From: Capnocytophaga canis | GTDB taxonomy: Bacteria; Bacteroidota; Bacteroidia; Flavobacteriales; Flavobacteriaceae | DNA length: 64,000 nucleotides | Assembly: GCF_000827555.1 (NCBI RefSeq) | Contig: NZ_CDOI01000134.1 | Coordinates: 1 to 64,000, forward strand | Reading direction: 5' to 3' | The notes under the pieces: generated by a model | Told to the model about the DNA's origin: nothing | The model's database searches: none | The model's input: only the letters and a program-made list of their open reading frames with translations | Program-made: the position numbers and the translations under genes | Shown: positions 1-64,000 of the stretch, one piece after another | Layout: each line of letters starts with the position of its first letter | Numbering within the stretch: position 1 is the first letter of the stretch

Positions 1-2
1 CA

Positions 3-383
3 GTTATTGCAGGGGAATACAACGGCGTGAAAGGTGCGGCTTCTACTTTTAGTCCTATCCATATGTATAATGTGAGTTTGCAAAGAGGAGGAAAAACCAC
101 ACTTTCTTTCCCAAAACATTACACCACGACTTTGGTAACGGTGGAGGGAAGTATCCGCGTAAACGAACAGGAGGAAGTCGCTGCTGACCACTTTGTTTTG
201 TTCAAAAACGATGGTGAAAATTTCACTGTGGAAGCCACTTCTGATGCCTTGATATTAGTACTTAGTGGAGAACCCATTGCCGAACCCATTGCCGCTTATG
301 GTCCGTTTGTGATGAATACCCGCCAAGAACTCATACAAGCCTTCCAAGATTTTGAACAAGGCAAGTTTGGAGAGTTGAAGTAA
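3..383 (+). CDS. Pirin family protein, C-terminal part (5' end outside window)
   Basis: The reading frame is already open at base 3 and begins VIAGEYNGVKGAAS, which matches the conserved start of the pirin C-terminal cupin. The gene therefore starts upstream of the window and only about 126 residues are seen. Pirins are cupin-fold metalloproteins, variously linked to quercetin oxidation or transcriptional control; the precise role here cannot be told. The C-terminal block with GPFVMNT and the final EFEQGKFG-type helix are typical of the family. An internal GTG at 27 is not a likely start because the family motif runs through it. The next gene is 165 bases downstream behind its own promoter. 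Confidence 0.85.
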   Translation, partial: VIAGEYNGVKGAASTFSPIHMYNVSLQRGGKTTLSFPKHYTTTLVTVEGSIRVNEQEEVAADHFVLFKNDGENFTVEATSDALILVLSGEPIAEPIAAYGPFVMNTRQELIQAFQDFEQGKFGELK

Positions 384-483
384 CGAAAATGTGAAACCTA
401 ACAAAATAATAAACACTTAATAAATTGATTTTCTTTTTATTATGTGTTTTTTTGTGCTTAATTCAAATTTTTTTATCCAATAA

Positions 484-527
484 AACTAAAAAAATAGTTG
501 TAACTAAAAAAATAGTTTGTATATTTG
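484..527 (+). promoter_or_regulatory. Promoter with two tandem palindromic operators for the BlaI-type repressor
   Basis: Two identical 16-bp palindromes, AACTA-N6-TAGTT, lie at 484-499 and 502-517, with centres 18 bp apart and an all-A spacer in each. They overlap a Bacteroidota promoter: TTG (-33) at 498-500, a 19-nt spacer and TATATTTG (-7) at 520-527. BlaI/MecI repressors bind dyad operators in their own promoters. Assigning these palindromes to the adjacent regulator is inference from position and symmetry. Confidence 0.7.
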
Positions 528-548
528 CCGTATAAAAATAATAAGTTA

Positions 549-920
549 ATGTCTCAATCTATAAAAACGCTTACTAAAGCTGAAGAAGAAATTATGCAAG
601 TATTGTGGCAATTGGGTAAAGGTACAGTCAATGATATCATTGCACAACTTAATGACCCCAAACCTGCCTACAACACGGTATCAACAGTGGTTCGGATATT
701 GGAAAATAAAGGGTTTGTAAGTCACGAGCCACAAGGTAGAGGATTTATCTATTTTCCAATAGTATCGAAGGAAATTTACAGTCACAAATCACTTAAAGAC
801 TTGGCTGAAAATTATTTTAAAGGTTCTTTTAAATCAATGCTTTCCTTCTTTGTTGAAAAAAAGGACATCGACTTAAAAGATGTAGAAGACCTATTGCAAA
901 AACTTAAAAAGGAAAAGTGA
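549..920 (+). CDS. BlaI/MecI/CopY family transcriptional repressor
   Basis: A 123-residue winged-helix repressor. LTKAEEEIMQVLW is the usual BlaI/MecI opening, followed by the recognition region around YNTVSTVVRILENKGF and the wing at GRGFIYFP; the C-terminal half is the dimerisation region. The ATG at 549 is preferred to a TTG at 525 because that TTG is part of the promoter -7 box. The stop overlaps the start of the downstream M56 peptidase gene (TGATG), so the two are translationally coupled. In the known systems the peptidase cleaves the repressor to induce the regulon. The tandem palindromes just upstream suggest autorepression. Whether the regulon concerns beta-lactams cannot be seen, as no beta-lactamase is adjacent. 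Confidence 0.9.
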   Translation: MSQSIKTLTKAEEEIMQVLWQLGKGTVNDIIAQLNDPKPAYNTVSTVVRILENKGFVSHEPQGRGFIYFPIVSKEIYSHKSLKDLAENYFKGSFKSMLSFFVEKKDIDLKDVEDLLQKLKKEK

Positions 921-2206
921 TGGAAAACTTTTTAATATATTCAGTTAAAACGATGTTCGTACAGCTTTTGTTTTTATTGCTTTACGAAGCGTTTTTCAAA
1001 AACGAACCTTATTTTAGGATAAATCGCTTTTTCCTGCTATCGGGAATTGCACTTTCATTAATATTGCCTTTTTTCCCGATTTCTTTGGCAAACGATAATA
1101 TTACAGCCGCTATCCGTTTGGAAGAATTTGTCGCCTATGCCAATACAAATTCAGAAAATATGGTTATAGCTTCCAACACGAATGCTATCAATTGGTATGA
1201 AATGATTTACGGTATCGGGGCAGTATGCTTCGGATTGCTTTTCATCATAAAAATAATACGGTTGAGCCACCTATTGAACCGTTCACAACGGGTGGTTCTG
1301 AACGGAACTCGTATTTTCCTATTAGAGGATTTGACCCAAGCCTTTACATTTATGAATAACATTTATGTAGGCAAAGAACAAGCGGAAGAAACCTGTGTTA
1401 TTGAACACGAAAAAGTGCATCAAAAGCAGTGGCACTCGCTTGATTTGTTATTTTTGGAACTGATGAAGATTGTTTTTTGGTTTAATCCGTTGTTGTATTT
1501 CTATCAGAAGCGATTGGTAGAAGCACACGAATTTGAAGCCGATAGGCAAACCTACCCTAAGTTTCAAAACTATTATTATCAAACACTTATTAACCAAGCT
1601 TTGGGAACGAAGATTGATTTACTTACCAGTTATTGGTCTGCCCCCAAACTTATCAAACGAAGACTAAGTATGTTACAACAAAAACAAAAATCGACAAAAG
1701 GAATGTCAAAATACTTATTGGCAATCCCTGCATTGGCAGTTTCAGTGCTGATGCTTTCGGCAGGTAATGCTCCGCAAAACAATCTATCGGAAAACCTTCC
1801 AAAAATTTCAGTGGCTGAACCTCAACTTACAAACAATCAAGTTGTGAATGACACACTTCCCTTTACGAAAGTAGATAAAACACCTCGCTTTAAGGAGTGT
1901 GAGAATGTTTCTGAAAGTGAAAATTTAGATTGCTTCAGAAAAAAAATGGACGCACACATAGCACGTAATTTCAAATATCCAGAGGCTGCTTTAAAAAATA
2001 ATCTACAAGGTAAGGTAACCGTGGTTTTTGTCATAGGCGCTGAAGGAAAGGTTGTTGTAAAATCGTTAAAAGGAGGCGATAAGCTACTTCAAGAAGAAGC
2101 AAAACGTCTCATAGAAATGCTACCTGAACTTATTCCAGCAAAACACAAAGGTAAAAATATTGCAGTAAATTTCGTTTATCCAATAAGTTTTAAATTAGGT
2201 AAATAG
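920..2206 (+). CDS. BlaR1-like M56 membrane metallopeptidase with C-terminal TonB domain
   Basis: A 428-residue inner-membrane protein. Hydrophobic segments lie near residues 10-25, 36-55 and 95-113. The zinc motif HEKVH is at 163-167, with a downstream EAHEFEAD that would supply the third ligand, then a further membrane segment near 270. From about residue 340 to the end is a TonB C-terminal-like domain (YPEAALKNNLQGKVTVVFVI). This M56-TonB architecture is common in Bacteroidota, where the second domain replaces the penicillin-sensor domain of classical BlaR1. It is coupled to the repressor gene upstream. The likely role is signal-dependent proteolysis of the repressor; the signal is unknown. 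The ATG at 920 is chosen over an adjacent GTG at 917. Confidence 0.85.
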   Translation: MENFLIYSVKTMFVQLLFLLLYEAFFKNEPYFRINRFFLLSGIALSLILPFFPISLANDNITAAIRLEEFVAYANTNSENMVIASNTNAINWYEMIYGIGAVCFGLLFIIKIIRLSHLLNRSQRVVLNGTRIFLLEDLTQAFTFMNNIYVGKEQAEETCVIEHEKVHQKQWHSLDLLFLELMKIVFWFNPLLYFYQKRLVEAHEFEADRQTYPKFQNYYYQTLINQALGTKIDLLTSYWSAPKLIKRRLSMLQQKQKSTKGMSKYLLAIPALAVSVLMLSAGNAPQNNLSENLPKISVAEPQLTNNQVVNDTLPFTKVDKTPRFKECENVSESENLDCFRKKMDAHIARNFKYPEAALKNNLQGKVTVVFVIGAEGKVVVKSLKGGDKLLQEEAKRLIEMLPELIPAKHKGKNIAVNFVYPISFKLGK

Positions 2207-2212
2207 GATTTT

Positions 2213-2248
2213 GACAAAGCTCATTTTTTTTGGGCTTTGTCTTTTTTT
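2213..2248 (+). terminator. Rho-independent terminator after the M56 gene
   Basis: Inverted repeat GACAAAGC (2213-2220) and GCTTTGTC (2234-2241) followed by a T run to 2248, starting 6 bases after the stop codon. Confidence 0.8.
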
Positions 2249-2250
2249 CA

Positions 2251-2281
2251 TTGGAAACCGTCAATTTTTTCATTACCTTTG
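2251..2281 (+). promoter_or_regulatory. Bacteroidota-type promoter of the beta-galactosidase gene
   Basis: TTG at 2251-2253, a 20-nt spacer and TACCTTTG at 2274-2281. The predicted start of transcription is near 2288, about 20 nt ahead of the ATG at 2308. This placement also supports that ATG over upstream in-frame codons. Confidence 0.7.
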
Positions 2282-2307
2282 TGCGAATTGTTTTTTCAAC
2301 TAAAATT

Positions 2308-5300
2308 ATGATACAACACATTAACAAAGTAAGTTTGATTGTAGGATTGGTGTTTTCCAATTTTATTTTCGCTCAACAGCAGTCTCTCCTTGGCTATGCC
2401 TATGGCGACCAACAAGCTCCCACGGGCAAGGAATGGGAATCAGTGGAAGAACTCTCACTTAACAAAGAACAGCCCAAAGCCTATTTTTTCTCGTTTGCTG
2501 ATAAACAGTCGGCACGAAAAGTATTGCCCGAAAATTCCAAATATTGGCAATCGCTCAACGGAAATTGGAAATTTCATTGGGTAAAAACACCCGATAAGCG
2601 TCCGAAGGATTTCTTCAAACCGAGCTATGACATAACTGCGTGGGAGGAAATTCCTGTGCCTTCCAATTGGAATATCTACGGCATTCAAAAAGATGGAACA
2701 CTAAAATATGGTGTACCGATTTACGTGAATCAGCCTGTGATTTTCTACCACGAACGTAAAGTGGACGATTGGCGAAAAGGCGTAATGCGAACTCCACCAA
2801 CAAATTGGACAACTTATGAATACCGCAACGAAGTAGGCTCGTACCGACGCGAATTTACTATTCCGCAGGATTGGAAAAATCGTGAAGTTTTTATCAATTT
2901 CGATGGTGTGGATTCCTTTTTCTATCTGTGGATAAACGGAAAATACGTTGGTTTTTCCAAAAATTCACGCAATTTGGCTTCGTTCAACATTACCAAATAT
3001 CTGCAAAAAGGCAAAAACACAGTTGCGGTGGAAGTGTACCGAAATTCCGATGGTTCGTTCCTTGAAGCTCAGGATATGTTCCGCTTGGCGGGAATTTTCC
3101 GTACGGTGGCTTTAACTTCCGTTCCAAAAGTACAAATCCGTGATTTGCAAGTAATTCCTGATTTAGATAAAAACTACCTAAACGGAGAATTGAACATTTC
3201 GGCAGAAATCCGCAATTTGGACAAAAAACAAGCCAAAGGCTACAAAATAGAATATTCATTATACGAAAACAAGCTCTATTCTGATGAAAATAAAGAAGTT
3301 GGAAAACCTATTTTTTCTGCTTCATTTGATATTTCTTCTCAAAAATCATCGGTCATTAAAACGAAATTTCCGTTAGAAAATCCGAAAAAATGGTCGAGTG
3401 AATTTCCGAATCGTTACGTTTTGGTGGCTCAGCTCAAAGATGCCAAAGGAAAAGTCGTAGAAACCATTTCGACTTATACAGGTTTTCGAAAAGTAGAAAT
3501 TAAAGACACGAAAGCCGAAGATGACGAGTTTGGCAAAGCAGGACGATATTTCTACGTAAACGGAAAAACGGTGAAATTCAAAGGAGTAAATCGTCACGAA
3601 ACTAATCCGTCTGTGGGTCACGCCATTACACGCCAACAAATGGAAGACGAAGTAAAATTGATGATGAAAGCGAACATCAATCACGTGCGAAATTCACATT
3701 ACCCTGACGACCCATATTGGTACTACTTGTGCGACAAATATGGTATTTATTTGGAAGATGAAGCCAACATCGAATCGCATCAGTATTACTACGGAAAAGA
3801 ATCGCTTTCACACCCCAAAGAATGGGAAAAAGCACACGTTGCTCGGGTGTTGGAAATGGCTCACGCAACGGTAAATAGCCCTTCGATTGTTATTTGGTCG
3901 CTTGGAAATGAAGCAGGACCAGGCGAAAACTTCGTTACGGCTTACAACGCTCTGAAAAAATTTGATGCTTCGCGACCTGTTCAGTATGAGCGAAATAACG
4001 ATATCGTGGATATGGGTTCAAATCAATATCCGTCAATTGCTTGGATGAAAGGAGCTTCGGAAGGAACACACAATATCAAATATCCGTTCCACATTTCGGA
4101 ATACGCTCATTCTATGGGAAATGCCGTTGGAAATTTGGTAGATTATTGGGAAGCTATTGAGTCGAGCAATTTCATTTGCGGTGGTGCAATTTGGGATTGG
4201 ATTGACCAAGCGATGTACAATTACACCAAAGACGGCAAACGCTATTTTGCTTACGGAGGTGATTTTGGCGACTATCCAAATGACGGTCAGTTTGTTATGA
4301 ACGGAATTGTTTTCGCAGATATGACGCCCAAACCGCAATATTACGAAGTGAAAAAAGTGTATCAATATGTTGGATTGAAAAATATAGGCAATGAAGTTGA
4401 AATCTTTAACAAAAACTATTTCAAGGATTTATCGGATTATGATGTAGAGTGGTCTTTGTTTGAAGACGGAAAATCAATTGAAAAAGGGAATTTAGCCATT
4501 GGCAACATTCCAGCACGAAGCAGAAAATCTGTAAAAGTACCTTATAATCAATCGCTTTTAAAACCCACTTCGGAATATTTATTAAAAATTCAATTCAAAT
4601 TGAAAGAAGATAAACCTTGGGCAGAAAAAGGATACGTCCAAGCAGAAGAACAATTTTTGCTGAAATCACCAACACAACGACCTTCTATTTTGCAAATTGC
4701 CAAAGGCGGGAAAATTGAACTTTCTGATGAAGGAAATCTGAAAGTATTAAAAAACAGCAATTTTACGGCAAAATTTGACACTAAAACAGGAAGTATTTTT
4801 AGTCTTCAATACGGAAATGAAAGTATTATCACTGACGGCAACGGACCACAAATCAATGCACTACGGGCTTTCGTGAATAACGATAATTGGTTTTATGAAA
4901 AGTGGTTTGAAAAAGGGTTACATAATTTGAAACACAATGCCACTTCCAACAAAGTAGTTGAAAACAAAAATGGCTCATTTTCAGTATATTTCACAGTGGT
5001 TTCACAAGCTCCGAATGCAGCGAAAATTCACGGAGGGACAAGTTCAGGAAAAAATAAAATTGAGGAATTAACCGATAGAAAATTTGGAGAAAAAGACTTC
5101 AAATTTATTACAAATCAGATATATACGATTTATCCTGACGGAAGTATAGAACTGCAATCGGCTATTACATCTAACGATTTGTGGCTGACATTACCACGCT
5201 TAGGATACGTGATGACTATTCCGCAGAAGTACGAAAATTTAACTTATTACGGACGTGGAAAGCACGACAACTATAACGACCGAAAAACGGGAGCTTTTAT

Positions 5301-6318
5301 TGAGCAATTTTCAGGAAAAGTCAAGGACGAATTCGTACATTTCCCAAAACCACAAGATATGGGCAATCACGAAGAAGTACGTTGGATTTCGCTTACTGAC
5401 AATCAAGGAAATGGAGCGATTTTCATTCCGAATGAGCCAATGTCAGCTTCTGCATTGCAATATACTGCGAAAGATATGATTTTAGCAGGGCATCCACACG
5501 AATTGCCTAAGGCTAAGGACACATATCTGAATTTAGATATTGCTGTAACAGGCTTAGGCGGAAATAGTTGCGGACAAGGAGCACCTCTTTCAAAAGATCG
5601 TGTTTTATCCAGAGGTTCGCATATCACAGGTTTTATAATTCGTCCAGTTCTTAGTGGAAATATCGAAGCAATGGTAAACATAAAGGCTTCAGGGGAAATT
5701 CCTATTTCCATTTCACACGATTATTTTGGAAATGTGAGTATTAATTCAGCAGACGAGTTTGCTAAAATCGTTTATACCATTGACGGAAAAGGAAAACCTT
5801 CAAAATATAATCTACCCATTCCATTGCGAAAAGGGGGAAAAGTAACCGCTTGGTTTGAAGGAAAACCAGACTCAAAAGTAGAAATGATTTTCAATCGTAT
5901 AGAAAATATTCCTATCCGAGTAATTTCTGCAAGTAGTGAGGAATCAGGCGAAGGTGATGCTCAGAACTTAGTTGATGGTAATCCGAATACGATATGGCAC
6001 ACGATGTACTCAGTTACAGTAGCAAAATATCCGCATTGGGTGGACTTTGATATGAGCGAAATACGCACCATTAAAGGATTTACGTATTTGCCTTACGATA
6101 GTTGGAGCAGCAAAGTGAAAGAATACAGCTTTTCGGTAAGCACAGATGGTAAAAATTGGACTGAAATTCAGAAGGGAACATTTGATTCCAGTGCGGAACT
6201 CAAACGAGTACTTTTAGAAAAACCTGTCAAAGCCCGTTATATCCGATTTACGGCACTAACACAGCTCTACAATCAAGATTTTGCTTCAGGAGCAGAGTTT
6301 TCAGTCTTAGAAGAGTAA
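2308..6318 (+). CDS. Secreted GH2 beta-galactosidase (LacZ-type) with C-terminal F5/8-type C domain
   Basis: A 1336-residue glycoside hydrolase of family GH2. A signal peptide covers about residues 1-23 (ends FIFAQ). The sugar-binding, immunoglobulin-like and TIM-barrel domains follow. The acid/base glutamate is in SLGNEAGPG (Glu535) and the nucleophile in HISEYAHSMGNA (Glu598); GGAIWDWIDQ is also typical. A Bgal_small_N-type domain follows, and residues about 1204-1336 form a discoidin/F5-8 type C carbohydrate-binding module (NLVDGNPNTIWHT, KARYIRFTAL). It probably releases terminal beta-galactose from host or dietary glycans in the periplasm or at the surface. It stands alone, without SusC/SusD partners. 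Linked galactosidase activity is strongly supported; the natural substrate is not known. Confidence 0.93.
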   Translation: MIQHINKVSLIVGLVFSNFIFAQQQSLLGYAYGDQQAPTGKEWESVEELSLNKEQPKAYFFSFADKQSARKVLPENSKYWQSLNGNWKFHWVKTPDKRPKDFFKPSYDITAWEEIPVPSNWNIYGIQKDGTLKYGVPIYVNQPVIFYHERKVDDWRKGVMRTPPTNWTTYEYRNEVGSYRREFTIPQDWKNREVFINFDGVDSFFYLWINGKYVGFSKNSRNLASFNITKYLQKGKNTVAVEVYRNSDGSFLEAQDMFRLAGIFRTVALTSVPKVQIRDLQVIPDLDKNYLNGELNISAEIRNLDKKQAKGYKIEYSLYENKLYSDENKEVGKPIFSASFDISSQKSSVIKTKFPLENPKKWSSEFPNRYVLVAQLKDAKGKVVETISTYTGFRKVEIKDTKAEDDEFGKAGRYFYVNGKTVKFKGVNRHETNPSVGHAITRQQMEDEVKLMMKANINHVRNSHYPDDPYWYYLCDKYGIYLEDEANIESHQYYYGKESLSHPKEWEKAHVARVLEMAHATVNSPSIVIWSLGNEAGPGENFVTAYNALKKFDASRPVQYERNNDIVDMGSNQYPSIAWMKGASEGTHNIKYPFHISEYAHSMGNAVGNLVDYWEAIESSNFICGGAIWDWIDQAMYNYTKDGKRYFAYGGDFGDYPNDGQFVMNGIVFADMTPKPQYYEVKKVYQYVGLKNIGNEVEIFNKNYFKDLSDYDVEWSLFEDGKSIEKGNLAIGNIPARSRKSVKVPYNQSLLKPTSEYLLKIQFKLKEDKPWAEKGYVQAEEQFLLKSPTQRPSILQIAKGGKIELSDEGNLKVLKNSNFTAKFDTKTGSIFSLQYGNESIITDGNGPQINALRAFVNNDNWFYEKWFEKGLHNLKHNATSNKVVENKNGSFSVYFTVVSQAPNAAKIHGGTSSGKNKIEELTDRKFGEKDFKFITNQIYTIYPDGSIELQSAITSNDLWLTLPRLGYVMTIPQKYENLTYYGRGKHDNYNDRKTGAFIEQFSGKVKDEFVHFPKPQDMGNHEEVRWISLTDNQGNGAIFIPNEPMSASALQYTAKDMILAGHPHELPKAKDTYLNLDIAVTGLGGNSCGQGAPLSKDRVLSRGSHITGFIIRPVLSGNIEAMVNIKASGEIPISISHDYFGNVSINSADEFAKIVYTIDGKGKPSKYNLPIPLRKGGKVTAWFEGKPDSKVEMIFNRIENIPIRVISASSEESGEGDAQNLVDGNPNTIWHTMYSVTVAKYPHWVDFDMSEIRTIKGFTYLPYDSWSSKVKEYSFSVSTDGKNWTEIQKGTFDSSAELKRVLLEKPVKARYIRFTALTQLYNQDFASGAEFSVLEE

Positions 6319-6342
6319 AAATCTTCAAGAATACTAACCAAA

Positions 6343-6369
6343 AACCTCAGAAAATTTCTGAGGTTTTTT
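6343..6369 (+). terminator. Rho-independent terminator after the beta-galactosidase
   Basis: Near-perfect palindrome AAACCTCAGAAA / TTTCTGAGGTTT centred at 6354 followed by a T run. Confidence 0.8.
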
Positions 6370-6524
6370 TGATTTTTATATCATTTTTTTTCATTTGAAG
6401 AGGAATAAAAACAACTATAAGCAAAGGGATAGAGACGCTTTCGGATTTTATTGTCCAGAAACTTGTCGAGAGTGGTAAAAAAAATATGGTCTTCATATAA
6501 TATTGATTTTTACTCTTGAGACAA

Positions 6525-6749
6525 ATGAAAGAAGAAAAAGTTACAAAAAAAGTACACTTTCTTAACAACAAATTATCAAAATGCTTGAAAGAGTTGATTT
6601 TACATATCAAAAAAATTAAACTCGTCTCTTGGGTAATGTTGATTTTGTTTTCGCTTACCCCTTGTGCTACGAAAGATACTTTTTTTGATAGTGCTAAAAG
6701 TTCATTTTTTAAGTCACCCCACAATGATTTTTTTAAATGCTTCATTTGA
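6525..6749 (+). pseudogene. Possible small membrane ORF or remnant
   Basis: A 74-codon frame in the 594-base gap between two well-supported genes. After a basic N-terminus comes a hydrophobic stretch LVSWVMLILFSLTPC followed by ATKDTFFDS. Small Bacteroidota proteins with a similar 'FSLTPC-xxK' segment occur near efflux genes, from memory, and this could be a truncated relative. The frame ends in a T-rich Phe-heavy tail, which looks like decay. No convincing promoter is seen and the opposite strand is also open. Treat as uncertain; apart from this frame and the terminator at 6343 the gap holds nothing recognised. Confidence 0.3.
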
Positions 6750-6912
6750 GAGTTTATTTTGCCAACTAAAAAGCTGATTATACAAACCTTACACAGCTTA
6801 CAGAAATAAAAAGATTATGCGTTTTGCTTAAAAACTTTATTAAAAACTAAGATTTTAGCAAAGTTTTTTTTAGTTTTGCAACTAATTTGGGTAACACTAT
6901 CATTTTGAAACA

Positions 6913-8163
6913 ATGGAACCAATTTCTATCATTATAATAATCATATGCTTGATTTTATCTGCCTTTTTTTCAGGTTTCGAGATTGCATACGTATCCTCTA
7001 ATAAAGTGCATATCGAAATCCAAAAAAAGCAAGGAGGATTATTGGCCGATGTGTTGACCAAAATAACGCGTAAACCTTCGAAGTTGATTACAACTATGTT
7101 GGTGGGCAATAACATTACATTAGTACTATACGGATTCGAGATGGGGCGCGTGATGACAGCTACGTTACCTCCTTTTTTTCAAAATGTGTTGTGGCATACC
7201 GTAATCTCTACGCTGATCATCCTTATCACGGCAGAGTTCATGCCGAAAGTTTTTTTTCAAATTTACGCCAATCAATTATTAAAAATATTGGCTATTCCAG
7301 CTTATTTTTTCTATTGGTTGTTCTCTCCAATATCGAATTTTGTTATTTGGATCTCAGATTTTATACTGAAAACGTTCTTTAAAACTAAGGGTGATTATGT
7401 CCCGTTATCGTTCACAAAATTGGAACTTGTGGATTATATTTCCGAACAGATGGAAAATGTTCCAGAGAAACAGGAAGTTGATGCCGAAGTACAGATTTTT
7501 CAGAATGCATTAGAATTCTCGGGGGTAAAGGCACGTGAAATTATGGTTCCTCGTACTGAGATTGTGGCAGTCGAAATCAATGAAAAACCAGAGGTTCTCA
7601 TTGATACATTCGTGTCTTCAGGGTTTTCTAAGATATTGGTTTACAACGAAAATATTGATGATATTGTGGGATATGTACATACGTTTGATATGTTCAAAAA
7701 ACCTAAAGATATTAAAAGTATTTTGATTCCAATTCCGTACATTCCTGAAACTATGCTCATTAACGAAATCCTCAATATGCTCACACGAAAACGGAAAAGT
7801 ATGGTCGTGGTTTTAGATGAATATGGGGGTACTTCAGGGATGCTCACTCTGGAGGATATAGTCGAGGAACTTTTTGGGGAGATTGAAGATGAACACGATA
7901 AAGATGACTTTGTGGAGGAAAGAATATCGGACAATGAGTTTGTGTTCTCTGCACGTCTGGAGGTGGAGTATATCAACGAAACTTATAAACTTAATCTGCC
8001 TGAAAGTGAGGAATATGAAACTCTTGGCGGGTTGATAGTTTCCTCTAACGAAGGCATTCCCTCACAAGGCGAAATTGTGGAACTTGCTCCATTTGATTTT
8101 GTTATTGAAGAATGCTCAGCAAACAAAATTGAGCGTGTGCGTGTTTTAATTCAAGAGCGATAG
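6913..8163 (+). CDS. CNNM/CorC-type transporter (DUF21, CBS pair, CorC/HlyC domain)
   Basis: A 416-residue inner-membrane protein. Residues 1-155 form the DUF21 (CNNM) membrane domain, opening with LSAFFSGFEIAYVSS. Two CBS domains follow at about 205-320 (REIMVPRTEIVAVE, MVVVLDEYGGTSGMLTLEDI), and a CorC/HlyC transporter-associated domain at about 335-413. The family is linked to magnesium or cobalt efflux and includes the gliding protein GldE. None of the usual gldE neighbours (gldD, ssb) is present, so GldE is not claimed. A -7-like TAGTTTTG lies at 6871-6878. The next gene is 59 bases downstream on the same strand. Confidence 0.88.
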   Translation: MEPISIIIIIICLILSAFFSGFEIAYVSSNKVHIEIQKKQGGLLADVLTKITRKPSKLITTMLVGNNITLVLYGFEMGRVMTATLPPFFQNVLWHTVISTLIILITAEFMPKVFFQIYANQLLKILAIPAYFFYWLFSPISNFVIWISDFILKTFFKTKGDYVPLSFTKLELVDYISEQMENVPEKQEVDAEVQIFQNALEFSGVKAREIMVPRTEIVAVEINEKPEVLIDTFVSSGFSKILVYNENIDDIVGYVHTFDMFKKPKDIKSILIPIPYIPETMLINEILNMLTRKRKSMVVVLDEYGGTSGMLTLEDIVEELFGEIEDEHDKDDFVEERISDNEFVFSARLEVEYINETYKLNLPESEEYETLGGLIVSSNEGIPSQGEIVELAPFDFVIEECSANKIERVRVLIQER

Positions 8164-8222
8164 GAAAAAAAATCTCGAGAAAGGGCTTTTCTATTATCTG
8201 TAATTGTAAATTCATAGCTAAA

Positions 8223-8576
8223 ATGAAATATATCGTAAGTTTATTAATCACATCAGTTATCATATTTCTTTTGGGAAATATATTGCCAGGAGCGCATATA
8301 ACTGATTATTTTTCAGCTGTTTTAGTAGCTTTTGTCTTGTCAATTCTGAATGTTTTAGTAAAACCAGTGTTGGCAATTATTTCCATTCCTATAACCATTC
8401 TTACTTTAGGTCTATTTATGTTCGTAATTAATGCGGTCATTATCCTATTAGCAGCTCAATTGGTTGAAGGATTCAAAGTAAACGGATTTTTAGGAGCTTT
8501 GTTATTCAGTTTATGTCTTTCATTAGTGCAATCCGTAGCTCAAAATTTGTTAGACAAGCAAGAGCAAAGGAGATAA
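8223..8576 (+). CDS. YvlD-like small membrane protein (4-TMS phage-holin superfamily IV)
   Basis: A 117-residue protein made almost wholly of four hydrophobic helices (about residues 3-20, 27-45, 48-68, 90-107), with VLNVLVKPVLAIISIPITILTLGLF as the family signature. Related proteins (YvlD family) are often induced with envelope stress genes. Despite the holin superfamily name there is no phage context here. The function is unknown. Confidence 0.8.
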   Translation: MKYIVSLLITSVIIFLLGNILPGAHITDYFSAVLVAFVLSILNVLVKPVLAIISIPITILTLGLFMFVINAVIILLAAQLVEGFKVNGFLGALLFSLCLSLVQSVAQNLLDKQEQRR

Positions 8577-8651
8577 GCCAAATGTAGAACTTAGGAGAGT
8601 GTAACAACAAATTCCGAATCCTTAAAAATTTAAGAATAAAAAAACAATCAA

Positions 8652-9251
8652 ATGAAAAAGCACGTCAAAAAATTAGCCATACACGTTGTTTTAGCCTGTA
8701 TTTTGTTAGTCCTTTTAGGATTTATATCCCTATCAATACTGAAAGTATGGACAAACCATGGTGAGTATGTAGTTGTACCTGACCTATCTAAGAAAACACT
8801 GACCGAAGTTGATTTTATGCTTAAAGAAATTGATCTACGTTACGAGGTACTTGACTCGGCTACCTATGATCCTAAATTTCCAAAATATTCGGTAATCAGC
8901 CAAAATCCCGAAGCTACGGAGCATGTGAAAGAGGGGCGTAAAATCTACCTGACGATTAATCCATCTGGCTACCGTAAAGTAACCATACCAAAAGTAATTC
9001 AAATTACGAGACGAAGTGCTGAAGCCATACTAAAATCGGTTGGGTTAGAAATTGGAAAAGTCACCTATGTCGATGACATCGGTAAGGACATGGTGTTAGA
9101 ACTTTCGCATAACGGACAAAAAGTAGAGCCTGGGGATCAACTCATTAAAACTTCAAAGATAGATTTGACATGTGGCAATGGATTTACAGGACAACCTATT
9201 GACTCTACAGCGGTTGAAGAGATTGTTATACCTTTGGAAGAATTGGAATAA
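8652..9251 (+). CDS. PASTA domain-containing membrane-anchored protein
   Basis: A 199-residue protein: one N-terminal membrane anchor (about 10-32), then PASTA repeats (VVPDLSKKTLTEVDFMLKE; YRKVTIPKVIQITRRSAEAILKSVGLEIGKV; a third weaker unit). PASTA domains elsewhere bind muropeptides or beta-lactam-like ligands on kinases and penicillin-binding proteins, but here there is no kinase domain. Its stop overlaps the rluD start (TAATG). A PASTA-rluD pair is a recurrent order in Bacteroidota, from general knowledge. Confidence 0.85.
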   Translation: MKKHVKKLAIHVVLACILLVLLGFISLSILKVWTNHGEYVVVPDLSKKTLTEVDFMLKEIDLRYEVLDSATYDPKFPKYSVISQNPEATEHVKEGRKIYLTINPSGYRKVTIPKVIQITRRSAEAILKSVGLEIGKVTYVDDIGKDMVLELSHNGQKVEPGDQLIKTSKIDLTCGNGFTGQPIDSTAVEEIVIPLEELE

Positions 9252-10282
9252 TGATTACATTTGAGGAAGAAGATATTGAAAAAGGCGATGAGCTTTACGA
9301 ACATTACAGTTTCAAGGCTGGTAAAGGGCAGGAACCTTTACGAGTGGATAAGTTCTTGATGAATTTTGTAGAAAATGCTACCCGAAACAAGGTACAACAG
9401 GCTGCAAAACAAGGAAATATATTCGTTAATGGAATCGCTGTCAAATCGAATTATCGGGTTAAAGCTAACGACGAGGTTAAAGTCATGTTTGCACACCCTC
9501 CACATGAGGAGCTACTTACCCCAGAAAATATCCCAATCGACATTCTGTTTGAAGACGATCAGCTATTAGTCGTTAACAAACCCGCGGGAATGGTCGTGCA
9601 TCCAGGGCATGGAAATTATAGTGGAACACTCATCAATGCTCTCGTATATCATTTTGATAATCTGCCAAATAACAGCAGCAATAGACCAGGGCTGGTGCAT
9701 CGTATTGACAAAGACACCAGCGGACTTTTAGTCATCGCTAAAACAGAAACAGCGATGGTACATCTGGCTCAACAATTTTTCCACAAAACAACTGAACGTG
9801 AGTATGTTGCTTTGGTATGGGGTGACGTTAAAGACGATGAAGGAACGATAGAAGGACACATCGGACGACACCTAAAAGACCGATTGCAAATGGCTGTTTT
9901 CCCAGATGGAAGTCACGGTAAAGAGGCTATCACACATTACAAAGTTTTGGAACGCTTTGGATATGTAACACTGATTTCTTGCAGGTTAGAAACTGGACGT
10001 ACACACCAAATTCGCGTACACCTCAAGCATTTAGGTCACACTCTTTTCAATGACGAACGCTATGGAGGTGATAAAATTTTGAAAGGTACTACTTTTGCTA
10101 AATACAAACAATTTGTTGAGAATTGCTTCCAAGTGTTGCCCCGTCAGGCATTACACGCAAAGACCTTAGGCTTTGAGCATCCCGTGACAGGCGATATGTT
10201 ACGTTTTGATTCGGAACTGCCTCAAGATATGGTTGATTGTATCGAAAAGTGGAGAACATATCGTCAGTTTGTGGGAGAATGA
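9251..10282 (+). CDS. rluD: 23S rRNA pseudouridine synthase RluD-type
   Basis: A 343-residue RluA/RluD family enzyme. An S4 RNA-binding domain covers about 30-80, and the catalytic domain carries HRIDKDTSGLLV with the catalytic Asp153. It also has LETGRTHQIRVHLKHLGHTLFNDERYGG. It isomerises uridines in 23S rRNA, probably in helix 69. The ATG overlaps the preceding stop by one base, so it is cotranslated with the PASTA gene. It converges on the minus-strand gene ending at 10293. Confidence 0.93.
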   Translation: MITFEEEDIEKGDELYEHYSFKAGKGQEPLRVDKFLMNFVENATRNKVQQAAKQGNIFVNGIAVKSNYRVKANDEVKVMFAHPPHEELLTPENIPIDILFEDDQLLVVNKPAGMVVHPGHGNYSGTLINALVYHFDNLPNNSSNRPGLVHRIDKDTSGLLVIAKTETAMVHLAQQFFHKTTEREYVALVWGDVKDDEGTIEGHIGRHLKDRLQMAVFPDGSHGKEAITHYKVLERFGYVTLISCRLETGRTHQIRVHLKHLGHTLFNDERYGGDKILKGTTFAKYKQFVENCFQVLPRQALHAKTLGFEHPVTGDMLRFDSELPQDMVDCIEKWRTYRQFVGE

Positions 10283-10292
10283 TTATCAGACG

Positions 10293-10817
10293 CTAATCTC
10301 TGCCTTCTTCGGGATAAAGCAAATCATCCATCACAGTCAATTCTACTGTTTTGTCTTCGTTGATGTAATATTTTATAAGTAATTCTCCCCAAAGTCTGCC
10401 ATCAGAAAAATCACAAATTGCCCATTTGTGGTTTAAGATTTTGATTTTATTAGTTTGGAAACTCTCATTTTTAGGTGCAAAACGAATCAAAGGGTGTTTT
10501 CCTTTCACAGTATTGGTTTTCAAAATTTGATTCATCACTAACTCCTCAGGATTATCAATTCCTTGTTCAATAAAATAATCCTTTGCAGTGTTATTATATT
10601 GTAAATCAAAATATTGCAAATCACTATTTTTAATCACTAATGAACGGATTGAGTCCAACAATGATTGTCGGTCACCATCGGCTGTAGCAACCTGTTCAGA
10701 GTCCACTTTGGGAACCTCAGCAAATTCGATTTCGTTTCTTTCCGCACGGAATAGGAAGAAAATATTTATCCCCAATGAGATAAGTAGTAAAATTACAAGT
10801 AAGGTTTGCTTATTCAT
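10293..10817 (-). CDS. Conserved hypothetical membrane-anchored protein
   Basis: A 174-residue protein with one N-terminal transmembrane helix or uncleaved signal (LLVILLLISLGINIFFLF), followed by a soluble domain with no motif I recognise. The C-terminal half (KILNHKWAICDFSDGRLWGELLIKY...) looks like a compact beta-rich fold. Its start lies inside the end of the upstream exonuclease gene (8-base overlap), so the two are translationally coupled, and this is the best hint of a shared role. No function is assigned. Confidence 0.75.
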   Translation of the reverse strand: MNKQTLLVILLLISLGINIFFLFRAERNEIEFAEVPKVDSEQVATADGDRQSLLDSIRSLVIKNSDLQYFDLQYNNTAKDYFIEQGIDNPEELVMNQILKTNTVKGKHPLIRFAPKNESFQTNKIKILNHKWAICDFSDGRLWGELLIKYYINEDKTVELTVMDDLLYPEEGRD

Positions 10818-12201
10818 AAGATATTGAATTTTGTGTGTTTATTGGTATTATTTTTACTTTATGATTTCGAACGTACGATTGTATGATATGTCTGTTTTTT
10901 AACGAATTAGACAAAGGCGTGATCAAATTTTCCAAGATTTCTACCTGTGATAGTTGATAATTCAAATTAAAAAATCCGTAACCTTTGACGATTCCGTTCA
11001 CGACCAAAATCACACTCTTCTCATCAAATGTACGTCCTTTGTCAATGATAGCAATGGTTTGATTTACAAAGCCATACTTTTTTATTACCTGCTCGGCACG
11101 TTGGTTGTAAATTTCCACAGCTTCTTCATCAATACACGCTCCATTACATTTTTTGATAGTGTAGTTATGACAATTTTTTTTAGCCTCCGACAGCCGCTGC
11201 AGTTTGGGGCATAATCCAAATTCTTCTGTAATCTGATACAGAAAATTTTGAGCCTGGTGAATTGTTTCAAAAGTAGTTATGAACGATGTTTTTTGTGTTT
11301 GAAACATCTCGGTTGAAAAACAAAGATATCCACTGCGATTAAAGTGCGAAGTCAAAACATAGTTAATTTTTGTTGTATTTGACTTATTATTTTTGTTGTA
11401 TTTGGGGTTGTTATGCTCCAACTCGTGTAGCTCCTTCAATCGTGTAATGAGTTCATTTCCTGTTTCTTCGTATGTAATTTTATATGTTTGTTTTTGCAAT
11501 AAAACATCTCGCTTCAAGGGTGAGGAAAAATGTTGAGTCACTCGTTTTTTGATATTCTTATTCTTTCCGATGTAGATGATTTCTCCCGCTTCATTGTACA
11601 TATAGTACACTCCCAAACGTTCGGGTAACTCATCCAGCATACGAATATGGCGGACATTTATTGTAGGGGCATTGCTTTTCAAATACGTAGTGATAATCTC
11701 TTTTTTGCTGTCTTTTTCTAAGAGATATTTAAAGAGTTTGACTGTGGCAAGTGCATCACCACAAGCTCTATGTCGCTCACTAACTGGAATTCCCAAAGAA
11801 CGTGCTAACTTACCTAAACTATAAGATTCTTTACCCGGAATTAATCGTTGTGCTAATTCAACTGTACAGAGTGTGGTACGAGAAAAATCGTACCCCAAGC
11901 GTCGGTATTCCGTCTGCAAAATGCGATAATCAAAACTTGCATTATGGGCAACAATCACACAATCCTGCGTGATTTCGATAATTCGTTTAGCCACTTCATA
12001 AAATTTTGGCGCATTTCGCAACATTTTGTTGTTAATACCTGTGAGCTTCACTACAAAATCTTGTATTTCGCGTTCAGGATTAATAAGGGTTATGAATTGA
12101 TCAACAACTTCGTGTCCATCAAAACGATAGATGGCAATTTCAGTGATGCCTTCTTCATTAAATTTCCCGCCCGTGGTCTCAATGTCAAGAATTGCGTACA
12201 A
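10810..12201 (-). CDS. DnaQ-like 3'-5' exonuclease fused to a GIY-YIG (UvrC/Cho-like) domain
   Basis: A 463-residue protein. Residues 1-165 are a DEDDh exonuclease: LDIETTGG with the first acidic pair, NASFDYRIL, and HRACGDALATVKL with the last His-Asp. Residues about 195-275 are a GIY-YIG nuclease (LGVYYMYNEAGEIIYIGKNKNIKKR). The rest resembles the Cho/UvrC accessory region and includes a Cys-rich patch (CHNYTIKKCNGACIDEEA). The start codon is TTG at 12201: a TAA lies four codons upstream and no ATG precedes the conserved YAILDIETTGG. A -7-like TATATTTG lies on the minus strand at 12253-12260. Probable role in DNA repair or proofreading outside the replicase. Confidence 0.88.
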   Translation of the reverse strand: MYAILDIETTGGKFNEEGITEIAIYRFDGHEVVDQFITLINPEREIQDFVVKLTGINNKMLRNAPKFYEVAKRIIEITQDCVIVAHNASFDYRILQTEYRRLGYDFSRTTLCTVELAQRLIPGKESYSLGKLARSLGIPVSERHRACGDALATVKLFKYLLEKDSKKEIITTYLKSNAPTINVRHIRMLDELPERLGVYYMYNEAGEIIYIGKNKNIKKRVTQHFSSPLKRDVLLQKQTYKITYEETGNELITRLKELHELEHNNPKYNKNNKSNTTKINYVLTSHFNRSGYLCFSTEMFQTQKTSFITTFETIHQAQNFLYQITEEFGLCPKLQRLSEAKKNCHNYTIKKCNGACIDEEAVEIYNQRAEQVIKKYGFVNQTIAIIDKGRTFDEKSVILVVNGIVKGYGFFNLNYQLSQVEILENLITPLSNSLKNRHIIQSYVRNHKVKIIPINTQNSISYE

Positions 12202-12354
12202 GAGAATGTTTTATTTATGTTAGAATAGATAAATTAAGTTTATATCTGAGTGCAAATATATGAATTTTTCCAAAAAATATGGCATACAACTAATCTTAAC
12301 CGATTTCAGATGAGTAAAAATAATGCCTGAAAATAACATTAATTTTATCTACAT

Positions 12355-12386
12355 TTGTTCTAAATAAAAATAATTTGTTATATTTG
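12355..12386 (+). promoter_or_regulatory. Promoter upstream of the DUF4198 gene
   Basis: TTG at 12355-12357, a 21-nt spacer and TATATTTG at 12379-12386. Predicted transcription start is near 12393, which leaves an unusually long (about 214 nt) leader before the ATG at 12607. Confidence 0.6.
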
Positions 12387-12392
12387 CCTCCT

Positions 12393-12606
12393 ATTTATGA
12401 ATTTCATTTGTTTAAAATCAGTTCATTGAGAAGATACACATAGAAAAAACATCTATCTTAGGTATTATTTTCTCAGTTTAACTCGAGAGGATTGGCTGGC
12501 TACATGTTATCTAAATCTGTATATCTCTGAAAGATGCTGTAGTGATAGATTCCTCAGAAAAGCAAACGTTTTTTATATAAGTAACTTATTAACTTTAATA
12601 CATATT
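12393..12606 (+). promoter_or_regulatory. Long structured 5' leader, possible riboregulator
   Basis: Two nested foldable domains can be drawn. Domain 1: TGAGAA 12427-12432 with TTCTCA 12470-12475, ATAC 12434-12437 with GTAT 12462-12465, and ATAGA 12440-12444 with TCTAT 12452-12456. Domain 2: GAGGA 12487-12491 with TCCTC 12551-12555 enclosing CTACA 12500-12504 with TGTAG 12538-12542. An AAACGTTTTTT stretch follows. It does not match the cobalamin or TPP motifs I know. A regulatory function is inference. Confidence 0.4.
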
Positions 12607-13308
12607 ATGATGAAGAAAACAATCAGTTTTATCGTTTTATTCTGCTTGGCAATCACTGCTAAAGCACATACCGTTTGGTTGGAAACCAACACTTCAGGAA
12701 AACTCAACAAACAACACGAAGTAAAAATCTTTTTTGGAGAATTAGAGAGTCCAACATTCAGTGAAAAATGGTTCTCTGATATCAGAGATATTGATGTGAA
12801 AGTTACTTATCCGTCAGGCAAAGTTGAAAGTTTACAAAAAACGAAACGTGAAAGTCATTATGTTGCGTTTTTTACTCCTACTGAAAAAGGGACATATACT
12901 GTGAGTGTGGCTCATTTGGTGAAAGATGTATTTCGCGAGATGAAAATCACTTATCAATCGGTAGCTTTTGTAAATGTAAATTCTAAGGAAAAAAAGGATT
13001 TACAATTTGGAAATCTGCCTGTACAGCTATCGGCTGAAAATACGGATTTTAAAGTTGGACAAAAAAATAAAATCAAAATCTTGAAAGAAGGAAATGTGGC
13101 AGAAAAAGAGCGTGTGAACATTTCGTATGAAAATGGTTGGGGACAATCATTTCGTTCCAATAACAAAGGTGAAATTTCATTCACATTACCTTGGAAAGGA
13201 AAGTACATTGTAGAATATTCATACTCTAAAAAGGAGACAGGAACGCATAACGGAGCTGATTACAAATCGGATTATCAAACAATTACGTATGTAATCTACG
13301 CTAAGTAG
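12607..13308 (+). CDS. DUF4198-type periplasmic protein
   Basis: A 233-residue secreted protein: signal peptide ending at about residue 20 (AITAKA), then HTVWLETN, the usual opening of DUF4198 proteins, and a beta-rich body of two Ig-like halves. DUF4198/NikK-like proteins are commonly associated with nickel or cobalt uptake and with TonB receptors. Here a TonB-dependent receptor follows 197 bases downstream behind a terminator and its own promoter, so joint function is likely though the ligand is unknown. Two start ATGs are adjacent (12607, 12610). Confidence 0.8.
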   Translation: MMKKTISFIVLFCLAITAKAHTVWLETNTSGKLNKQHEVKIFFGELESPTFSEKWFSDIRDIDVKVTYPSGKVESLQKTKRESHYVAFFTPTEKGTYTVSVAHLVKDVFREMKITYQSVAFVNVNSKEKKDLQFGNLPVQLSAENTDFKVGQKNKIKILKEGNVAEKERVNISYENGWGQSFRSNNKGEISFTLPWKGKYIVEYSYSKKETGTHNGADYKSDYQTITYVIYAK

Positions 13309-13341
13309 TATCCATCATGATTTTAGAAACACCATGATTAG

Positions 13342-13374
13342 AAGGCTGTTGGAAACTTTTTCTAACAGCCTTTC
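13342..13374 (+). terminator. Rho-independent terminator after the DUF4198 gene
   Basis: AAGGCTGTT (13342-13350) pairs with AACAGCCTT (13364-13372), followed by a short T run. Confidence 0.7.
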
Positions 13375-13438
13375 TTGGTTGCTTCAAAAGTAAAAATCGC
13401 ACATAAAAAATCTTATCTAAAATAATTCTAATTTTATT

Positions 13439-13469
13439 TTGTGCATATCAAATATATTTTTTAGCTTTG
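13439..13469 (+). promoter_or_regulatory. Promoter of the TonB-dependent receptor gene
   Basis: TTG at 13439-13441, a 20-nt spacer and TAGCTTTG at 13462-13469, with the ATG at 13506. Confidence 0.7.
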
Positions 13470-13505
13470 CCGAAAATTTTAGTTTAACAAATAAAAAATA
13501 GATTT

Positions 13506-15809
13506 ATGAAAGTATTTTCTACGCTTATTTTATTTCTTTTTTCCTTAATAATATATGCCCAAGAAGGTGTTTTAAAAGGAGTCGTTTCCTCCAACAAAGC
13601 TCGGTTAGAATCCGTAACGGTGGTATTGGAAAGTGCAAATCAGAAAAAATGGACGACTTCTGACAAAAATGGTGCTTTTAAACTCTCAGTTCCTAATGGC
13701 GATTACACACTCAAAATCAACTCATTAGGATTTGTGCCTTTTTCTGAAAAAATTCATATTGCCTCAAACAAAGTTGTTGAAAAAAACATCCAATTACAGG
13801 AAGATGTTTTAGGGATTGAAGAGGTAGTTGTTTCAGCAACAAGAACTCATCTAAATCGTAAAGAAGCTCCTGTTTTAGTGAGTGTTACCAGCCAAAAGGA
13901 TTTAGTAAAAGTACGTGCTACCACGCTGATGGAAGGTTTGGTATTTCAGCCTGGATTGCGAACTGAGGTTAATTGTCAAAATTGTGGATTTTCACAGGTA
14001 AGAATCAACGGAATGGAAGGGGCTTATTCACAAATTTTGATTGACAGTCGCCCGATTTTTGGTTCGTTGAACGGAGTTTATGGTTTGGAGCAAATTCCAA
14101 CAAGTATGATTGAACGCATTGAAGTAATTCGTGGAGGAGGGTCAGCTTTGTTCGGTGCAAGTGCAGTTGCAGGAACAATCAATATTATTACTAAAAATCC
14201 AACTGAAAATTCGATGCAAGCAGGAATTACCTCTTCATTGATTGCAGGAAAGTCAGAAGATTTAGTAGCATCATTCAATGCCTCCTTAGTGAGCGATGAT
14301 TTGCAAAGAGGAATTTCTTTCTATGGGGTAAATCGTTGGAGACAACCTTACGATGCTAATGACGATGGTTTTTCGGAATTAACACGCTTGAGAAATCTGA
14401 ACGTAGGAGCCAAATTTTTTAATAATATTTCTGAAAGAAAAAAATTAGTTGGAGAGTTAAACATCGGGAATGAAGATCGTCGTGGAGGAAATAAATTCGA
14501 CATGCCTGAACATATGGCGGACATCGCTGAATCCATCAGAACTAACAACATCGGAGGAAATGCTACTTATGACTATTATTCACCAACGTACAACAACAAA
14601 TGGTCGGCATTCATTAGTGGACAACGCACAAGAGCAAACAATTACTACGGAGCATACGACGTTGAAAATGATGCCTATGATTTGGAAGGGCTTAACTACG
14701 GAATTACCCGTGAAAACATTTGGGTGTTAGGTGGACAACATACCGCTCAATTCTATGTAAATGAAAATAGTTTACAATGGACTTCAGGTGCAGAGTATAA
14801 ATATGATGAAATCGCAGAAAATCGTCGTAATCCTGAAATCTTAGGGGTAAATCAAGATCAGCATATTTTAGGCGTGTATTCACAAGTGGATTGGAAAATC
14901 ACACCGAAATTTAAGGTTTTAGCAGGATTGCGTTTGGATAATATCAATTCTAATTTATTAGCAAAATCAGTATCAGCTTTGAATCCAAGAGCAAGTTTAC
15001 TTTATAACATCACCAAAGAGGTAATCGCACGAGGAACATACTCACGAGGGTTCAGAGCTCCATTGTTTTACTCAGAAGATGTTCACTCTGAACTTATTAC
15101 AGGAGAAGTACGCCGTGTGGAACTTGCTTCGGATCTGAAAAAAGAAACTTCTGATAGCTTCTCGGCTTCGTTGGAATATAACCATTCGCATGATGGACAC
15201 CAAATTGTAGCGATGCTTGAAGCTTTCTACACCAATTTGAACGACCCTTTCCATTATGTTTCGGTAGGAAAACACGACGAATTAGACATCAAACAAAAAC
15301 AAAATGGCGATGGAGCTACTGTAAAAGGAATCAATGTTGAGTTCAAATATGCTCCTAACTCCAAATTTGCTTTCCAATTGGGAAGTACTTTCCAAAGTTC
15401 AAGATTTAGCAAGTCTCAAGTTGTTGCTGAAGAAGAAGATGGAACCGTTATAGCGGAAACCGATAAAATATTGCGTTCGCCATCCATCTATGGAAACTTA
15501 ACCGCTTCGTACAGACCTACAGAAAAATGGACTCTGAATTTAACAAGCGTTTACACAGGAGCTATGGAACTATTCCACGAAGGTGAAAACGCATTAAAAA
15601 CTTCTAAAGGAATGTTCGATTTTGGTCTTAACACCGTTTACAATCTTTCTTTCAATGACTTTTTTGATATGGAGCTAAGTGCAGGAGTAAAAAACATCTT
15701 TAATGAATATCAAAAAGATTTCGACAAAGGCGTGGAACGTGACCCAACGTACATTTATGGCCCAGCATTGCCAAGAACTATTTTTGCGGGTGTAAAAATC
15801 AAAATGTAG
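13506..15809 (+). CDS. TonB-dependent outer-membrane receptor (metal, haem or cofactor uptake type)
   Basis: A 767-residue receptor. Signal peptide 1-18 (ends IYAQ), then a carboxypeptidase-regulatory-like domain (about 20-100), a plug domain (about 110-230) and a 22-strand barrel ending in FAGVKIKM. The plug contains EVNCQNCGFSQVRINGMEGAYS followed by the RGGGSALFGASAVAGTINIITK signature. The pattern resembles BtuB/HmuR/Cir-like receptors rather than SusC, and no SusD is adjacent. It is probably energised by a TonB system elsewhere. The DUF4198 neighbour favours a metal or metal-complex substrate, which is inference. Confidence 0.88.
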   Translation: MKVFSTLILFLFSLIIYAQEGVLKGVVSSNKARLESVTVVLESANQKKWTTSDKNGAFKLSVPNGDYTLKINSLGFVPFSEKIHIASNKVVEKNIQLQEDVLGIEEVVVSATRTHLNRKEAPVLVSVTSQKDLVKVRATTLMEGLVFQPGLRTEVNCQNCGFSQVRINGMEGAYSQILIDSRPIFGSLNGVYGLEQIPTSMIERIEVIRGGGSALFGASAVAGTINIITKNPTENSMQAGITSSLIAGKSEDLVASFNASLVSDDLQRGISFYGVNRWRQPYDANDDGFSELTRLRNLNVGAKFFNNISERKKLVGELNIGNEDRRGGNKFDMPEHMADIAESIRTNNIGGNATYDYYSPTYNNKWSAFISGQRTRANNYYGAYDVENDAYDLEGLNYGITRENIWVLGGQHTAQFYVNENSLQWTSGAEYKYDEIAENRRNPEILGVNQDQHILGVYSQVDWKITPKFKVLAGLRLDNINSNLLAKSVSALNPRASLLYNITKEVIARGTYSRGFRAPLFYSEDVHSELITGEVRRVELASDLKKETSDSFSASLEYNHSHDGHQIVAMLEAFYTNLNDPFHYVSVGKHDELDIKQKQNGDGATVKGINVEFKYAPNSKFAFQLGSTFQSSRFSKSQVVAEEEDGTVIAETDKILRSPSIYGNLTASYRPTEKWTLNLTSVYTGAMELFHEGENALKTSKGMFDFGLNTVYNLSFNDFFDMELSAGVKNIFNEYQKDFDKGVERDPTYIYGPALPRTIFAGVKIKM

Positions 15810-15830
15810 TAAAAATAACATACGAAAATT

Positions 15831-15866
15831 AGGCTGTCTTAAAAATTTAGGGCAGCCTCTTTTTTT
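15831..15866 (+). terminator. Rho-independent terminator after the TonB receptor
   Basis: AGGCTGTC (15831-15838) pairs with GGCAGCCT (15851-15858, one G-U pair), followed by a seven-base T run. Confidence 0.75.
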
Positions 15867-16010
15867 ATTACGAAAATCAGTCATAAACCGTGTAGTAACC
15901 TATATACTAACCCTTTACAGTGAAGTAAGGATATATGTTAAAATTTTTCGGTTTCTTGTTTTTTCTATTTTTTATTTTTAGCTTCGCAACGTAATCAAAA
16001 TATTTTTGTT

Positions 16011-16505
16011 ATGAAAAAATTAAAATTATATATTTTTTTAGTTTTAATTGGCTTTGTTGCCTGTAAGAAAGATTCTTCTCTCGAAGAGAAAAAGAAAAGA
16101 TGTTCCCCCCCTCCTGCTGACTTGAGACTAATCATCCAAGAAAATGAAAACCTTCCTTACAGCTTTTATGACCTTGCCCATCGTAATTTTGAGAAGGATA
16201 TTTCGATTTTTCTTCAAAAAGACAGTCTTCTTATCAAAGATATTGCAGAGGTAGCTCTTTATAAAGGTAATATAGTGGTATTTGCTTGGGAAAAAAATGT
16301 AGTGGAATATATATACACAGGGAAAGAAGTGCGTTTTTTAATCAGACAAGCTGAAAAGACAGACACTTTGAGAATTAAAGGTTATATTGAAAATCATTGT
16401 GGTTTTGTGGGAAAACTGAAAGAAATTTACTTTAATGACGTAGAGTTAGCTTTCAGAGAGAAAGGGAATTATATCGTAGCTTTCCCAAAAAATGATGCAA
16501 TTTAG
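16011..16505 (+). CDS. Hypothetical lipoprotein
   Basis: A 164-residue protein with a lipoprotein signal: LIGFVAC lipobox with Cys19. A charged linker and a CSPPPADL segment follow, then a small domain with no family I recognise (LLIKDIAEVALYKGNIVVFAWEK). It lies 124 bases ahead of gldB but gldB has its own promoter, so a shared role is not implied. Likely anchored in the outer or inner membrane facing the periplasm. Confidence 0.7.
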   Translation: MKKLKLYIFLVLIGFVACKKDSSLEEKKKRCSPPPADLRLIIQENENLPYSFYDLAHRNFEKDISIFLQKDSLLIKDIAEVALYKGNIVVFAWEKNVVEYIYTGKEVRFLIRQAEKTDTLRIKGYIENHCGFVGKLKEIYFNDVELAFREKGNYIVAFPKNDAI

Positions 16506-16577
16506 GATTTTATTATCATGACAGGAACTTTTTCTTGAGCTACTTTAGTTATAGTTCTATTAGTGAGTGCATTTCTT

Positions 16578-16608
16578 TTGCGTTTATTTCCTAAAAAATA
16601 TATCTTTG
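16578..16608 (+). promoter_or_regulatory. Promoter of gldB-gldC
   Basis: TTG at 16578-16580 (within TTTTG), a 20-nt spacer and TATCTTTG at 16601-16608. Predicted start near 16615 supports the gldB ATG at 16630 rather than an upstream in-frame codon. Confidence 0.75.
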
Positions 16609-16629
16609 CACGAACAAAAGGTATCCTCC

Positions 16630-17583
16630 ATGAAAAAAATCTTATTCGCTGTCGTTATTTTATTTTTTATTTCCTGCGGTGATAAAAAAGAACGAGAAAT
16701 CGCTCAGATTCCTATGGAGTTTGAAACCATCCGCTTCGATTCTTTGTTCTTTTTATCACCCGCTGGGAAATTATCCGAATTAAAAAAAGAATACCCTTAT
16801 TTGTTTTCTGCCTATACAGAGGACGAAAAATGGGAAGAATACCAAAAAGACACTCTTAATCAAGAGATTGTAAGAGAAATCAACAAGGTTTTTGGTGATT
16901 TCTCCAATGAAAAAACAGCAATAAAACACCTGTTCCAACACGTAAAATACTATTTCCCGAAGTTTGTAGCTCCTAAGGTAATTACAGTGACATCGGAGGT
17001 GGACTATCACTCCAGAGTCATTTATGCCGATTCTCTTTTATTTATTCAGTTGGATAACTATTTAGGCGAAGAACACTATTTTTACGAGAATATTCAGAAA
17101 TACATACGTTCGGAGCTCAAAAAAGAACATATTGTTACAGATATAGCCGAAACTTTCGCTGAAAAATTAGTCCCTCGGAATCAACACCTTTCTTTTTTAG
17201 ATCATATGATTTACGAAGGTAAGAAGCTCTACTTACTATCACAATTACTCCCAAAGAAATCGGATGGTGATTTGTTGAAGTACGATTCGGAAAAAACACA
17301 ATGGGCTACAGAAAATGAAAGTCAAATATGGCGTTACTTCATTGAAAACGAATTGCTTTACCAAACTAACAAACAGCTACTCAACCGATTCATTTATCCA
17401 GCTCCATTCTCCAAATTCTATTTAGAGCTTGACAATGAATCCCCGGGTCAAATCGGACGATACATCGGGTTGCAAATCGTAAAAAGTTATGCTCAAAAAA
17501 ATAACGGTAAATCGCTCATTGAGCTATTAGCAATGGATGCAGATGAAATTTTTAAACAATCATTTTATAAACCTAAAAAATAA
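16630..17583 (+). CDS. gldB: Gliding motility lipoprotein GldB
   Basis: A 317-residue lipoprotein with lipobox VILFFISC. The body matches GldB in its features: EFETIRFDSLFF near the N-terminus, a central VIYADSLLFIQLDNYLG and YIRSELKKEHIVTDIAETFAE, and the C-terminal ESPGQIGRYIGLQIVKSYA. GldB is required for gliding in Flavobacterium johnsoniae. The family is distantly related to Zn-dependent DUF2268-type proteins, but I see no intact HExxH here. Its stop overlaps the gldC start by one base, so the two form an operon. Confidence 0.93.
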   Translation: MKKILFAVVILFFISCGDKKEREIAQIPMEFETIRFDSLFFLSPAGKLSELKKEYPYLFSAYTEDEKWEEYQKDTLNQEIVREINKVFGDFSNEKTAIKHLFQHVKYYFPKFVAPKVITVTSEVDYHSRVIYADSLLFIQLDNYLGEEHYFYENIQKYIRSELKKEHIVTDIAETFAEKLVPRNQHLSFLDHMIYEGKKLYLLSQLLPKKSDGDLLKYDSEKTQWATENESQIWRYFIENELLYQTNKQLLNRFIYPAPFSKFYLELDNESPGQIGRYIGLQIVKSYAQKNNGKSLIELLAMDADEIFKQSFYKPKK

Positions 17584-17909
17584 TGGCAAACACATCAAAA
17601 ATTGAATTAACCGTAGCGTTGGACGAAAATAAAATTCCTGAAAAACTTTTTTGGAATGCTCAAGATGGAGGAATTTACAATGAGGAGGCAAAAGCCATCT
17701 TCTTGTCGGTTTGGGATTCTAAAAATAAAGAAGCACTACGCATTGATTTATGGACGAAAGAAATGCCTGTTGATGAAATGAAACTTTTCTTTTATCAAAC
17801 GCTTTCATCGATGGCCGAAACGTTTTACCGTGCTACGGAAGATGAAAAAATGCGTGATACGATGCGCGATTTTTGTGAGTATTTTGCCGAAAAAATGGAA
17901 CTCAAATAA
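17583..17909 (+). CDS. gldC: Gliding motility protein GldC
   Basis: A 108-residue cytoplasmic protein that starts at the last base of the gldB stop (TAATG). SKIELTVALDENKIPEKLFWNAQDGG and AIFLSVWDSKNKEALRIDLWTKEMPVDEM are the conserved GldC core. GldC enhances gliding in F. johnsoniae. It is acidic and has no signal or membrane segment. Confidence 0.93.
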   Translation: MANTSKIELTVALDENKIPEKLFWNAQDGGIYNEEAKAIFLSVWDSKNKEALRIDLWTKEMPVDEMKLFFYQTLSSMAETFYRATEDEKMRDTMRDFCEYFAEKMELK

Positions 17910-18235
17910 GTACTTTAATAAAACTTCTAAACTATTTTTATTTCAAATAGGTAGTTCGTACGCTGACTATAAACAAGCCTCAATATTTGGTGAAAATATC
18001 AAAATAAAGAGTTTATATTAAAAGTATTAATTGCTATAAACGCAAAAGTCTCGACCTGACAAACTATTTTTTAGCCTTTCCTGAGGAAAATTTGAAATTT
18101 TCAAGAGGAATTTTTTCTAAAGCTATTTAAAAAGTATTCATCGGACTCTTTATTGGATAAAACCCATTGGCCCATTTAGGTTTTAGGAAAGCAAAATTTA
18201 ACCTTTGGAAAAACTGAATGTTTTTACGAATGGGG
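17910..18235 (+). terminator. Gap between gldC and a convergent gene, holding a weak terminator
   Basis: GAAAATT (18086-18092), a 3-nt loop and AATTTTC (18096-18102) are flanked by CCT/AGG and followed by six T (18111-18116), which could end the gldBC transcript. Nothing else is seen in this gap. Confidence 0.4.
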
Positions 18236-19036
18236 CTAATTGCATTCCCACACGAAATCTTCTACTTTTGATTCCATTTCAGGACGATATTCATAGTGCC
18301 ACCATTCGGAGGAAATAGACTTGAAGTTGTGTTTATTAAGAGTGATTTTTAGTAAGTTACGATTTTGTAAAACTTCTTTCGGGAGCTTAGTATAGGTGTG
18401 ATGCGCTTCTTTTCCAAAGAAGTCAAAAGGTGTACCCATATCCAGTTCATTGCCCTCACTGTCAACCAATGTCAGATCCACTGCTGCTCCTCGATTGTGT
18501 TTTGAACCCTTTGCTGGATTAGCAACATAGTTCGTTCCAGGAAGTATGTTCCACATTTTTTTTTGAACAGAAAGAGGTCGGTAACAATCGAAGATTTTAA
18601 TACGATAGCCCAAAGTTTTAAACTCTTCATTAGCATTGTGTAACGCCTGAGCTGTTGCTCTACGTAGAAAACACTCAGGGCAATCGTATACGGCTTGTCC
18701 TAAAAAATTATCCTCAGTAGCATATTTTATATCTAAAACAAAATCTCCAGAGAGGCTTTTGATGTTTATAAAATCATCGTAAATAGCTTGTTTTTCTATT
18801 TCTAAAGAGTCTTTTTCAACGGTGACACCCTCTGGAGTGGTTTTTACTTCGACAATATCAAATCTATTGTCTTCAATACCCTCTGTTTTTGCAACCTCCT
18901 CAGGAGCAGAAAGCACTTTCTGTTCGAAGACGATTGTTTTTTTTTCGGGATGTTGATTGTTTTTACATGAAACAAGTCCGAATCCTATAAAAAACAATTG
19001 CAAAAGAACCGTGATTTTTTGTTTTGAATGCTTCAT
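18236..19036 (-). CDS. D-alanyl-D-alanine dipeptidase (VanX-type, M15D), lipoprotein
   Basis: A 266-residue protein with a lipobox ending at Cys24 (GFGLVSC). The zinc site is SKHNRGAAVDL (His180, Asp187) and SEWWHYEY (Glu244, His247); IFDCYRPLSVQKKMW is also typical of M15D. The family hydrolyses D-Ala-D-Ala and is used either in glycopeptide resistance or in cell-wall recycling. No vanA/vanH is present, so recycling is likely. The ATG at 19036 is preferred because it gives the lipoprotein signal; the upstream in-frame extension overlaps the previous gene's 3' end. Confidence 0.9.
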   Translation of the reverse strand: MKHSKQKITVLLQLFFIGFGLVSCKNNQHPEKKTIVFEQKVLSAPEEVAKTEGIEDNRFDIVEVKTTPEGVTVEKDSLEIEKQAIYDDFINIKSLSGDFVLDIKYATEDNFLGQAVYDCPECFLRRATAQALHNANEEFKTLGYRIKIFDCYRPLSVQKKMWNILPGTNYVANPAKGSKHNRGAAVDLTLVDSEGNELDMGTPFDFFGKEAHHTYTKLPKEVLQNRNLLKITLNKHNFKSISSEWWHYEYRPEMESKVEDFVWECN

Positions 19037-19079
19037 ATTGATTATATGCCTTAAAATTGGTGAATTATAAAACCGTAAT

Positions 19080-20192
19080 TTACTCCAAAAAATATCTCGT
19101 AAAATTTCCAGATGTCTCTTGAGCTTGGATTCCCAATTGAGATAGATTGTCAACCATTAAATCTCGAAACCAATAATGCATTTGCCAGTCAAACAACTGG
19201 TCATTTGCGTGATGTGAATTTTTGACTGAGATGGGTTTACCCACCACTTCCGACAATTTATACAGAAAATCATGTACTGAGATATTGTCAGCAGAAAACT
19301 GATTATCATCCACTAAAAATTTAGAATTTTTTGTTCCCCAATCAATCTGGTCAGTCTTCCAATAGTTGGCGGTAGATTCGGGCAAACGCACTTCTAAAAT
19401 TTGTCCCGACCGCTCTTCCTTTCGAAGTTTATACCCCAATTCTTTGACGATAGACTCGGCTATCTGCCTTTCTTGCCTTGCTTTGTTTACTGTTTTCTTT
19501 ATCAATAGCTCATATTGGGCATTTTCACCTTTCATCGTCACTTGGCGACTACTAACTTTAAGCAAATATCCTATGATTTGAGTGATAGAGCCTTTGATTA
19601 TTGTAATATCTCCATTACGTTCCACTACGGGCGACGACCCCCACGGGTTATTTGCTCGTTGGATCTTGTAATCTCCGTTAAAATCAAGCGTTATTTCTAC
19701 TTCATTCTGATAAGAAGCGTACTTTAGGAAATCATAAATCGGAGTAGTTTTCTTGTTTTTTGCCAATTGTTCACGGATTATTTTGGGAGTGAAATCAGCG
19801 GGATTTCCCTTCCATAAGATTTTTCCTTCAGCATTGAACAACACCCCGTAAGGCAACGCACGAACATTGTGTTTTTTAAAATTCTGACCATCATAATCAA
19901 TACTTACCGCCAATTTTGTCGGATGCTTTATCAAAAACGGACGTACAACATCTGAATTTTCCTGAGTAACAGAAACAATGTAAAGCTCTTCGCGAAATTG
20001 TTCTTGTACAGTATTCAAATAGGTAGACACATGAATGCATGGCACACACCATGTTGCCCAAAAATCAACAAAAAAAAGTTGTTTGTCCTTCGAAGTAGCT
20101 AATTCAGAATACTCAACTCGTTCCGAGAAAGTCATCTGAGCAGAGCCTAACAAATATATAAAAAACGCACAAGTGAAAAACAATCGTTTCAT
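19080..20192 (-). CDS. TlpA/thioredoxin-like periplasmic protein with a large C-terminal domain
   Basis: A 370-residue secreted protein with a signal peptide of about 18 residues. The thioredoxin-like domain (about 20-150) has the active site WATWCVPC. The C-terminal 200 residues are not a thioredoxin fold and resemble the extra domain in Bacteroidota TlpA-like proteins with paired DUF3738-like repeats, an assignment I hold weakly. Probable role: periplasmic disulfide reduction. It lies 44 bases upstream of the VanX-like gene on the same strand. Confidence 0.8.
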   Translation of the reverse strand: MKRLFFTCAFFIYLLGSAQMTFSERVEYSELATSKDKQLFFVDFWATWCVPCIHVSTYLNTVQEQFREELYIVSVTQENSDVVRPFLIKHPTKLAVSIDYDGQNFKKHNVRALPYGVLFNAEGKILWKGNPADFTPKIIREQLAKNKKTTPIYDFLKYASYQNEVEITLDFNGDYKIQRANNPWGSSPVVERNGDITIIKGSITQIIGYLLKVSSRQVTMKGENAQYELLIKKTVNKARQERQIAESIVKELGYKLRKEERSGQILEVRLPESTANYWKTDQIDWGTKNSKFLVDDNQFSADNISVHDFLYKLSEVVGKPISVKNSHHANDQLFDWQMHYWFRDLMVDNLSQLGIQAQETSGNFTRYFLE

Positions 20193-20253
20193 AAAAAATA
20201 TTTTAATTCAAATAGCTTATCAAAAAGCTTACCAAAACAAACGATTTCCTAAA

Positions 20254-21603
20254 CTACTTGTAAATCACTAATTTTTGCCCTACTCTGATGTTATTTCCCT
20301 TAATTTTATTCCAATTTTTAAGGTTTGAAACTGTAACACCGTGTCGGGATGCAATTTTCCCTAACACATCTCCTTTTTTGACTATATAGGTCGTTTTTTT
20401 ACCTCCACGTACATAATCCCCTTTCAACAATGCGGGAAGCGGTTTTTCACGTTTGGAAATTTCCTCACTGATGTAGGAATAGATCATATCCTCATTTGCT
20501 ACGAATTTACCTATTTCTTCAATTGGCAAACGCAACGCATAATTTCGACCTTCCACATACGGCACCACATCTAATTGATAAGAAGGGTTGAAAAATTGAA
20601 TCTCTTGGATGTCCATTCCTGTCAATTCAGCGATATTTTTGAACGGAACAGCCTGTTTCACTCGCACAGTATCTGTCACAAAATGATGGTTTGCCCGTTT
20701 TTGTGGTCTGAATCCGTGTTCTTTGGCATACTCGAAAATATATAGTGTCGCCAAAAATGCGGGTACATAACCAGCGGTTTCCTGTGGCAGATAAGGACGT
20801 AAATTCCAATAATTTTTCTTGCCTCCTGAGCGTCGCATTGCTTTGGTTACGTTGCCTGGCCCCGAATTGTATGCCGCCAACACCAAATCCCAATCACCAA
20901 AAATCTTGTAGAGTTCGCTCAAGAAACGAGCTGCCGCTTTGGTGGAACGTACTGGGTCACTACGCTCATCCACATAGTTGCTCACTTCCAAACCATATGC
21001 TTTTCCCGTTGTAAACATGAATTGCCACAAACCAGTCGCTCCCATTCGGGAACGTGCTTTAGGATTTAACGCCGACTCTACAATTGCCAAGTATTTCATT
21101 TCCAAAGGGATTTTGTGGTTACTCATTTCCTGTTCAAACATAGGAAAGTAGTAGTCACTCAAACTCATTAATCGCTCCAACGAACTGCGTCTATTTTTTA
21201 GGAATGATTTAATAACTCGTTCCAAAATAGGATTGTATTCCACGTTAAAAGGCGTTTTCTGATTAAGTTTTTCTAAGCGTTGTTTCAATACTTCGGTAGA
21301 AAGTTCCTCGAACATCACATCTTCAATAGGTTCATTGTGAATAACCTCGCTCATCTGAAAAAAGAGATCGGAATTAGATAGCTCTTTCAACCATTTTTTG
21401 TCATAACTTTCAGCCTTCGGATGATCTTTAAGAGTTGTTGTTTCTTCACGTATGTAGATGGGGGTTTCTTGCGAATTGTCAAAAATCTCATCAGATTTTT
21501 GTTCTATTTTGTTGATAGTGTCATTCGGCACGTTTTGAGGTGTTTGAGCCACCAGATTTCCTACTAACAGACCAAATAAAACACTTAAGCTATATCTCTT
21601 CAT
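20254..21603 (-). CDS. MltD-like lytic transglycosylase with LysM domain
   Basis: A 449-residue secreted enzyme: signal peptide to about residue 19, an SLT domain at about 155-300 with catalytic VESALNPKARSRMGATGLWQFM and AAYNSGPGNVTKAMRRSGG, and a C-terminal LysM at about 403-448 (YIVKKGDVLGKIASRHGVTV). It cleaves peptidoglycan glycan strands with formation of 1,6-anhydromuramate. MltD of E. coli has two LysM domains; one clear copy is seen here. Confidence 0.9.
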   Translation of the reverse strand: MKRYSLSVLFGLLVGNLVAQTPQNVPNDTINKIEQKSDEIFDNSQETPIYIREETTTLKDHPKAESYDKKWLKELSNSDLFFQMSEVIHNEPIEDVMFEELSTEVLKQRLEKLNQKTPFNVEYNPILERVIKSFLKNRRSSLERLMSLSDYYFPMFEQEMSNHKIPLEMKYLAIVESALNPKARSRMGATGLWQFMFTTGKAYGLEVSNYVDERSDPVRSTKAAARFLSELYKIFGDWDLVLAAYNSGPGNVTKAMRRSGGKKNYWNLRPYLPQETAGYVPAFLATLYIFEYAKEHGFRPQKRANHHFVTDTVRVKQAVPFKNIAELTGMDIQEIQFFNPSYQLDVVPYVEGRNYALRLPIEEIGKFVANEDMIYSYISEEISKREKPLPALLKGDYVRGGKKTTYIVKKGDVLGKIASRHGVTVSNLKNWNKIKGNNIRVGQKLVIYK

Positions 21604-21954
21604 AAATTTATATTTTTAATACGCATACTATTTCAAGTTACAAAAATCTATATTTACATGAAAAGAAACAAATTTCTGATGTTAAAAGAAGTATAAAAAC
21701 AAAAAACGTAGCATTCCTAAACAGCCGTATGTTGAGAAGATTCATGTATATCAAAATCCATTATGAGTAAGAAGTACATAAAACTTAAAAACGTCAATTT
21801 TTCGTTTTTAATCAGAATTTACATTCATTATCCGTAATTACTAATCTGTGAAGAGTTAAACAAAAAATCACGATAGATGTGTAGAAAAACTATGTAGCGT
21901 TATGTGATTTACTTTTAAATCTTTGATTTTTAAAAGAAAAGGTGTTTCATATCA
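21604..21954. other. Intergenic stretch, nothing recognised
   Basis: About 350 bases of AT-rich sequence between the MltD-like gene and the tRNA-Asp terminator. I see no promoter of good quality, repeat or short gene in it. Confidence 0.5.
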
Positions 21955-21988
21955 CAAAAAAAAGCCTTCCTAAACTAGGAAAGCCTCC
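21955..21988 (-). terminator. Terminator of tRNA-Asp
   Basis: Read on the minus strand, TAGGAA/TTCCTA stem (within 21963-21986) with one mismatch and a GC extension, followed by a run of eight T (A run at 21956-21963). Confidence 0.5.
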
Positions 21989-22055
21989 ATTGGTTTATTA
22001 CCATAAACCTGTGTAAAAAGTTTTTACACAAAACAACACAACTAAATTTTAATTG

Positions 22056-22129
22056 CGGTCTGGACGGGACTCGAACCCGCGACCCCCTGCGTGACAGGCA
22101 GGTATTCTAACCAACTGAACTACCAAACC
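22056..22129 (-). tRNA. tRNA-Asp (GTC)
   Basis: A 74-nt cloverleaf: acceptor GGTTTGG pairs with CCAGACC, anticodon stem CCTGC/GCAGG with loop CTGTCAC and anticodon GTC, T arm GCGGGTTCGAGTCCCGT, discriminator G. The CCA end is not encoded. A promoter lies at 22147-22177. Confidence 0.95.
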
Positions 22130-22146
22130 TTAATGTGAATGCGTTG

Positions 22147-22177
22147 CAAATGTATGTATATTTTTTTTATCATGCAA
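22147..22177 (-). promoter_or_regulatory. Promoter of tRNA-Asp
   Basis: On the minus strand TTG (22175-22177), a 20-nt spacer and TACATTTG (22147-22154), 17 bases ahead of the tRNA. Confidence 0.75.
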
Positions 22178-22314
22178 GTTTTCTATAAAAAAAACAAGTA
22201 AACATACCATTTATTTTGTTTAGATACAAAGTTAAATTACTGATAATCAAGGAAATTAAATAGCTATTACTGTAAAGGTATTTCGATAAAAAAACTAGCA
22301 GCAATTGTTATTAG

Positions 22315-22401
22315 TCATGTCATTTCGATGTGGTACTGAATTGAGAAACACAACGTTTAGTGCATCCTATTTTGAATGTATTAACCATTCAAATGACATG
22401 A
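22315..22401. repeat. 87-bp element bounded by perfect 11-bp inverted repeats
   Basis: TCATGTCATTT (22315-22325) and AAATGACATGA (22391-22401) are exact reverse complements, 65 bases apart. No clear target duplication is seen at the edges. It sits in the 439-base gene-free stretch 22130-22568, which otherwise holds only the tRNA-Asp promoter. It could be a structured RNA segment or a degraded mobile-element end. Confidence 0.45.
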
Positions 22402-22568
22402 TATTGTAAGTGTCAATACTCCCCCTAAATATGGGTATTATATTGCAAAACGCCTTACTTGAACTATGATCATCAGAACTAAACATAAAAAATTATCTCT
22501 ATAGCGAATCTCCGATTTGTAACAAATGTTATCAAGTCGAATTTGGAATGAATACACGTTTTGTCGTT

Positions 22569-23528
22569 TTAGGAACAATGACTTTCACAAAATTGTAACG
22601 CTTTTTTCTCATTATAATAGATGTTCTGAGCGTCATAAAAAGCCACATGCCCTCCGTAATTTGGAGTCTCTAAACACAAAAATTGATGATTTTTAGCAAT
22701 ATCGTATGGAAAACAACTTAGCGAAAGAAACGAATCATTTTTAGCGTTAAGCAACAACGTAGGTACTTGAATGTTTCCTAAATTAGGTAAAGAACTACAT
22801 TGTTCGTAATAATCATCCGCATCCTTAAAGCCATGAGCCTTAGAAGTATAAACATTGTCAAAATCTCGTAAATTTCTGATAGATTGTATTTCATCAAGGG
22901 TTATTCTTGTTGGGAATCGCTGTTGTTTTTCTTTAATTTTTACAATAAGTGTCCTAAGAAACCGCTTGGCATAAAGCCAATTACGACTACTTAACAACCT
23001 AAGCGAAGCCCCTTTCAAGTCACAAGGCACGGACACCCCTACAATGGCTTTTACTTCAGTGGGGAGTGAATGCGTTCCTGCATATTTCAATGCAATATTT
23101 CCTCCCATACTGAATCCCTTTATGAAAACTTGGGAGTATCCGAGTTGAAGTACTTTTAGTATGACAGCCTCTAAATCATCTGTTTTTCCTGAATGATACG
23201 TTGAAAACAAACGATTAGGTTCGCCACCGCACCCGCGAAAATTCATCGCACAGGCATCATATCCATTTTGATTGAATAACTTAGCTGTTGCTAAAACGTA
23301 AGGACGCTTTGCTGAACCCTCCAATCCGTGAAGGATAACAATACACCGATTAGTTTTTTCAAAGGCATAGCTCCAATCCAAATCTAAAAAATCACCATCG
23401 GGAAGTTCGATACACTCTCTCGACTGAGAAATGCCTTTTACTTGGCGTATTTTGCCCGAATAAATCGTTGAAATATCCGCTTGACGGAATAACAAAGGAG
23501 GATTATAAACTGATGTGACGAGTGGCAT
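22569..23528 (-). CDS. YheT-like alpha/beta hydrolase
   Basis: A 319-residue hydrolase of the YheT/ABHD1-3 group. LHGLEGSAKRPYVLATAKLF, MNFRGCGGEPNRLFSTYHSG and the nucleophile elbow GFSMGGNIALKYAG are diagnostic, with the late acid in LNAKNDSFL and a catalytic His in YGGHVAFYD. It probably acts on lipid or other ester substrates; the substrate is not known. No signal peptide, so cytosolic. It is 94 bases downstream of nrfA, with a minus-strand -7 box TATCTTTG at 23574-23581 in between. Confidence 0.85.
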   Translation of the reverse strand: MPLVTSVYNPPLLFRQADISTIYSGKIRQVKGISQSRECIELPDGDFLDLDWSYAFEKTNRCIVILHGLEGSAKRPYVLATAKLFNQNGYDACAMNFRGCGGEPNRLFSTYHSGKTDDLEAVILKVLQLGYSQVFIKGFSMGGNIALKYAGTHSLPTEVKAIVGVSVPCDLKGASLRLLSSRNWLYAKRFLRTLIVKIKEKQQRFPTRITLDEIQSIRNLRDFDNVYTSKAHGFKDADDYYEQCSSLPNLGNIQVPTLLLNAKNDSFLSLSCFPYDIAKNHQFLCLETPNYGGHVAFYDAQNIYYNEKKALQFCESHCS

Positions 23529-23622
23529 ACTAAAAAACTATCCGTAAAATTACCTATTTTTGCTGACTGGCAACAAAGATACGTAATCCCACGGATAGTC
23601 CAGCTATGGAGTCCTAACAAAA

Positions 23623-25095
23623 TTAATTACTCATTTTAGCTTCTCTTTCTTTAGCTTTTTTGATCCACTCAGGAACTAAAGTATTCAAGAATTCTTTTTT
23701 ATTAGCACGTTCTTTTTCCATATCCAACCCGATGTAAGCCTGTAGTACTTCTTTTTTGAATTCAGGTAGAGGCACCTCGCCTTCAAATCCAAGCTTAGAA
23801 AGCACTTTAGAAAGTCCTAAACGGGCATCACGGGCATATCCTAAACCACTATTTACAATACGTTGTGTTTCCACAGGAGCGTGGAAAGAACCTCCATGCG
23901 AAGCTACTGAATAATCCCAACGCCATTGTGCTTTACGGATATTGGCTAAAATTGGAGCCATTTGTGCCTCTGTTGCACCCAAATCCCATGCTTTTTTAGC
24001 TTCAATATGAGCGATTGCCACTTGACGAGCTAATTGTGACGTTCCTTCTTGTACTTTTGCTTGACGCTCATAAACATCTCCTATCAAATCATTGGCATTC
24101 TCTCTGTGACAAACAAAACAAGAATTTTCAACATTAGCCAACGGTGAACCTATATGGTGATCTGTAAATTTTTGTCCTCCTTCTGATTTGTAAGGCATAT
24201 GACAGTCGGCACAAGAAACCCCACGTTTTGCGTGAACGCTTGTCTTATATATTTCATAATCAGGATGTTGAGCTTTTAACATTTTAGCTTTGCTCAGCGG
24301 GTGAACCCAATCATAGAAACCGATTTTGTCATAATACTCTTCAGCTCCTTCCATTGTCATACCATTGTGCCAAGGGAACACCACAAACATAGAGCCTTCC
24401 ACCTTATTCTTATCGAAATAATACTCTACGTGGCATTGAGCACACACTAAATTACGCATCTCTTGATGAGATTGTTTGTTGATGTCAAATCCCTGCACTT
24501 TGAACGCTTCCACCAACGCTGGACGGGTAATCGTCAAATTCATTGTTTTGGGGTCGTGACAGTCAGCGCAACCAATAGAGTTAACCATTTCACTACCCAA
24601 GTCCGACCATTTTTTACTGTAATATTCTGGTAAACCAAGCTCTTGCATCATACGAGGCACATCTGGTCCTTTACATTCCCAACAAGCCGATGGCATTGGT
24701 CCATCTCCATCAAATTTAGGAGAAGCCGTACGCAAGGTTTTTCTTAAATCTTGAATTGCATAAGCATGTCCACGAGGTTGATTATAGTCTTTGCTAAACG
24801 CATATCCTGCCCAAAGAATCACCAAATCTGGTTCGTGTTCAAGTGCATCTAAACGACCACTTGAACGGAATGGACTTCTATAGGTAGTATCTGCTGTTTT
24901 CATATATGATTGATACTGGCGTGGATAATTCAATCCCCAAATAGAGTCTCGTGGCTCAATTTTGTCCGTTCTAATTTCTACTTTTGGCTTATAGGCAAAC
25001 TTTGCCTCTGCCTTTCTGTCAGTGATGTTTGAGATTAACCATCCCAGTCCAAACACTACAATTATTGTTACGATAAAAAATACCCAATTTTTCAT
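23623..25095 (-). CDS. nrfA: Cytochrome c nitrite reductase, catalytic subunit
   Basis: A 490-residue pentahaem enzyme that reduces nitrite to ammonia with six electrons. The unusual lysine-ligated active-site haem motif is CWECK (Cys138-Lys142). Four further CxxCH motifs follow (CADCH 176-180, CAQCH, CADCH, CFVCH). An N-terminal hydrophobic helix (4-22) acts as signal or anchor, so it is periplasmic. nrfH lies 20 bases upstream, forming the nrfHA module typical of Bacteroidota and epsilonproteobacteria, in which NrfH passes electrons from menaquinol. It supports nitrite respiration or detoxification under low oxygen. Confidence 0.96.
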   Translation of the reverse strand: MKNWVFFIVTIIVVFGLGWLISNITDRKAEAKFAYKPKVEIRTDKIEPRDSIWGLNYPRQYQSYMKTADTTYRSPFRSSGRLDALEHEPDLVILWAGYAFSKDYNQPRGHAYAIQDLRKTLRTASPKFDGDGPMPSACWECKGPDVPRMMQELGLPEYYSKKWSDLGSEMVNSIGCADCHDPKTMNLTITRPALVEAFKVQGFDINKQSHQEMRNLVCAQCHVEYYFDKNKVEGSMFVVFPWHNGMTMEGAEEYYDKIGFYDWVHPLSKAKMLKAQHPDYEIYKTSVHAKRGVSCADCHMPYKSEGGQKFTDHHIGSPLANVENSCFVCHRENANDLIGDVYERQAKVQEGTSQLARQVAIAHIEAKKAWDLGATEAQMAPILANIRKAQWRWDYSVASHGGSFHAPVETQRIVNSGLGYARDARLGLSKVLSKLGFEGEVPLPEFKKEVLQAYIGLDMEKERANKKEFLNTLVPEWIKKAKEREAKMSN

Positions 25096-25115
25096 TGTTG
25101 TCAGTTTTAAAATGT

Positions 25116-25739
25116 TTATTTGCTTTTACTTTCGTTACTCTTTTTAATCCACTCCATCACGCGAACACTATCTCTTCCGTTATCAAACTGAGTGGGTTCA
25201 ATCTGAAATCCAATGGACGACAGACTTTTGACTGCTCCGTGAGGCACTTCACGATGGCACTCCCAACAGAGTCGGTCAGTGCGACTGTGAATATGATTAG
25301 CTACATCGCTTTCCAGCTTAGCATCGGTTACTTGATCGATGTGACAACGCACACAATTCTGATGAATAACCTCCACTGAAGCATCTTTAGCTCGAATGAC
25401 CTCTGGTTCGTTTCTCGTGGTAAATACATAAGAGTGCCAAAGCCCATCTTTTGCTTTAAAGTAGTACTTACTGAACATATTGTCTTGTGGAACATGACAA
25501 TCGTTACAGCTTGCTACTTCACGGTGAGAACTTTTATTCCAGGTCATATAATGAGGTGTCATCACATGGCAGTTGATACAGGCTTTGGGATCATCTGACA
25601 TATAGGATGTAGCCCTACTGAGATACAATGCATAGAACCCTAAACCAAACATCGCTCCTATAACAATCAATGCTGGCAATCGCCACTGGGGTGGTGGGAT
25701 TAGCGAAAACTTCTTTTTTTCTTTACTTCCAGTTGCCAT
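25116..25739 (-). CDS. nrfH: Cytochrome c nitrite reductase, small (quinol-oxidising) subunit
   Basis: A 207-residue NapC/NirT-family cytochrome: one N-terminal transmembrane helix (about 22-42) and four haem motifs (CINCH, CNDCH, CVRCH, CWECH). It oxidises menaquinol and feeds NrfA. It is the first gene of the nrfHA operon. A CRP/FNR-type dyad lies 150 bases upstream of the ATG. Confidence 0.95.
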   Translation of the reverse strand: MATGSKEKKKFSLIPPPQWRLPALIVIGAMFGLGFYALYLSRATSYMSDDPKACINCHVMTPHYMTWNKSSHREVASCNDCHVPQDNMFSKYYFKAKDGLWHSYVFTTRNEPEVIRAKDASVEVIHQNCVRCHIDQVTDAKLESDVANHIHSRTDRLCWECHREVPHGAVKSLSSIGFQIEPTQFDNGRDSVRVMEWIKKSNESKSK

Positions 25740-25888
25740 ATCAGTACATTATCTTGTTTTTCGAGGACTAAATTACAACATTAACGCGTAATAAAAAAGA
25801 GCTTTTTGTATTAAATAATCAATTTATACCCAATCTAAATATACATATGTTAAACGAAAACGTTGTAGTTTTGCGTATATGACAAAAA

Positions 25889-25904
25889 ACTGACTTTTAT
25901 CAGT
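25889..25904 (-). promoter_or_regulatory. CRP/FNR-type dyad upstream of nrfHA
   Basis: Perfect inverted repeat ACTGA-N6-TCAGT. The half-site spacing equals that of CRP/FNR family operators (TGA-N6-TCA core). An oxygen- or nitrite-responsive regulator would fit nrf. No consensus -7 box was found between it and nrfH, so the link is tentative. Confidence 0.45.
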
Positions 25905-26152
25905 AAGAATAGTTTTCCATGATTTTTTACTTCATAGAATTTCATACACTTTAAAGCAAAACAGCATGATTATTTCACTAATAAAATCATTTTAAAACAA
26001 AAAAAATCCTGTTTAATATTTTCAAAACATGAAAAATATCCATTTAACAATATTTTTACATTTATTTAACTCACAGGCGTTAGATATATTTGATAAGAAA
26101 AACGGATACATCAATAAAGATGAAACAGATCATTTCTCTACTCCTGTAAAAA
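25905..26152. other. Intergenic stretch, nothing firm
   Basis: AT-rich sequence between the nrfH upstream site and the rsmI terminator. A plus-strand TATATTTG at 26095-26102 resembles a -7 box but has no -33 partner and no gene follows it. Confidence 0.4.
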
Positions 26153-26186
26153 CAAAAAACCACATCCATTATCAAATAGATGTGGT
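26153..26186 (-). terminator. Terminator after rsmI
   Basis: ACCACATC (26159-26166) pairs with GATGTGGT (26179-26186); on the minus strand the hairpin is followed by a T-rich tract. Confidence 0.75.
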
Positions 26187-26212
26187 TGTGAACTTTCGTT
26201 GTCTATAAAATT

Positions 26213-26881
26213 CTATTTCCCTTGAACAATCATCACGATTTCACCTTTTGGAGATTTCTTCTCGTAGTACGATTTCAATTCTGACAAAGTGCCTCGTTGA
26301 GTCTCCTCATGTAATTTAGTTAGTTCCCTCGAAATACTTGCCTTTCGACTTTCTCCAAAAACAGAAATAAAGTCATCAATGGTTTTCAATAACTTATGTG
26401 GAGATACGTAGAAGATCATAGTTCTTTTCTCTTCTATAAGTGCTTGTAATCGGGTTTGTCTTCCTTTTTTATCGGGCAGAAACCCTTCAAAAATAAAACG
26501 ATCGTTAGGCAAACCGCTACTAACCAAAGCAGGGACAAAAGCTGTAGCTCCCGGTAAACATTCAACTTCAATACACTGCTCCAAACAAGCCCTTGTCAAG
26601 AGAAAACCCGGATCAGAAATCCCTGGCGTTCCAGCGTCAGTGATGAGGCCTACTATTTCGCCGTTTTTAATCCGCTGTACCCAATAGTCTACCACTTTGT
26701 GTTCATTATGCATGTGATAGCTCTGCATCGGAGTTGCTATATCATAGTGTTTTAACAGTTTAGAACTCGTACGAGTATCCTCTGCTAAAATCATGTCAAC
26801 CTCTTTGAGTAATCGCAATGCGCGTAAAGTAATGTCCTCCAAATTTCCGATAGGCGTAGGAATCAGATATAGTTTACTCAT
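26213..26881 (-). CDS. rsmI: 16S rRNA (cytidine1402-2'-O)-methyltransferase RsmI
   Basis: A 222-residue SAM-dependent methyltransferase of the tetrapyrrole-methylase fold. LYLIPTPIGNLEDITLRAL, AEDTRTSSKLLKHY, LITDAGTPGISDPG and LPGATAFVPALVSSGLPNDRFIFEGFLP are RsmI signatures. It methylates the ribose of C1402 in the ribosomal decoding centre. It starts in a 4-base ATGA overlap with the repeat-protein gene upstream, so the two are coupled. Shorter than E. coli RsmI (286), lacking the C-terminal extension, as in many Bacteroidota. Confidence 0.93.
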   Translation of the reverse strand: MSKLYLIPTPIGNLEDITLRALRLLKEVDMILAEDTRTSSKLLKHYDIATPMQSYHMHNEHKVVDYWVQRIKNGEIVGLITDAGTPGISDPGFLLTRACLEQCIEVECLPGATAFVPALVSSGLPNDRFIFEGFLPDKKGRQTRLQALIEEKRTMIFYVSPHKLLKTIDDFISVFGESRKASISRELTKLHEETQRGTLSELKSYYEKKSPKGEIVMIVQGK

Positions 26882-28731
26882 TGGATTTCGAACCGTTTAA
26901 GAATCAATTTCAAGAATCGCTCTTCATACTCATCCTTACCCTTCCAATGATTGTAAATTGGTTTGACATTTTGCTCTAAATAGAGTACGATCTCTGACAT
27001 ACTATTCATTTCATTCAATCGTTGCAAAACAGCATTGTACTCACTTTCACTGCCTAAAAACAAATAGCGGATAAATGCTAGGCGGTCGTTCAAACCAATT
27101 GGCATATTTTTTCCGAGATGGTCATTCAACGATGGTGGAGTTTTTGCCTCTGTATCCTCTCGTTTTTCAACAACAAATGATTGCGTAGGCGGTGTTTCGA
27201 ATATCAATTCTCGCGGTTTTTCTTCCTTTTTCTCAAATTCTAATTGTTGAGTTTGAGAGAATATGGAATCTATGACAGACTCGTTTTTACTCTCGTTCGT
27301 TTCATTTACTGTTGGTAATACAGGCTCTTGCACCACAGGAGTTTCTAAAATTTGCTGAATTTCCTCTTGTCGCTCCTGCTGCTCTTGTTGCACAAAATAG
27401 GACTGAAAATCAACCTGTTGTTCTTCCTGCGCTGGTGTTGCCCATTCAATATGGTAATCCTGTGGAGATTCTTCAAACGGAACTTCTGTTGATTGCTCCA
27501 TCGTTGTAGGATTCGGCTGAACATCTGATTGTTGTGCTGTTTCTACGGGTTTTGTCCAATCAGAATAGTGATCTCGTACAGGCTCTTCGGAAGAAACTTC
27601 TTTTGTTTCGGCAACGGATTCTGTTTCAGGAAACTGCGATTGAAATCCTGTATACTGCTCTTCTTCCTCAACGGATTGTTGCAATTGTGCGGGTTTTGCC
27701 CATTCGATATGGTGGTTTCGCACAGGTTCTTCAGGAGTAAACTCCTGTTTTTCAACAGGCTGTGGCACCTCTGTCATATGTGACTGAACATCCGTAGATT
27801 CATCTTCTTGAAAGCGTTTTCCCCAATCTGCATAATGATCACGTACAGGCTCTTCAGGAGTAAACTCTTGTTTCTCAACAGGCTGTGGCACCTCTGTCAT
27901 ATGTGACTGAACATCCGTAGACTCATCTTCTTGAAAGCGTTTTCCCCAATCTGCATAATGATCACGTACAGGTTCCTCTGGAAGAACTTCTTGTGATTCA
28001 ACAGACTCTACTACCTCTGTTTCATGAGGGTGAGCGTCCGTAGGTTCGTCCTCTTGAAAGCGTTTTCCCCAATCTGCATAATGATCACGTACAGGCTCCT
28101 CGGGAAGAATCTCTTGTGTTTGAACAGGTTGCACTGTCTCTGTCTCATGTGATTGAACATTCGTAGGTTCGTCTTCTTGAAAGCGTTTTGTCCAATCTGC
28201 ATAATGATCTTTAACAGATTCCTCTGGAAGAACCTCTTGTTTTTCAGATAATTGTACTATTTCGGTAGCGTATGATTGATTCTCTGCGGGTTGTTCATTT
28301 GGTTCAGGTTTCGCCCACTCAAGATTCTTACTCCAAACAGGTTCTGCAAATTTATTTTCTTGAGGTTGTATGGCATGTTCTGCGACCGTAGAATCAGACT
28401 GAACTTGAACGGGATCTTCGGTGTGTTGAGTTCTCTCCACTTTCGATGAAGCAGGAGTAGCTATAGGCTCAGAATATTGAGGAGGAACAGCGAAAATATC
28501 TTCGTCATCTTGGTGTTCCTCAATGAAATTAGCGACTTTTCGCATCGTATAATCCATTCTACCTTCTGTAACACCTAAGGTAACGTAATATTTTTCAACA
28601 AAACTCAATATCGTTATCTTTTCATGCAACTTCTCAGCTTCTTTCTTTAAAAAAACTAAATCCCAACTTCCCACGGAATTAACGATATTTTGAGCGAGTA
28701 TGCGTATCTCTCTTTCTAATTGCTCCTTCAT
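26878..28731 (-). CDS. Acidic repeat-containing protein, coupled to rsmI
   Basis: A 617-residue protein of three parts. Residues 1-75 form a conserved helical N-domain (EREIRILAQNIVNSVG...). Residues about 80-530 are acidic, Gln/Glu/Pro-rich and repetitive, with four successive 41-residue units at 165-328 (core EEPVRDHYADWGKRFQEDE) and diverged units after them. Residues about 535-617 form a second globular domain (MPIGLNDRLAFIRYLF ... YNHWKGKDEYEERFLKLIL). The terminal domains look like a flavobacterial family of unknown function, while the middle probably varies in length between strains. No signal peptide, so cytoplasmic. The stop overlaps rsmI (ATGA). Promoter at 28767-28797. Confidence 0.8.
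   Translation of the reverse strand: MKEQLEREIRILAQNIVNSVGSWDLVFLKKEAEKLHEKITILSFVEKYYVTLGVTEGRMDYTMRKVANFIEEHQDDEDIFAVPPQYSEPIATPASSKVERTQHTEDPVQVQSDSTVAEHAIQPQENKFAEPVWSKNLEWAKPEPNEQPAENQSYATEIVQLSEKQEVLPEESVKDHYADWTKRFQEDEPTNVQSHETETVQPVQTQEILPEEPVRDHYADWGKRFQEDEPTDAHPHETEVVESVESQEVLPEEPVRDHYADWGKRFQEDESTDVQSHMTEVPQPVEKQEFTPEEPVRDHYADWGKRFQEDESTDVQSHMTEVPQPVEKQEFTPEEPVRNHHIEWAKPAQLQQSVEEEEQYTGFQSQFPETESVAETKEVSSEEPVRDHYSDWTKPVETAQQSDVQPNPTTMEQSTEVPFEESPQDYHIEWATPAQEEQQVDFQSYFVQQEQQERQEEIQQILETPVVQEPVLPTVNETNESKNESVIDSIFSQTQQLEFEKKEEKPRELIFETPPTQSFVVEKREDTEAKTPPSLNDHLGKNMPIGLNDRLAFIRYLFLGSESEYNAVLQRLNEMNSMSEIVLYLEQNVKPIYNHWKGKDEYEERFLKLILKRFEIQ
27748..28239 (-). repeat. Four tandem in-frame 123-bp repeats inside the acidic protein gene
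   Basis: Units occupy residues 165-205, 206-246, 247-287 and 288-328. The last two are almost identical at DNA level (for example the same sequence at 27761 and 27884), which indicates recent duplication or gene conversion; units 1 and 2 have diverged more. Confidence 0.9.
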
Positions 28732-28766
28732 GACGTATATTTTTGATCAATTTAAAAAACTTGCTT

Positions 28767-28797
28767 CAAAGGTACAAATAATATGTGTCATTATCAA
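28767..28797 (-). promoter_or_regulatory. Promoter of the repeat protein-rsmI operon
   Basis: Minus-strand TTG (28795-28797), a 20-nt spacer and TACCTTTG (28767-28774), 36 bases before the ATG. Confidence 0.7.
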
Positions 28798-28823
28798 ATA
28801 ATATATTCTTAAATGTCCGTTAA

Positions 28824-29285
28824 TCAATTTTTAACTATCTCTATATCAACATCTAATAATCCTATTTTTGTGTCATGTGTAATACTCATCCACGCCTTTT
28901 TTGACATATCAAGTTCTCTTCCTTTTGTAAAAGGACCTCGGTCATTAACTACTACATACACCCATTTTCCATTCACTCGATTGGTAACTTTCAATTGCGT
29001 CCCGAAAGGCAAATTTCGATGTGCTGTAGTTTGTTTATTATTGTCAAAAATAGCTCCACTTGCTGTTTTTCGACCATTGAACTTGTCGTGATAGTATGCA
29101 GCCACCACATTCCGTTTGTAAATTCCTGTCTCCACAGAAGTTTTTGACTTTGAAGTGTGCGAAATTGTTTTACGTTGTGATGCATGAGACGAGTGCTTAG
29201 CTCTCTTGGTTCCTCCACAAGATTGAAACAAAAAGGCCACTAGAAGTAAACTTCCTAAAATAACTAAAATACGTTTATTTTTCAT
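28824..29285 (-). CDS. RlpA-like septal ring lytic transglycosylase, lipoprotein
   Basis: A 153-residue lipoprotein (lipobox LFQSC, Cys23). After a basic Ser/His/Lys linker comes a double-psi beta-barrel (about 62-150) with AAYYHDKFNGRKTASGAIFD, TTAHRNLPFGTQLKVTN and VVVNDRGPF, the RlpA signature with the catalytic-type His and Asp. RlpA of Pseudomonas cleaves naked glycan strands at the septum; the SPOR domain found there is absent here. A -7 box TATCTTTG is on the minus strand at 29310-29317. Confidence 0.9.
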   Translation of the reverse strand: MKNKRILVILGSLLLVAFLFQSCGGTKRAKHSSHASQRKTISHTSKSKTSVETGIYKRNVVAAYYHDKFNGRKTASGAIFDNNKQTTAHRNLPFGTQLKVTNRVNGKWVYVVVNDRGPFTKGRELDMSKKAWMSITHDTKIGLLDVDIEIVKN

Positions 29286-29446
29286 TATTGATTATTTTGA
29301 TTATTATCGCAAAGATAAGAAAATACTAAATTTATCATAAATAAAAATCAATAAAACATCTGTTTATTATATATATTTCACTGAAAAACAAACTTATATT
29401 ATTTTCCAATTTTCCTTTTTACGAATATTAAAAATTCTAAAAACCG

Positions 29447-29476
29447 TTGCTTTTTACGAATAAAAACGTATCTTTC
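29447..29476 (+). promoter_or_regulatory. Near-consensus promoter of the response-regulator gene
   Basis: TTG at 29447-29449, a 19-nt spacer and TATCTTTC at 29469-29476 (last base differs from consensus), 18 bases ahead of the ATG. Confidence 0.5.
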
Positions 29477-29494
29477 GCAAAAAATATTGACCCT

Positions 29495-30658
29495 ATGTCT
29501 AAAATATTAATCATTGAAGATGAAGCTGCCATCCGTCGAGTGCTTGGAAAAATACTCATGGAGGAAAGTAAAGACTATGAAATTGAAGAAGCTCCAGACG
29601 GATTGGAAGGACTTGAAAAAATAAAAAAAGACGATTTTGATTTGGTCTTATGCGACATTAAGATGCCAAAATTCGATGGTATGGAGGTGCTGACCGAAGC
29701 TAAAAAAATAAAGCCTGAAATCCCTTTTGTAATGATTTCAGGCCATGGAGATTTGGAAACCGCCGTAAATGCAATGAAGTTGGGGGCTTATGACTATATT
29801 TCCAAGCCTCCCGATTTAAATCGCCTACTTAACACTGTTCGAAATGCTTTAGACAAAAAGGAGTTAGTAATTGAAAACAAACGCCTTAAGAAAAAAATTA
29901 ATAAAAACTACGAGATGATTGGCAAGAGTGATGCCTTAGAACAAATCCGCCAGATTATCGACAAGGTAGCACCCACTGAAGCTCGAGTTCTGATCACTGG
30001 ATCCAACGGAACAGGAAAAGAACTTGTAGCTCATGCTCTACATGAAAAAAGCGAAAGAAGCGAAGCGCCAATGGTGGAAGTAAACTGCGCTGCCATACCT
30101 TCAGAACTTATTGAAAGTGAACTTTTTGGACATATAAAGGGAGCTTTCACATCTGCGGTGAAGGACCGTGCTGGAAAATTTGAGGCTGCCCATAATGGAA
30201 CTATTTTTCTAGATGAAATTGGTGATATGAGTCTTTCAGCTCAAGCAAAAGTGCTACGTGCATTGCAAGAAAACAAAATTTCACGCGTGGGGAGCGACAA
30301 GGATATCAATGTGGATGTTCGTATCATTGCTGCCACAAACAAAGATTTGAAAAAAGAAATTGCCGAAGGTCGCTTCCGCGAGGATTTGTACCATCGATTG
30401 GCAGTAATCCTGATCAGAGTACCGTCATTGAACGAACGTCGTGATGACATCCCTCTGCTGGTAGAGCATTTTTCTCAAAAAATTGCCGAAGAACAGGGAA
30501 TTTCACCTAAAAAATTCAGTACAAAAGCCATCAATTTACTCAAAGAACAAGATTGGACAGGAAACATACGTGAATTGAGAAATGTGGTAGAACGACTTAT
30601 TATTTTAGGAGGCAAAGAAATCTCAGAAACAGATGTCAAAATTTTTGCAGGAAAGTAG
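29495..30658 (+). CDS. NtrC-type sigma-54-dependent response regulator lacking a DNA-binding domain
   Basis: A 387-residue protein. Receiver domain 3-118 with phosphoacceptor Asp54 (LVLCDIKMP) and Lys104. AAA+ sigma-54 activator domain about 141-380 with Walker A GSNGTGKE (169-176), the sigma-54 contact loop as GAFTSA (216-221, usually GAFTGA), Walker B FLDE (238-241) and the arginine-finger region FREDLYHRLAVILIRVPSL. The protein stops just after the lid (WTGNIRELRNVVERL...), so the Fis-type helix-turn-helix is missing, as in Helicobacter FlgR. No sensor kinase is adjacent; the NtrY-like kinase at 40.8 kb is a possible partner. It would activate RpoN promoters without sequence-specific enhancer binding. 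Confidence 0.92.
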   Translation: MSKILIIEDEAAIRRVLGKILMEESKDYEIEEAPDGLEGLEKIKKDDFDLVLCDIKMPKFDGMEVLTEAKKIKPEIPFVMISGHGDLETAVNAMKLGAYDYISKPPDLNRLLNTVRNALDKKELVIENKRLKKKINKNYEMIGKSDALEQIRQIIDKVAPTEARVLITGSNGTGKELVAHALHEKSERSEAPMVEVNCAAIPSELIESELFGHIKGAFTSAVKDRAGKFEAAHNGTIFLDEIGDMSLSAQAKVLRALQENKISRVGSDKDINVDVRIIAATNKDLKKEIAEGRFREDLYHRLAVILIRVPSLNERRDDIPLLVEHFSQKIAEEQGISPKKFSTKAINLLKEQDWTGNIRELRNVVERLIILGGKEISETDVKIFAGK

Positions 30659-30812
30659 CAACAAACCCAATATAAGAGAATCTAAGTTGATGATGTGATC
30701 CATTATCTCTAATCTTCATAGAAGTTAACAGTTGAGTTATATCTGGCTGTAGGTGAATTGTATTTTTCGAATCATTAGTGTAGGAACGCCTATGATAAAA
30801 CGTCTATCAATC

Positions 30813-31484
30813 ATGAAAAAAACATTTTCTACATACTTTTCTTCTTTCAAAATAAAAAAAGTACTCGAATGGGTTGTTTTTTCAGCTTTACTACTTTTTT
30901 TAGGTATTCTCATGTGTAATACAACTATTGTAAAAAGAACTAAAAACATGACATACAATAACTTATATGAGATTCCACACAATAAAGTAGGGTTAGTTTT
31001 AGGAACAATCCCAAAACTTTCTAACGGAGCCGAGAACCCTTATTTTACATATCGGATTGACGCTACACTAGCCTTATTTGAAGCTAAGAAAATTGATTAT
31101 GTCTTGGTGAGTGGCGATAACAACAATAGTAATTACAATGAACCACAAGCCTTTAAAGAAGCTTTGATTGAAAGAGGAATTCCCGAAGAATGTATTTTTT
31201 TAGATTATGCTGGTTTCAGAACCTTGGATTCAGTAGTAAGAGCCAAGATTATCTTTGGACAAGAAAAAATTACCATTATTTCACAAAAATTTCATAATGA
31301 ACGGGCTATTTATATCGCTCTGAAAAATAATATAGATGCCATTGGATTTAATGCCAAAGATTTGCCTACACATTTAGGCTTTAAAACCCAAATTCGTGAA
31401 TATTTAGCCAGAACAAAACTCTTCATAGATCTTTTGTTTGGTGTTACACCAAAATTTTTAGGAGAAAAAATTGAAATACCATAA
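30813..31484 (+). CDS. SanA/YdcF-type membrane protein (DUF218)
   Basis: A 223-residue protein: basic N-terminus, one transmembrane helix (about 20-40), then a DUF218 domain. VGLVLGTIPKLSNGAENPYFTYRIDATLALF, YVLVSGDN, FRTLDSVVRA and ISQKFHNERAIYIA match SanA, which in E. coli affects vancomycin exclusion and envelope permeability. An alternative ATG at 30792 would add seven residues. Confidence 0.85.
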   Translation: MKKTFSTYFSSFKIKKVLEWVVFSALLLFLGILMCNTTIVKRTKNMTYNNLYEIPHNKVGLVLGTIPKLSNGAENPYFTYRIDATLALFEAKKIDYVLVSGDNNNSNYNEPQAFKEALIERGIPEECIFLDYAGFRTLDSVVRAKIIFGQEKITIISQKFHNERAIYIALKNNIDAIGFNAKDLPTHLGFKTQIREYLARTKLFIDLLFGVTPKFLGEKIEIP

Positions 31485-31498
31485 AAATTTACAAGCAA

Positions 31499-31529
31499 TT
31501 GTAGAAATTAAACTTTTCGCTTACTTTTG
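31499..31529 (+). promoter_or_regulatory. Promoter of the BioF-like gene
   Basis: TTG at 31499-31501, a 20-nt spacer and TACTTTTG at 31522-31529; the ATG is at 31579. Confidence 0.65.
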
Positions 31530-31578
31530 TTGTCCATTCAAAAATTAATGGTGTTACATTCATATTCAACTTAATTAG

Positions 31579-32721
31579 ATGCGTATTCCTGAGCATATAC
31601 ATAAAAAAATAGCGGATAGAAAAGCAGATAATGCCTTTCGGACACTTAAAGACAATTTGTTCACAATAGATTTTTTCTCCAATGACTACATTGGCTTTGC
31701 CTCGTCAAAAGCAATTCATGCCGAAGTAGAAAAAATATTAGCTGAACAAAAATGGCAACACGGGGCAACAGGGTCTCGCTTACTGTCAGGGAATCATTCA
31801 TTGTATGAAGTTGCTGAAAATGAGATTACTAAATTTCACAATTCGGAAAGTGCTTTGTTATTTAATTCGGGTTATGATGCTAATGTTGGTTTTTTCTCAT
31901 GTATTCCTCAACGGAATGATATTATGTTGTATGACAGTTATATACACGCTTCCATTCGTGATGGAATTTCGTTGGGATTGACAAAATCATACAAATTTAA
32001 ACATAATGATTTATCCGATTTGGAAAAACTCCTCAAGAAATTTTCTTCTTCCAAACAAACTACTTTTGTAGCCACCGAATCTGTTTTTTCAATGGATGGA
32101 GATTCTCCTGATTTATTAAAAATGACAGAACTATGTGAGCAGTATGGAGCCTTCCTAATTGTGGATGAGGCTCATGCTTTAGGAGTTTTCGGTCAATTTG
32201 GTTGTGGCTTGGTACAACATCTGGGGTTGGAGAATCGAGTATTCGCTCGTATCGTAACCTATGGAAAAGCCTTAGGATGTCACGGAGCTGCTATACTTTC
32301 CTCTGGGGTAGTAAAAGATTATTTAATAAATTTCGCCCGTTCACTGATTTATACTACAGCAATGCCTCCACAGAGTGTTGCTCATATTGTAGCAGGATAT
32401 AGGCAATTAAAAAAAACAACACATATTAAAAAATTACAGGAAAACATTTCTCTTTTCAAAAATACCTTAGAAAAACACAAAAAAAATTATTCATTTATTC
32501 ATTCTGACTCTTCAATCCAAGCGATGATTGTATCAGGGAATGATTTTGTGAAATCGGTAGCTGAACAACTTCAAAATAAAGGTTTTGGCGTGATGCCTAT
32601 ACTCTCCCCTACCATTCCAAAAGGAGAGGAACGCCTACGAATTTGCCTACATAGTTTTAACACAGAGGAAGAAATTCTGAATCTCGTAAACAACATCTTA
32701 TACTTAAATGAATTGTGTTAG
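31579..32721 (+). CDS. PLP-dependent alpha-oxoamine synthase, probable 8-amino-7-oxononanoate synthase (BioF-like)
   Basis: A 380-residue class II aminotransferase-fold enzyme. HGATGSRLLSGNHSLYEVAE, the cofactor aspartate in LIVDEAHALGVFG, and Schiff-base Lys230 in TYGKALGCHGA are clear. The family condenses an amino acid with an acyl-CoA. BioF (pimeloyl-CoA plus alanine, biotin synthesis) is the best match, but no other bio gene is adjacent, so KBL- or SPT-like activity cannot be excluded. The kbl gene at the right end of the window is a paralogue. Confidence 0.8.
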   Translation: MRIPEHIHKKIADRKADNAFRTLKDNLFTIDFFSNDYIGFASSKAIHAEVEKILAEQKWQHGATGSRLLSGNHSLYEVAENEITKFHNSESALLFNSGYDANVGFFSCIPQRNDIMLYDSYIHASIRDGISLGLTKSYKFKHNDLSDLEKLLKKFSSSKQTTFVATESVFSMDGDSPDLLKMTELCEQYGAFLIVDEAHALGVFGQFGCGLVQHLGLENRVFARIVTYGKALGCHGAAILSSGVVKDYLINFARSLIYTTAMPPQSVAHIVAGYRQLKKTTHIKKLQENISLFKNTLEKHKKNYSFIHSDSSIQAMIVSGNDFVKSVAEQLQNKGFGVMPILSPTIPKGEERLRICLHSFNTEEEILNLVNNILYLNELC

Positions 32722-32740
32722 GGTTCCTAGTAAAATGAAA

Positions 32741-32772
32741 ATGAGGCAAATCGAATTCGAGTGCCTCATTTT
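32741..32772. terminator. Bidirectional terminator between convergent genes
   Basis: ATGAGGCA (32741-32748) pairs with TGCCTCAT (32762-32769), with A- and T-rich flanks on both sides. Confidence 0.75.
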
Positions 32773-32792
32773 GCAAATCTTTTAATAGAATA

Positions 32793-33638
32793 TTATAACT
32801 TGTAGTTAACTCCTAAACCTAATACTTCACGAACTTGGAATCCTTTTACAGCGTTATCATCATAAATCGCTTGGAAAGTAAAGTTCGCCGATAAATATTT
32901 GTTAATAGTCATCACCAAATTAGCAGTGTAGTCTATGTCTATATTTTGTGGTTTGTCTAAATAGTTGCTATACAAATTCAAGATATTCTCCATAGAAACG
33001 TTATCCATTAAATTGAATTTAGCATATCCTCCAACAGCAAGACCCAGCTCGTAATTGAAATTTTTACCTCTTTTCACCCCGTAAAAACTATCAACATAAT
33101 TTGTAAATTGCTTTCTTGCAGAAGTCACTTTTAATGTTGCAGGAGCAAGATTCACTTTTAAATTATCGCTTTTTTTCCACAACATACCAGGCCCTAACTG
33201 GAAGTAACCAGGAGATAAAAATCTGTTTATAAGTGTTTTGTCAGAAGCAGAATACTTATATCCATTGCTCAACTGTGTTTTAAAATTCATAAAAAGTGAA
33301 TAATACCAAAACTCTGATGCTTGTCTACCTAATAATGAATTAATTTCAAAACGGTCATTGATTTTTCTTGCAAACTCATCATTTTTCAACTTTGTGATAC
33401 CGTAGTCAATGAAGAAGTTGTTATCCCATGTCCATGCATCTTTTTTGTAGTTAACAGCATAGCTGATAGCCAAATTTGCCGCAACGTTGCTTGTTCCTCC
33501 TCCTGTCCATTCGTTATTGAATGCAGCTTGGTTAAACATCAAAGAAGCATTACCTCCCCTTTTCCAATTTGACTCTTCGTTTTGTGCAAAAATGCTTAAT
33601 GAAGATAAGCATAAAACCGATAATAAAAGTTTTTTCAT
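32793..33638 (-). CDS. DUF3078 outer-membrane-like protein
   Basis: A 281-residue secreted protein: signal peptide 1-18 (ends IFAQ), then WKRGGNASLMFNQAAFNNEWTGGG, the diagnostic opening of DUF3078, and alternating amphipathic strands to a terminal VLGLGVNYKL typical of an outer-membrane barrel. Common in flavobacteria; function unknown. It follows the DUF2480 gene by 27 bases and may be part of the same transcript. Confidence 0.85.
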   Translation of the reverse strand: MKKLLLSVLCLSSLSIFAQNEESNWKRGGNASLMFNQAAFNNEWTGGGTSNVAANLAISYAVNYKKDAWTWDNNFFIDYGITKLKNDEFARKINDRFEINSLLGRQASEFWYYSLFMNFKTQLSNGYKYSASDKTLINRFLSPGYFQLGPGMLWKKSDNLKVNLAPATLKVTSARKQFTNYVDSFYGVKRGKNFNYELGLAVGGYAKFNLMDNVSMENILNLYSNYLDKPQNIDIDYTANLVMTINKYLSANFTFQAIYDDNAVKGFQVREVLGLGVNYKL

Positions 33639-33665
33639 TGTTTGTTATAATTAATTTTAAAAATG

Positions 33666-34178
33666 TTACATATTTTTTCTCTTGTAAATAGGCACTGCTG
33701 AACACGCTTCCCCGAACATGACGCTTCGAGCTATGGGCTGAATACGTTGCACCGCCATGACATATGCTTCTTCGGGGATAGGTTTTTTTGAACAACCCTT
33801 CACTATCACAGGCTTGTCCATTAAATAGGAGATATCCACCCCTGCTATAATATCCTGAAAAATAGCTACCTCCAAATTCTGCAAATCACCTTGTACAATT
33901 TTCTTTGCATAAGGCTGTAACTTTGATGCGATAAGGATAAACGTCCACGCCGGTAAAATAGCTTCGGTGGAGCAATATATCGCTACATAAGCGTTTTCAT
34001 ACGTTTCCCACGAGTAGCTGTCCAAAGCCTCTCTAAATTCCTTTTCTCTGAGAATAAATCCCTCATGAAGGAATTCCTTAATGTCAAGCAGTAAACGTCT
34101 TTCATTTGGGTAATAATCTTCCAAGTCGAAGATTTCCAACGCACTTTTAGTTACTCTATTTACGATTTCTTCTGTCAA
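33666..34178 (-). CDS. DUF2480 family protein
   Basis: A 170-residue cytoplasmic protein. EIVNRVTKSALEIFDLEDYYP and the C-terminal KGCSKKPIPEEAYV...SVMFGEACSAVPIYKRK are the conserved DUF2480 features, including Cys residues that could bind a metal. It sits three bases downstream of the MIP18-family gene and shares its transcript with SufE and MIP18, so a link to iron-sulfur cluster assembly is inferred. Confidence 0.85.
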   Translation of the reverse strand: MTEEIVNRVTKSALEIFDLEDYYPNERRLLLDIKEFLHEGFILREKEFREALDSYSWETYENAYVAIYCSTEAILPAWTFILIASKLQPYAKKIVQGDLQNLEVAIFQDIIAGVDISYLMDKPVIVKGCSKKPIPEEAYVMAVQRIQPIARSVMFGEACSAVPIYKRKNM

Positions 34179-34181
34179 ATC

Positions 34182-34505
34182 TTACAAAAATCCTAGTTCT
34201 AATTTTGCAACCTCACTCATCATATCCTGATGCCAAGGTGGATCAAAAGTAATTTCCACCTCCACCTCATTGATTTCATCTATACTCTTAACTTTTTCTT
34301 GTACCTCCTGAGGTAATACTTCTGCCACAGGACAATTAGGAGTCGTGAGGGTCATCAATATTTTTACATCGTAATTCTCATTGACAAAAACGTCATATAT
34401 GAGTCCCAATTCATAGATATCAACAGGAATCTCTGGATCATAAATCGTTTTGAGCATATCAACGATTTTTTCGCCTAAGTCTTCGGTATTTATAATATTT
34501 GACAT
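34182..34505 (-). CDS. MIP18/DUF59 family protein (SUF system-associated)
   Basis: A 107-residue MIP18 (PaaD-like) protein. LKTIYDPEIPVDIYELGLIYDV and TLTTPNCPVAEVLPQEVQ (with the conserved Cys) and FDPPW are the family core. Homologues (SufT, CIA2) act in iron-sulfur cluster assembly or delivery. Two bases separate it from the sufE-like gene upstream. Confidence 0.9.
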   Translation of the reverse strand: MSNIINTEDLGEKIVDMLKTIYDPEIPVDIYELGLIYDVFVNENYDVKILMTLTTPNCPVAEVLPQEVQEKVKSIDEINEVEVEITFDPPWHQDMMSEVAKLELGFL

Positions 34506-34507
34506 AA

Positions 34508-34930
34508 TTATGATTCTTTTAGTTGATATACAAAAGCATATCGTTTCATTTGCTCAAGCATACTAACCAATCCATTAGCTCGTGTTGGCGAAAGATGCTC
34601 TTTTAACCCAATTTTTTCAATAAAATCCAACGGAGCCTCAACAATATCTTTCGGTTTCTGATTTGAAAGAACACGTATTAACAATGCTATGATTCCTTTA
34701 GTAATGATTGCATCGCTGTCGGCAGTGAATTTTACTTTACCATCCTCAAAATCAGCAAAAAGCCACACTTTGCTTTGACATCCTTTAATCAGATAATCAT
34801 CCGTTTTATATTTCTCATCAATTAAAGGGAGCGACTTTCCAAGCTCAATCATATATTCATAACGTTGCATCCAATCATCGAAAAATGAAAATTCTTCTAT
34901 AATCTCATTCTGAACTTGCTGAATCGTCAT
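34508..34930 (-). CDS. sufE: SufE family protein
   Basis: A 140-residue sulfur-acceptor protein. The active-site Cys51 is in YLIKGCQSKVWL, and GIIALLIRVLSNQKPKDI follows. SufE takes persulfide from the SufS cysteine desulfurase and passes it to SufBCD. First gene of the sufE-MIP18-DUF2480 run. A minus-strand -7 box TACATTTG lies at 34946-34953. Confidence 0.92.
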   Translation of the reverse strand: MTIQQVQNEIIEEFSFFDDWMQRYEYMIELGKSLPLIDEKYKTDDYLIKGCQSKVWLFADFEDGKVKFTADSDAIITKGIIALLIRVLSNQKPKDIVEAPLDFIEKIGLKEHLSPTRANGLVSMLEQMKRYAFVYQLKES

Positions 34931-34953
34931 ATTTTAAAATTTGGGCAAATGTA

Positions 34954-35269
34954 AGAAATGTATCTTTATTTTATTCTAAAAAAATCTTAATTTTTTCTTT
35001 TCATACAGAAATTGTAAGTAATACCCATTTGTTTTTTAATTTACTGCAATAAAAATCTTTTTATAATATTCAAGATTAAAGCATTTTTTACTTTTTATGT
35101 TGGTGATTTTGAAAAACAAATTATGAATCATTATAGTTATATCTTGGAGTTCTGATTCATCTTTACTAATGATAAATCACGTCTTACAAGGATTGGTAAA
35201 CATCCCCTGTTTCACTTGTTCTACAAATTTAATGATTGATTTTTTGATGGATATCAGCAAAAATGGAAA
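34954..35269. other. Intergenic stretch, nothing recognised
   Basis: AT-rich sequence between the sufE -7 box and the tRNA terminator. No gene, repeat or further promoter of good quality is seen. Confidence 0.5.
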
Positions 35270-35314
35270 TAAAAAAATCGCAACACTTTCACTATAAAAG
35301 CATTACGATTTTTT
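35270..35314 (-). terminator. Terminator of the tRNA-Gly-tRNA-Leu transcript
   Basis: AAAAATCGCAA (35273-35283) pairs with TTACGATTTTT (35303-35313), with an inner CTTT/AAAG stem and a T run on the minus strand. Confidence 0.7.
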
Positions 35315-35318
35315 GTTG

Positions 35319-35404
35319 TACTCGGAGCGGGACTTGAACCCGCACAGGCATTGCTGCCCACTGGATTTTAAGTCCAGCGTGTCTACCGATTCCACCATCC
35401 GAGC
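35319..35404 (-). tRNA. tRNA-Leu (TAA)
   Basis: An 86-nt class II tRNA with a long variable arm: acceptor GCTCGGA pairs with TCCGAGT (G1-U72 as in E. coli tRNA-Leu), anticodon loop ACTTAAAA with anticodon TAA, T arm GCGGGTTCAAGTCCCGC, discriminator A. CCA is not encoded. Confidence 0.95.
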
Positions 35405-35425
35405 CCTTTATTAAGGCAATAAAAG

Positions 35426-35498
35426 AGCGAAAAACGGGGTTCGAACCCGCGACCTCAACCTTGGCAAGGTTGCGCTCTACCAACTGAGCTATTTTCGC
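35426..35498 (-). tRNA. tRNA-Gly (GCC)
   Basis: A 73-nt cloverleaf: acceptor GCGAAAA pairs with TTTTCGC, anticodon stem CAACC/GGTTG with loop TTGCCAA and anticodon GCC, T arm GCGGGTTCGAACCCCG, discriminator U. It lies 21 bases upstream of tRNA-Leu in the same transcript. Confidence 0.95.
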
Positions 35499-35542
35499 AA
35501 GAACAATATTTTTCAAAAGCAACCCCTAACTGATTGCGAGTG

Positions 35543-35572
35543 CAAAGATAACAACATTTTTTTACTTGGCAA
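35543..35572 (-). promoter_or_regulatory. Promoter of the tRNA-Gly-tRNA-Leu transcript
   Basis: Minus-strand TTG (35570-35572, within TTTG), a 19-nt spacer and TATCTTTG (35543-35550). Confidence 0.75.
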
Positions 35573-35619
35573 ATATTTTCTCTTTTTTTTGAAAAATATT
35601 TTTCTGTCTGAAAAGCATT

Positions 35620-37407
35620 TTACATTCTCTCAGGAACTTGTATCCCAAGCATTGCAAAAGCCAATGCAATAATCTCACTTATTTTTTTACAAAGCGACAC
35701 CCGAAACTCTCTTTTTGCTACATTTTCCTCTCCCAAAATGGATACATTCTGATAGAAAGAATTGAAATCTTTTACCAAATCATACACATAATTGGCAATG
35801 ACCGCAGGGCTGTACGAATCTGCTGCGTTTTGCACAACTTCGGGGAAAAGTGCCATATTTTTAAGAAGCGTTTTCTCCTTAGGGTGTAATTCTGAAATTG
35901 AAAGACTTTCTGATTTTGAGATTTCTATTTCGTTGTATTTTCGTAAGATAGATTTAATTCGGGCATAAGTGTATTGCACAAAAGGACCTGTGTTGCCTTG
36001 AAAGTCAATAGATTCTTTTGGGTCAAAAAGAATACGTTTTTTGGGGTCAACTTTCAAAATATAGTATTTCAGAGCTCCCAAACCGATGGTATGATACAAT
36101 TCCTTTTTCTGATTATTATCGTATCCGTCTAATTTGCCTAATTCTTGCGAAATTTCTTCAGCTGTTTGCTCCATTTCTGCAATTAAATCGTCGGCATCGA
36201 CCACAGTTCCTTCACGACTTTTCATCTTTCCGCTTGGTAAATCCACCATTCCGTAACTCAAATGATACAGATTTTCAGCCCAATCAAAGCCTAATTTCTT
36301 CAGAATTAAAAACAAAACCTTGAAATGGTAATCTTGCTCATTTCCAACGGTATAAACCATTCCTTTTACGTCAGGATAATCTTTTACGCGTTGGGTTGCG
36401 GTACCAATATCTTGGGTAATGTACACCGAAGTTCCGTCAGAGCGAAGCACTAATTTTTCATCCAAACCATCAGCGGTTAAATCACACCAAACCGAGCCGT
36501 CTTCCTTCTTAAAGAAAACACCTTTTTGTAAGCCTTCTTCGATGATGTCTTTTCCTAATAAATATGTGTCACTTTCGTAGTAGTATGAATCGAAATCGAC
36601 ACCTAAATTTTTGTAAGTAGTTGAAAATCCGTTGTAAACCCACTGATTCATTTCTTTCCAAAGGGAAATAACTTGCTCGTCTCCGGCCTCCCATTTTCGA
36701 AGCATTTCTTGTGCTTCCAAAAATATGGGTGCTTGTTTTTCAGCTTCTTCTTTGGTTTTTCCTTCTGAAATAAGTTGTTCAATTTCAGATTTATACGCTT
36801 TATCGAAAGCTACATAGTAATTCCCGACAAGTTTATCGCCTTTAAGTCCTGAATTTTCAGGCGTTTCGCCATTGCCAAAACGTTGCCAAGCAATCATTGA
36901 TTTACAGATGTGTATCCCTCTGTCGTTGATTATCTGAGTTTTATATACTTTATGTCCGGCTGCTTTTAGAATTTCAGCGACTGAATATCCTAACAAGTTA
37001 TTGCGAATATGCCCCAAGTGCAAGGGTTTGTTGGTGTTAGGTGATGAATATTCAACCATTATGGTCTTTTTGGAATTGGGCTTAGCCAAGCCAAAATGGG
37101 TTTCGTTTTCTATACTTTTCAGAAAATCAATGTAATAAGAATCCGAAATTACTAAATTCAAAAATCCTTTGATTACATTGAAGCTCTCTACCTCTTTTAC
37201 ATTTTCTTGCAGAAAAGTCCCGATTTGTTGTCCAATTTGTTCAGGATTTCCTTTAATCTGACGTAACATCGGAAAAATTACAATAGTAATGTCGCCTTCA
37301 AACTCTTTTTTAGTCTGCTGAAGTTCAATGTTTTCGAGTTGAACACTAAAAAGTTGCTCAACAGCCTTTTGTGTATGTTGTTTTAAAATATCTTGTAGAT
37401 CTAGCAT
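35620..37407 (-). CDS. argS: Arginyl-tRNA synthetase
   Basis: A 595-residue class I synthetase that charges tRNA-Arg. An N-terminal Arg_tRNA_synt_N-type domain covers about 5-85; the HIGH motif is in PLHLGHIRNNLLGYS, the KMSKS-like loop is KMKSREG, and the C-terminal DALR anticodon-binding domain covers about 480-595 (FVQYTYARIKSILRKY). ATG at 37407 is preferred over an upstream in-frame TTG. A minus-strand -7-like TACCTTTG lies at 37436-37443. Confidence 0.96.
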   Translation of the reverse strand: MLDLQDILKQHTQKAVEQLFSVQLENIELQQTKKEFEGDITIVIFPMLRQIKGNPEQIGQQIGTFLQENVKEVESFNVIKGFLNLVISDSYYIDFLKSIENETHFGLAKPNSKKTIMVEYSSPNTNKPLHLGHIRNNLLGYSVAEILKAAGHKVYKTQIINDRGIHICKSMIAWQRFGNGETPENSGLKGDKLVGNYYVAFDKAYKSEIEQLISEGKTKEEAEKQAPIFLEAQEMLRKWEAGDEQVISLWKEMNQWVYNGFSTTYKNLGVDFDSYYYESDTYLLGKDIIEEGLQKGVFFKKEDGSVWCDLTADGLDEKLVLRSDGTSVYITQDIGTATQRVKDYPDVKGMVYTVGNEQDYHFKVLFLILKKLGFDWAENLYHLSYGMVDLPSGKMKSREGTVVDADDLIAEMEQTAEEISQELGKLDGYDNNQKKELYHTIGLGALKYYILKVDPKKRILFDPKESIDFQGNTGPFVQYTYARIKSILRKYNEIEISKSESLSISELHPKEKTLLKNMALFPEVVQNAADSYSPAVIANYVYDLVKDFNSFYQNVSILGEENVAKREFRVSLCKKISEIIALAFAMLGIQVPERM

Positions 37408-37443
37408 GGGTGTAAACAAAAATTAATTATGGAGGCAAAGGTA

Positions 37444-37711
37444 ATGATTTTTAAGATATGATGCTTTGCCATATTTATAAAAATTACAATCGGTAGACTG
37501 AATGCTCAAAAGCATTTTTTTTCACTATTTCTGACTGACAACGATCATTTTTGTATATTTTGGATGCTTAAACGAAGAAACTAAGATACGGAATTTTAAA
37601 AATTCTGTATATTCCAAAACGCATAGATAACTCCGTATAAAAGTAATAGGTGTTTAAATTACTACAAACACAATGAATTAATAATCACATATTTTATTTT
37701 CTTCTCTATTA
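37444..37711. other. Intergenic stretch, nothing recognised
   Basis: Upstream of argS and downstream of the OmpA-like gene. A short GTGTTT/AAACAC inverted repeat near 37650-37671 has no T run, so I do not call a terminator. Confidence 0.4.
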
Positions 37712-39661
37712 TTACATTGAAATGATAATAAATTCACTTCTTCGGTTTGCCTGATGTTCTTCTTCTGAACACTTAACACCATTACCACAGTGATTGGTCA
37801 ATTGAGTTTCTCCATAGCCTTTACCAGTTATACGTGATTTTTTGATACCGTGCTTCACCAACCATTTGATGGTTGATTTGGCTCGTCGGTCGGAGAGTGC
37901 CAAATTATACTTATCTGAACCACGACTATCCGTATGCAAACGAACATCAATTTTCATCGTAGGATACTCCTTCATTACATCCACGATTTTTGCCAATTGT
38001 TCTGCAGCATCGGGGCGAATATCTGCTTTATCGTAATTGAAGTAAATATTGTCAATCTTCAAAACTTTTGCCAAGTCTGTTCCTTTTTCTATTTTTCGGC
38101 GTTCAATAGGTGTTAATGCAATTTCGTAGAATAGCTCGTCTTTTTCCTTAATGATAACTTCCTGTTTCTTAGGTATAAAACCTTGTTTTTCAGCGTTTAT
38201 ATTAAACGTACTTCCATTTGTACAATCAATCTCATATGCAAAAAAGAAATTCCCGTCAACATCAGAAAGCTTAGTTTCAATGGGTTTACCATCAGCATTT
38301 CGTAAAACTAGCCCTGCATCTTTGATAATTTCACGTGTAGTAGCATTTCTTACGATTCCTGAAATATTTTTTGTGCAACTGAAAGACACAGGTCTATGTT
38401 CTTGAAAAGCATAAATATCATCTTTTCCTTTCCCTCCTACCCGATTGGATGTCAAGAATCCCACTTTTGTATCACTATCAATAACAAAACAGAAATCATC
38501 CTTAGAGCTATTTGCTGGTGCACCTATGTTTACGGGTTTTGAAAAAGACCCATCTTCGTTTATTTTTACAGCAAAGATGTCTAACCCTCCTAATCCAGGA
38601 TATCCATCAGATGAATAATAAAGAATGTTATCCTTACTTACAAAAGGGAAAGATTCCCGACCAGCAGTGTTTACTACATTGCCTAAATTTTCAGGTTTTC
38701 CATAGCCTCCTTTTTCAAGGCGTTCTACTCGGTAGATATCCGAAGCGCCGAACGAACCTCGCATATCCGAAGCAAAATAGAGATATTTCTCATCAGGACT
38801 CAATGCAGGATGTGCTACATTGTGAATATTGCTGTTGAATGGCATTTCCTTTTCCTTACTCCATTTTCCGTTTTTGTCTTTTGTGGATTTGAATATTTTG
38901 AGTAAGACCGTATCATCGCCGTTGGTTTTTATCTTGTTGTTGAGGAAGTTGTTTCGTGTGAAATAGATTGTATTTCCATCTTTGGTAAAAACGGCTGTAG
39001 ATTCATTGAATCGGGTGTTTATTTTGTTCATTTTTGAAACCTTGGAAACATTCATACAATCCCTCTTGGCCTCATATAAATCGTAGTAAGCATCACCCGT
39101 CCATGTCGATTTTCCTTTGAAAAGGCCTGAACTTTTTGAAAATACAATCTTCTTACCGTAGAAAGCCGTTCCATATTCTGAATTTGGGGAATTTATTTTC
39201 AATGGTTGTAATTCGAGTCGATTAGAGTTAAGCTCTATGTCTTTTCGATAGCCCCTATTTTTGTTAAAAATGACAGCTCTAGCGTCACTTTTACCAACCA
39301 TAGCTACAAATTTATCCATTATCTTATCCGAATCTTCTAACTTTCCAACAGACTTTAGTGTTTGGGCATATCGATAATAATATTCCGATGATTTCTTATA
39401 TTCCTCCTTAGAGAAAAGTTGTTCATACCAAATATTAGCACTCTCATAATCAGCATTATAGTAGTAAGCATTGCCTAAATTTTGTAATAAATCTTGGTTG
39501 ACAAACCCCTTTTTAGCAATGCTTTCATATGCCTTTATCGCTCCTACGTAATCATAGTTTTTATAGAGTTTATGAGCTTTTATTAACTCTTTTGTCTGCG
39601 AAAACCCAAAAAACAGTGCACCAAAAAACACCAAAAGGGTTTTTAAAAATTTCATCTTCAT
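37712..39661 (-). CDS. PorE-like OmpA family protein (TPR, PD40 propeller, regulatory-like domain, OmpA)
   Basis: A 649-residue secreted protein: signal peptide to about residue 20 (ends GFSQ), TPR-like helices (about 20-120), a PD40/WD40-like beta-propeller (about 200-410; HPALSPDEKYLYFASDM, ESFPFVSKDNILYYSSDGYPGLGGLDI), a CarboxypepD_reg-like domain (about 430-505) and a C-terminal OmpA peptidoglycan-binding domain (about 535-649; IYFNYDKADIRPDAAEQL, RLHTDSRGSDKYNLALSDRRA). This order matches PorE of the type IX secretion system and its flavobacterial paralogues. No PorP/SprF partner is adjacent, so T9SS membership is plausible but not shown. ATG 39661 is used; 39655 is an alternative. Confidence 0.85.
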   Translation of the reverse strand: MKMKFLKTLLVFFGALFFGFSQTKELIKAHKLYKNYDYVGAIKAYESIAKKGFVNQDLLQNLGNAYYYNADYESANIWYEQLFSKEEYKKSSEYYYRYAQTLKSVGKLEDSDKIMDKFVAMVGKSDARAVIFNKNRGYRKDIELNSNRLELQPLKINSPNSEYGTAFYGKKIVFSKSSGLFKGKSTWTGDAYYDLYEAKRDCMNVSKVSKMNKINTRFNESTAVFTKDGNTIYFTRNNFLNNKIKTNGDDTVLLKIFKSTKDKNGKWSKEKEMPFNSNIHNVAHPALSPDEKYLYFASDMRGSFGASDIYRVERLEKGGYGKPENLGNVVNTAGRESFPFVSKDNILYYSSDGYPGLGGLDIFAVKINEDGSFSKPVNIGAPANSSKDDFCFVIDSDTKVGFLTSNRVGGKGKDDIYAFQEHRPVSFSCTKNISGIVRNATTREIIKDAGLVLRNADGKPIETKLSDVDGNFFFAYEIDCTNGSTFNINAEKQGFIPKKQEVIIKEKDELFYEIALTPIERRKIEKGTDLAKVLKIDNIYFNYDKADIRPDAAEQLAKIVDVMKEYPTMKIDVRLHTDSRGSDKYNLALSDRRAKSTIKWLVKHGIKKSRITGKGYGETQLTNHCGNGVKCSEEEHQANRRSEFIIISM

Positions 39662-39980
39662 AGTACTCCTCACAAATTTATTCCATAACTCTCAGGAAAT
39701 AGCAATGGATATGTAATGCTATTCTTTATCTTCTCCCAACTCTCGCATTAAGTAACTTGAGAATCACCCGCAAATATACGATTTTTTACATACAAATGAC
39801 TACTAAATATGCTAAAAACACAAGAAACTACCTCTATTTGCTGAGATTGCTCAGAAAATAAATTAACATTTAGTGTCAGAAATCTTAACAGACGTATAAA
39901 ATTATGCTTGGGAGCTGAATAAGCGTGTTAAAGTTTGTTATCGTTTTCTTTTTACTTTAACTTTTCGATAACATATAAAC
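39662..39980. other. Intergenic stretch between divergent genes
   Basis: Holds a minus-strand -7 box TATATTTG (39771-39778) that probably serves the OmpA-like gene, and nothing else recognised. Confidence 0.4.
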
Positions 39981-40010
39981 TTGTGTATCAATACAAAAGA
40001 TGTAATTTTG
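39981..40010 (+). promoter_or_regulatory. Promoter of the lysozyme-like gene
   Basis: TTG at 39981-39983, a 19-nt spacer and TAATTTTG at 40003-40010; ATG at 40080. Confidence 0.65.
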
Positions 40011-40079
40011 CCGCCTGAAAATTTTAAGCAGTGTAATTTTACTACAAATTCACGATAAGTCTTAAATAAAATAGACAGA

Positions 40080-40721
40080 ATGATACAAAGTAAAAAGAAG
40101 TATTTATTTATGTTATTGGGGATGTTGAGCGTTTTACTAATGACCCTCACCATCATAGAAGTTAGTACTAAAAAAATTAGTATCCACAAGGATTTTATAG
40201 TGAAAGAACCTTTATTGGTTGTTATTCCCCCTGAGTCGGAGCTCAAAGAGCAAGTAACCCCTCCTTTTATTGGTAGAACATTTGTCGGATTCAAAGAGGC
40301 TTTAGCTTACAGAGAGTCAAGAGGCAATTATTTTGTAGTAAATCCGTTTGGATATATGGGTAAATACCAATTCGGGAAATCTGCATTACGATTCTACGGA
40401 GTTACAGACACTTATGAATTTTTGAATTCTCCTGAGCAACAAGAACGATTGTTCACATTGAGTATAAAAAGAAACAAATGGGTTTTACGCGAAGAAATAG
40501 ATCTTTTTGTGGGTAAGAAAATAAATGGCATAAACATCACAGAATCTGGGATTTTAGCGGCTGCCCATTTAGCAGGAGCGCAAAGTGTGAAACAATACTT
40601 TAAACGTAAAGGTAATTACTCCTTCGCCGATGCTAACGGTACAACGCTACAAAACTATTTACGAAATTTTGCCGATTATGATGTGACAGATATAATTCCA
40701 GAGGAAAGACCCAGATTCTGA
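40080..40721 (+). CDS. Membrane-anchored lysozyme-like (transglycosylase-fold) protein
   Basis: A 213-residue protein with an N-terminal membrane anchor (about 8-28). The domain at about 65-200 has the lysozyme-superfamily arrangement: catalytic-type Glu79 in ALAYRESRGNYFVVNPFGYMGKYQFG and a later GILAAAHLAGAQSVKQYF helix. It probably acts on peptidoglycan in the periplasm. Flavobacterial homologues are often labelled peptidoglycan-binding proteins, though no LysM domain is visible here. Confidence 0.7.
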   Translation: MIQSKKKYLFMLLGMLSVLLMTLTIIEVSTKKISIHKDFIVKEPLLVVIPPESELKEQVTPPFIGRTFVGFKEALAYRESRGNYFVVNPFGYMGKYQFGKSALRFYGVTDTYEFLNSPEQQERLFTLSIKRNKWVLREEIDLFVGKKINGINITESGILAAAHLAGAQSVKQYFKRKGNYSFADANGTTLQNYLRNFADYDVTDIIPEERPRF

Positions 40722-40833
40722 TACATGTCTGCTAAAAATAGAACTATCCTATTTTAGGGTTCAATAGTAATTACATCAATTTGAAGTTGAGTTACAACCA
40801 TTTATCAAAACAGCATAAGGTACAAGAAAACAC

Positions 40834-42273
40834 TTAAAGATGAACAATAAACGTACTCCCCTTACCTACCTGTGATTGAATTTTGATAGATCCATTTGCA
40901 GCTGTGATGATACTTTTGACCATGGCTAAGCCTAAACCTGTACCTCCTGTTTTGGTAGTAAATTGAGGTTCAAAAATTTTTTCTTGGTCAGCGGTTGGAA
41001 TGCCTACACCATTGTCACTCACCGTAAGTTCTACTTGAAATTCTTTTTTACTCAGAGAAACAACAATCCTTGGATTTTCTTTGTTTTCAGTAGCTTGAAT
41101 AGCATTTTTGACTAAATTAGTTACCACACGAACCAATTGATCTTTATCAAATAATAAAGAAATATGCTCATCGGTGGTAATGAAAGAAATATGTTTCGAA
41201 TCAAAAATATCCAAGGTTCGTTTTACCACAGGAACAGCATTGAAAAACTCCTCTTGCTTCGCAGGCATATTAGTTAAGGCTGAAAATGCCGAAGAAATAT
41301 TACTCAGAATATCAACTTGTTGAACGAGTGATTCGCAAAACTCATTGGTTTTATCCCTTACTTCGGGGTCATTAGGATCAAATCGACGTTGAAAACTCTG
41401 TACGGAGAGTCGCATGGGAGTCAGCGGATTTTTGATTTCGTGGGCAACCTGTTTCGCCATTTCACGCCATGCTTGTTCCCGTTCGGATTTTGCCAACAAT
41501 ACCTTACTACGTTCAATTTCGTCAATCATACTATTATAAGCCCCCACCAACTGTCCAATTTCAGTACTCGGTGATTTCAGTATGATTTTTTCATTACGCT
41601 CCAGTAATCGAGTCTTCTCCAAACGATTCTCAATCGTTTTTAGGGATTTGGTAATATAACTCGAAATGAAATAAGCAAATCCTAAAGCTAACACCAATAA
41701 AGAAAAATAGACTAAAGATATATTATAAAGTGAGCCTTGGAGAGCTTTTTCATTAAATGTGTCGTCTTCAAAATGAGGAATGCTGAGTACTGCAATGGGT
41801 TTGAATTGGAGATCCGTTACATAGGTGTAGGAATTTTGGTATCCCCTCCCATCTTCAAGATAATGATGTTCGGAAAGTCGTTTATTCAAAGTGGAGGCTA
41901 ACTGTTTCAAAACAGGGGTGGGAATACTGAGCGTATCCTTACTATCAATTACAGCACGGGAACTTTTCAAAAGACTTCCATTAAGGTCGTATAAGTCAAA
42001 ATTAACATTTAAAATATTGGCAATGTTGTATATAGATTCCCTAAAAATCAACGGAACATAAGCCGTTTCCACCGGATAAGTGGTTTGTGAAAGTACATAT
42101 TGGATTTGCGTTTTAATTTGATTTTCTTTGTCTATAAGCCGCTCAATATGATATTCTTCCGCCTGTTTTCGGTATTGGAACACCATTACAACCGCAATGG
42201 CAGCAAAAGCAATTACAACCAAAAAGGTCATACTCAAAAATATACGAAATCGAAGCGAATCTTTTTTTAACAT
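40834..42273 (-). CDS. NtrY-like sensor histidine kinase with HAMP domain
   Basis: A 479-residue kinase: two transmembrane helices (about 11-32 and 182-205) enclosing a periplasmic sensor region, a HAMP domain (about 206-258), HisKA with His278 in VAHEIKNPLTPMRLS, and HATPase_c with N box NLVKNAIQAT, and DNGVGIP and GTGLGLAMVK. The proline after the H box is typical of NtrY/NtrB-type kinases that partner NtrC-like regulators, so the orphan regulator at 29.5 kb is a reasonable partner candidate. It follows the SPOR gene by 17 bases on the same strand. Confidence 0.88.
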   Translation of the reverse strand: MLKKDSLRFRIFLSMTFLVVIAFAAIAVVMVFQYRKQAEEYHIERLIDKENQIKTQIQYVLSQTTYPVETAYVPLIFRESIYNIANILNVNFDLYDLNGSLLKSSRAVIDSKDTLSIPTPVLKQLASTLNKRLSEHHYLEDGRGYQNSYTYVTDLQFKPIAVLSIPHFEDDTFNEKALQGSLYNISLVYFSLLVLALGFAYFISSYITKSLKTIENRLEKTRLLERNEKIILKSPSTEIGQLVGAYNSMIDEIERSKVLLAKSEREQAWREMAKQVAHEIKNPLTPMRLSVQSFQRRFDPNDPEVRDKTNEFCESLVQQVDILSNISSAFSALTNMPAKQEEFFNAVPVVKRTLDIFDSKHISFITTDEHISLLFDKDQLVRVVTNLVKNAIQATENKENPRIVVSLSKKEFQVELTVSDNGVGIPTADQEKIFEPQFTTKTGGTGLGLAMVKSIITAANGSIKIQSQVGKGSTFIVHL

Positions 42274-42290
42274 GCCTAAAAAGGAGTTAC

Positions 42291-42647
42291 CTATTTTTTA
42301 GGAGACATAACAAAGGCTGCGGGATATACCTTCCTTATCTCAATTAAGTTTTTTTCTGCTTCTAAACGAGTTCTGAAACTTCCTAAACGTACTTTGTAGT
42401 TTGGAGTTTCAAAAACTAAGAAAAGTGGCATCTTGTATTGCTCTTTAGCGGACTTCATAGTTTCGTTAGCTCCTGAAATAGTGCCGTTATAGATTTGAAT
42501 TTGGAAAAGAACTTCGTTTTTTGCGACGTCTTTTTTCAGTTCCATTATTTCAGTAATATTATCATTTTGATTTACAACCACTTGCGAATAAGCAAACGAT
42601 ACAAAAAATGCAAAAACAAACCCTAAAATATTTCTTTTCTGATTCAT
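42291..42647 (-). CDS. SPOR domain-containing secreted protein
   Basis: A 118-residue protein: signal peptide to about residue 21 (ends AYSQ), then a short linker and a SPOR-like domain (FQIQIYNGTIS..., NYKVRLGSFRTRLEAEKNLIEIRKVYPAAFVM). SPOR domains bind denuded glycan strands of peptidoglycan. The ATG at 42647 avoids overlap with the upstream gene and gives a good signal peptide. It lies between the YD-repeat-like gene (22 bases) and the kinase (17 bases), so the three are probably one transcript. Confidence 0.85.
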   Translation of the reverse strand: MNQKRNILGFVFAFFVSFAYSQVVVNQNDNITEIMELKKDVAKNEVLFQIQIYNGTISGANETMKSAKEQYKMPLFLVFETPNYKVRLGSFRTRLEAEKNLIEIRKVYPAAFVMSPKK

Positions 42648-42669
42648 AATTTCTGTAATATATTTTCCT

Positions 42670-43482
42670 CTAGTAATATTCAATTTTTTGTTCTGATACG
42701 TAAATTTCACGTCCCTCTTTCGAGATAGTTTTCTTTATCCAATTTCCTTTTTTGTCATAAATATAGGAAGAGTTTGTCTGCTCAACCAATTTATTTTCAG
42801 CATCATAAGACAAAGAGGACGTTGGGTTATCATGTTTGTCATAGGTGTAGTTTATCTTAGCAACAAATTTACTTCCTCCTTCGAATTGACGTACCTCAGT
42901 AACATTTCCTTTTTTATCGTAAGAAAATAGTGTTTTGTACACTATATCTCCCTCAGGATTTAAAATAATTTCTTCGGTTTTGTTTCCTTTAGAATCGTAC
43001 ACATATGTTTGTTTTTCAACACACATTTCATCTGTTAGACATAAATTTTTCTCTACCAAATTTCTCTTTTCATCATACAGATATTTGCCATATTGTACAG
43101 GCTGTTCTCCTTCAAAAGTAGTATCTTCAATCTTGTTTCCTTTGGCATCAAACACAGCAACTAACTTCATGTACATTTTTCCTTCTTCGGAAAAACTGCG
43201 AATTTCAGTCTGATTCTTTTTTGAATCATAATCAAACTCTACTCGCATCATCTGTTTATTCTGTGCGTCAAATGCATTAATTTCCGTCACAAAACCCTCG
43301 TTTGTGAATGATGTTTTGAACGAAGAAGAAGCCTGACTGTTTTCTATAGAACGTTCAATGGAAATAACCGATTTCACTTTACCTTTAAGTTTCGCAGTCT
43401 GCCAATGAGTTTCTTTAGGTTGTGCTAACGCTAAAGCAATTCCGTTGACGAGAAACACCAATAGAAGCGTGATTTTTTTCAT
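42670..43482 (-). CDS. Secreted YD/RHS-repeat-like protein
   Basis: A 270-residue protein with a signal peptide (ends ALAQ, residue 20) followed by about nine short beta-repeats of the YD type (FDYDSKKNQTEI, VFDAKGNKIEDT, YVYDSKGNKTEEI, FSYDKKGNVTEV, YTYDKHDNPTSS, YIYDKKGNWIKK). Such repeats build sheet-rich shells in RHS proteins, but this is far too short for a toxin-delivery RHS. Probable periplasmic or surface protein, function unknown. Confidence 0.75.
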   Translation of the reverse strand: MKKITLLLVFLVNGIALALAQPKETHWQTAKLKGKVKSVISIERSIENSQASSSFKTSFTNEGFVTEINAFDAQNKQMMRVEFDYDSKKNQTEIRSFSEEGKMYMKLVAVFDAKGNKIEDTTFEGEQPVQYGKYLYDEKRNLVEKNLCLTDEMCVEKQTYVYDSKGNKTEEIILNPEGDIVYKTLFSYDKKGNVTEVRQFEGGSKFVAKINYTYDKHDNPTSSLSYDAENKLVEQTNSSYIYDKKGNWIKKTISKEGREIYVSEQKIEYY

Positions 43483-43601
43483 AGTTTTTTAGTATTTTAG
43501 GCAAAAATACAAATTATTTTCAAATTTGAGATTGTTTTTTTATAAATCTTCAGAGAATAAATATTCTTAAAATTTCATTTGCTTAATGAAATTTTAATTC
43601 T

Positions 43602-44387
43602 CTATTTTTCCAATTGGTGTGGATGTTTCAACCCGTTAAAAGAATCTAAATCAGCCACTAAAGATCCTACACGTAAAGTAGCTTTGATGCGCAATGGAAC
43701 GCGATTTTTGTCATCCGAAATCCACATTGTGATACTCTCTTCTTCTTTAAACACACGCCCATCTTGAACTAACGGTCTAAAAATCATAGTATTTTGAGTT
43801 CCAAATTTAGTTTTTATCTTTTCTTTACCTAAGTAACGTAACTTGAATTTGAACACCTCATCATCATCAAAAATCAAATCCATCGCAATTTCCTCTCCCT
43901 TTTGGATATTACTAATCTTTGGATTACTTCGCAACTGATAAAAAGCTGAAATAACATCTTGAATATGTATTGGAACTGAAATTTCAGACAATTCTCCATT
44001 CTCCATATTTTTGATTTTCACTTTATTAACATCGTGATTAAAATCCATTTTTAGGTGCTTAGTGTACCCTCCTTCATAAATATTACGAATGAAATGACGA
44101 GGTTTTCCATCACTGATACCAAAATAGCTTTCGTAGGTATCATCAACCTTAAAAAACACTCTTGCCAAACCCGTTGTAGCTCCTTTTCCTACAGAATGAA
44201 ACACCTTTTCTCCGTTGTAATCAGCTTCTTTAAGCAACAGAGTAGCCTCACTGGCGTTAAAAATTCCGTATTTCACCTTAAATTTTAGCCATTCACCTCC
44301 TTTGAAAGGCAAATCATTATCTTGTGCAATCACCTGTGTTCCAAAAACAGGAAATAAAAAAAGGATATATAAAATTATTCTTTTCAT
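43602..44387 (-). CDS. DUF3108 domain protein
   Basis: A 261-residue secreted protein: signal peptide to about residue 21 (ends VIAQ), then GGEWLKFKVKYGIFNASEATLLLKE, AYYxxxSNPK-like and MWISDDKNRVPLRIKATLRVGSLVADLDSF, the DUF3108 core. Probably periplasmic or outer-membrane linked; function unknown. The gap upstream holds a -7-like TATCTTTG on the minus strand at 44473-44480. Confidence 0.85.
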   Translation of the reverse strand: MKRIILYILFLFPVFGTQVIAQDNDLPFKGGEWLKFKVKYGIFNASEATLLLKEADYNGEKVFHSVGKGATTGLARVFFKVDDTYESYFGISDGKPRHFIRNIYEGGYTKHLKMDFNHDVNKVKIKNMENGELSEISVPIHIQDVISAFYQLRSNPKISNIQKGEEIAMDLIFDDDEVFKFKLRYLGKEKIKTKFGTQNTMIFRPLVQDGRVFKEEESITMWISDDKNRVPLRIKATLRVGSLVADLDSFNGLKHPHQLEK

Positions 44388-44742
44388 ATTGTATGTTTTT
44401 TTTAGTTTTATGTAAATTTATTCTCGACTCATGAACCTTTAACAATCATTATGCCATAAATTACTTCATTTGCAAAGATAGAAAAATATATTAACTCACC
44501 ACATACCCCCTGATAAGCAAAAAACTTTTAGTCCCATTTAGCTTACGAAATCCTTTATAATACGTAAATTTTGGAAGAATTTTATCTCTTTTCAATGAAG
44601 GTTTTGAAATTCATCGTTATTTTTTTTCATAAAATAATTGCTTTTTTCCTAAAAAAATATTAATTTTATCCGCGAAAGTGTTTTTTATTTAAAACATTGA
44701 AAACCAACAAACATAGAATAAATATTAACCCATTAACCGCCT
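44388..44742. other. Intergenic stretch between divergent genes
   Basis: Only the minus-strand -7 box at 44473-44480 (DUF3108 gene) is recognised. I did not find a consensus promoter for the branching enzyme in it. Confidence 0.4.
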
Positions 44743-46722
44743 ATGCTTCCGATCCTAAAAACAGACTCTTTGTTACAACGATTTGCCGACAAAATTCAAG
44801 CTCGACATTCCTATTTTTTGAAAATTTGCCAAAAAATGCGAGGAAATTGTGCCCGTCTGTCTGATAATATAAATTCTCACTTGTTTTACGGATTGCATTT
44901 TACGGAAAATGAATGGATTTTAAGAGAATGGGCTCCGAATGCAACAAAAATATATCTACTTTTTGACAAAAACGATTGGCAACCAACTGAAAAATACGAT
45001 TTTACGAAAATAGACCACGAAAATTGGGAAATTCGTTTGCCAAAATCGGAACTTTCGCACGGCGATTTGTATAAATTATATGTAGAATGGCAAGGTGGTG
45101 GAGCAGAAAGACTTCCCTCACACGTAAAAAGAGTAGTTCAGGACGAATATACAAAAGTTTTTACCGCCCAAGTTTGGCAGCCTGAAAAGCCCTATCAATG
45201 GAAAAATACTCGACCTTCCCAAACGAATTCTCCTCTAATTTATGAAGCTCATATTGGTATGAGCTCCGAACAAAGAAAAGTGACTTCTTTTACCGAATTT
45301 CGTCTGTTTGTGTTGCCTCGAATTGCTTCTTTGGGATACAATACCATTCAACTTATGGCAATTCAGGAACATCCTTATTATGGTTCGTTCGGCTATCAGG
45401 TAGCAAATTTCTTCGCTGTGAGTTCTCGTTTTGGAACGCCTGAAGAGCTTAAAGAGTTGATAGACAAGGCTCACGGATTAGGAATTAAAGTCATTTTGGA
45501 TATTGTGCATTCGCATTCGGTAAGTAACGAAGCCGAAGGATTGGGCTATTTTGATGGCACGGATTATCTGTATTTCCACTCGGGCGAAAGGGGAAAACAT
45601 CCACAGTGGGATTCCCGTTTGTTCGATTACGGAAAACCACAAGTGCTTAATTTTCTTCTTTCTAATTGTAAATATTGGTTGGAAGAATTTCAGTTTGATG
45701 GCTTCCGATTTGATGGCGTTACAAGTATGATTTACCTTCACCACGGATTAGGAAAAGCCTTCACTAATTACTCCTTGTATTATGATGGAAATCAGGATAT
45801 TGATGCGATAACATATCTGACTTTGGCAAATCAGCTTATTCACGAAATACATCCAAAAGCCATCACCATTGCCGAAGAAATGAGCGGAATTCCGGGTTTG
45901 GCGTTTCCTATTGAAGGAGGCGGAATGGGTTTCGATTATAAAATGCATATGGGTGTTCCCGATTATTGGATTAAACTTTTGGAAGATTACAAAGACGAAG
46001 ATTGGCACGTGGGCGATATCTATTACGAACTGACTAACAAACGTTTAGAAGAAAAAACTATTAGTTACGCCGAAAGCCACGACCAAGCCTTAGTGGGCGA
46101 CAAAACGATTTTCTTCCGTTTGGCGGATAAGGAAATTTATTCAGGAATGAGCGTTTTCGACCAAAATTTGGTGATTGACAGAGCCATCGCTTTGCATAAA
46201 ATGATTCGTTTGGTAACCATTGCCACAGCAGGAAATGGCTATTTGGCATTTATGGGGAACGAATGGGGACACCCTGAATGGATTGATTTTCCGCGTGAAG
46301 GAAATAGTTGGAGCTACAATCACGCGCGTCGTTTGTGGAGTTTGCTTGATGATGAAAATCTGAAATTCAAATATTTGAATAATTTTGATAGGGCGATGAT
46401 TCATTTTGTGAAAAAGAATAATTTACTCGAAGAAATGCCTAATATTTTGGTTCGTGATAACGAACGTCAAATTTTAGCTTTTGAACGAGGTGGATTTTTG
46501 TTTGTGTTTAATTTCAATCCGTCAGAGTCGTTTAATAATTATGAATTTGAGGTAGAAGCAGGAAAATACACCTATGTTTTAAATTCGGACAATCCGAACT
46601 TTGGAGGGCAAAATCGTATTGATGAAAATGTCGAGCATTTTACGCAGTACAAACACGAGAAGAATTTAATAAGTTTGTACATTCCGTCAAGGTTAGCTAT
46701 TGTTTTGAAAATGAATGAGTAG
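44743..46722 (+). CDS. glgB: 1,4-alpha-glucan branching enzyme (GH13, eukaryote-like form)
   Basis: A 659-residue GH13 enzyme. CBM48-like N-domain (about 45-145: LHFTENEWILREWAPNATKIYLL), catalytic barrel about 160-540 with VILDIVHSHS, FDGFRFDGVTSM (nucleophile Asp), ITIAEEMSGIPGLA (acid/base Glu) and YAESHDQALVGDK, and a C-terminal alpha-amylase beta-domain. The features are those of the GH13_8-like, eukaryote-type branching enzymes found in Bacteroidota. It makes alpha-1,6 branches in glycogen and opens the glycogen locus. Confidence 0.92.
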   Translation: MLPILKTDSLLQRFADKIQARHSYFLKICQKMRGNCARLSDNINSHLFYGLHFTENEWILREWAPNATKIYLLFDKNDWQPTEKYDFTKIDHENWEIRLPKSELSHGDLYKLYVEWQGGGAERLPSHVKRVVQDEYTKVFTAQVWQPEKPYQWKNTRPSQTNSPLIYEAHIGMSSEQRKVTSFTEFRLFVLPRIASLGYNTIQLMAIQEHPYYGSFGYQVANFFAVSSRFGTPEELKELIDKAHGLGIKVILDIVHSHSVSNEAEGLGYFDGTDYLYFHSGERGKHPQWDSRLFDYGKPQVLNFLLSNCKYWLEEFQFDGFRFDGVTSMIYLHHGLGKAFTNYSLYYDGNQDIDAITYLTLANQLIHEIHPKAITIAEEMSGIPGLAFPIEGGGMGFDYKMHMGVPDYWIKLLEDYKDEDWHVGDIYYELTNKRLEEKTISYAESHDQALVGDKTIFFRLADKEIYSGMSVFDQNLVIDRAIALHKMIRLVTIATAGNGYLAFMGNEWGHPEWIDFPREGNSWSYNHARRLWSLLDDENLKFKYLNNFDRAMIHFVKKNNLLEEMPNILVRDNERQILAFERGGFLFVFNFNPSESFNNYEFEVEAGKYTYVLNSDNPNFGGQNRIDENVEHFTQYKHEKNLISLYIPSRLAIVLKMNE

Positions 46723-46778
46723 TTTTTTAATTGTAGAGTTATTATACAATTAAAAAGATAATGAATAATCAAAATTAA

Positions 46779-47765
46779 ATGATAAATGAAATAAAAATAT
46801 TTACCACTGACGACAAAAAAATTTCATTGCAGGTTTCCTTGGAGAAGGAAACAGTGTGGCTTACGCAGTCGCAAATGTCTTTTTTGTTTGATACAAGTAC
46901 GGACAATATCGGTTTGCATTTGAAGAATATTTTTTTAGAAGAGGAATTAGATGAATTTTCAACTACCGAGGATTTCTCGGTAGTTCGTCAAGAAGGAAAA
47001 AGGCAGGTTAAGAGAACGTTAAAACATTATAATCTTGACGCAATTTTGTCTGTTGGATATAGAGTTAGCTCTAAGAGAGCAACTCAATTCCGCAAATGGG
47101 CGACACAAACCCTAAAACAACACTTGGTTCAAGGTTATACCATTAATGAGCAACGCCTAAAAGAGCGGGGTATCGAATTTAATGAGGTCCTTTCGCTATT
47201 GAGTTCCACTTTGGAAAATCAAACTTTGATAAACGATGAAGGTGTTGCGGTACTGAAAGTTGTGCAAAAATATGCAAAAAGTTGGAGTTTATTACAAGCT
47301 TACGACCAACAGAGCCTACCAAAAAGTTCTTTAAAAAACCAAGAAATGAACGCTTTGCCGTATGAAGACGTTTTAAAAGCCATTGACCAACTCAAAAAAT
47401 CACTCGTTGAAAAGGGTGAGGCTAGTGAACTTTTCGGACAAATACGCAGTAGCGGACTTGAGTCGGCATTGGCTACCATTGAGCAAGGTTTCGGTGAGGA
47501 ATATTTTTACCCCAATGTAGCAAGTAGAGCGGCTCATTTACTCTATTTCATCATAAAAAATCATCCGTTTGCTGATGGAAACAAACGTACGGGAGCATTT
47601 TTGTTTTTATGGTATTTGCGTATCAATCAACATCTTTTGCAAAAACCTGTGGAAAACTTAATCAACGACAATACATTGGTTGCTTTAGCTTTATTAGTTG
47701 CTGAAAGTAAACCTGAACAAAAAGAATTAATAATACGTTTAACAGAACATTTCATTAACGTCTGA
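46779..47765 (+). CDS. RhuM-Fic fusion protein
   Basis: A 328-residue protein. Residues 1-125 are a RhuM-type N-domain (ETVWLTQSQMSFLFDTSTDNIGLHLKNI; HYNLDAILSVGYRVSSKRATQFRKWATQTL). Residues about 195-325 are a Fic/Doc domain with HPFADGNKRTGAFLF (His262). The loop has GNK rather than GNG, which recalls Doc kinases more than AMP-transferring Fic proteins, so the transferred group is uncertain. It lies 56 bases after glgB and only 16 bases before the debranching enzyme, so it is read through with the glycogen genes. No separate antitoxin ORF is visible, so self-restraint by the N-domain is possible. Signs of transfer: it is functionally unrelated to its neighbours. Confidence 0.85.
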   Translation: MINEIKIFTTDDKKISLQVSLEKETVWLTQSQMSFLFDTSTDNIGLHLKNIFLEEELDEFSTTEDFSVVRQEGKRQVKRTLKHYNLDAILSVGYRVSSKRATQFRKWATQTLKQHLVQGYTINEQRLKERGIEFNEVLSLLSSTLENQTLINDEGVAVLKVVQKYAKSWSLLQAYDQQSLPKSSLKNQEMNALPYEDVLKAIDQLKKSLVEKGEASELFGQIRSSGLESALATIEQGFGEEYFYPNVASRAAHLLYFIIKNHPFADGNKRTGAFLFLWYLRINQHLLQKPVENLINDNTLVALALLVAESKPEQKELIIRLTEHFINV

Positions 47766-47781
47766 ATAAAAAAATAAGATA

Positions 47782-49731
47782 ATGAGTTATTTAACATTCA
47801 AAAAGAAAGAATTAATCAATTTGGAATATTCTCTTGACAGAGAGTTTCTTGGCACCAATCGCGGGGGCGGATACAGCTCTTCTACCCTTGTTTTTTGCAA
47901 TACACGAAAATATCACGGACTTTTGGTAGTTCCACTCGAAAATTTCAGAGGACAGAATCACGTCTTGTTGTCTTCACTTGATGAAACCATCATTCAACAC
48001 GGACGCGATTTCAACTTTGCCGTGCATCAATATCCCGAAACGTACGAACCTCGCGGACATAAATATATCGTGGATGTTTCCTACGAAAAAGCCTTTACCG
48101 TTATCTATCAGGTGGGGGGTGTAACACTCAAAAAAGAAATTCTGATGGTGCATAACGAACCTCAGGTTTTGGTGCGTTACACCTTGCTCGAAGCCCACTC
48201 CCCTACTAAGTTGAGGTTGAATCCGTTATTGGCATTTCGTGATATTCATTCGTTAAGTAAAGTCAATGATTTAGCAAACAAAAATATTGAGAAAATTGAA
48301 GGCGGAATCAAAACCAAACTTTATCCTGATTTTCCGTATTTGCATTTGCAGTTAAGCCAAGATACTGATTTTGAATACCAACCGAATTGGAATTGTAATA
48401 TATTTTATAAAAAAGAAAAAGAACGTGGATACGATTATACGGAAGATTTACTCACGCTTGGTTATTTCGAGTTGAATATCAAAAAAGGCGAAAGCGTTGT
48501 ATTTTCGGCAAGTACGGAGGAAAACAACAGCAAACAACTCAAACAGAAATTCACCCGACTTATCAATCAGCGTCGCGAGCGAAACTCGTTTGAGGAATGC
48601 CTTAACTATTCTGCTACACAATTTCTAATTCAGAAAGCAGGAGAAATTCGTGTGAAAGAAGGTTATCATTGGTACAATAGCAACACACGCGATACGTTCA
48701 TCGCTTTACCGGGAATTGCTTTGGCAGAAAACACTCAAAAGACGTTCGATGAGGTACTTACATCAGTTAAAAAATATTTTTCCAATGGACTTTTTGAAAA
48801 AACAGTAAGTACGCACGTAGCTGAACGTCAATATGATGCCGACACTTCACTTTGGTTTTTTTGGACAATTCAGCAGTATGAAAAATACACCAAAAAAACG
48901 CCAAAACAACTTTGGAAAGACTTTGGCGAGTTGATGCGAACCATTTTGGAAACTTACAAAAATGGACAGCATAAATCCATACGAATGGATAACAACGGAC
49001 TGATTTGGTCGGAAGATATTAGTCGTCCGCTAACGTGGGTCGATGCTCAATTTGATGGCGGAGCCATTGTTCCGCGAAACGGTTATGTGGTCGAAGTCAA
49101 TGCGTTGTGGTACAATGCCGTGTGTTACGCAATTGCTTTGGCAGAAGCCTCAAAGGATAAAGATTTTCTGAAAGAATGGAGCGATTTGCCTACGATGATT
49201 GCTGAAAATTTCAATCAAACCTTTTGGATTGCTGACAAAAAATACTTGGCAGATTATGTGAATTATGCTCATCAAAATCGTGATGTTCGCCCCAATCAGT
49301 TGATACCTTGTGCGTTGGCATATTCTCCTCTTGATGAGCGAAGTAAGAAACGCGTTTTGGACATTGTCAGACAAGAATTGCTCACTCCACGAGGATTACG
49401 TTCGTTGTCACCTAAAAATAAAAGTTACGAAAGCGTAAGTATTGGCAACGTGTACGACCGCGACCGAGCTACGTTTAACGGGTCGGTACATCCTTGGTTT
49501 ATAGGATTTTATATAGAAGCTCATTTAAAAATTTACGGAAAAACCTATATCCCTGATGCAGAAGTAATTTTAGCTGATTTCGAGGAAGAATTAAGCGGAC
49601 ACGGCGTAAGTACCATTTCGGCAATTTACGATGGAAATCCGCCATTCCGTTCGCGAGGTTGCATTTCCAAAGCCCGAAATGTAGCCGAAATCCTTCGAGC
49701 CAAACAACTGACAATGAATTATGAGTCGTAA
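47782..49731 (+). CDS. Glycogen debranching enzyme (amylo-alpha-1,6-glucosidase, GH133)
   Basis: A 649-residue enzyme. An N-terminal GDE_N domain (FLGTNRGGGYSSSTLVFCNTRKYHGLLVVPL) is followed by the (alpha/alpha)6 GDE_C domain from about 265, with WYNSNTRDTFIALPGIAL, LIWSEDISRPLTWVDAQFDGGAIVPRNG-type aspartates and NGSVHPWFIGFYIEAHLK. It removes single alpha-1,6-linked glucose at branch points. In Bacteroides the debranching enzyme, GT4 synthase and GH57 genes are neighbours; here two nuclease genes separate it from the GT4 gene. Confidence 0.92.
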   Translation: MSYLTFKKKELINLEYSLDREFLGTNRGGGYSSSTLVFCNTRKYHGLLVVPLENFRGQNHVLLSSLDETIIQHGRDFNFAVHQYPETYEPRGHKYIVDVSYEKAFTVIYQVGGVTLKKEILMVHNEPQVLVRYTLLEAHSPTKLRLNPLLAFRDIHSLSKVNDLANKNIEKIEGGIKTKLYPDFPYLHLQLSQDTDFEYQPNWNCNIFYKKEKERGYDYTEDLLTLGYFELNIKKGESVVFSASTEENNSKQLKQKFTRLINQRRERNSFEECLNYSATQFLIQKAGEIRVKEGYHWYNSNTRDTFIALPGIALAENTQKTFDEVLTSVKKYFSNGLFEKTVSTHVAERQYDADTSLWFFWTIQQYEKYTKKTPKQLWKDFGELMRTILETYKNGQHKSIRMDNNGLIWSEDISRPLTWVDAQFDGGAIVPRNGYVVEVNALWYNAVCYAIALAEASKDKDFLKEWSDLPTMIAENFNQTFWIADKKYLADYVNYAHQNRDVRPNQLIPCALAYSPLDERSKKRVLDIVRQELLTPRGLRSLSPKNKSYESVSIGNVYDRDRATFNGSVHPWFIGFYIEAHLKIYGKTYIPDAEVILADFEEELSGHGVSTISAIYDGNPPFRSRGCISKARNVAEILRAKQLTMNYES

Positions 49732-49734
49732 AAT

Positions 49735-49830
49735 GTAAGGGTGGAATATTTTTCGCCTCTACGATAAAATGTAATCAATGATGTGTACAATGTAAGTAAG
49801 GGCGAAATATTTTTCGCCCCTACGATAAAA
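49735..49830. repeat. Two copies of a short palindromic repeat
   Basis: Copy 2 contains a perfect hairpin GGGCGAAA (49800-49807), loop TATT and TTTCGCCC (49812-49819), followed by CTACGATAAAA. Copy 1 (49735-49769) has the same layout with a degenerate left arm (GGGTGGAA) and the same CTCTACGATAAAA end. Both are preceded by AATGTAAG. They resemble REP-like elements and fill the debranching enzyme-DUF1016 gap. Confidence 0.7.
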
Positions 49831-49853
49831 CACAATCCATAAACGATTAAGGA

Positions 49854-50870
49854 ATGAAAAAAGATACGAAACCATTGAACAAAAATTTACTTTCGGAGCT
49901 TTCCGTCTTAATAGAAAACGGTCAGCAACAGATAGTTTATTATGCCAACAGCACCCTTACCCTTGTCTTTTGGCAGGTTGGAAAGCGTATCAATGAAGAT
50001 GTATTAAACAATGAACGAGCTACTTACGGAAAACGGATTGTACCAATGATTGCCAATGAGTTGGAATCTAAATACGGACGTAATTTTACGGAAAAAAATA
50101 TCCGAAGAATGATGCAGTTTGCAGAGGTATTTCCTGATTTTCAAATTGTCGTTCCACTGGCACGACAATTGAGTTGGTCGCATTTTTTGATACTTATCCC
50201 CCTTAAAAATCACGAAGCAAGAATGTTTTATGCTGAGTTGGCAGTATCTGAAAATTTAGGAAAACGAGAACTTCGTAAGCAAATCACTACCAAAGCCTTT
50301 GAGAGAATGCAAATTGCTAATTTACAGGTTCAACAATCGGAAATTATTCCTATAAACACTTTCAAAGACCCCTATCTATTGGATTTTTTAGGACTTCGAA
50401 GTGATTATTTGGAAAAAGACATTGAAACGGCTATTTTACATAAATTAGAGTCCTTTATTTTAGAACTTGGAAGAGGATTTGCCTTTGTAGAACGCCAAAA
50501 ACGAATGATTATTGATGGAGAAGATTTCTATTTAGACCTTTTGTTTTTCCATAGAAAATTAAAGCGATTGATTGCCATTGAGCTGAAAATCGGTAAATTC
50601 CAAGCCAAACACAAAGGACAAATGGAACTTTACCTCAAATGGTTAAATAAATACGAACGTCAAGAGGGCGAAGAAGCTCCTATCGGACTGATTTTGTGTG
50701 CTGAAAATAGCAAGGAACAAGTGGAACTTTTGGAAATCCATAAAGATGGTATTATGGTTGCCGAGTATTGGACAGAGTTACCTCCTAAAAAACAATTGGA
50801 AAAAAAATTACACGAAGCCTTCATTGAAGCACGTGAGCAGTTTGAAAACAAGGGGTTATTGAATAAATAA
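49854..50870 (+). CDS. DUF1016/YhcG-type PDDEXK nuclease (copy 1)
   Basis: A 338-residue protein. Residues about 10-155 form the DUF1016 N-domain (LVFWQVGKRINEDVLNN, ATYGKRIVPMIANELESKYG, LARQLSWSHFLILI). The C-terminal nuclease domain (about 170-320) has the PDDEXK core Asp228 (FYLDLLFF) and Glu243-x-Lys245 (AIELK). YhcG-type proteins often sit in restriction-modification or mobile islands; the target is unknown. A diverged second copy lies 0.8 kb downstream in the same orientation. Neither is related to the surrounding glycogen metabolism. Confidence 0.9.
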   Translation: MKKDTKPLNKNLLSELSVLIENGQQQIVYYANSTLTLVFWQVGKRINEDVLNNERATYGKRIVPMIANELESKYGRNFTEKNIRRMMQFAEVFPDFQIVVPLARQLSWSHFLILIPLKNHEARMFYAELAVSENLGKRELRKQITTKAFERMQIANLQVQQSEIIPINTFKDPYLLDFLGLRSDYLEKDIETAILHKLESFILELGRGFAFVERQKRMIIDGEDFYLDLLFFHRKLKRLIAIELKIGKFQAKHKGQMELYLKWLNKYERQEGEEAPIGLILCAENSKEQVELLEIHKDGIMVAEYWTELPPKKQLEKKLHEAFIEAREQFENKGLLNK

Positions 50871-50939
50871 AAACGAAATCGGTGAATATGTACGTTACGA
50901 AAAAGCGTATAAATGTTCAGAAGAAAACCTTTTTATAAG

Positions 50940-51160
50940 TAAATATAAATGATAATAATAAAGAATAAAACAGATAATACGTAGAATCTTTATCTTCATA
51001 AGAAGAAAATACTTCTACACGTGAAGAAACAAAATCTTCTGATGAAGAAAATATTTCTTCTTATGGATAATATAATGCTACTGATGAATTATTTAATTCT
51101 TCATTAGAATATAAAAGTTCTACTAAAGAAGATTTTAATTCTACATCTGTTTTATTGTAA
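50940..51160 (+). other. Low-complexity, hairpin-rich stretch with a degenerate Ser/Glu/Asn reading frame
   Basis: This is part of the 335-base gap between the first nuclease and the small coiled-coil gene. CATAAGAAGAAAATA (50997-51011) is nearly the reverse complement of TATTTCTTCTTATG (51052-51065). One frame is open from 51002 to 51157 apart from a single TAA at 51068 and reads EENTSTREETKSSDEEN..., then YNATDELFNSS.... Further upstream the same frame has more TAA codons. Either a decayed acidic coding region or expanded GAAGAA/TTCTTC repeats. Confidence 0.4.
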
Positions 51161-51205
51161 AATCAACAAGAATAACTATTTTTATAATATAAAAGACAAA
51201 TTAAG

Positions 51206-51517
51206 ATGAGAAAAAGGTCATTTGCCGAAATCATCACATCGGCACAACTATTAGTAAAAGCCCTTACCGAACGAGGTGAAAATTTGCCTGTGGGTGTTAC
51301 CGCTCAAATGCGTGACAAACTAAACACTGCCTACCAAAAAGCAGCGGAGGTCAATGTAGAACAGGAAAAACTTAAAGCTCAACTCAAAGAAAAAACCGCC
51401 GAGTTAGAAAAACATATTGCCGAAACGGAAGAGGTATATGCCTTTTTGAAAAAATACATCAAAATGGGCGAACCGCAAGAACGTTGGCGAGAGTTTGGTT
51501 TCGAGGATAAACGATAG
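51206..51517 (+). CDS. Small coiled-coil protein
   Basis: A 103-residue, mostly helical protein: a basic N-terminus (MRKRSFAEIITSAQLLVKAL), a central coiled coil (about 45-85, rich in Lys/Glu/Gln) and a conserved-looking tail ERWREFGFEDKR. Similar small proteins with a terminal WKEFGIEDKR-type motif occur in Bacteroidota and cyanobacteria from memory; function unknown. It lies between the two DUF1016 genes and could be a partner of either. Confidence 0.65.
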   Translation: MRKRSFAEIITSAQLLVKALTERGENLPVGVTAQMRDKLNTAYQKAAEVNVEQEKLKAQLKEKTAELEKHIAETEEVYAFLKKYIKMGEPQERWREFGFEDKR

Positions 51518-51533
51518 GCGGTAAAGATTGCAC

Positions 51534-51564
51534 AATGTAGGGAGGGGATACATCCCTTCCGTAG
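51534..51564. repeat. Short palindromic repeat, second type
   Basis: GGAGGGGAT (51541-51549), loop AC, ATCCCTTCC (51552-51560), preceded by AATGTAG and followed by GTAG. Same flanks (AATGTA...) as the copies at 49.7 kb but a different arm sequence. A further inverted repeat, TTGCTATTG (51598-51606) and CAATAGCA (51648-51655), precedes the next gene. Confidence 0.55.
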
Positions 51565-51686
51565 TTGTAACGTATCAATGTGAGGGCGGATGTGAAGTTG
51601 CTATTGTAATATTTTCGAAATGAATCACAAGTAATAGGTATTTTCAGCAATAGCACTGAAATTCAATAAGATGAAGTTATTAAACA

Positions 51687-52706
51687 ATGAAGCTATTTAC
51701 CGATATAAAAGATATTATTTTACAGGCTCGTGAAAAGGCGATACGCTCAGTCAATAACGCACGTACGCTGATGTATTGGCATATTGGTAAACGTATTTTT
51801 GAGGAAGAACAGCAAGGTAAAAAACGAGCAGATTACGGAAGTTACCTCATTAAGGAGCTTTCTGCCAAGTTAGAACCCGACTTCGGGAGCCTTTGTTCAT
51901 TTCGACAACTGAACTTATATAGGCAATTTTACAAAACTTTCCCAATTGTGAACGCACTGCATTCACAATTGAGTTGGACTCAGTATAAGATACTTATGCG
52001 AATAGATGACCAACATAAACGAGAGTTTTACATCGCCGAAACAACAAAAAATAATTGGACTTCTCGGCAGTTGGAACGACAAATAAACGCTTCTTTGTAC
52101 GAAAGACTTTTGCTTTCGAACGATAAAGAAAGCGTACTTGCCGTTGCTCGAAATGAAAGGCAACCTTCTGACCCAAAGGAAATAATCAAAGACCCTATGG
52201 TTTTGGAGTTTTTGGGTTTGAAACAACAAAGTACCTATTATGAAAAGGATTTAGAAACTAAAATGCTTTCTCATTTACAAGAATTTTTGTTGGAATTAGG
52301 CAACGGATTTTCGTTTGTAGCTCGGCAAAAACGCATTCATATTGAGGGAGATGAGTTTTTTGTAGATTTAGTGTTTTACAATCGTTTATTGCAAAGTTTT
52401 GTGATTATCGAAATCAAAACCGATAAACTTACCCATCAGGATATAGGGCAGCTACAAATGTACGTCAATTATTATGACCGCACACAGAAACTCAGCCACG
52501 AAAACCCAACCATTGGTATTTTGCTCTGTGCCGACAAAAATGACGCTGTGGTAAAATATACCCTTCCTGAGAATCAAAAGCATATTATAACAAGTAAATA
52601 CCAATTGTATCTGCCAACAGAAAAACAACTTTTAGATGAAATACGTAAAGAAATTGAAAATTTTGAAATCAATGAAGAAGATGAAAAACCTGATGAAGTA
52701 CAATAA
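51687..52706 (+). CDS. DUF1016/YhcG-type PDDEXK nuclease (copy 2)
   Basis: A 339-residue homologue of the upstream copy: N-domain (LMYWHIGKRIFEEEQQGKKRADYGSYLI, LHSQLSWTQYKILMRI) and nuclease core Asp227 (FFVDLVFYN) and Glu242-x-Lys244 (IIEIK). The two copies have clearly diverged, so they were not produced by a very recent local duplication. The acidic tail (EINEEDEKPDE) is absent from copy 1. It lies 110 bases ahead of the GT4 enzyme. Confidence 0.9.
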   Translation: MKLFTDIKDIILQAREKAIRSVNNARTLMYWHIGKRIFEEEQQGKKRADYGSYLIKELSAKLEPDFGSLCSFRQLNLYRQFYKTFPIVNALHSQLSWTQYKILMRIDDQHKREFYIAETTKNNWTSRQLERQINASLYERLLLSNDKESVLAVARNERQPSDPKEIIKDPMVLEFLGLKQQSTYYEKDLETKMLSHLQEFLLELGNGFSFVARQKRIHIEGDEFFVDLVFYNRLLQSFVIIEIKTDKLTHQDIGQLQMYVNYYDRTQKLSHENPTIGILLCADKNDAVVKYTLPENQKHIITSKYQLYLPTEKQLLDEIRKEIENFEINEEDEKPDEVQ

Positions 52707-52815
52707 AAATCTTTCATCATAAACAAAAAAAAACAGATTAATTCAGCTTGAAAATAGAGAAAATTAGCAAAATCAATAAAATTTTAAATAGAAACGCCAA
52801 ATAAGTAAGAATGAT

Positions 52816-54105
52816 ATGAGTGTAAAAGTACTAATGTTCGGTTGGGAGTTTCCGCCCCACATCAGTGGAGGGCTTGGCACAGCCTGTTATGGAATCGCCA
52901 AAGGATTAGCAAAGCACAACGTAAATGTTTTGTTCGTGATGCCAAAAGCAGGGGGTGATGAGGATAGTTCCGTCGCACAGATTATAAACGCAAGTGATGT
53001 GGAAATGCTCCAAAATATGGAAAATATTGAGGAGTTTTGGAAGAACATCAACTTTATGGAAATCGGTTCGAATTTAGTTCCGTATTTAGACCCCGAAACC
53101 TTTGCTCGTGAACGCGAAGCCTATCTGAAAACGGGCGAAAACAAAGAAACCATTTCTTTCAGAAATAAATTCCAATTTTCGGGTAAGTATGGTGCCAACC
53201 TGATGGAGGAAGTATATCGGTATGCGTTGGTTGCCGGAACGGTGGCTAAAAATCACCAATTTGATGTTATACACGCTCACGATTGGCTCACGTATAGTGC
53301 AGGAATTGTTGCCAAGAAACTATCGGGAAAACCATTGGTGGTTCACGTACACGCTACCGAATACGACCGAGGTGGCGAACACAACCGTAATACATTGGTA
53401 TACGATATCGAAAAACGCGGAATGGAAGCTGCTGACGTTGTGGTTACAGTGAGTAATTGGACGCGTAACATCGTGGTGGAGAAGTACGGCATCAATCCGG
53501 AAAAGGTTATCACGGTGCATAATGCGGTTGATTTTTCTGCTGAAACTACCGAAAAGGAAGAACGAGGCGTTAAGGAGAAAATCGTAACTTTCTTAGGAAG
53601 AATTACCCTGCAAAAAGGTCCGGAATACTTTGTTGAAGCTGCAGCTAAGGTACTCAAACGGACTCCCAATGTGCGTTTTGTAATGGCAGGAAGTGGCGAG
53701 AAGATGAATCCGTTGGTGCGACGTGTGGCACAATTGGGTATCGGAACGAAATTTCATTTTACAGGTTTCTTAAAAGGTGGCGAAGTACAACGAATGTTCC
53801 GTTATAGTGATGTTTATGTAATGCCTTCGGTTTCAGAGCCTTTCGGGATTTCACCTTTGGAGGCGATGCGTTCGGGTGTGCCTACTATCATTTCGAAGCA
53901 ATCGGGTGTGGCTGAGGTTTTAGACCACGCCATCAAGGTCGATTATTGGGATATTGACGCCCTGGCAGATGCCATTCACGGAATCCTCTCCTATCCTACT
54001 CTTGCCGAATATATGTCACGCGAAGGCTATGATGAGGTAAATCAGCTCAAATGGGAAAACGCCTCTTTGAAACTCAAAACCATTTACGAAAAGCTCGTGG
54101 AATAA
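52816..54105 (+). CDS. GT4 glycosyltransferase, glycogen synthase type
   Basis: A 429-residue GT-B enzyme. MFGWEFPPHISGGLGTACYGIAKGL binds the nucleotide-sugar/acceptor end, VIHAHDWLTYSAGIVAK and FLGRITLQKGPEYFVEAA are typical of the family, and the C-terminal EPFGISPLEAM carries the E-x7-E motif. With the branching, debranching and GH57 enzymes around it, a role in elongating glycogen from a nucleotide glucose is likely, although it is GT4 rather than the classical GlgA family GT5. The gene follows the nuclease insertion. Confidence 0.88.
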   Translation: MSVKVLMFGWEFPPHISGGLGTACYGIAKGLAKHNVNVLFVMPKAGGDEDSSVAQIINASDVEMLQNMENIEEFWKNINFMEIGSNLVPYLDPETFAREREAYLKTGENKETISFRNKFQFSGKYGANLMEEVYRYALVAGTVAKNHQFDVIHAHDWLTYSAGIVAKKLSGKPLVVHVHATEYDRGGEHNRNTLVYDIEKRGMEAADVVVTVSNWTRNIVVEKYGINPEKVITVHNAVDFSAETTEKEERGVKEKIVTFLGRITLQKGPEYFVEAAAKVLKRTPNVRFVMAGSGEKMNPLVRRVAQLGIGTKFHFTGFLKGGEVQRMFRYSDVYVMPSVSEPFGISPLEAMRSGVPTIISKQSGVAEVLDHAIKVDYWDIDALADAIHGILSYPTLAEYMSREGYDEVNQLKWENASLKLKTIYEKLVE

Positions 54106-54275
54106 GGAAAGATAAAAAATTAATGCATATACAAGATATGATAGAGAGAAAGATAAGTAGTTTATCATACGAAAAAGAGTTGAAAACATTTAATTATTAA
54201 ATTCCGATTCCAGACTCTTCAATATATCCAAATCATTTTCTCAGATAACTTTAGGTTTAAAATAATAAAATACAT

Positions 54276-54875
54276 ATGAAATACTTTTTAGCAATTTTAT
54301 TTTTGTCTTGTTTTTCTGTAATGTACAGTCAGAATGAAAGTTTACAAAAGTCGAAGTGGAAAGGTGAAATCTCTTTTGGATTAGGTTCAGCAGAACTCAA
54401 AGGAGAAGCCTTTGAAATCACAGGAAATGTAAACAATATAAACACTTTATTATTTTACAAACTCTCTTCAAAAGGAGGTATATTAACTGGTGTTGGAGTT
54501 ACTCATTTCAACAATGGAGCGCTACTTCCCGATGGTTATAGTCGTGTAAAAGCTACATTCATAGAAATTCCTTTTAAATTAAGAGGATACGTATGGAATT
54601 TTGAACAAACAAATATAAAATTTACACTTAGTGCTGGTTTTCAGTTCAATAAAGCGATAAAATACCATCAAAAAATCAACAGTGTAACTTTTGAACCTCC
54701 TAAAACAGACTGGTACGTTGATTTTCCGTTAGAAATTGGTGTAGAAATTCCATTAGGAAAAGATTGTAGCTTTGGTATTTATTCACAGAATAATTATTTT
54801 GTAGGAAATAAAACCAAAAAATACATAATGAAAAATTATAATCTATTGAAATTGTCTTTAATATATAATTTTTAA
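54276..54875 (+). CDS. Outer-membrane beta-barrel-like protein
   Basis: A 199-residue secreted protein: signal peptide to about residue 18 (ends VMYSQ), then about eight amphipathic strands (GEISFGLGSAEL, FIEIPFKLRGYVW, FTLSAGFQFNKAI, FPLEIGVEIPL) and a terminal LLKLSLIYNF, the aromatic-ended last strand of a barrel. No family name assigned. It lies between the GT4 and GH57 genes, but the following terminator and promoter separate it from the latter. Confidence 0.7.
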   Translation: MKYFLAILFLSCFSVMYSQNESLQKSKWKGEISFGLGSAELKGEAFEITGNVNNINTLLFYKLSSKGGILTGVGVTHFNNGALLPDGYSRVKATFIEIPFKLRGYVWNFEQTNIKFTLSAGFQFNKAIKYHQKINSVTFEPPKTDWYVDFPLEIGVEIPLGKDCSFGIYSQNNYFVGNKTKKYIMKNYNLLKLSLIYNF

Positions 54876-54896
54876 AAAAACTAAAAAGTCAATAGT

Positions 54897-54932
54897 AAAG
54901 CCCAGATTACAATGAAATGCGATCTGGGCTTT
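54897..54932 (+). terminator. Rho-independent terminator
   Basis: AAAGCCCAGAT (54897-54907) pairs perfectly with ATCTGGGCTTT (54922-54932). Confidence 0.8.
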
Positions 54933-54971
54933 CTATTTCAGTAAAATATAATTTCTTTTTTTGTTAATCTC

Positions 54972-55002
54972 TTGCTTTAATCATTAAAAATTTATAATTT
55001 TG
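54972..55002 (+). promoter_or_regulatory. Promoter of the GH57 gene
   Basis: TTG at 54972-54974, a 20-nt spacer and TAATTTTG at 54995-55002; ATG at 55092. The GH57 gene can thus be expressed apart from the upstream glycogen genes. Confidence 0.7.
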
Positions 55003-55091
55003 AGCGTTGAATGACAAAATCAAAAACCAATCTGATAAGACTAACTTTTTAGCATAAAAATCAGTGTAAACAGCAAAAAACAACTTTATTT

Positions 55092-56282
55092 ATGAAAAAG
55101 TCAATCTGTATTTATTTCCAAATACATCACCCCGAACGACTTAGAAAATATCATTTTTTTGATATAGGAAAGAAACATAATTATTTTGACAATTACGCCA
55201 ATCGTTCTGAATTGGAGGAACTTGCCGAAAATTGCTATCTCCCAACCAATGCATTGCTGTTGGATTTAATCAAAAAATACGACGGAAAATTCAAGGTTGC
55301 CTTTTCGATTTCAGGTTCGGCAATCGACCAATTAAATATGCACACTCCTGAGGTTATCCGCTCGTTTCAAGAACTTGCTGAAACTGGTAATGTGGAATTT
55401 TTGGCGGAAACCTATTCGCATTCATTGGCTTCTCTTTCAGAGGATTCGGACGAATTTGAACAACAAGTAAAACGCCACGTAAATGTGGTAAAAAGTCTTT
55501 TTGGGAAGAAGCCCGTAACCTTCCGAAATACGTCTTTGATTTATTCTGACAAAATCGGAGAGCGAGTAGCCAAATTGGGTTTCAAAACGATGCTTACCGA
55601 CGGAGCAAAACACGTTTTGGGTTGGAAAAGTCCTAACTTTGTGTATAAAAATCCGATAGATGAAAATCTAAATTTACTACTGAAAAACAGCAAATTAAGT
55701 GATGATATTGCCATTCGATTTTCTGACAGACAATGGAGCGAATATCCGCTTACTTCCGAGAAATATGCTTCGTGGGTAAAACATAGTTTGGCAGAAACCG
55801 AAGTGCTTAATCTGTTTATGAATTACGATGTTATCGGTCATTACAATCGCAAAGAAAGTGGTATTTTCGACTTTTTGGAGTATTTTGTAAAAAATATGAT
55901 GGAAGATGATGATTATCAGTTTCTTCTTCCGAAAGAAGTTGTTAAAAAACATACTGCGAAAGATGTTTTGCCCGTTCCTTTTCCAATTTCGTGGACAGAC
56001 GAAGAACGTGACATTACTTCGTGGCTCGGAAACGAATTACAGAAAGAGGCGTTCAACCAATTATTTAGAATTCAGTCTATTGTAAAGAAGAAAAAGAACG
56101 CAGAATTGTCCGACGATTACGGACGATTACAAGCAAGTGAACATTTTTATCATATGCGGACTAAACTCTTCTCTACTTCGGATTATCATAAGTATTTCAC
56201 TCCGTATGATTCTCCTTACGAGGCGTTTATCAACTATATGAACGTTTTGAGTGATTTTGAGGTACGTTTGGAAGAAAAGTAA
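55092..56282 (+). CDS. GH57 alpha-glucan-active enzyme (alpha-amylase type)
   Basis: A 396-residue GH57 enzyme. IYFQIHHPERLRKYHFFDIG at the N-terminus, KVAFSISGSAIDQL, and EFLAETYSHSLASL (with the likely nucleophile Glu) are the family hallmarks; NYDVIGHYNRKESGIFDFL probably holds the acid. Cytoplasmic (no signal). It completes the branching-debranching-GT4-GH57 set for storage and use of glycogen. Confidence 0.9.
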   Translation: MKKSICIYFQIHHPERLRKYHFFDIGKKHNYFDNYANRSELEELAENCYLPTNALLLDLIKKYDGKFKVAFSISGSAIDQLNMHTPEVIRSFQELAETGNVEFLAETYSHSLASLSEDSDEFEQQVKRHVNVVKSLFGKKPVTFRNTSLIYSDKIGERVAKLGFKTMLTDGAKHVLGWKSPNFVYKNPIDENLNLLLKNSKLSDDIAIRFSDRQWSEYPLTSEKYASWVKHSLAETEVLNLFMNYDVIGHYNRKESGIFDFLEYFVKNMMEDDDYQFLLPKEVVKKHTAKDVLPVPFPISWTDEERDITSWLGNELQKEAFNQLFRIQSIVKKKKNAELSDDYGRLQASEHFYHMRTKLFSTSDYHKYFTPYDSPYEAFINYMNVLSDFEVRLEEK

Positions 56283-56289
56283 TATAATG

Positions 56290-56326
56290 AACTGCTGTGG
56301 TTGTGAACGCTATGGCAGTTTTTTTT
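56290..56326 (+). terminator. Rho-independent terminator after the GH57 gene
   Basis: AACTGC (56290-56295) pairs with GCAGTT (56315-56320), followed by a T run to 56326. Confidence 0.65.
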
Positions 56327-56346
56327 TACAATAAATTTATATACTA

Positions 56347-56670
56347 ATGATCGCGATAGTTATTTTAAGTTTATGCTATATTGTCGTAGCTTTTTTAGTT
56401 ACAGAAAAGAATGCTGAACAAACCCTTTCAGGCTACAATACAATGTCAGAAGAAGAATGCAAAAGAGTGGATATAAGGACTTATATTCCATTTTTTAAGA
56501 GATTTCATCTGTTTTTGGGAATTTCATCGTTCATTGGTGGAACAATGATTCTTTATTTTATAAACGAACATTGGGGTATACTTTTCACTATATTTTACCC
56601 TCTTGTCATTTACCCTTATTTTATTTGGAAAGGAAAAAAGTCCGATAATAATACCGGACTTTTCCATTAA
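56347..56670 (+). CDS. Small membrane protein, DUF3784-like
   Basis: A 107-residue protein with three hydrophobic helices (about 2-17, 52-72, 76-94). The segment LSGYNTMSEEECKRVD is typical of DUF3784 proteins. Function unknown. Its last codons are also a strong terminator hairpin (GGAAAAAAGTCCG ... CGGACTTTTCC, 56632-56665), so the transcript ends at the stop codon. Confidence 0.75.
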   Translation: MIAIVILSLCYIVVAFLVTEKNAEQTLSGYNTMSEEECKRVDIRTYIPFFKRFHLFLGISSFIGGTMILYFINEHWGILFTIFYPLVIYPYFIWKGKKSDNNTGLFH

Positions 56671-56735
56671 CCAACCAAAACTTTAAATTATGAAAACTAT
56701 TATTTGAAGTTTTGCAATGAGCTACCACCCTCATT
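56634..56735 (-). ncRNA. Candidate small RNA of about 100 nt
   Basis: On the minus strand a promoter at 56742-56770 predicts a start near 56735. The RNA would begin with a perfect hairpin, CAATGAG-GGTGGTAG-CTCATTG (56714-56735), continue through an A/U-rich single-stranded part and end in AAAGTCCG-N10-CGGACTTTTTT (56634-56663), a textbook intrinsic terminator. No protein is encoded and no minus-strand gene follows. It overlaps the 3' end of the DUF3784-like gene by the terminator only. Function is unknown. Confidence 0.5.
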
Positions 56736-56741
56736 GCATTG

Positions 56742-56770
56742 CAAAGGTACAAATAATTTTCAATACACAA
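56742..56770 (-). promoter_or_regulatory. Promoter of the candidate small RNA
   Basis: Minus-strand TTG (56768-56770), an 18-nt spacer and TACCTTTG (56742-56749), pointing away from the DUF4431-like gene. Confidence 0.6.
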
Positions 56771-56963
56771 TAGTTAATTTCAACTTTAACAAAAGTTTAT
56801 TACCTGATAAACGTTTTCGCTGTCTATTTTTTGAGAATATTAAGATTTTATTTAATAATTAGCAATTTTATTTTGCTGACAAAAATAAAATTTAGACGTT
56901 CCATTTTTACTTCTAAAAACAAAATGACAAACAACTTTATTTGAAGTATTTTTATAAATCAAT

Positions 56964-57479
56964 CTATTCTTTCTTAATTTGTGCAACATCCATCAAAACA
57001 TCAGTAAAATGATGTCCTGTATGTGCTCCGAAGAAACTTCCCGTCAAACGGACGTTTTTGTCAATATAATTTGTAAATTTAATATCGGAAGTTGAGGTTA
57101 ATTGAACTTCTAAAATATTAGTTTGTGCAGGATTAAACCCGTCATCTTCTTCGTCTGCAACAAGATTTATAGGGTTTCTGAGTTCTAATATAAATACCTC
57201 CTCCTTTGCATCTACCTCTGGACTTTCACCATACCCCGGAGGCCCGAAAAATGTTTTGATCTTTATAATACCAGAAATTACCGATATAGAGGGTTCATAG
57301 AAATATTCCTTGTAACCTTCCGCATTTTTTTTGATATTTTCATCTGGTTTATGAAAATCAGATGCAATATTGCTTTGTACATTCTGTTGGGTAGCTTGTT
57401 GCTTCGAGTTGTCTTTACAACCTACAAAGGAAAGCACCAGTCCGATAAGTCCCAGAAAAATTAGATTATTACTTTTCAT
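56964..57479 (-). CDS. DUF4431-like lipoprotein
   Basis: A 171-residue lipoprotein (lipobox LSFVGC, Cys21). The body has ISGIIKIKTFFGPPGYGESPEVDAKEEVFILEL and VRLTGSFFGAHTGHHFTDVLM, which fit DUF4431, a small beta-barrel often found in secreted proteins that act outside the cell. Function unknown. Separate from purL (103 bases away, with a terminator between). Confidence 0.7.
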   Translation of the reverse strand: MKSNNLIFLGLIGLVLSFVGCKDNSKQQATQQNVQSNIASDFHKPDENIKKNAEGYKEYFYEPSISVISGIIKIKTFFGPPGYGESPEVDAKEEVFILELRNPINLVADEEDDGFNPAQTNILEVQLTSTSDIKFTNYIDKNVRLTGSFFGAHTGHHFTDVLMDVAQIKKE

Positions 57480-57548
57480 AACACAATATTTTTAGTTTTT
57501 GCTGAAAATCAGCACAAAGTTACAAAATAATTATTAAGTTGAAAATAT

Positions 57549-57575
57549 GAAAAAAGGTGCGTGTTTACGCACCTT
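57549..57575 (-). terminator. Terminator after purL
   Basis: Perfect hairpin AAGGTGCGT (57554-57562), loop GTTT, ACGCACCTT (57567-57575); T run on the minus strand. Confidence 0.8.
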
Positions 57576-57581
57576 AAAACA

Positions 57582-60500
57582 TTATTTACTCCTTTCCTCA
57601 ATCCACTTTCGTGCATTTACAAAAGCCTCTAACCAAGGTGAAACCTCATCGTGTCGATTTTCGGGGTAATGTGCCCAATTCCATTGGAAAATAGAGCGTT
57701 CGATATGTGGCATCATTACTAAATGACGTCCAGTTTTATCACAAAGCATTGCCGTATTATAATCTGAACCATTAGGATTCGCAGGATAACCCTCATAGGC
57801 ATATTTTGCTACAATATTATACTCATTTTCAGCCATTGGCAGGTGGAATTTTCCTTCCCCGTGAGAAATCCAAACGCCTAATGTTGCTCCTTCCAACGAA
57901 GAAAGCATCACCGAATTATTTTTCTGAACAGTTACCGAAGTAAATCCGCTTTCGTGTTTTCCACTATCGTTATGAACCATTTTTCCGTGTGTTTCGTGCT
58001 CAGGATTAATCACTTCTAACTCCATAAACAACTGACAACCATTACAAATTCCTACCGAAAGCGTGTCCTTGCGTTTGAAGAAATTTTCCAAAGCCGTTTT
58101 TGCTTTTTCGTTATAGAGAAAAGCTCCTGCCCAACCTTTGGCACTTCCCAACACGTCCGAATTTGAAAATCCGCCCACAGCTCCGATGAATTGCACATCT
58201 TCCAACGTTTCTCTTCCTGAAATAAGGTCAGTCATATGTACATCTTTCACATCAAAACCTGCCAAATACATTGCATTTGCCATTTCACGTTCAGAGTTAC
58301 TTCCTTTTTCACGAATTACAGCCGCTTTTGGTCGTTTTCCACTCGAAAGTTTAGGTTTTTGACCTGTAAAATGCTTCGGAAATACAAAATTTAGCGGTTG
58401 TTCAGAATAATTTTGATATCTTTCTGTTGCTTTATCGTTTTTAGTTTGTTTTTTGTCTAACAAATAAGAAGTTAAAAACCAAATATCACGTAATTCCGAA
58501 ATATTAAATGTCAATTCTGTATCAAAATTCTTAACATTCAGGATATCAGAATTTGTTACTGTTCCAATTTTGAAAACTTCAATCCCTTCTGATTTCAGAT
58601 AATTTTCTGCTTCTGTATCTGCTTGAAAAACAAGACCAATATTTTCATTAAATAATAATTTCGCTGTGTCTTCTTCTTTAAAAACTGAAAAATCAAAATC
58701 AGCTCCCAAATCATTTTCAGCAAAACACATTTCTAACAGAGTAGTAATGAGTCCACCACTTCCTATATCGTGTCCCGCTTGTATTTTACCCTGATTTACA
58801 AGATATTGAATAGCACTGAATGCTTTTTTGAAATATTCAGCATCTTTGATAGTCGGAGCTTCTTTCCCAATTTTATTCAAAATTTGAGCAAACGAAGAAC
58901 CTCCTAATTTGAATTTATCCTGTGAGAGATTGATATAATAAATCGCTCCGCCGTTTCGTTTTAAAACAGGCTCTACTACTTTGGTGATATCCGTGCAATT
59001 CGCGACAGATGAAATGATTACCGTACCAGGAGCAATCACGTCTCCATTAGGATATTTTTGCTTCATTGAGAGAGAATCTTTTCCTGTTGGAATATTGATT
59101 CCCAATTCAATAGCAAAATCCGAACAGCCTTTTACAGCTTCGTACAGACGAGCATCTTCTCCCTTATTTTTACAAGCCCACATCCAATTAGCTGAAAGCG
59201 AAACCCCATTGATTCCATTTTTAAGCGGAGCCCACACAATATTAGACAGAGCTTCTGCAACTGCATTTCGGCTTCCTGCCACAGGGTCAATCAATGCTGT
59301 AAGAGGCGAATGCCCTATGGTTGTCGCAATCCCCTCTTTGCCTTGATAATCAAGAGCCATAACTCCCACATTATTAAGTGGTAACTGCAAAGCCCCTACA
59401 CATTGTTGCTTCGCTACACGTCCGCCCACGCATCGGTCAACTTTATTAGTAAGCCAATCTTTACAAGCAACAGCTTCAAGTTGTAAAACTTGTTCTAAAT
59501 ATGACTTTATATTACTTTGATAATACACTAAATCTTCATATTCTGTTTTGACAGAAGTATCCTCCATTATAGTTTTTGGAGAACTTCCAAACATATCCGA
59601 CAGATGAAAATCCAAAGGCTTCGTGTTTTTCTTTTTAGAAGTTATTGAAAAACGCTTATCAGAAGTTACTTCTCCTACCTCATACATCGGGCTTCGTTCA
59701 CGTTCGGCTATGGTTTTTAATTTTTCAATATGCTTGTTTCCAATAACCAACCCCATACGTTCCTGCGATTCGTTCCCGATGATTTCCTTATCAGAAAGCG
59801 TTGGGTCGCCCACAGGAAGTTTGTCCAAATCAATTTTCCCGCCTGTTTCTTCAATAAGCTCAGAAAGGCAATTCAGATGTCCACCTGCCCCGTGATCGTG
59901 AATGGAAACTATCGGATTTTCATCAGCCTCTACCATTGCTCGGATGGCGTTGGCAGCTCGTTTTTGCATTTCAGGATTAGAACGCTGAATTGCATTTAGT
60001 TCAATTCCAGAACCAAAAGCTCCTGTATCAGCACTTGAAACAGCAGCCCCTCCCATACCAATGCGATAATTTTCTCCACCTAAAATTACGATTTTATCTC
60101 CTTCTTTTGGCTGATGCTTTATAGCTTGAGATTTCTTTCCATATCCTACACCACCAGCTAACATAATTACCTTATCGAATCCCAACTTCTTTGCATCTTC
60201 CTCGTGTTCAAAGGTTAAGAGCGAACCTGCAATGAGTGGCTGTCCGAATTTGTTTCCAAAATCAGAAGCTCCGTTTGAAGCTTTGATAAGAATATCCATC
60301 GGTGTTTGATACAACCACTTACGTTCGTCCATCGCCTTTTCCCACGGGCGATTTTCTTCCAATCGAGAATACGAAGTCATATACACTGCCGTCCCTGCAA
60401 GTGGCAATGAGCCTTGTCCTCCTGCCAAGCGGTCGCGAATTTCCCCACCAGAACCTGTCGCCGCCCCATTAAAGGGTTCAACAGTCGTTGGAAAATTATG

Positions 60501-61244
60501 TGTTTCTGCTTTAAGCGAAATAACAGACTCAAATTTTTTAGTTTCAAAAAAGTCAGGTTTGTCAGCCGTTTTTGGAGCAAATTGCTCTACAACAGGACCT
60601 TGAATAAAAGCGACATTATCTTTGTAAGCAGAAACAATTTCGTTAGGATTTATTTCAGAAGTTTTCTTAATCAGTTTGAAAAGAGAACTTGGTTTTTCTT
60701 CTCCATCAATGATAAAAGTTCCGTTAAAAATCTTATGACGACAATGTTCCGAATTAATTTGAGAAAACCCAAACACCTCTGAATCAGTGAGTTTTCTATC
60801 TAACTTCTTTGATAAATTGTTAAGATATTCTACTTCCTCGACGCTTAATGATAAGCCTTCTTTTTGATTATATTCCTCAATATCATCAATTTCTAAAACA
60901 GGTTCGGGTGTAATATTTATGGTAAAAATATCTTGATACAGCCCATTGTATTTCTGAAATAGCATTGGGTCAAAATCAGTAAAATCCTTGGATACTTCGT
61001 TAAATTCTTCGATACGAATAATTCCTTGGATATCCATATTTTGGGTAATTTCGACAGCGTTTGTACTCCAAGGGGTAATCATTGCTGCACGGGGTCCTAC
61101 AAAAAATCCTTTGAGAACTTCCTGCTCAATTTTCTTAGCTCCACCAAAAAGCCAATTTAGTTTAGAAATCGTTTGTTCAGATAAGTTTTCGGTAGTTTGC
61201 ACCGCATATAAATTCTGCTTCGGATTTTTAAAGAAATGTATCAT
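57582..61244 (-). CDS. purL: Phosphoribosylformylglycinamidine synthase, large PurL form
   Basis: A 1220-residue single-chain enzyme of purine synthesis that converts FGAR to FGAM with glutamine and ATP. It has an N-terminal FGAR-AT domain, a linker (LTDSEVFGFSQINSEHCRHKIFNG), two AIRS-like halves (AETHNFPTTVEPFNGAATGSGGEIRD; HDHGAGGHLNCLSELIEETGG; SAGHDIGSGGL-like) and a C-terminal class I glutaminase (SVGICNGCQLFMEL with the nucleophile Cys, MMPHIERSIFQWNW). Large PurL is shared by Bacteroidota and proteobacteria. The ATG at 61244 (MIHFFKNP) is chosen; an upstream in-frame extension overlaps a minus-strand -7 box TAAATTTG at 61266-61273. Confidence 0.96.
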   Translation of the reverse strand: MIHFFKNPKQNLYAVQTTENLSEQTISKLNWLFGGAKKIEQEVLKGFFVGPRAAMITPWSTNAVEITQNMDIQGIIRIEEFNEVSKDFTDFDPMLFQKYNGLYQDIFTINITPEPVLEIDDIEEYNQKEGLSLSVEEVEYLNNLSKKLDRKLTDSEVFGFSQINSEHCRHKIFNGTFIIDGEEKPSSLFKLIKKTSEINPNEIVSAYKDNVAFIQGPVVEQFAPKTADKPDFFETKKFESVISLKAETHNFPTTVEPFNGAATGSGGEIRDRLAGGQGSLPLAGTAVYMTSYSRLEENRPWEKAMDERKWLYQTPMDILIKASNGASDFGNKFGQPLIAGSLLTFEHEEDAKKLGFDKVIMLAGGVGYGKKSQAIKHQPKEGDKIVILGGENYRIGMGGAAVSSADTGAFGSGIELNAIQRSNPEMQKRAANAIRAMVEADENPIVSIHDHGAGGHLNCLSELIEETGGKIDLDKLPVGDPTLSDKEIIGNESQERMGLVIGNKHIEKLKTIAERERSPMYEVGEVTSDKRFSITSKKKNTKPLDFHLSDMFGSSPKTIMEDTSVKTEYEDLVYYQSNIKSYLEQVLQLEAVACKDWLTNKVDRCVGGRVAKQQCVGALQLPLNNVGVMALDYQGKEGIATTIGHSPLTALIDPVAGSRNAVAEALSNIVWAPLKNGINGVSLSANWMWACKNKGEDARLYEAVKGCSDFAIELGINIPTGKDSLSMKQKYPNGDVIAPGTVIISSVANCTDITKVVEPVLKRNGGAIYYINLSQDKFKLGGSSFAQILNKIGKEAPTIKDAEYFKKAFSAIQYLVNQGKIQAGHDIGSGGLITTLLEMCFAENDLGADFDFSVFKEEDTAKLLFNENIGLVFQADTEAENYLKSEGIEVFKIGTVTNSDILNVKNFDTELTFNISELRDIWFLTSYLLDKKQTKNDKATERYQNYSEQPLNFVFPKHFTGQKPKLSSGKRPKAAVIREKGSNSEREMANAMYLAGFDVKDVHMTDLISGRETLEDVQFIGAVGGFSNSDVLGSAKGWAGAFLYNEKAKTALENFFKRKDTLSVGICNGCQLFMELEVINPEHETHGKMVHNDSGKHESGFTSVTVQKNNSVMLSSLEGATLGVWISHGEGKFHLPMAENEYNIVAKYAYEGYPANPNGSDYNTAMLCDKTGRHLVMMPHIERSIFQWNWAHYPENRHDEVSPWLEAFVNARKWIEERSK

Positions 61245-61273
61245 TTGATTTATGGATTTAAGCGACAAATTTA

Positions 61274-61644
61274 GACAAAAAAAACGAATTGCGAAACGAG
61301 GGAGAATGAAAAATTTGTGCCAATATTCGTAATTCACATTACAAAGAAATACTTCTGTTAAAAATTTGTGATAGATGATCTTTTTAGAAGTAAATTACAG
61401 AATCGTTTTTAAAACCAAAAGTTAATCAAAATATTTGCCCAGTGTAATAAGAGTTGTTTTATTAAAATATAGCTCAAAACAATTGTTTATTTATTCGATT
61501 TTTATAACGTCGGAAAATGTTGAACCAAAAAGCTTAGGAAGTGGTATTTTTAATATTTCTATCAAACGTATTATTAAACGGAGATATGTTTTAATACTAA
61601 TTTCCGAAGTTTCTACCTGATAACCAACCTTCCTATAAAGAAAC
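61274..61644. other. Intergenic stretch upstream of purL, nothing firm
   Basis: AT-rich sequence between purL and the OmpA terminator. Short open frames on both strands have no start context or recognisable product. Confidence 0.4.
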
Positions 61645-61674
61645 AAAAAAGGCTGCCATTTGGCAACCTTTTTT
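61645..61674. terminator. Terminator after the OmpA/TSP3 gene
   Basis: AAAAAAGG-C-TGCCA, loop TT, TGGCA-A-CCTTTTTT: one internal mismatch, T run on both strands. Confidence 0.7.
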
Positions 61675-61692
61675 ATAGTCTATTTTATCAAA

Positions 61693-63054
61693 TTATTTTA
61701 CTAAGTTGATTTCAACACGACGGTTTAAAGCTCTTCCTTTAGCATTTTTGTTGCTTGCGATTGGTTTCTCAACTCCGTATCCTTTTGAAGATAAACGTGT
61801 ATCAGAAATACCTCTTTGAACCAAGTAAAGTTTTACTGAATCAGCTCTTTCTTGTGAAAGTGTAAGGTTTTTAGCTTTGTTACCTGTGCTGTCAGTATGT
61901 CCTTCAATTGTAAATTTAGAGTTAGGATATTGATTCAATACGCTAACGATTTGCTCTAATACTGCAGCTGACTGAGGTTTGATAGAAGCTTTACCTGTTT
62001 CGAACAAGATAGTTTTAGCATACTCATTCAATGTTTTTTGTACTTCTTCAGTAACCTCTGGGCAACCTTTGTTAGATGCAGGACCAGCTACTTGCGGACA
62101 CTCATCATCTTTGTCATAAACACCATCTTTATCAGTGTCTGGCCAAGGACAACCTTTGTTTTCTTTTGGACCAGCTACTTTTGGACAAGCGTCATCTTTA
62201 TCAGCTACGCCATCCCCGTCTGAGTCAGGACATCCGTTCAATGATCTTGGACCAGCTTGGTTTGGACAAGCGTCATCTTTATCAGCGATTCCGTCTCCGT
62301 CTGAATCAGGACATCCGTTGAAATCTTTTGAACCTGCATCGTTTGGACAAGCGTCATCTTTATCAGCGATTCCGTCTCCGTCTGAATCAGGACATCCGTT
62401 TAATTCTTTTGGACCAGCTACTTCTGGACACTCATCTTTTTCATCAATGATTCCGTCTCCGTCAGTGTCTTTGCTACCAAATTTGATAGTAACACCTAAA
62501 GAGTGTTGAGCATAGTCTAAACCTACTTCACCTTTTGGCATGTGGTTGTAAGTAGTCTGAGCATTCAAACCGATATTTTGAGTAAACCAGAAGTTAGCTC
62601 CAGCACCTCCTAAAAATTTGAATTCTCCTTCTTTGTCGATGTTAGCGTAACCTACCCCTACTTGTGCATAAGGATCAAACCATCTTGCTCCTTCCCACAA
62701 CGTATTTATGTGATATTTACCTCTTGCGTCGATAGCCCAGAAAGACTTGTCTACTTTTTGTCCTCCTTTTTGATATCCGAAACCTTTTTCGATTTTGTTC
62801 AAAGATCCTGAAACTTCAACAGAAACACCACTTCCGATATATCTACCTACTGAAAGGCGAGATACAGCTGGAAGAACGTTGATGTCGCTTGGTCCTGCCC
62901 AATCTTTCAATAGTTCTCCAAAAGTACTTGGTGTACGGATATCTACTGAGTTAACTCCAAATCCTATTTGCCAAGGATTGCTTTCATCTTGTGCCTGAAC
63001 ACCTACCGAAAAAACAGCTGCTAAGGCAATTAAAGTTACTTTGATTTTCTTCAT
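61693..63054 (-). CDS. OmpA family protein with thrombospondin type 3 repeats
   Basis: A 453-residue outer-membrane protein: signal peptide 1-21 (ends VQAQ), an eight-strand barrel (about 25-190), five or so calcium-binding TSP3 repeats (about 195-330; repeats of [15 protein letters not shown]), and a C-terminal OmpA peptidoglycan-binding domain (about 340-453; [44 protein letters not shown]). This OprF/OmpA-like layout is a major outer-membrane protein in Bacteroidota and links the membrane to the wall. A minus-strand -7 box TATATTTG lies at 63094-63101. Confidence 0.93.
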
Positions 63055-63157
63055 ACTTAAAAATGAATTTTGATTACTACTTTATTTTGGGTGCAAATAT
63101 AACTATAATTTTTTATTTTTTATGCTTTTCACGAATTTTTTTTGCTTTTTTCGATAT

Positions 63158-64000
63158 TTAAATTACTCCCAAAGACTTTCCTACTTCTGTAAAGGCCTCT
63201 ATTGCTTTGTCTAAGTGTGATTTAGAGTGTGCTGCTGAGAGTTGTACACGTATACGAGCCTTTCCTTTTGGAACTACCGGATAGAAAAATCCAATCACAT
63301 AAATTCCTTTTTTTAGCAATTCATCTGCCATAATTTGAGACACTTGAGCATCGTAAAGCATCACTGGTACTATTGCACTGTCGCCTTCCACAATGTCGAA
63401 TCCTGCTGCTTTCATCCCTTTTTTGAAATAGTTAGTATTCCATTCCAATTTATCGCGAAGCGATGTATCTTTAGAAATCAAATCAAAAACCTTGATAGAA
63501 GCTCCCACAATAGCTGGTGCTAATGAGTTGGAAAATAAATACGGACGCGAACGTTGACGTAAAATTTCAATAATTTCTTTTTTACCTGTGGTGTAACCTC
63601 CCATCGCACCGCCTAAGGCTTTTCCTAACGTACCTGTAATAATATCGACTCTACCTAAAGCGTTTTTAGCTTCCATAGTTCCTTTCCCTGTAGCTCCGAT
63701 AAAACCTGCTGCATGACATTCATCTACCATTACCAAAGCATCGTATTTATCAGCCAAATCACAAATCTCATTTAGAGGTGCAACCACACCATCCATCGAA
63801 AAAACCCCATCGGTAACTATAATTTTAAATCTCGCTCCTGCTGCATTTGCTTCCTGAAGTTTAGCTTCTAAATCTTGCATGTTACTATTTTCGTAGCGGA
63901 AACGTTTTGCTTTGCACAAGCGAACACCATCAATGATAGATGCGTGATTTAAGGCATCGGAAATAATTGCATCTTCTTCGGTGAATAAAGGTTCAAACAC
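63158..64000 (-). CDS. kbl: Glycine C-acetyltransferase, C-terminal part (start outside window)
   Basis: The frame runs off the right edge, so about 280 C-terminal residues are seen. [20 protein letters not shown], the Schiff-base lysine in [14 protein letters not shown] and [13 protein letters not shown] are Kbl signatures within the alpha-oxoamine synthases. It converts 2-amino-3-oxobutyrate with CoA to glycine and acetyl-CoA in threonine breakdown. The related BioF-like enzyme is at 31.6 kb. Confidence 0.93.

Follow-up and report, generated by a model that had tools for sequence, protein, structure and literature searches.

The window analysed here, a 64,000-nt stretch of Capnocytophaga canis DNA, carries on its minus strand, at positions 56741–56634, a structured non-coding RNA gene for which sequence analysis, folding and comparison with homologues delineate a promoter, two hairpins and an intrinsic terminator. 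The gene is ~108 nt long, with a predicted 5ʹ end (± a few nt), and matches a covariance model over its full length (E = 5.7e-28). The minimum free energy of the RNA is −31.6 kcal/mol, as compared with −16.4 ± 2.98 kcal/mol for dinucleotide shuffles (z = −5.09), 0/200 of which folded equally well. An earlier note on this DNA had stated that no gene explains the arrangement. One small correction applies: the 3ʹ end of a DUF3784 open reading frame on the plus strand (56347–56670) lies antisense to the final 37 nt of the RNA (56670–56634). We rejected the possibility that the RNA encodes a peptide because of frame-breaking indels among its copies. In the alignment of homologues, a 1-nt indel in an A-run breaks the frame in several copies, as does the rewriting of stems, and no reading frame is conserved.

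By its sequence, the promoter is of the Bacteroidota sigma-ABfr type. A −33 element, TTG (56770–56768), lies 18 nt upstream of a −7 element, TACCTTTG (56749–56742); this is the minus-strand pair and spacing that the earlier note had proposed, and it is kept in relatives. The position of the TTG is retained in the alignment, and a TAnnTTTG-type −7 element is present in 22/22 aligned Capnocytophaga copies and in 159 of the 162 scored loci. A GTTAAA box, presumably a regulator site, is found 41 bp upstream of the −7 element (56790–56785, minus strand). Of 159 scored loci, 157 have GTTAAA within the interval 25–60 nt before the −7 element, whereas a control stretch gave 1; although loci from one genus are not independent of each other, many genera retain the box. 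It nearly always starts 41–43 nt before the −7 element, and a second repeat 10–11 bp from it is common. The near-fixed distance implies that a dedicated transcription factor acts at the box. In 400-kb samples of other genomes, the same box and distance occur at a few exported-protein genes, too few for a regulon to be called. The exported-protein genes with GTTAAA ~41 bp upstream of TAnnTTTG (L165:16883, L167:10908 in genome G016, L158:6565 in G256 and L127:18676 in G109) are possible members of the regulon of the same transcription factor.

The RNA begins with a hairpin (56737–56714) that has arms GCAATGAG and CTCATTGC and loop GGTGGTAG. This hairpin had been recognized from the sequence as a perfect stem of 7 bp; the stem in fact has 8 bp. 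In the predicted minimum free energy structure, it is followed by an A/U-rich hairpin (56713–56677) with UUUUCAU in its loop, then by the single-stranded GGUUGGUUAAUGG, and finally by the intrinsic terminator (56664–56634), a strong hairpin around GTCCGGTA..TATCGGAC with a T-run that ends at 56634. The strong terminator had been correctly anticipated at the end of the RNA; it is absent from the output of our consensus scan because the loop limit of the scan is 8.

Comparison of 48 aligned homologues strongly supports this structure. Standard pairs account for 97.3% of cells, and there are 205 two-sided changes versus 42.6 ± 5.8 in shuffles, counts that lean towards the structure because the covariance-model alignment is fitted to the model. 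No slid structure came close to the actual structure in paired-change support. Paired changes in the 5ʹ hairpin and the terminator, suggested beforehand as a check, were found at all 8 and all 10 pairs, respectively, with 99% of terminator cells paired. The second hairpin has weaker support, with two-sided changes at 4 of 9 pairs. In the raw sequences, the GGGUGGU loop is retained while the 5ʹ stems that enclose it are exchanged completely (GCAATGAG/CTCATTGC, TCAAGAG/CTCTTGA, GTAAGG/CCTTAC).

Conservation in close relatives had been set beforehand as one of the points on which the proposal of a small RNA would stand or fall, and the proposal withstood this test. The whole promoter-to-terminator unit is present in most congeneric genomes by BLAST, and in 16 of 20 Capnocytophaga genomes by covariance model; carriers include C. 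cynodegmi DSM 19736 and C. periodontitidis p1a2. Across the 20 species searched with the model, six have two or three dispersed copies, and several copies are in unrelated genomic contexts. The RNA is also found in 106 of 121 genomes of one sampled genus, taken to be Flavobacterium, and among the matches listed in a scan for the exact core (described below), most are from Flavobacterium species, with others from Paenimyroides, Myroides and Robertkochia. Covariance model R1 identified the RNA in 104 of 299 Flavobacteriaceae genomes at E ≤ 1e-3, the weakest of which may include false matches, and in 76 genomes at E < 1e-5. Hence, about a quarter or more of the sampled Flavobacteriaceae genomes carry it. 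Outside the family, there was no convincing match among 198 genomes of the class (model R1) or 296 genomes of the order (model R2) at E ≤ 1e-4, filters strict enough that weak homologues may be missed; the sole match outside the family (genome G510, E = 9e-5) is without the core and looks false. No Rfam 15 family scored above its gathering threshold for the RNA: the window matches only tRNAs, and the best lax matches are far below threshold.

Positions 56741–56634 are an independent RNA gene, conserved and structured, whose promoter has the architecture of a regulated one. Like a trans-encoded sRNA, it has its own promoter, with fixed geometry, and its own terminator, which covaries, and it is non-coding. 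The earlier note, working from a single sequence, saw the locus as a small RNA equipped with a promoter, a 5ʹ hairpin and an intrinsic terminator of its own; conservation, covariation and the copies in unrelated contexts support this view, and we infer that the gene is transcribed. This region has many promoter-like matches to a general consensus, as would be the case if a promoter, a hairpin and a terminator had come together by chance in an A/T-rich intergenic gap. However, the covariation, the fixed promoter geometry and the family-wide conservation refute a chance origin, the probability of which is vanishingly small.

In relatives, the RNA has a near-constant neighbour. Of the 151 loci with an identifiable core, 122 have a DUF3108 gene 3ʹ of the RNA and in the same orientation, mostly 100–250 nt away, and some of the remaining loci are truncated contigs. 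This arrangement would be expected if the RNA were a cis-acting leader or attenuator of DUF3108, with formation of the terminator setting the level of read-through. However, a sigma54-like promoter, e.g. TTGGCATAATGCTTGCA or TTGGAATAGAATTTGCA, lies between the terminator and DUF3108 in relatives, the RNA is multicopy, and in C. canis and other Capnocytophaga the RNA and DUF3108 are unlinked and yet both kept. In the window, the DUF3108 gene (43602–44387, minus strand), with its own sigma54-like promoter, TGGCATAATGATTGT (44456–44442), is ~12 kb from the RNA. This distance indicates that the two are independent units, and the retention of the RNA away from DUF3108, in up to three copies, indicates that it acts on its own. 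We therefore rejected a cis-acting leader, which is very unlikely given that neither obligate linkage nor a shared transcript fits the unlinked copies and the gene's own promoter. Sigma54-like promoters are conserved before Flavobacteriaceae DUF3108 genes (L003, L004, L104, L298), even where there is no neighbouring RNA.

The ~12-kb block between the RNA and DUF3108 (44743–56282, plus strand) is present only in the arrangement of this genome, and looks like an insertion or rearrangement; the order purL–RNA–DUF3108 is kept in C. cynodegmi. The block includes glycogen-metabolism-like genes, two DUF1016-like nuclease genes and one RhuM/Fic-like gene, with roles judged by eye except for those of GH57 and DUF3108. 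A strong intrinsic terminator, AAGGTGCGTAAACACGCACCTT with a T-run, is located just downstream of purL (57575–57554, minus strand). We found no description of the RNA, or of the function of DUF3108, in the literature.

With what does the RNA interact? The stretch that follows the 5ʹ hairpin had been described only as A/U-rich. It is A/U-rich, but it also includes a near-invariant core that the earlier note passed over, UUUUCAUAAUUUAAAGUUUUGGUUGGUUA (56696–56668, minus strand), which is invariant within Capnocytophaga and nearly so across the family. The 5ʹ arm of the second hairpin varies (AAACUUCAAAU, AACUUUAA, AUAUAAAUU) while its 3ʹ arm is nearly constant. Since the 3ʹ arm and core remain constant as the 5ʹ arm changes, the constraint comes from outside the RNA, and not from internal pairing. 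The core, read 5ʹ to 3ʹ, is the reverse complement of UAACCAACCAAAACUUUAAAUU AUG AAAA, i.e. of a flavobacterial leader and start codon, and this complementarity exists in all of the main variants. The earlier note had suggested that the GGTGG loop could pair with other RNAs, and this loop is conserved (GGGUGGU). We presume, however, that positions 56696–56668, 3ʹ of the loop, are the strongest candidate for pairing.

In three genomes, pairing between start regions and the core is ~2 sd stronger than with shuffled versions of the core, with no regulon standing out, but upstream leaders alone pair with it no better than with shuffles. Ungapped scans of sampled genome stretches with the core gave no excess of matches. 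Pattern scans of Capnocytophaga for a large regulon of extended complementarity returned almost only the RNA itself. The target scans covered sampled stretches of the genomes. Since no regulon of long complementarity was found in that genus, pairing of the core over start codons would presumably involve a short, imperfect seed. In other genomes, the matching mRNA starts are mostly those of exported proteins (lipoproteins, SusC-type receptors and two homologous secreted proteins from different genera), a bias that may stem from the ATGAAA required by the search pattern, which favours signal peptides. We also considered the SusC-type receptors of C. canis as obvious targets, and rejected them: their leaders do not match the core.

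We propose that the RNA is a regulated, Flavobacteriaceae-wide sRNA with a core that pairs in trans to block translation starts, and with envelope targets, a reading that we hold with slightly more belief than doubt. Transcription would initiate at the sigma-ABfr promoter, and a factor that recognizes the GTTAAA box, ~42 bp farther upstream, probably stimulates it; the product would be an RNA of ~108 nt ending at its own terminator, consistent with the conservation of the unit. The core would pair in trans with mRNA start regions, CAU over AUG and GGUUGGUUA over a AACCAACC-like leader, and this pairing would block translation initiation. The targets might be a modest set of mRNAs for exported or outer-membrane proteins, and the 5ʹ GGGUGGU hairpin probably contributes to stability or protein binding.

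Two other modes of action would fit part of these data. The RNA has two conserved GGU-rich elements, one of them in a hairpin loop, that are unchanged while stems change, and no targets with long complements were found; both facts are consistent with an RNA that sequesters an RNA-binding regulator or chaperone via the GGGUGGU loop and the GGUUGGUU stretch, without pairing to mRNA. We regard this as unlikely, since it leaves the near-invariance of CAUAA and of the A/U-rich part of the core unexplained, and there is no known protein partner. Alternatively, the RNA could bind one or a few specific mRNAs via its 5ʹ loop or another part, with the antisense-leader likeness of the core being incidental. 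An A/U-rich, leader-like sequence could match starts by chance, and the scans revealed no regulon, but CAU and GGUUGGUUA are retained even in members that have diverged far and in RNAs whose promoter is of another type, which makes an incidental likeness distinctly unlikely.

Flavobacteriaceae include major marine, soil, fish-pathogenic and oral bacteria, and post-transcriptional control in this family is, to our knowledge, almost uncharted. The sRNA described here is highly conserved and mostly single-copy, its promoter box is fixed, and its neighbour is nearly constant. It gives a directly testable entry point, with a candidate seed, a promoter box through which its regulator might be found, and a gene open to deletion in the model species F. 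johnsoniae. In enterobacteria, regulated sRNAs of the RybB/MicA type mask the start regions of outer-membrane protein mRNAs, as we propose for the core; however, their sequences are unrelated, they belong to another phylum, and no sigmaE or Hfq link is evident here. We regard FopS and GibS of Bacteroides thetaiotaomicron as the closest working analogue, with no relatedness implied. These sRNAs pair with translation initiation regions, and FopS represses translation of SusC (PMC11697453). They have in common with the RNA described here the phylum Bacteroidota, sigma-ABfr promoters, paralogous copies and an intrinsic terminator. The FopS consensus, derived from Bacteroidaceae and deposited in Rfam, consists of a single-stranded 5ʹ seed and a terminator, with no 5ʹ hairpin (PMC11697453). 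In contrast, the flavobacterial RNA starts with a covarying hairpin and does not have this seed-then-terminator layout, and, despite that deposition, no Rfam model matches it.

Rfp18 of Flavobacterium psychrophilum, compared by description only, may be a homologue. It is a structured, independent sRNA, conserved in Flavobacterium and linked to exported proteins (metalloproteases and an adhesin), with predicted pairing in its third stem-loop, and it raises the levels of two target mRNAs (PMC9723704). The RNA described here is likewise widespread in Flavobacterium, and it has three helices where Rfp18 has at least three stem-loops. However, Rfp18 is predicted to pair through its third stem-loop and raises two target mRNAs, whereas the core is proposed to mask starts. 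If Rfp18 is a homologue, part of the family has been described before, and what is new is the breadth, structure and promoter logic of the family.

Searches with the 3ʹ module of the RNA identified further RNAs, in about a dozen genera, with sigma54-like promoters (TTTGGCAC...TTGAA), a hairpin with GAGUGGUUAC, then UUCAUAUUUUUGGUUGGUUAG and a terminator; one genome has three tandem copies (L108:208–672). The module is carried both by the sigma-ABfr/GTTAAA-box RNA and by the sigma54-like-promoter RNA, which has a similar GUGGUUA hairpin. We tentatively suggest, as a possibility about which we have considerable doubt, that a Flavobacteriaceae 3ʹ module (the anti-start-codon UUCAUA...GGUUGGUUA and terminator) on at least two differently controlled RNAs forms a family-wide layer of translational control of envelope-protein synthesis. 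Sharing of the module through descent or selection would indicate a common partner or target logic. Likely sRNAs of the second class, with the GAGTGGTTAC hairpin, TTCATATTTTTGGTTGGTTAG and a terminator, are also present at L261, L263, L266, L274 and L283 (near position 1500). Lastly, at L212 and L286 (G183:C1, about position 718500), the 3ʹ module (TTTCATAATAGTTTTTGGTTGGTTAGTTGG and terminator) lies directly behind an open reading frame ending in ..GRIRNTKGRV, as if it were a 3ʹ-UTR-derived RNA.
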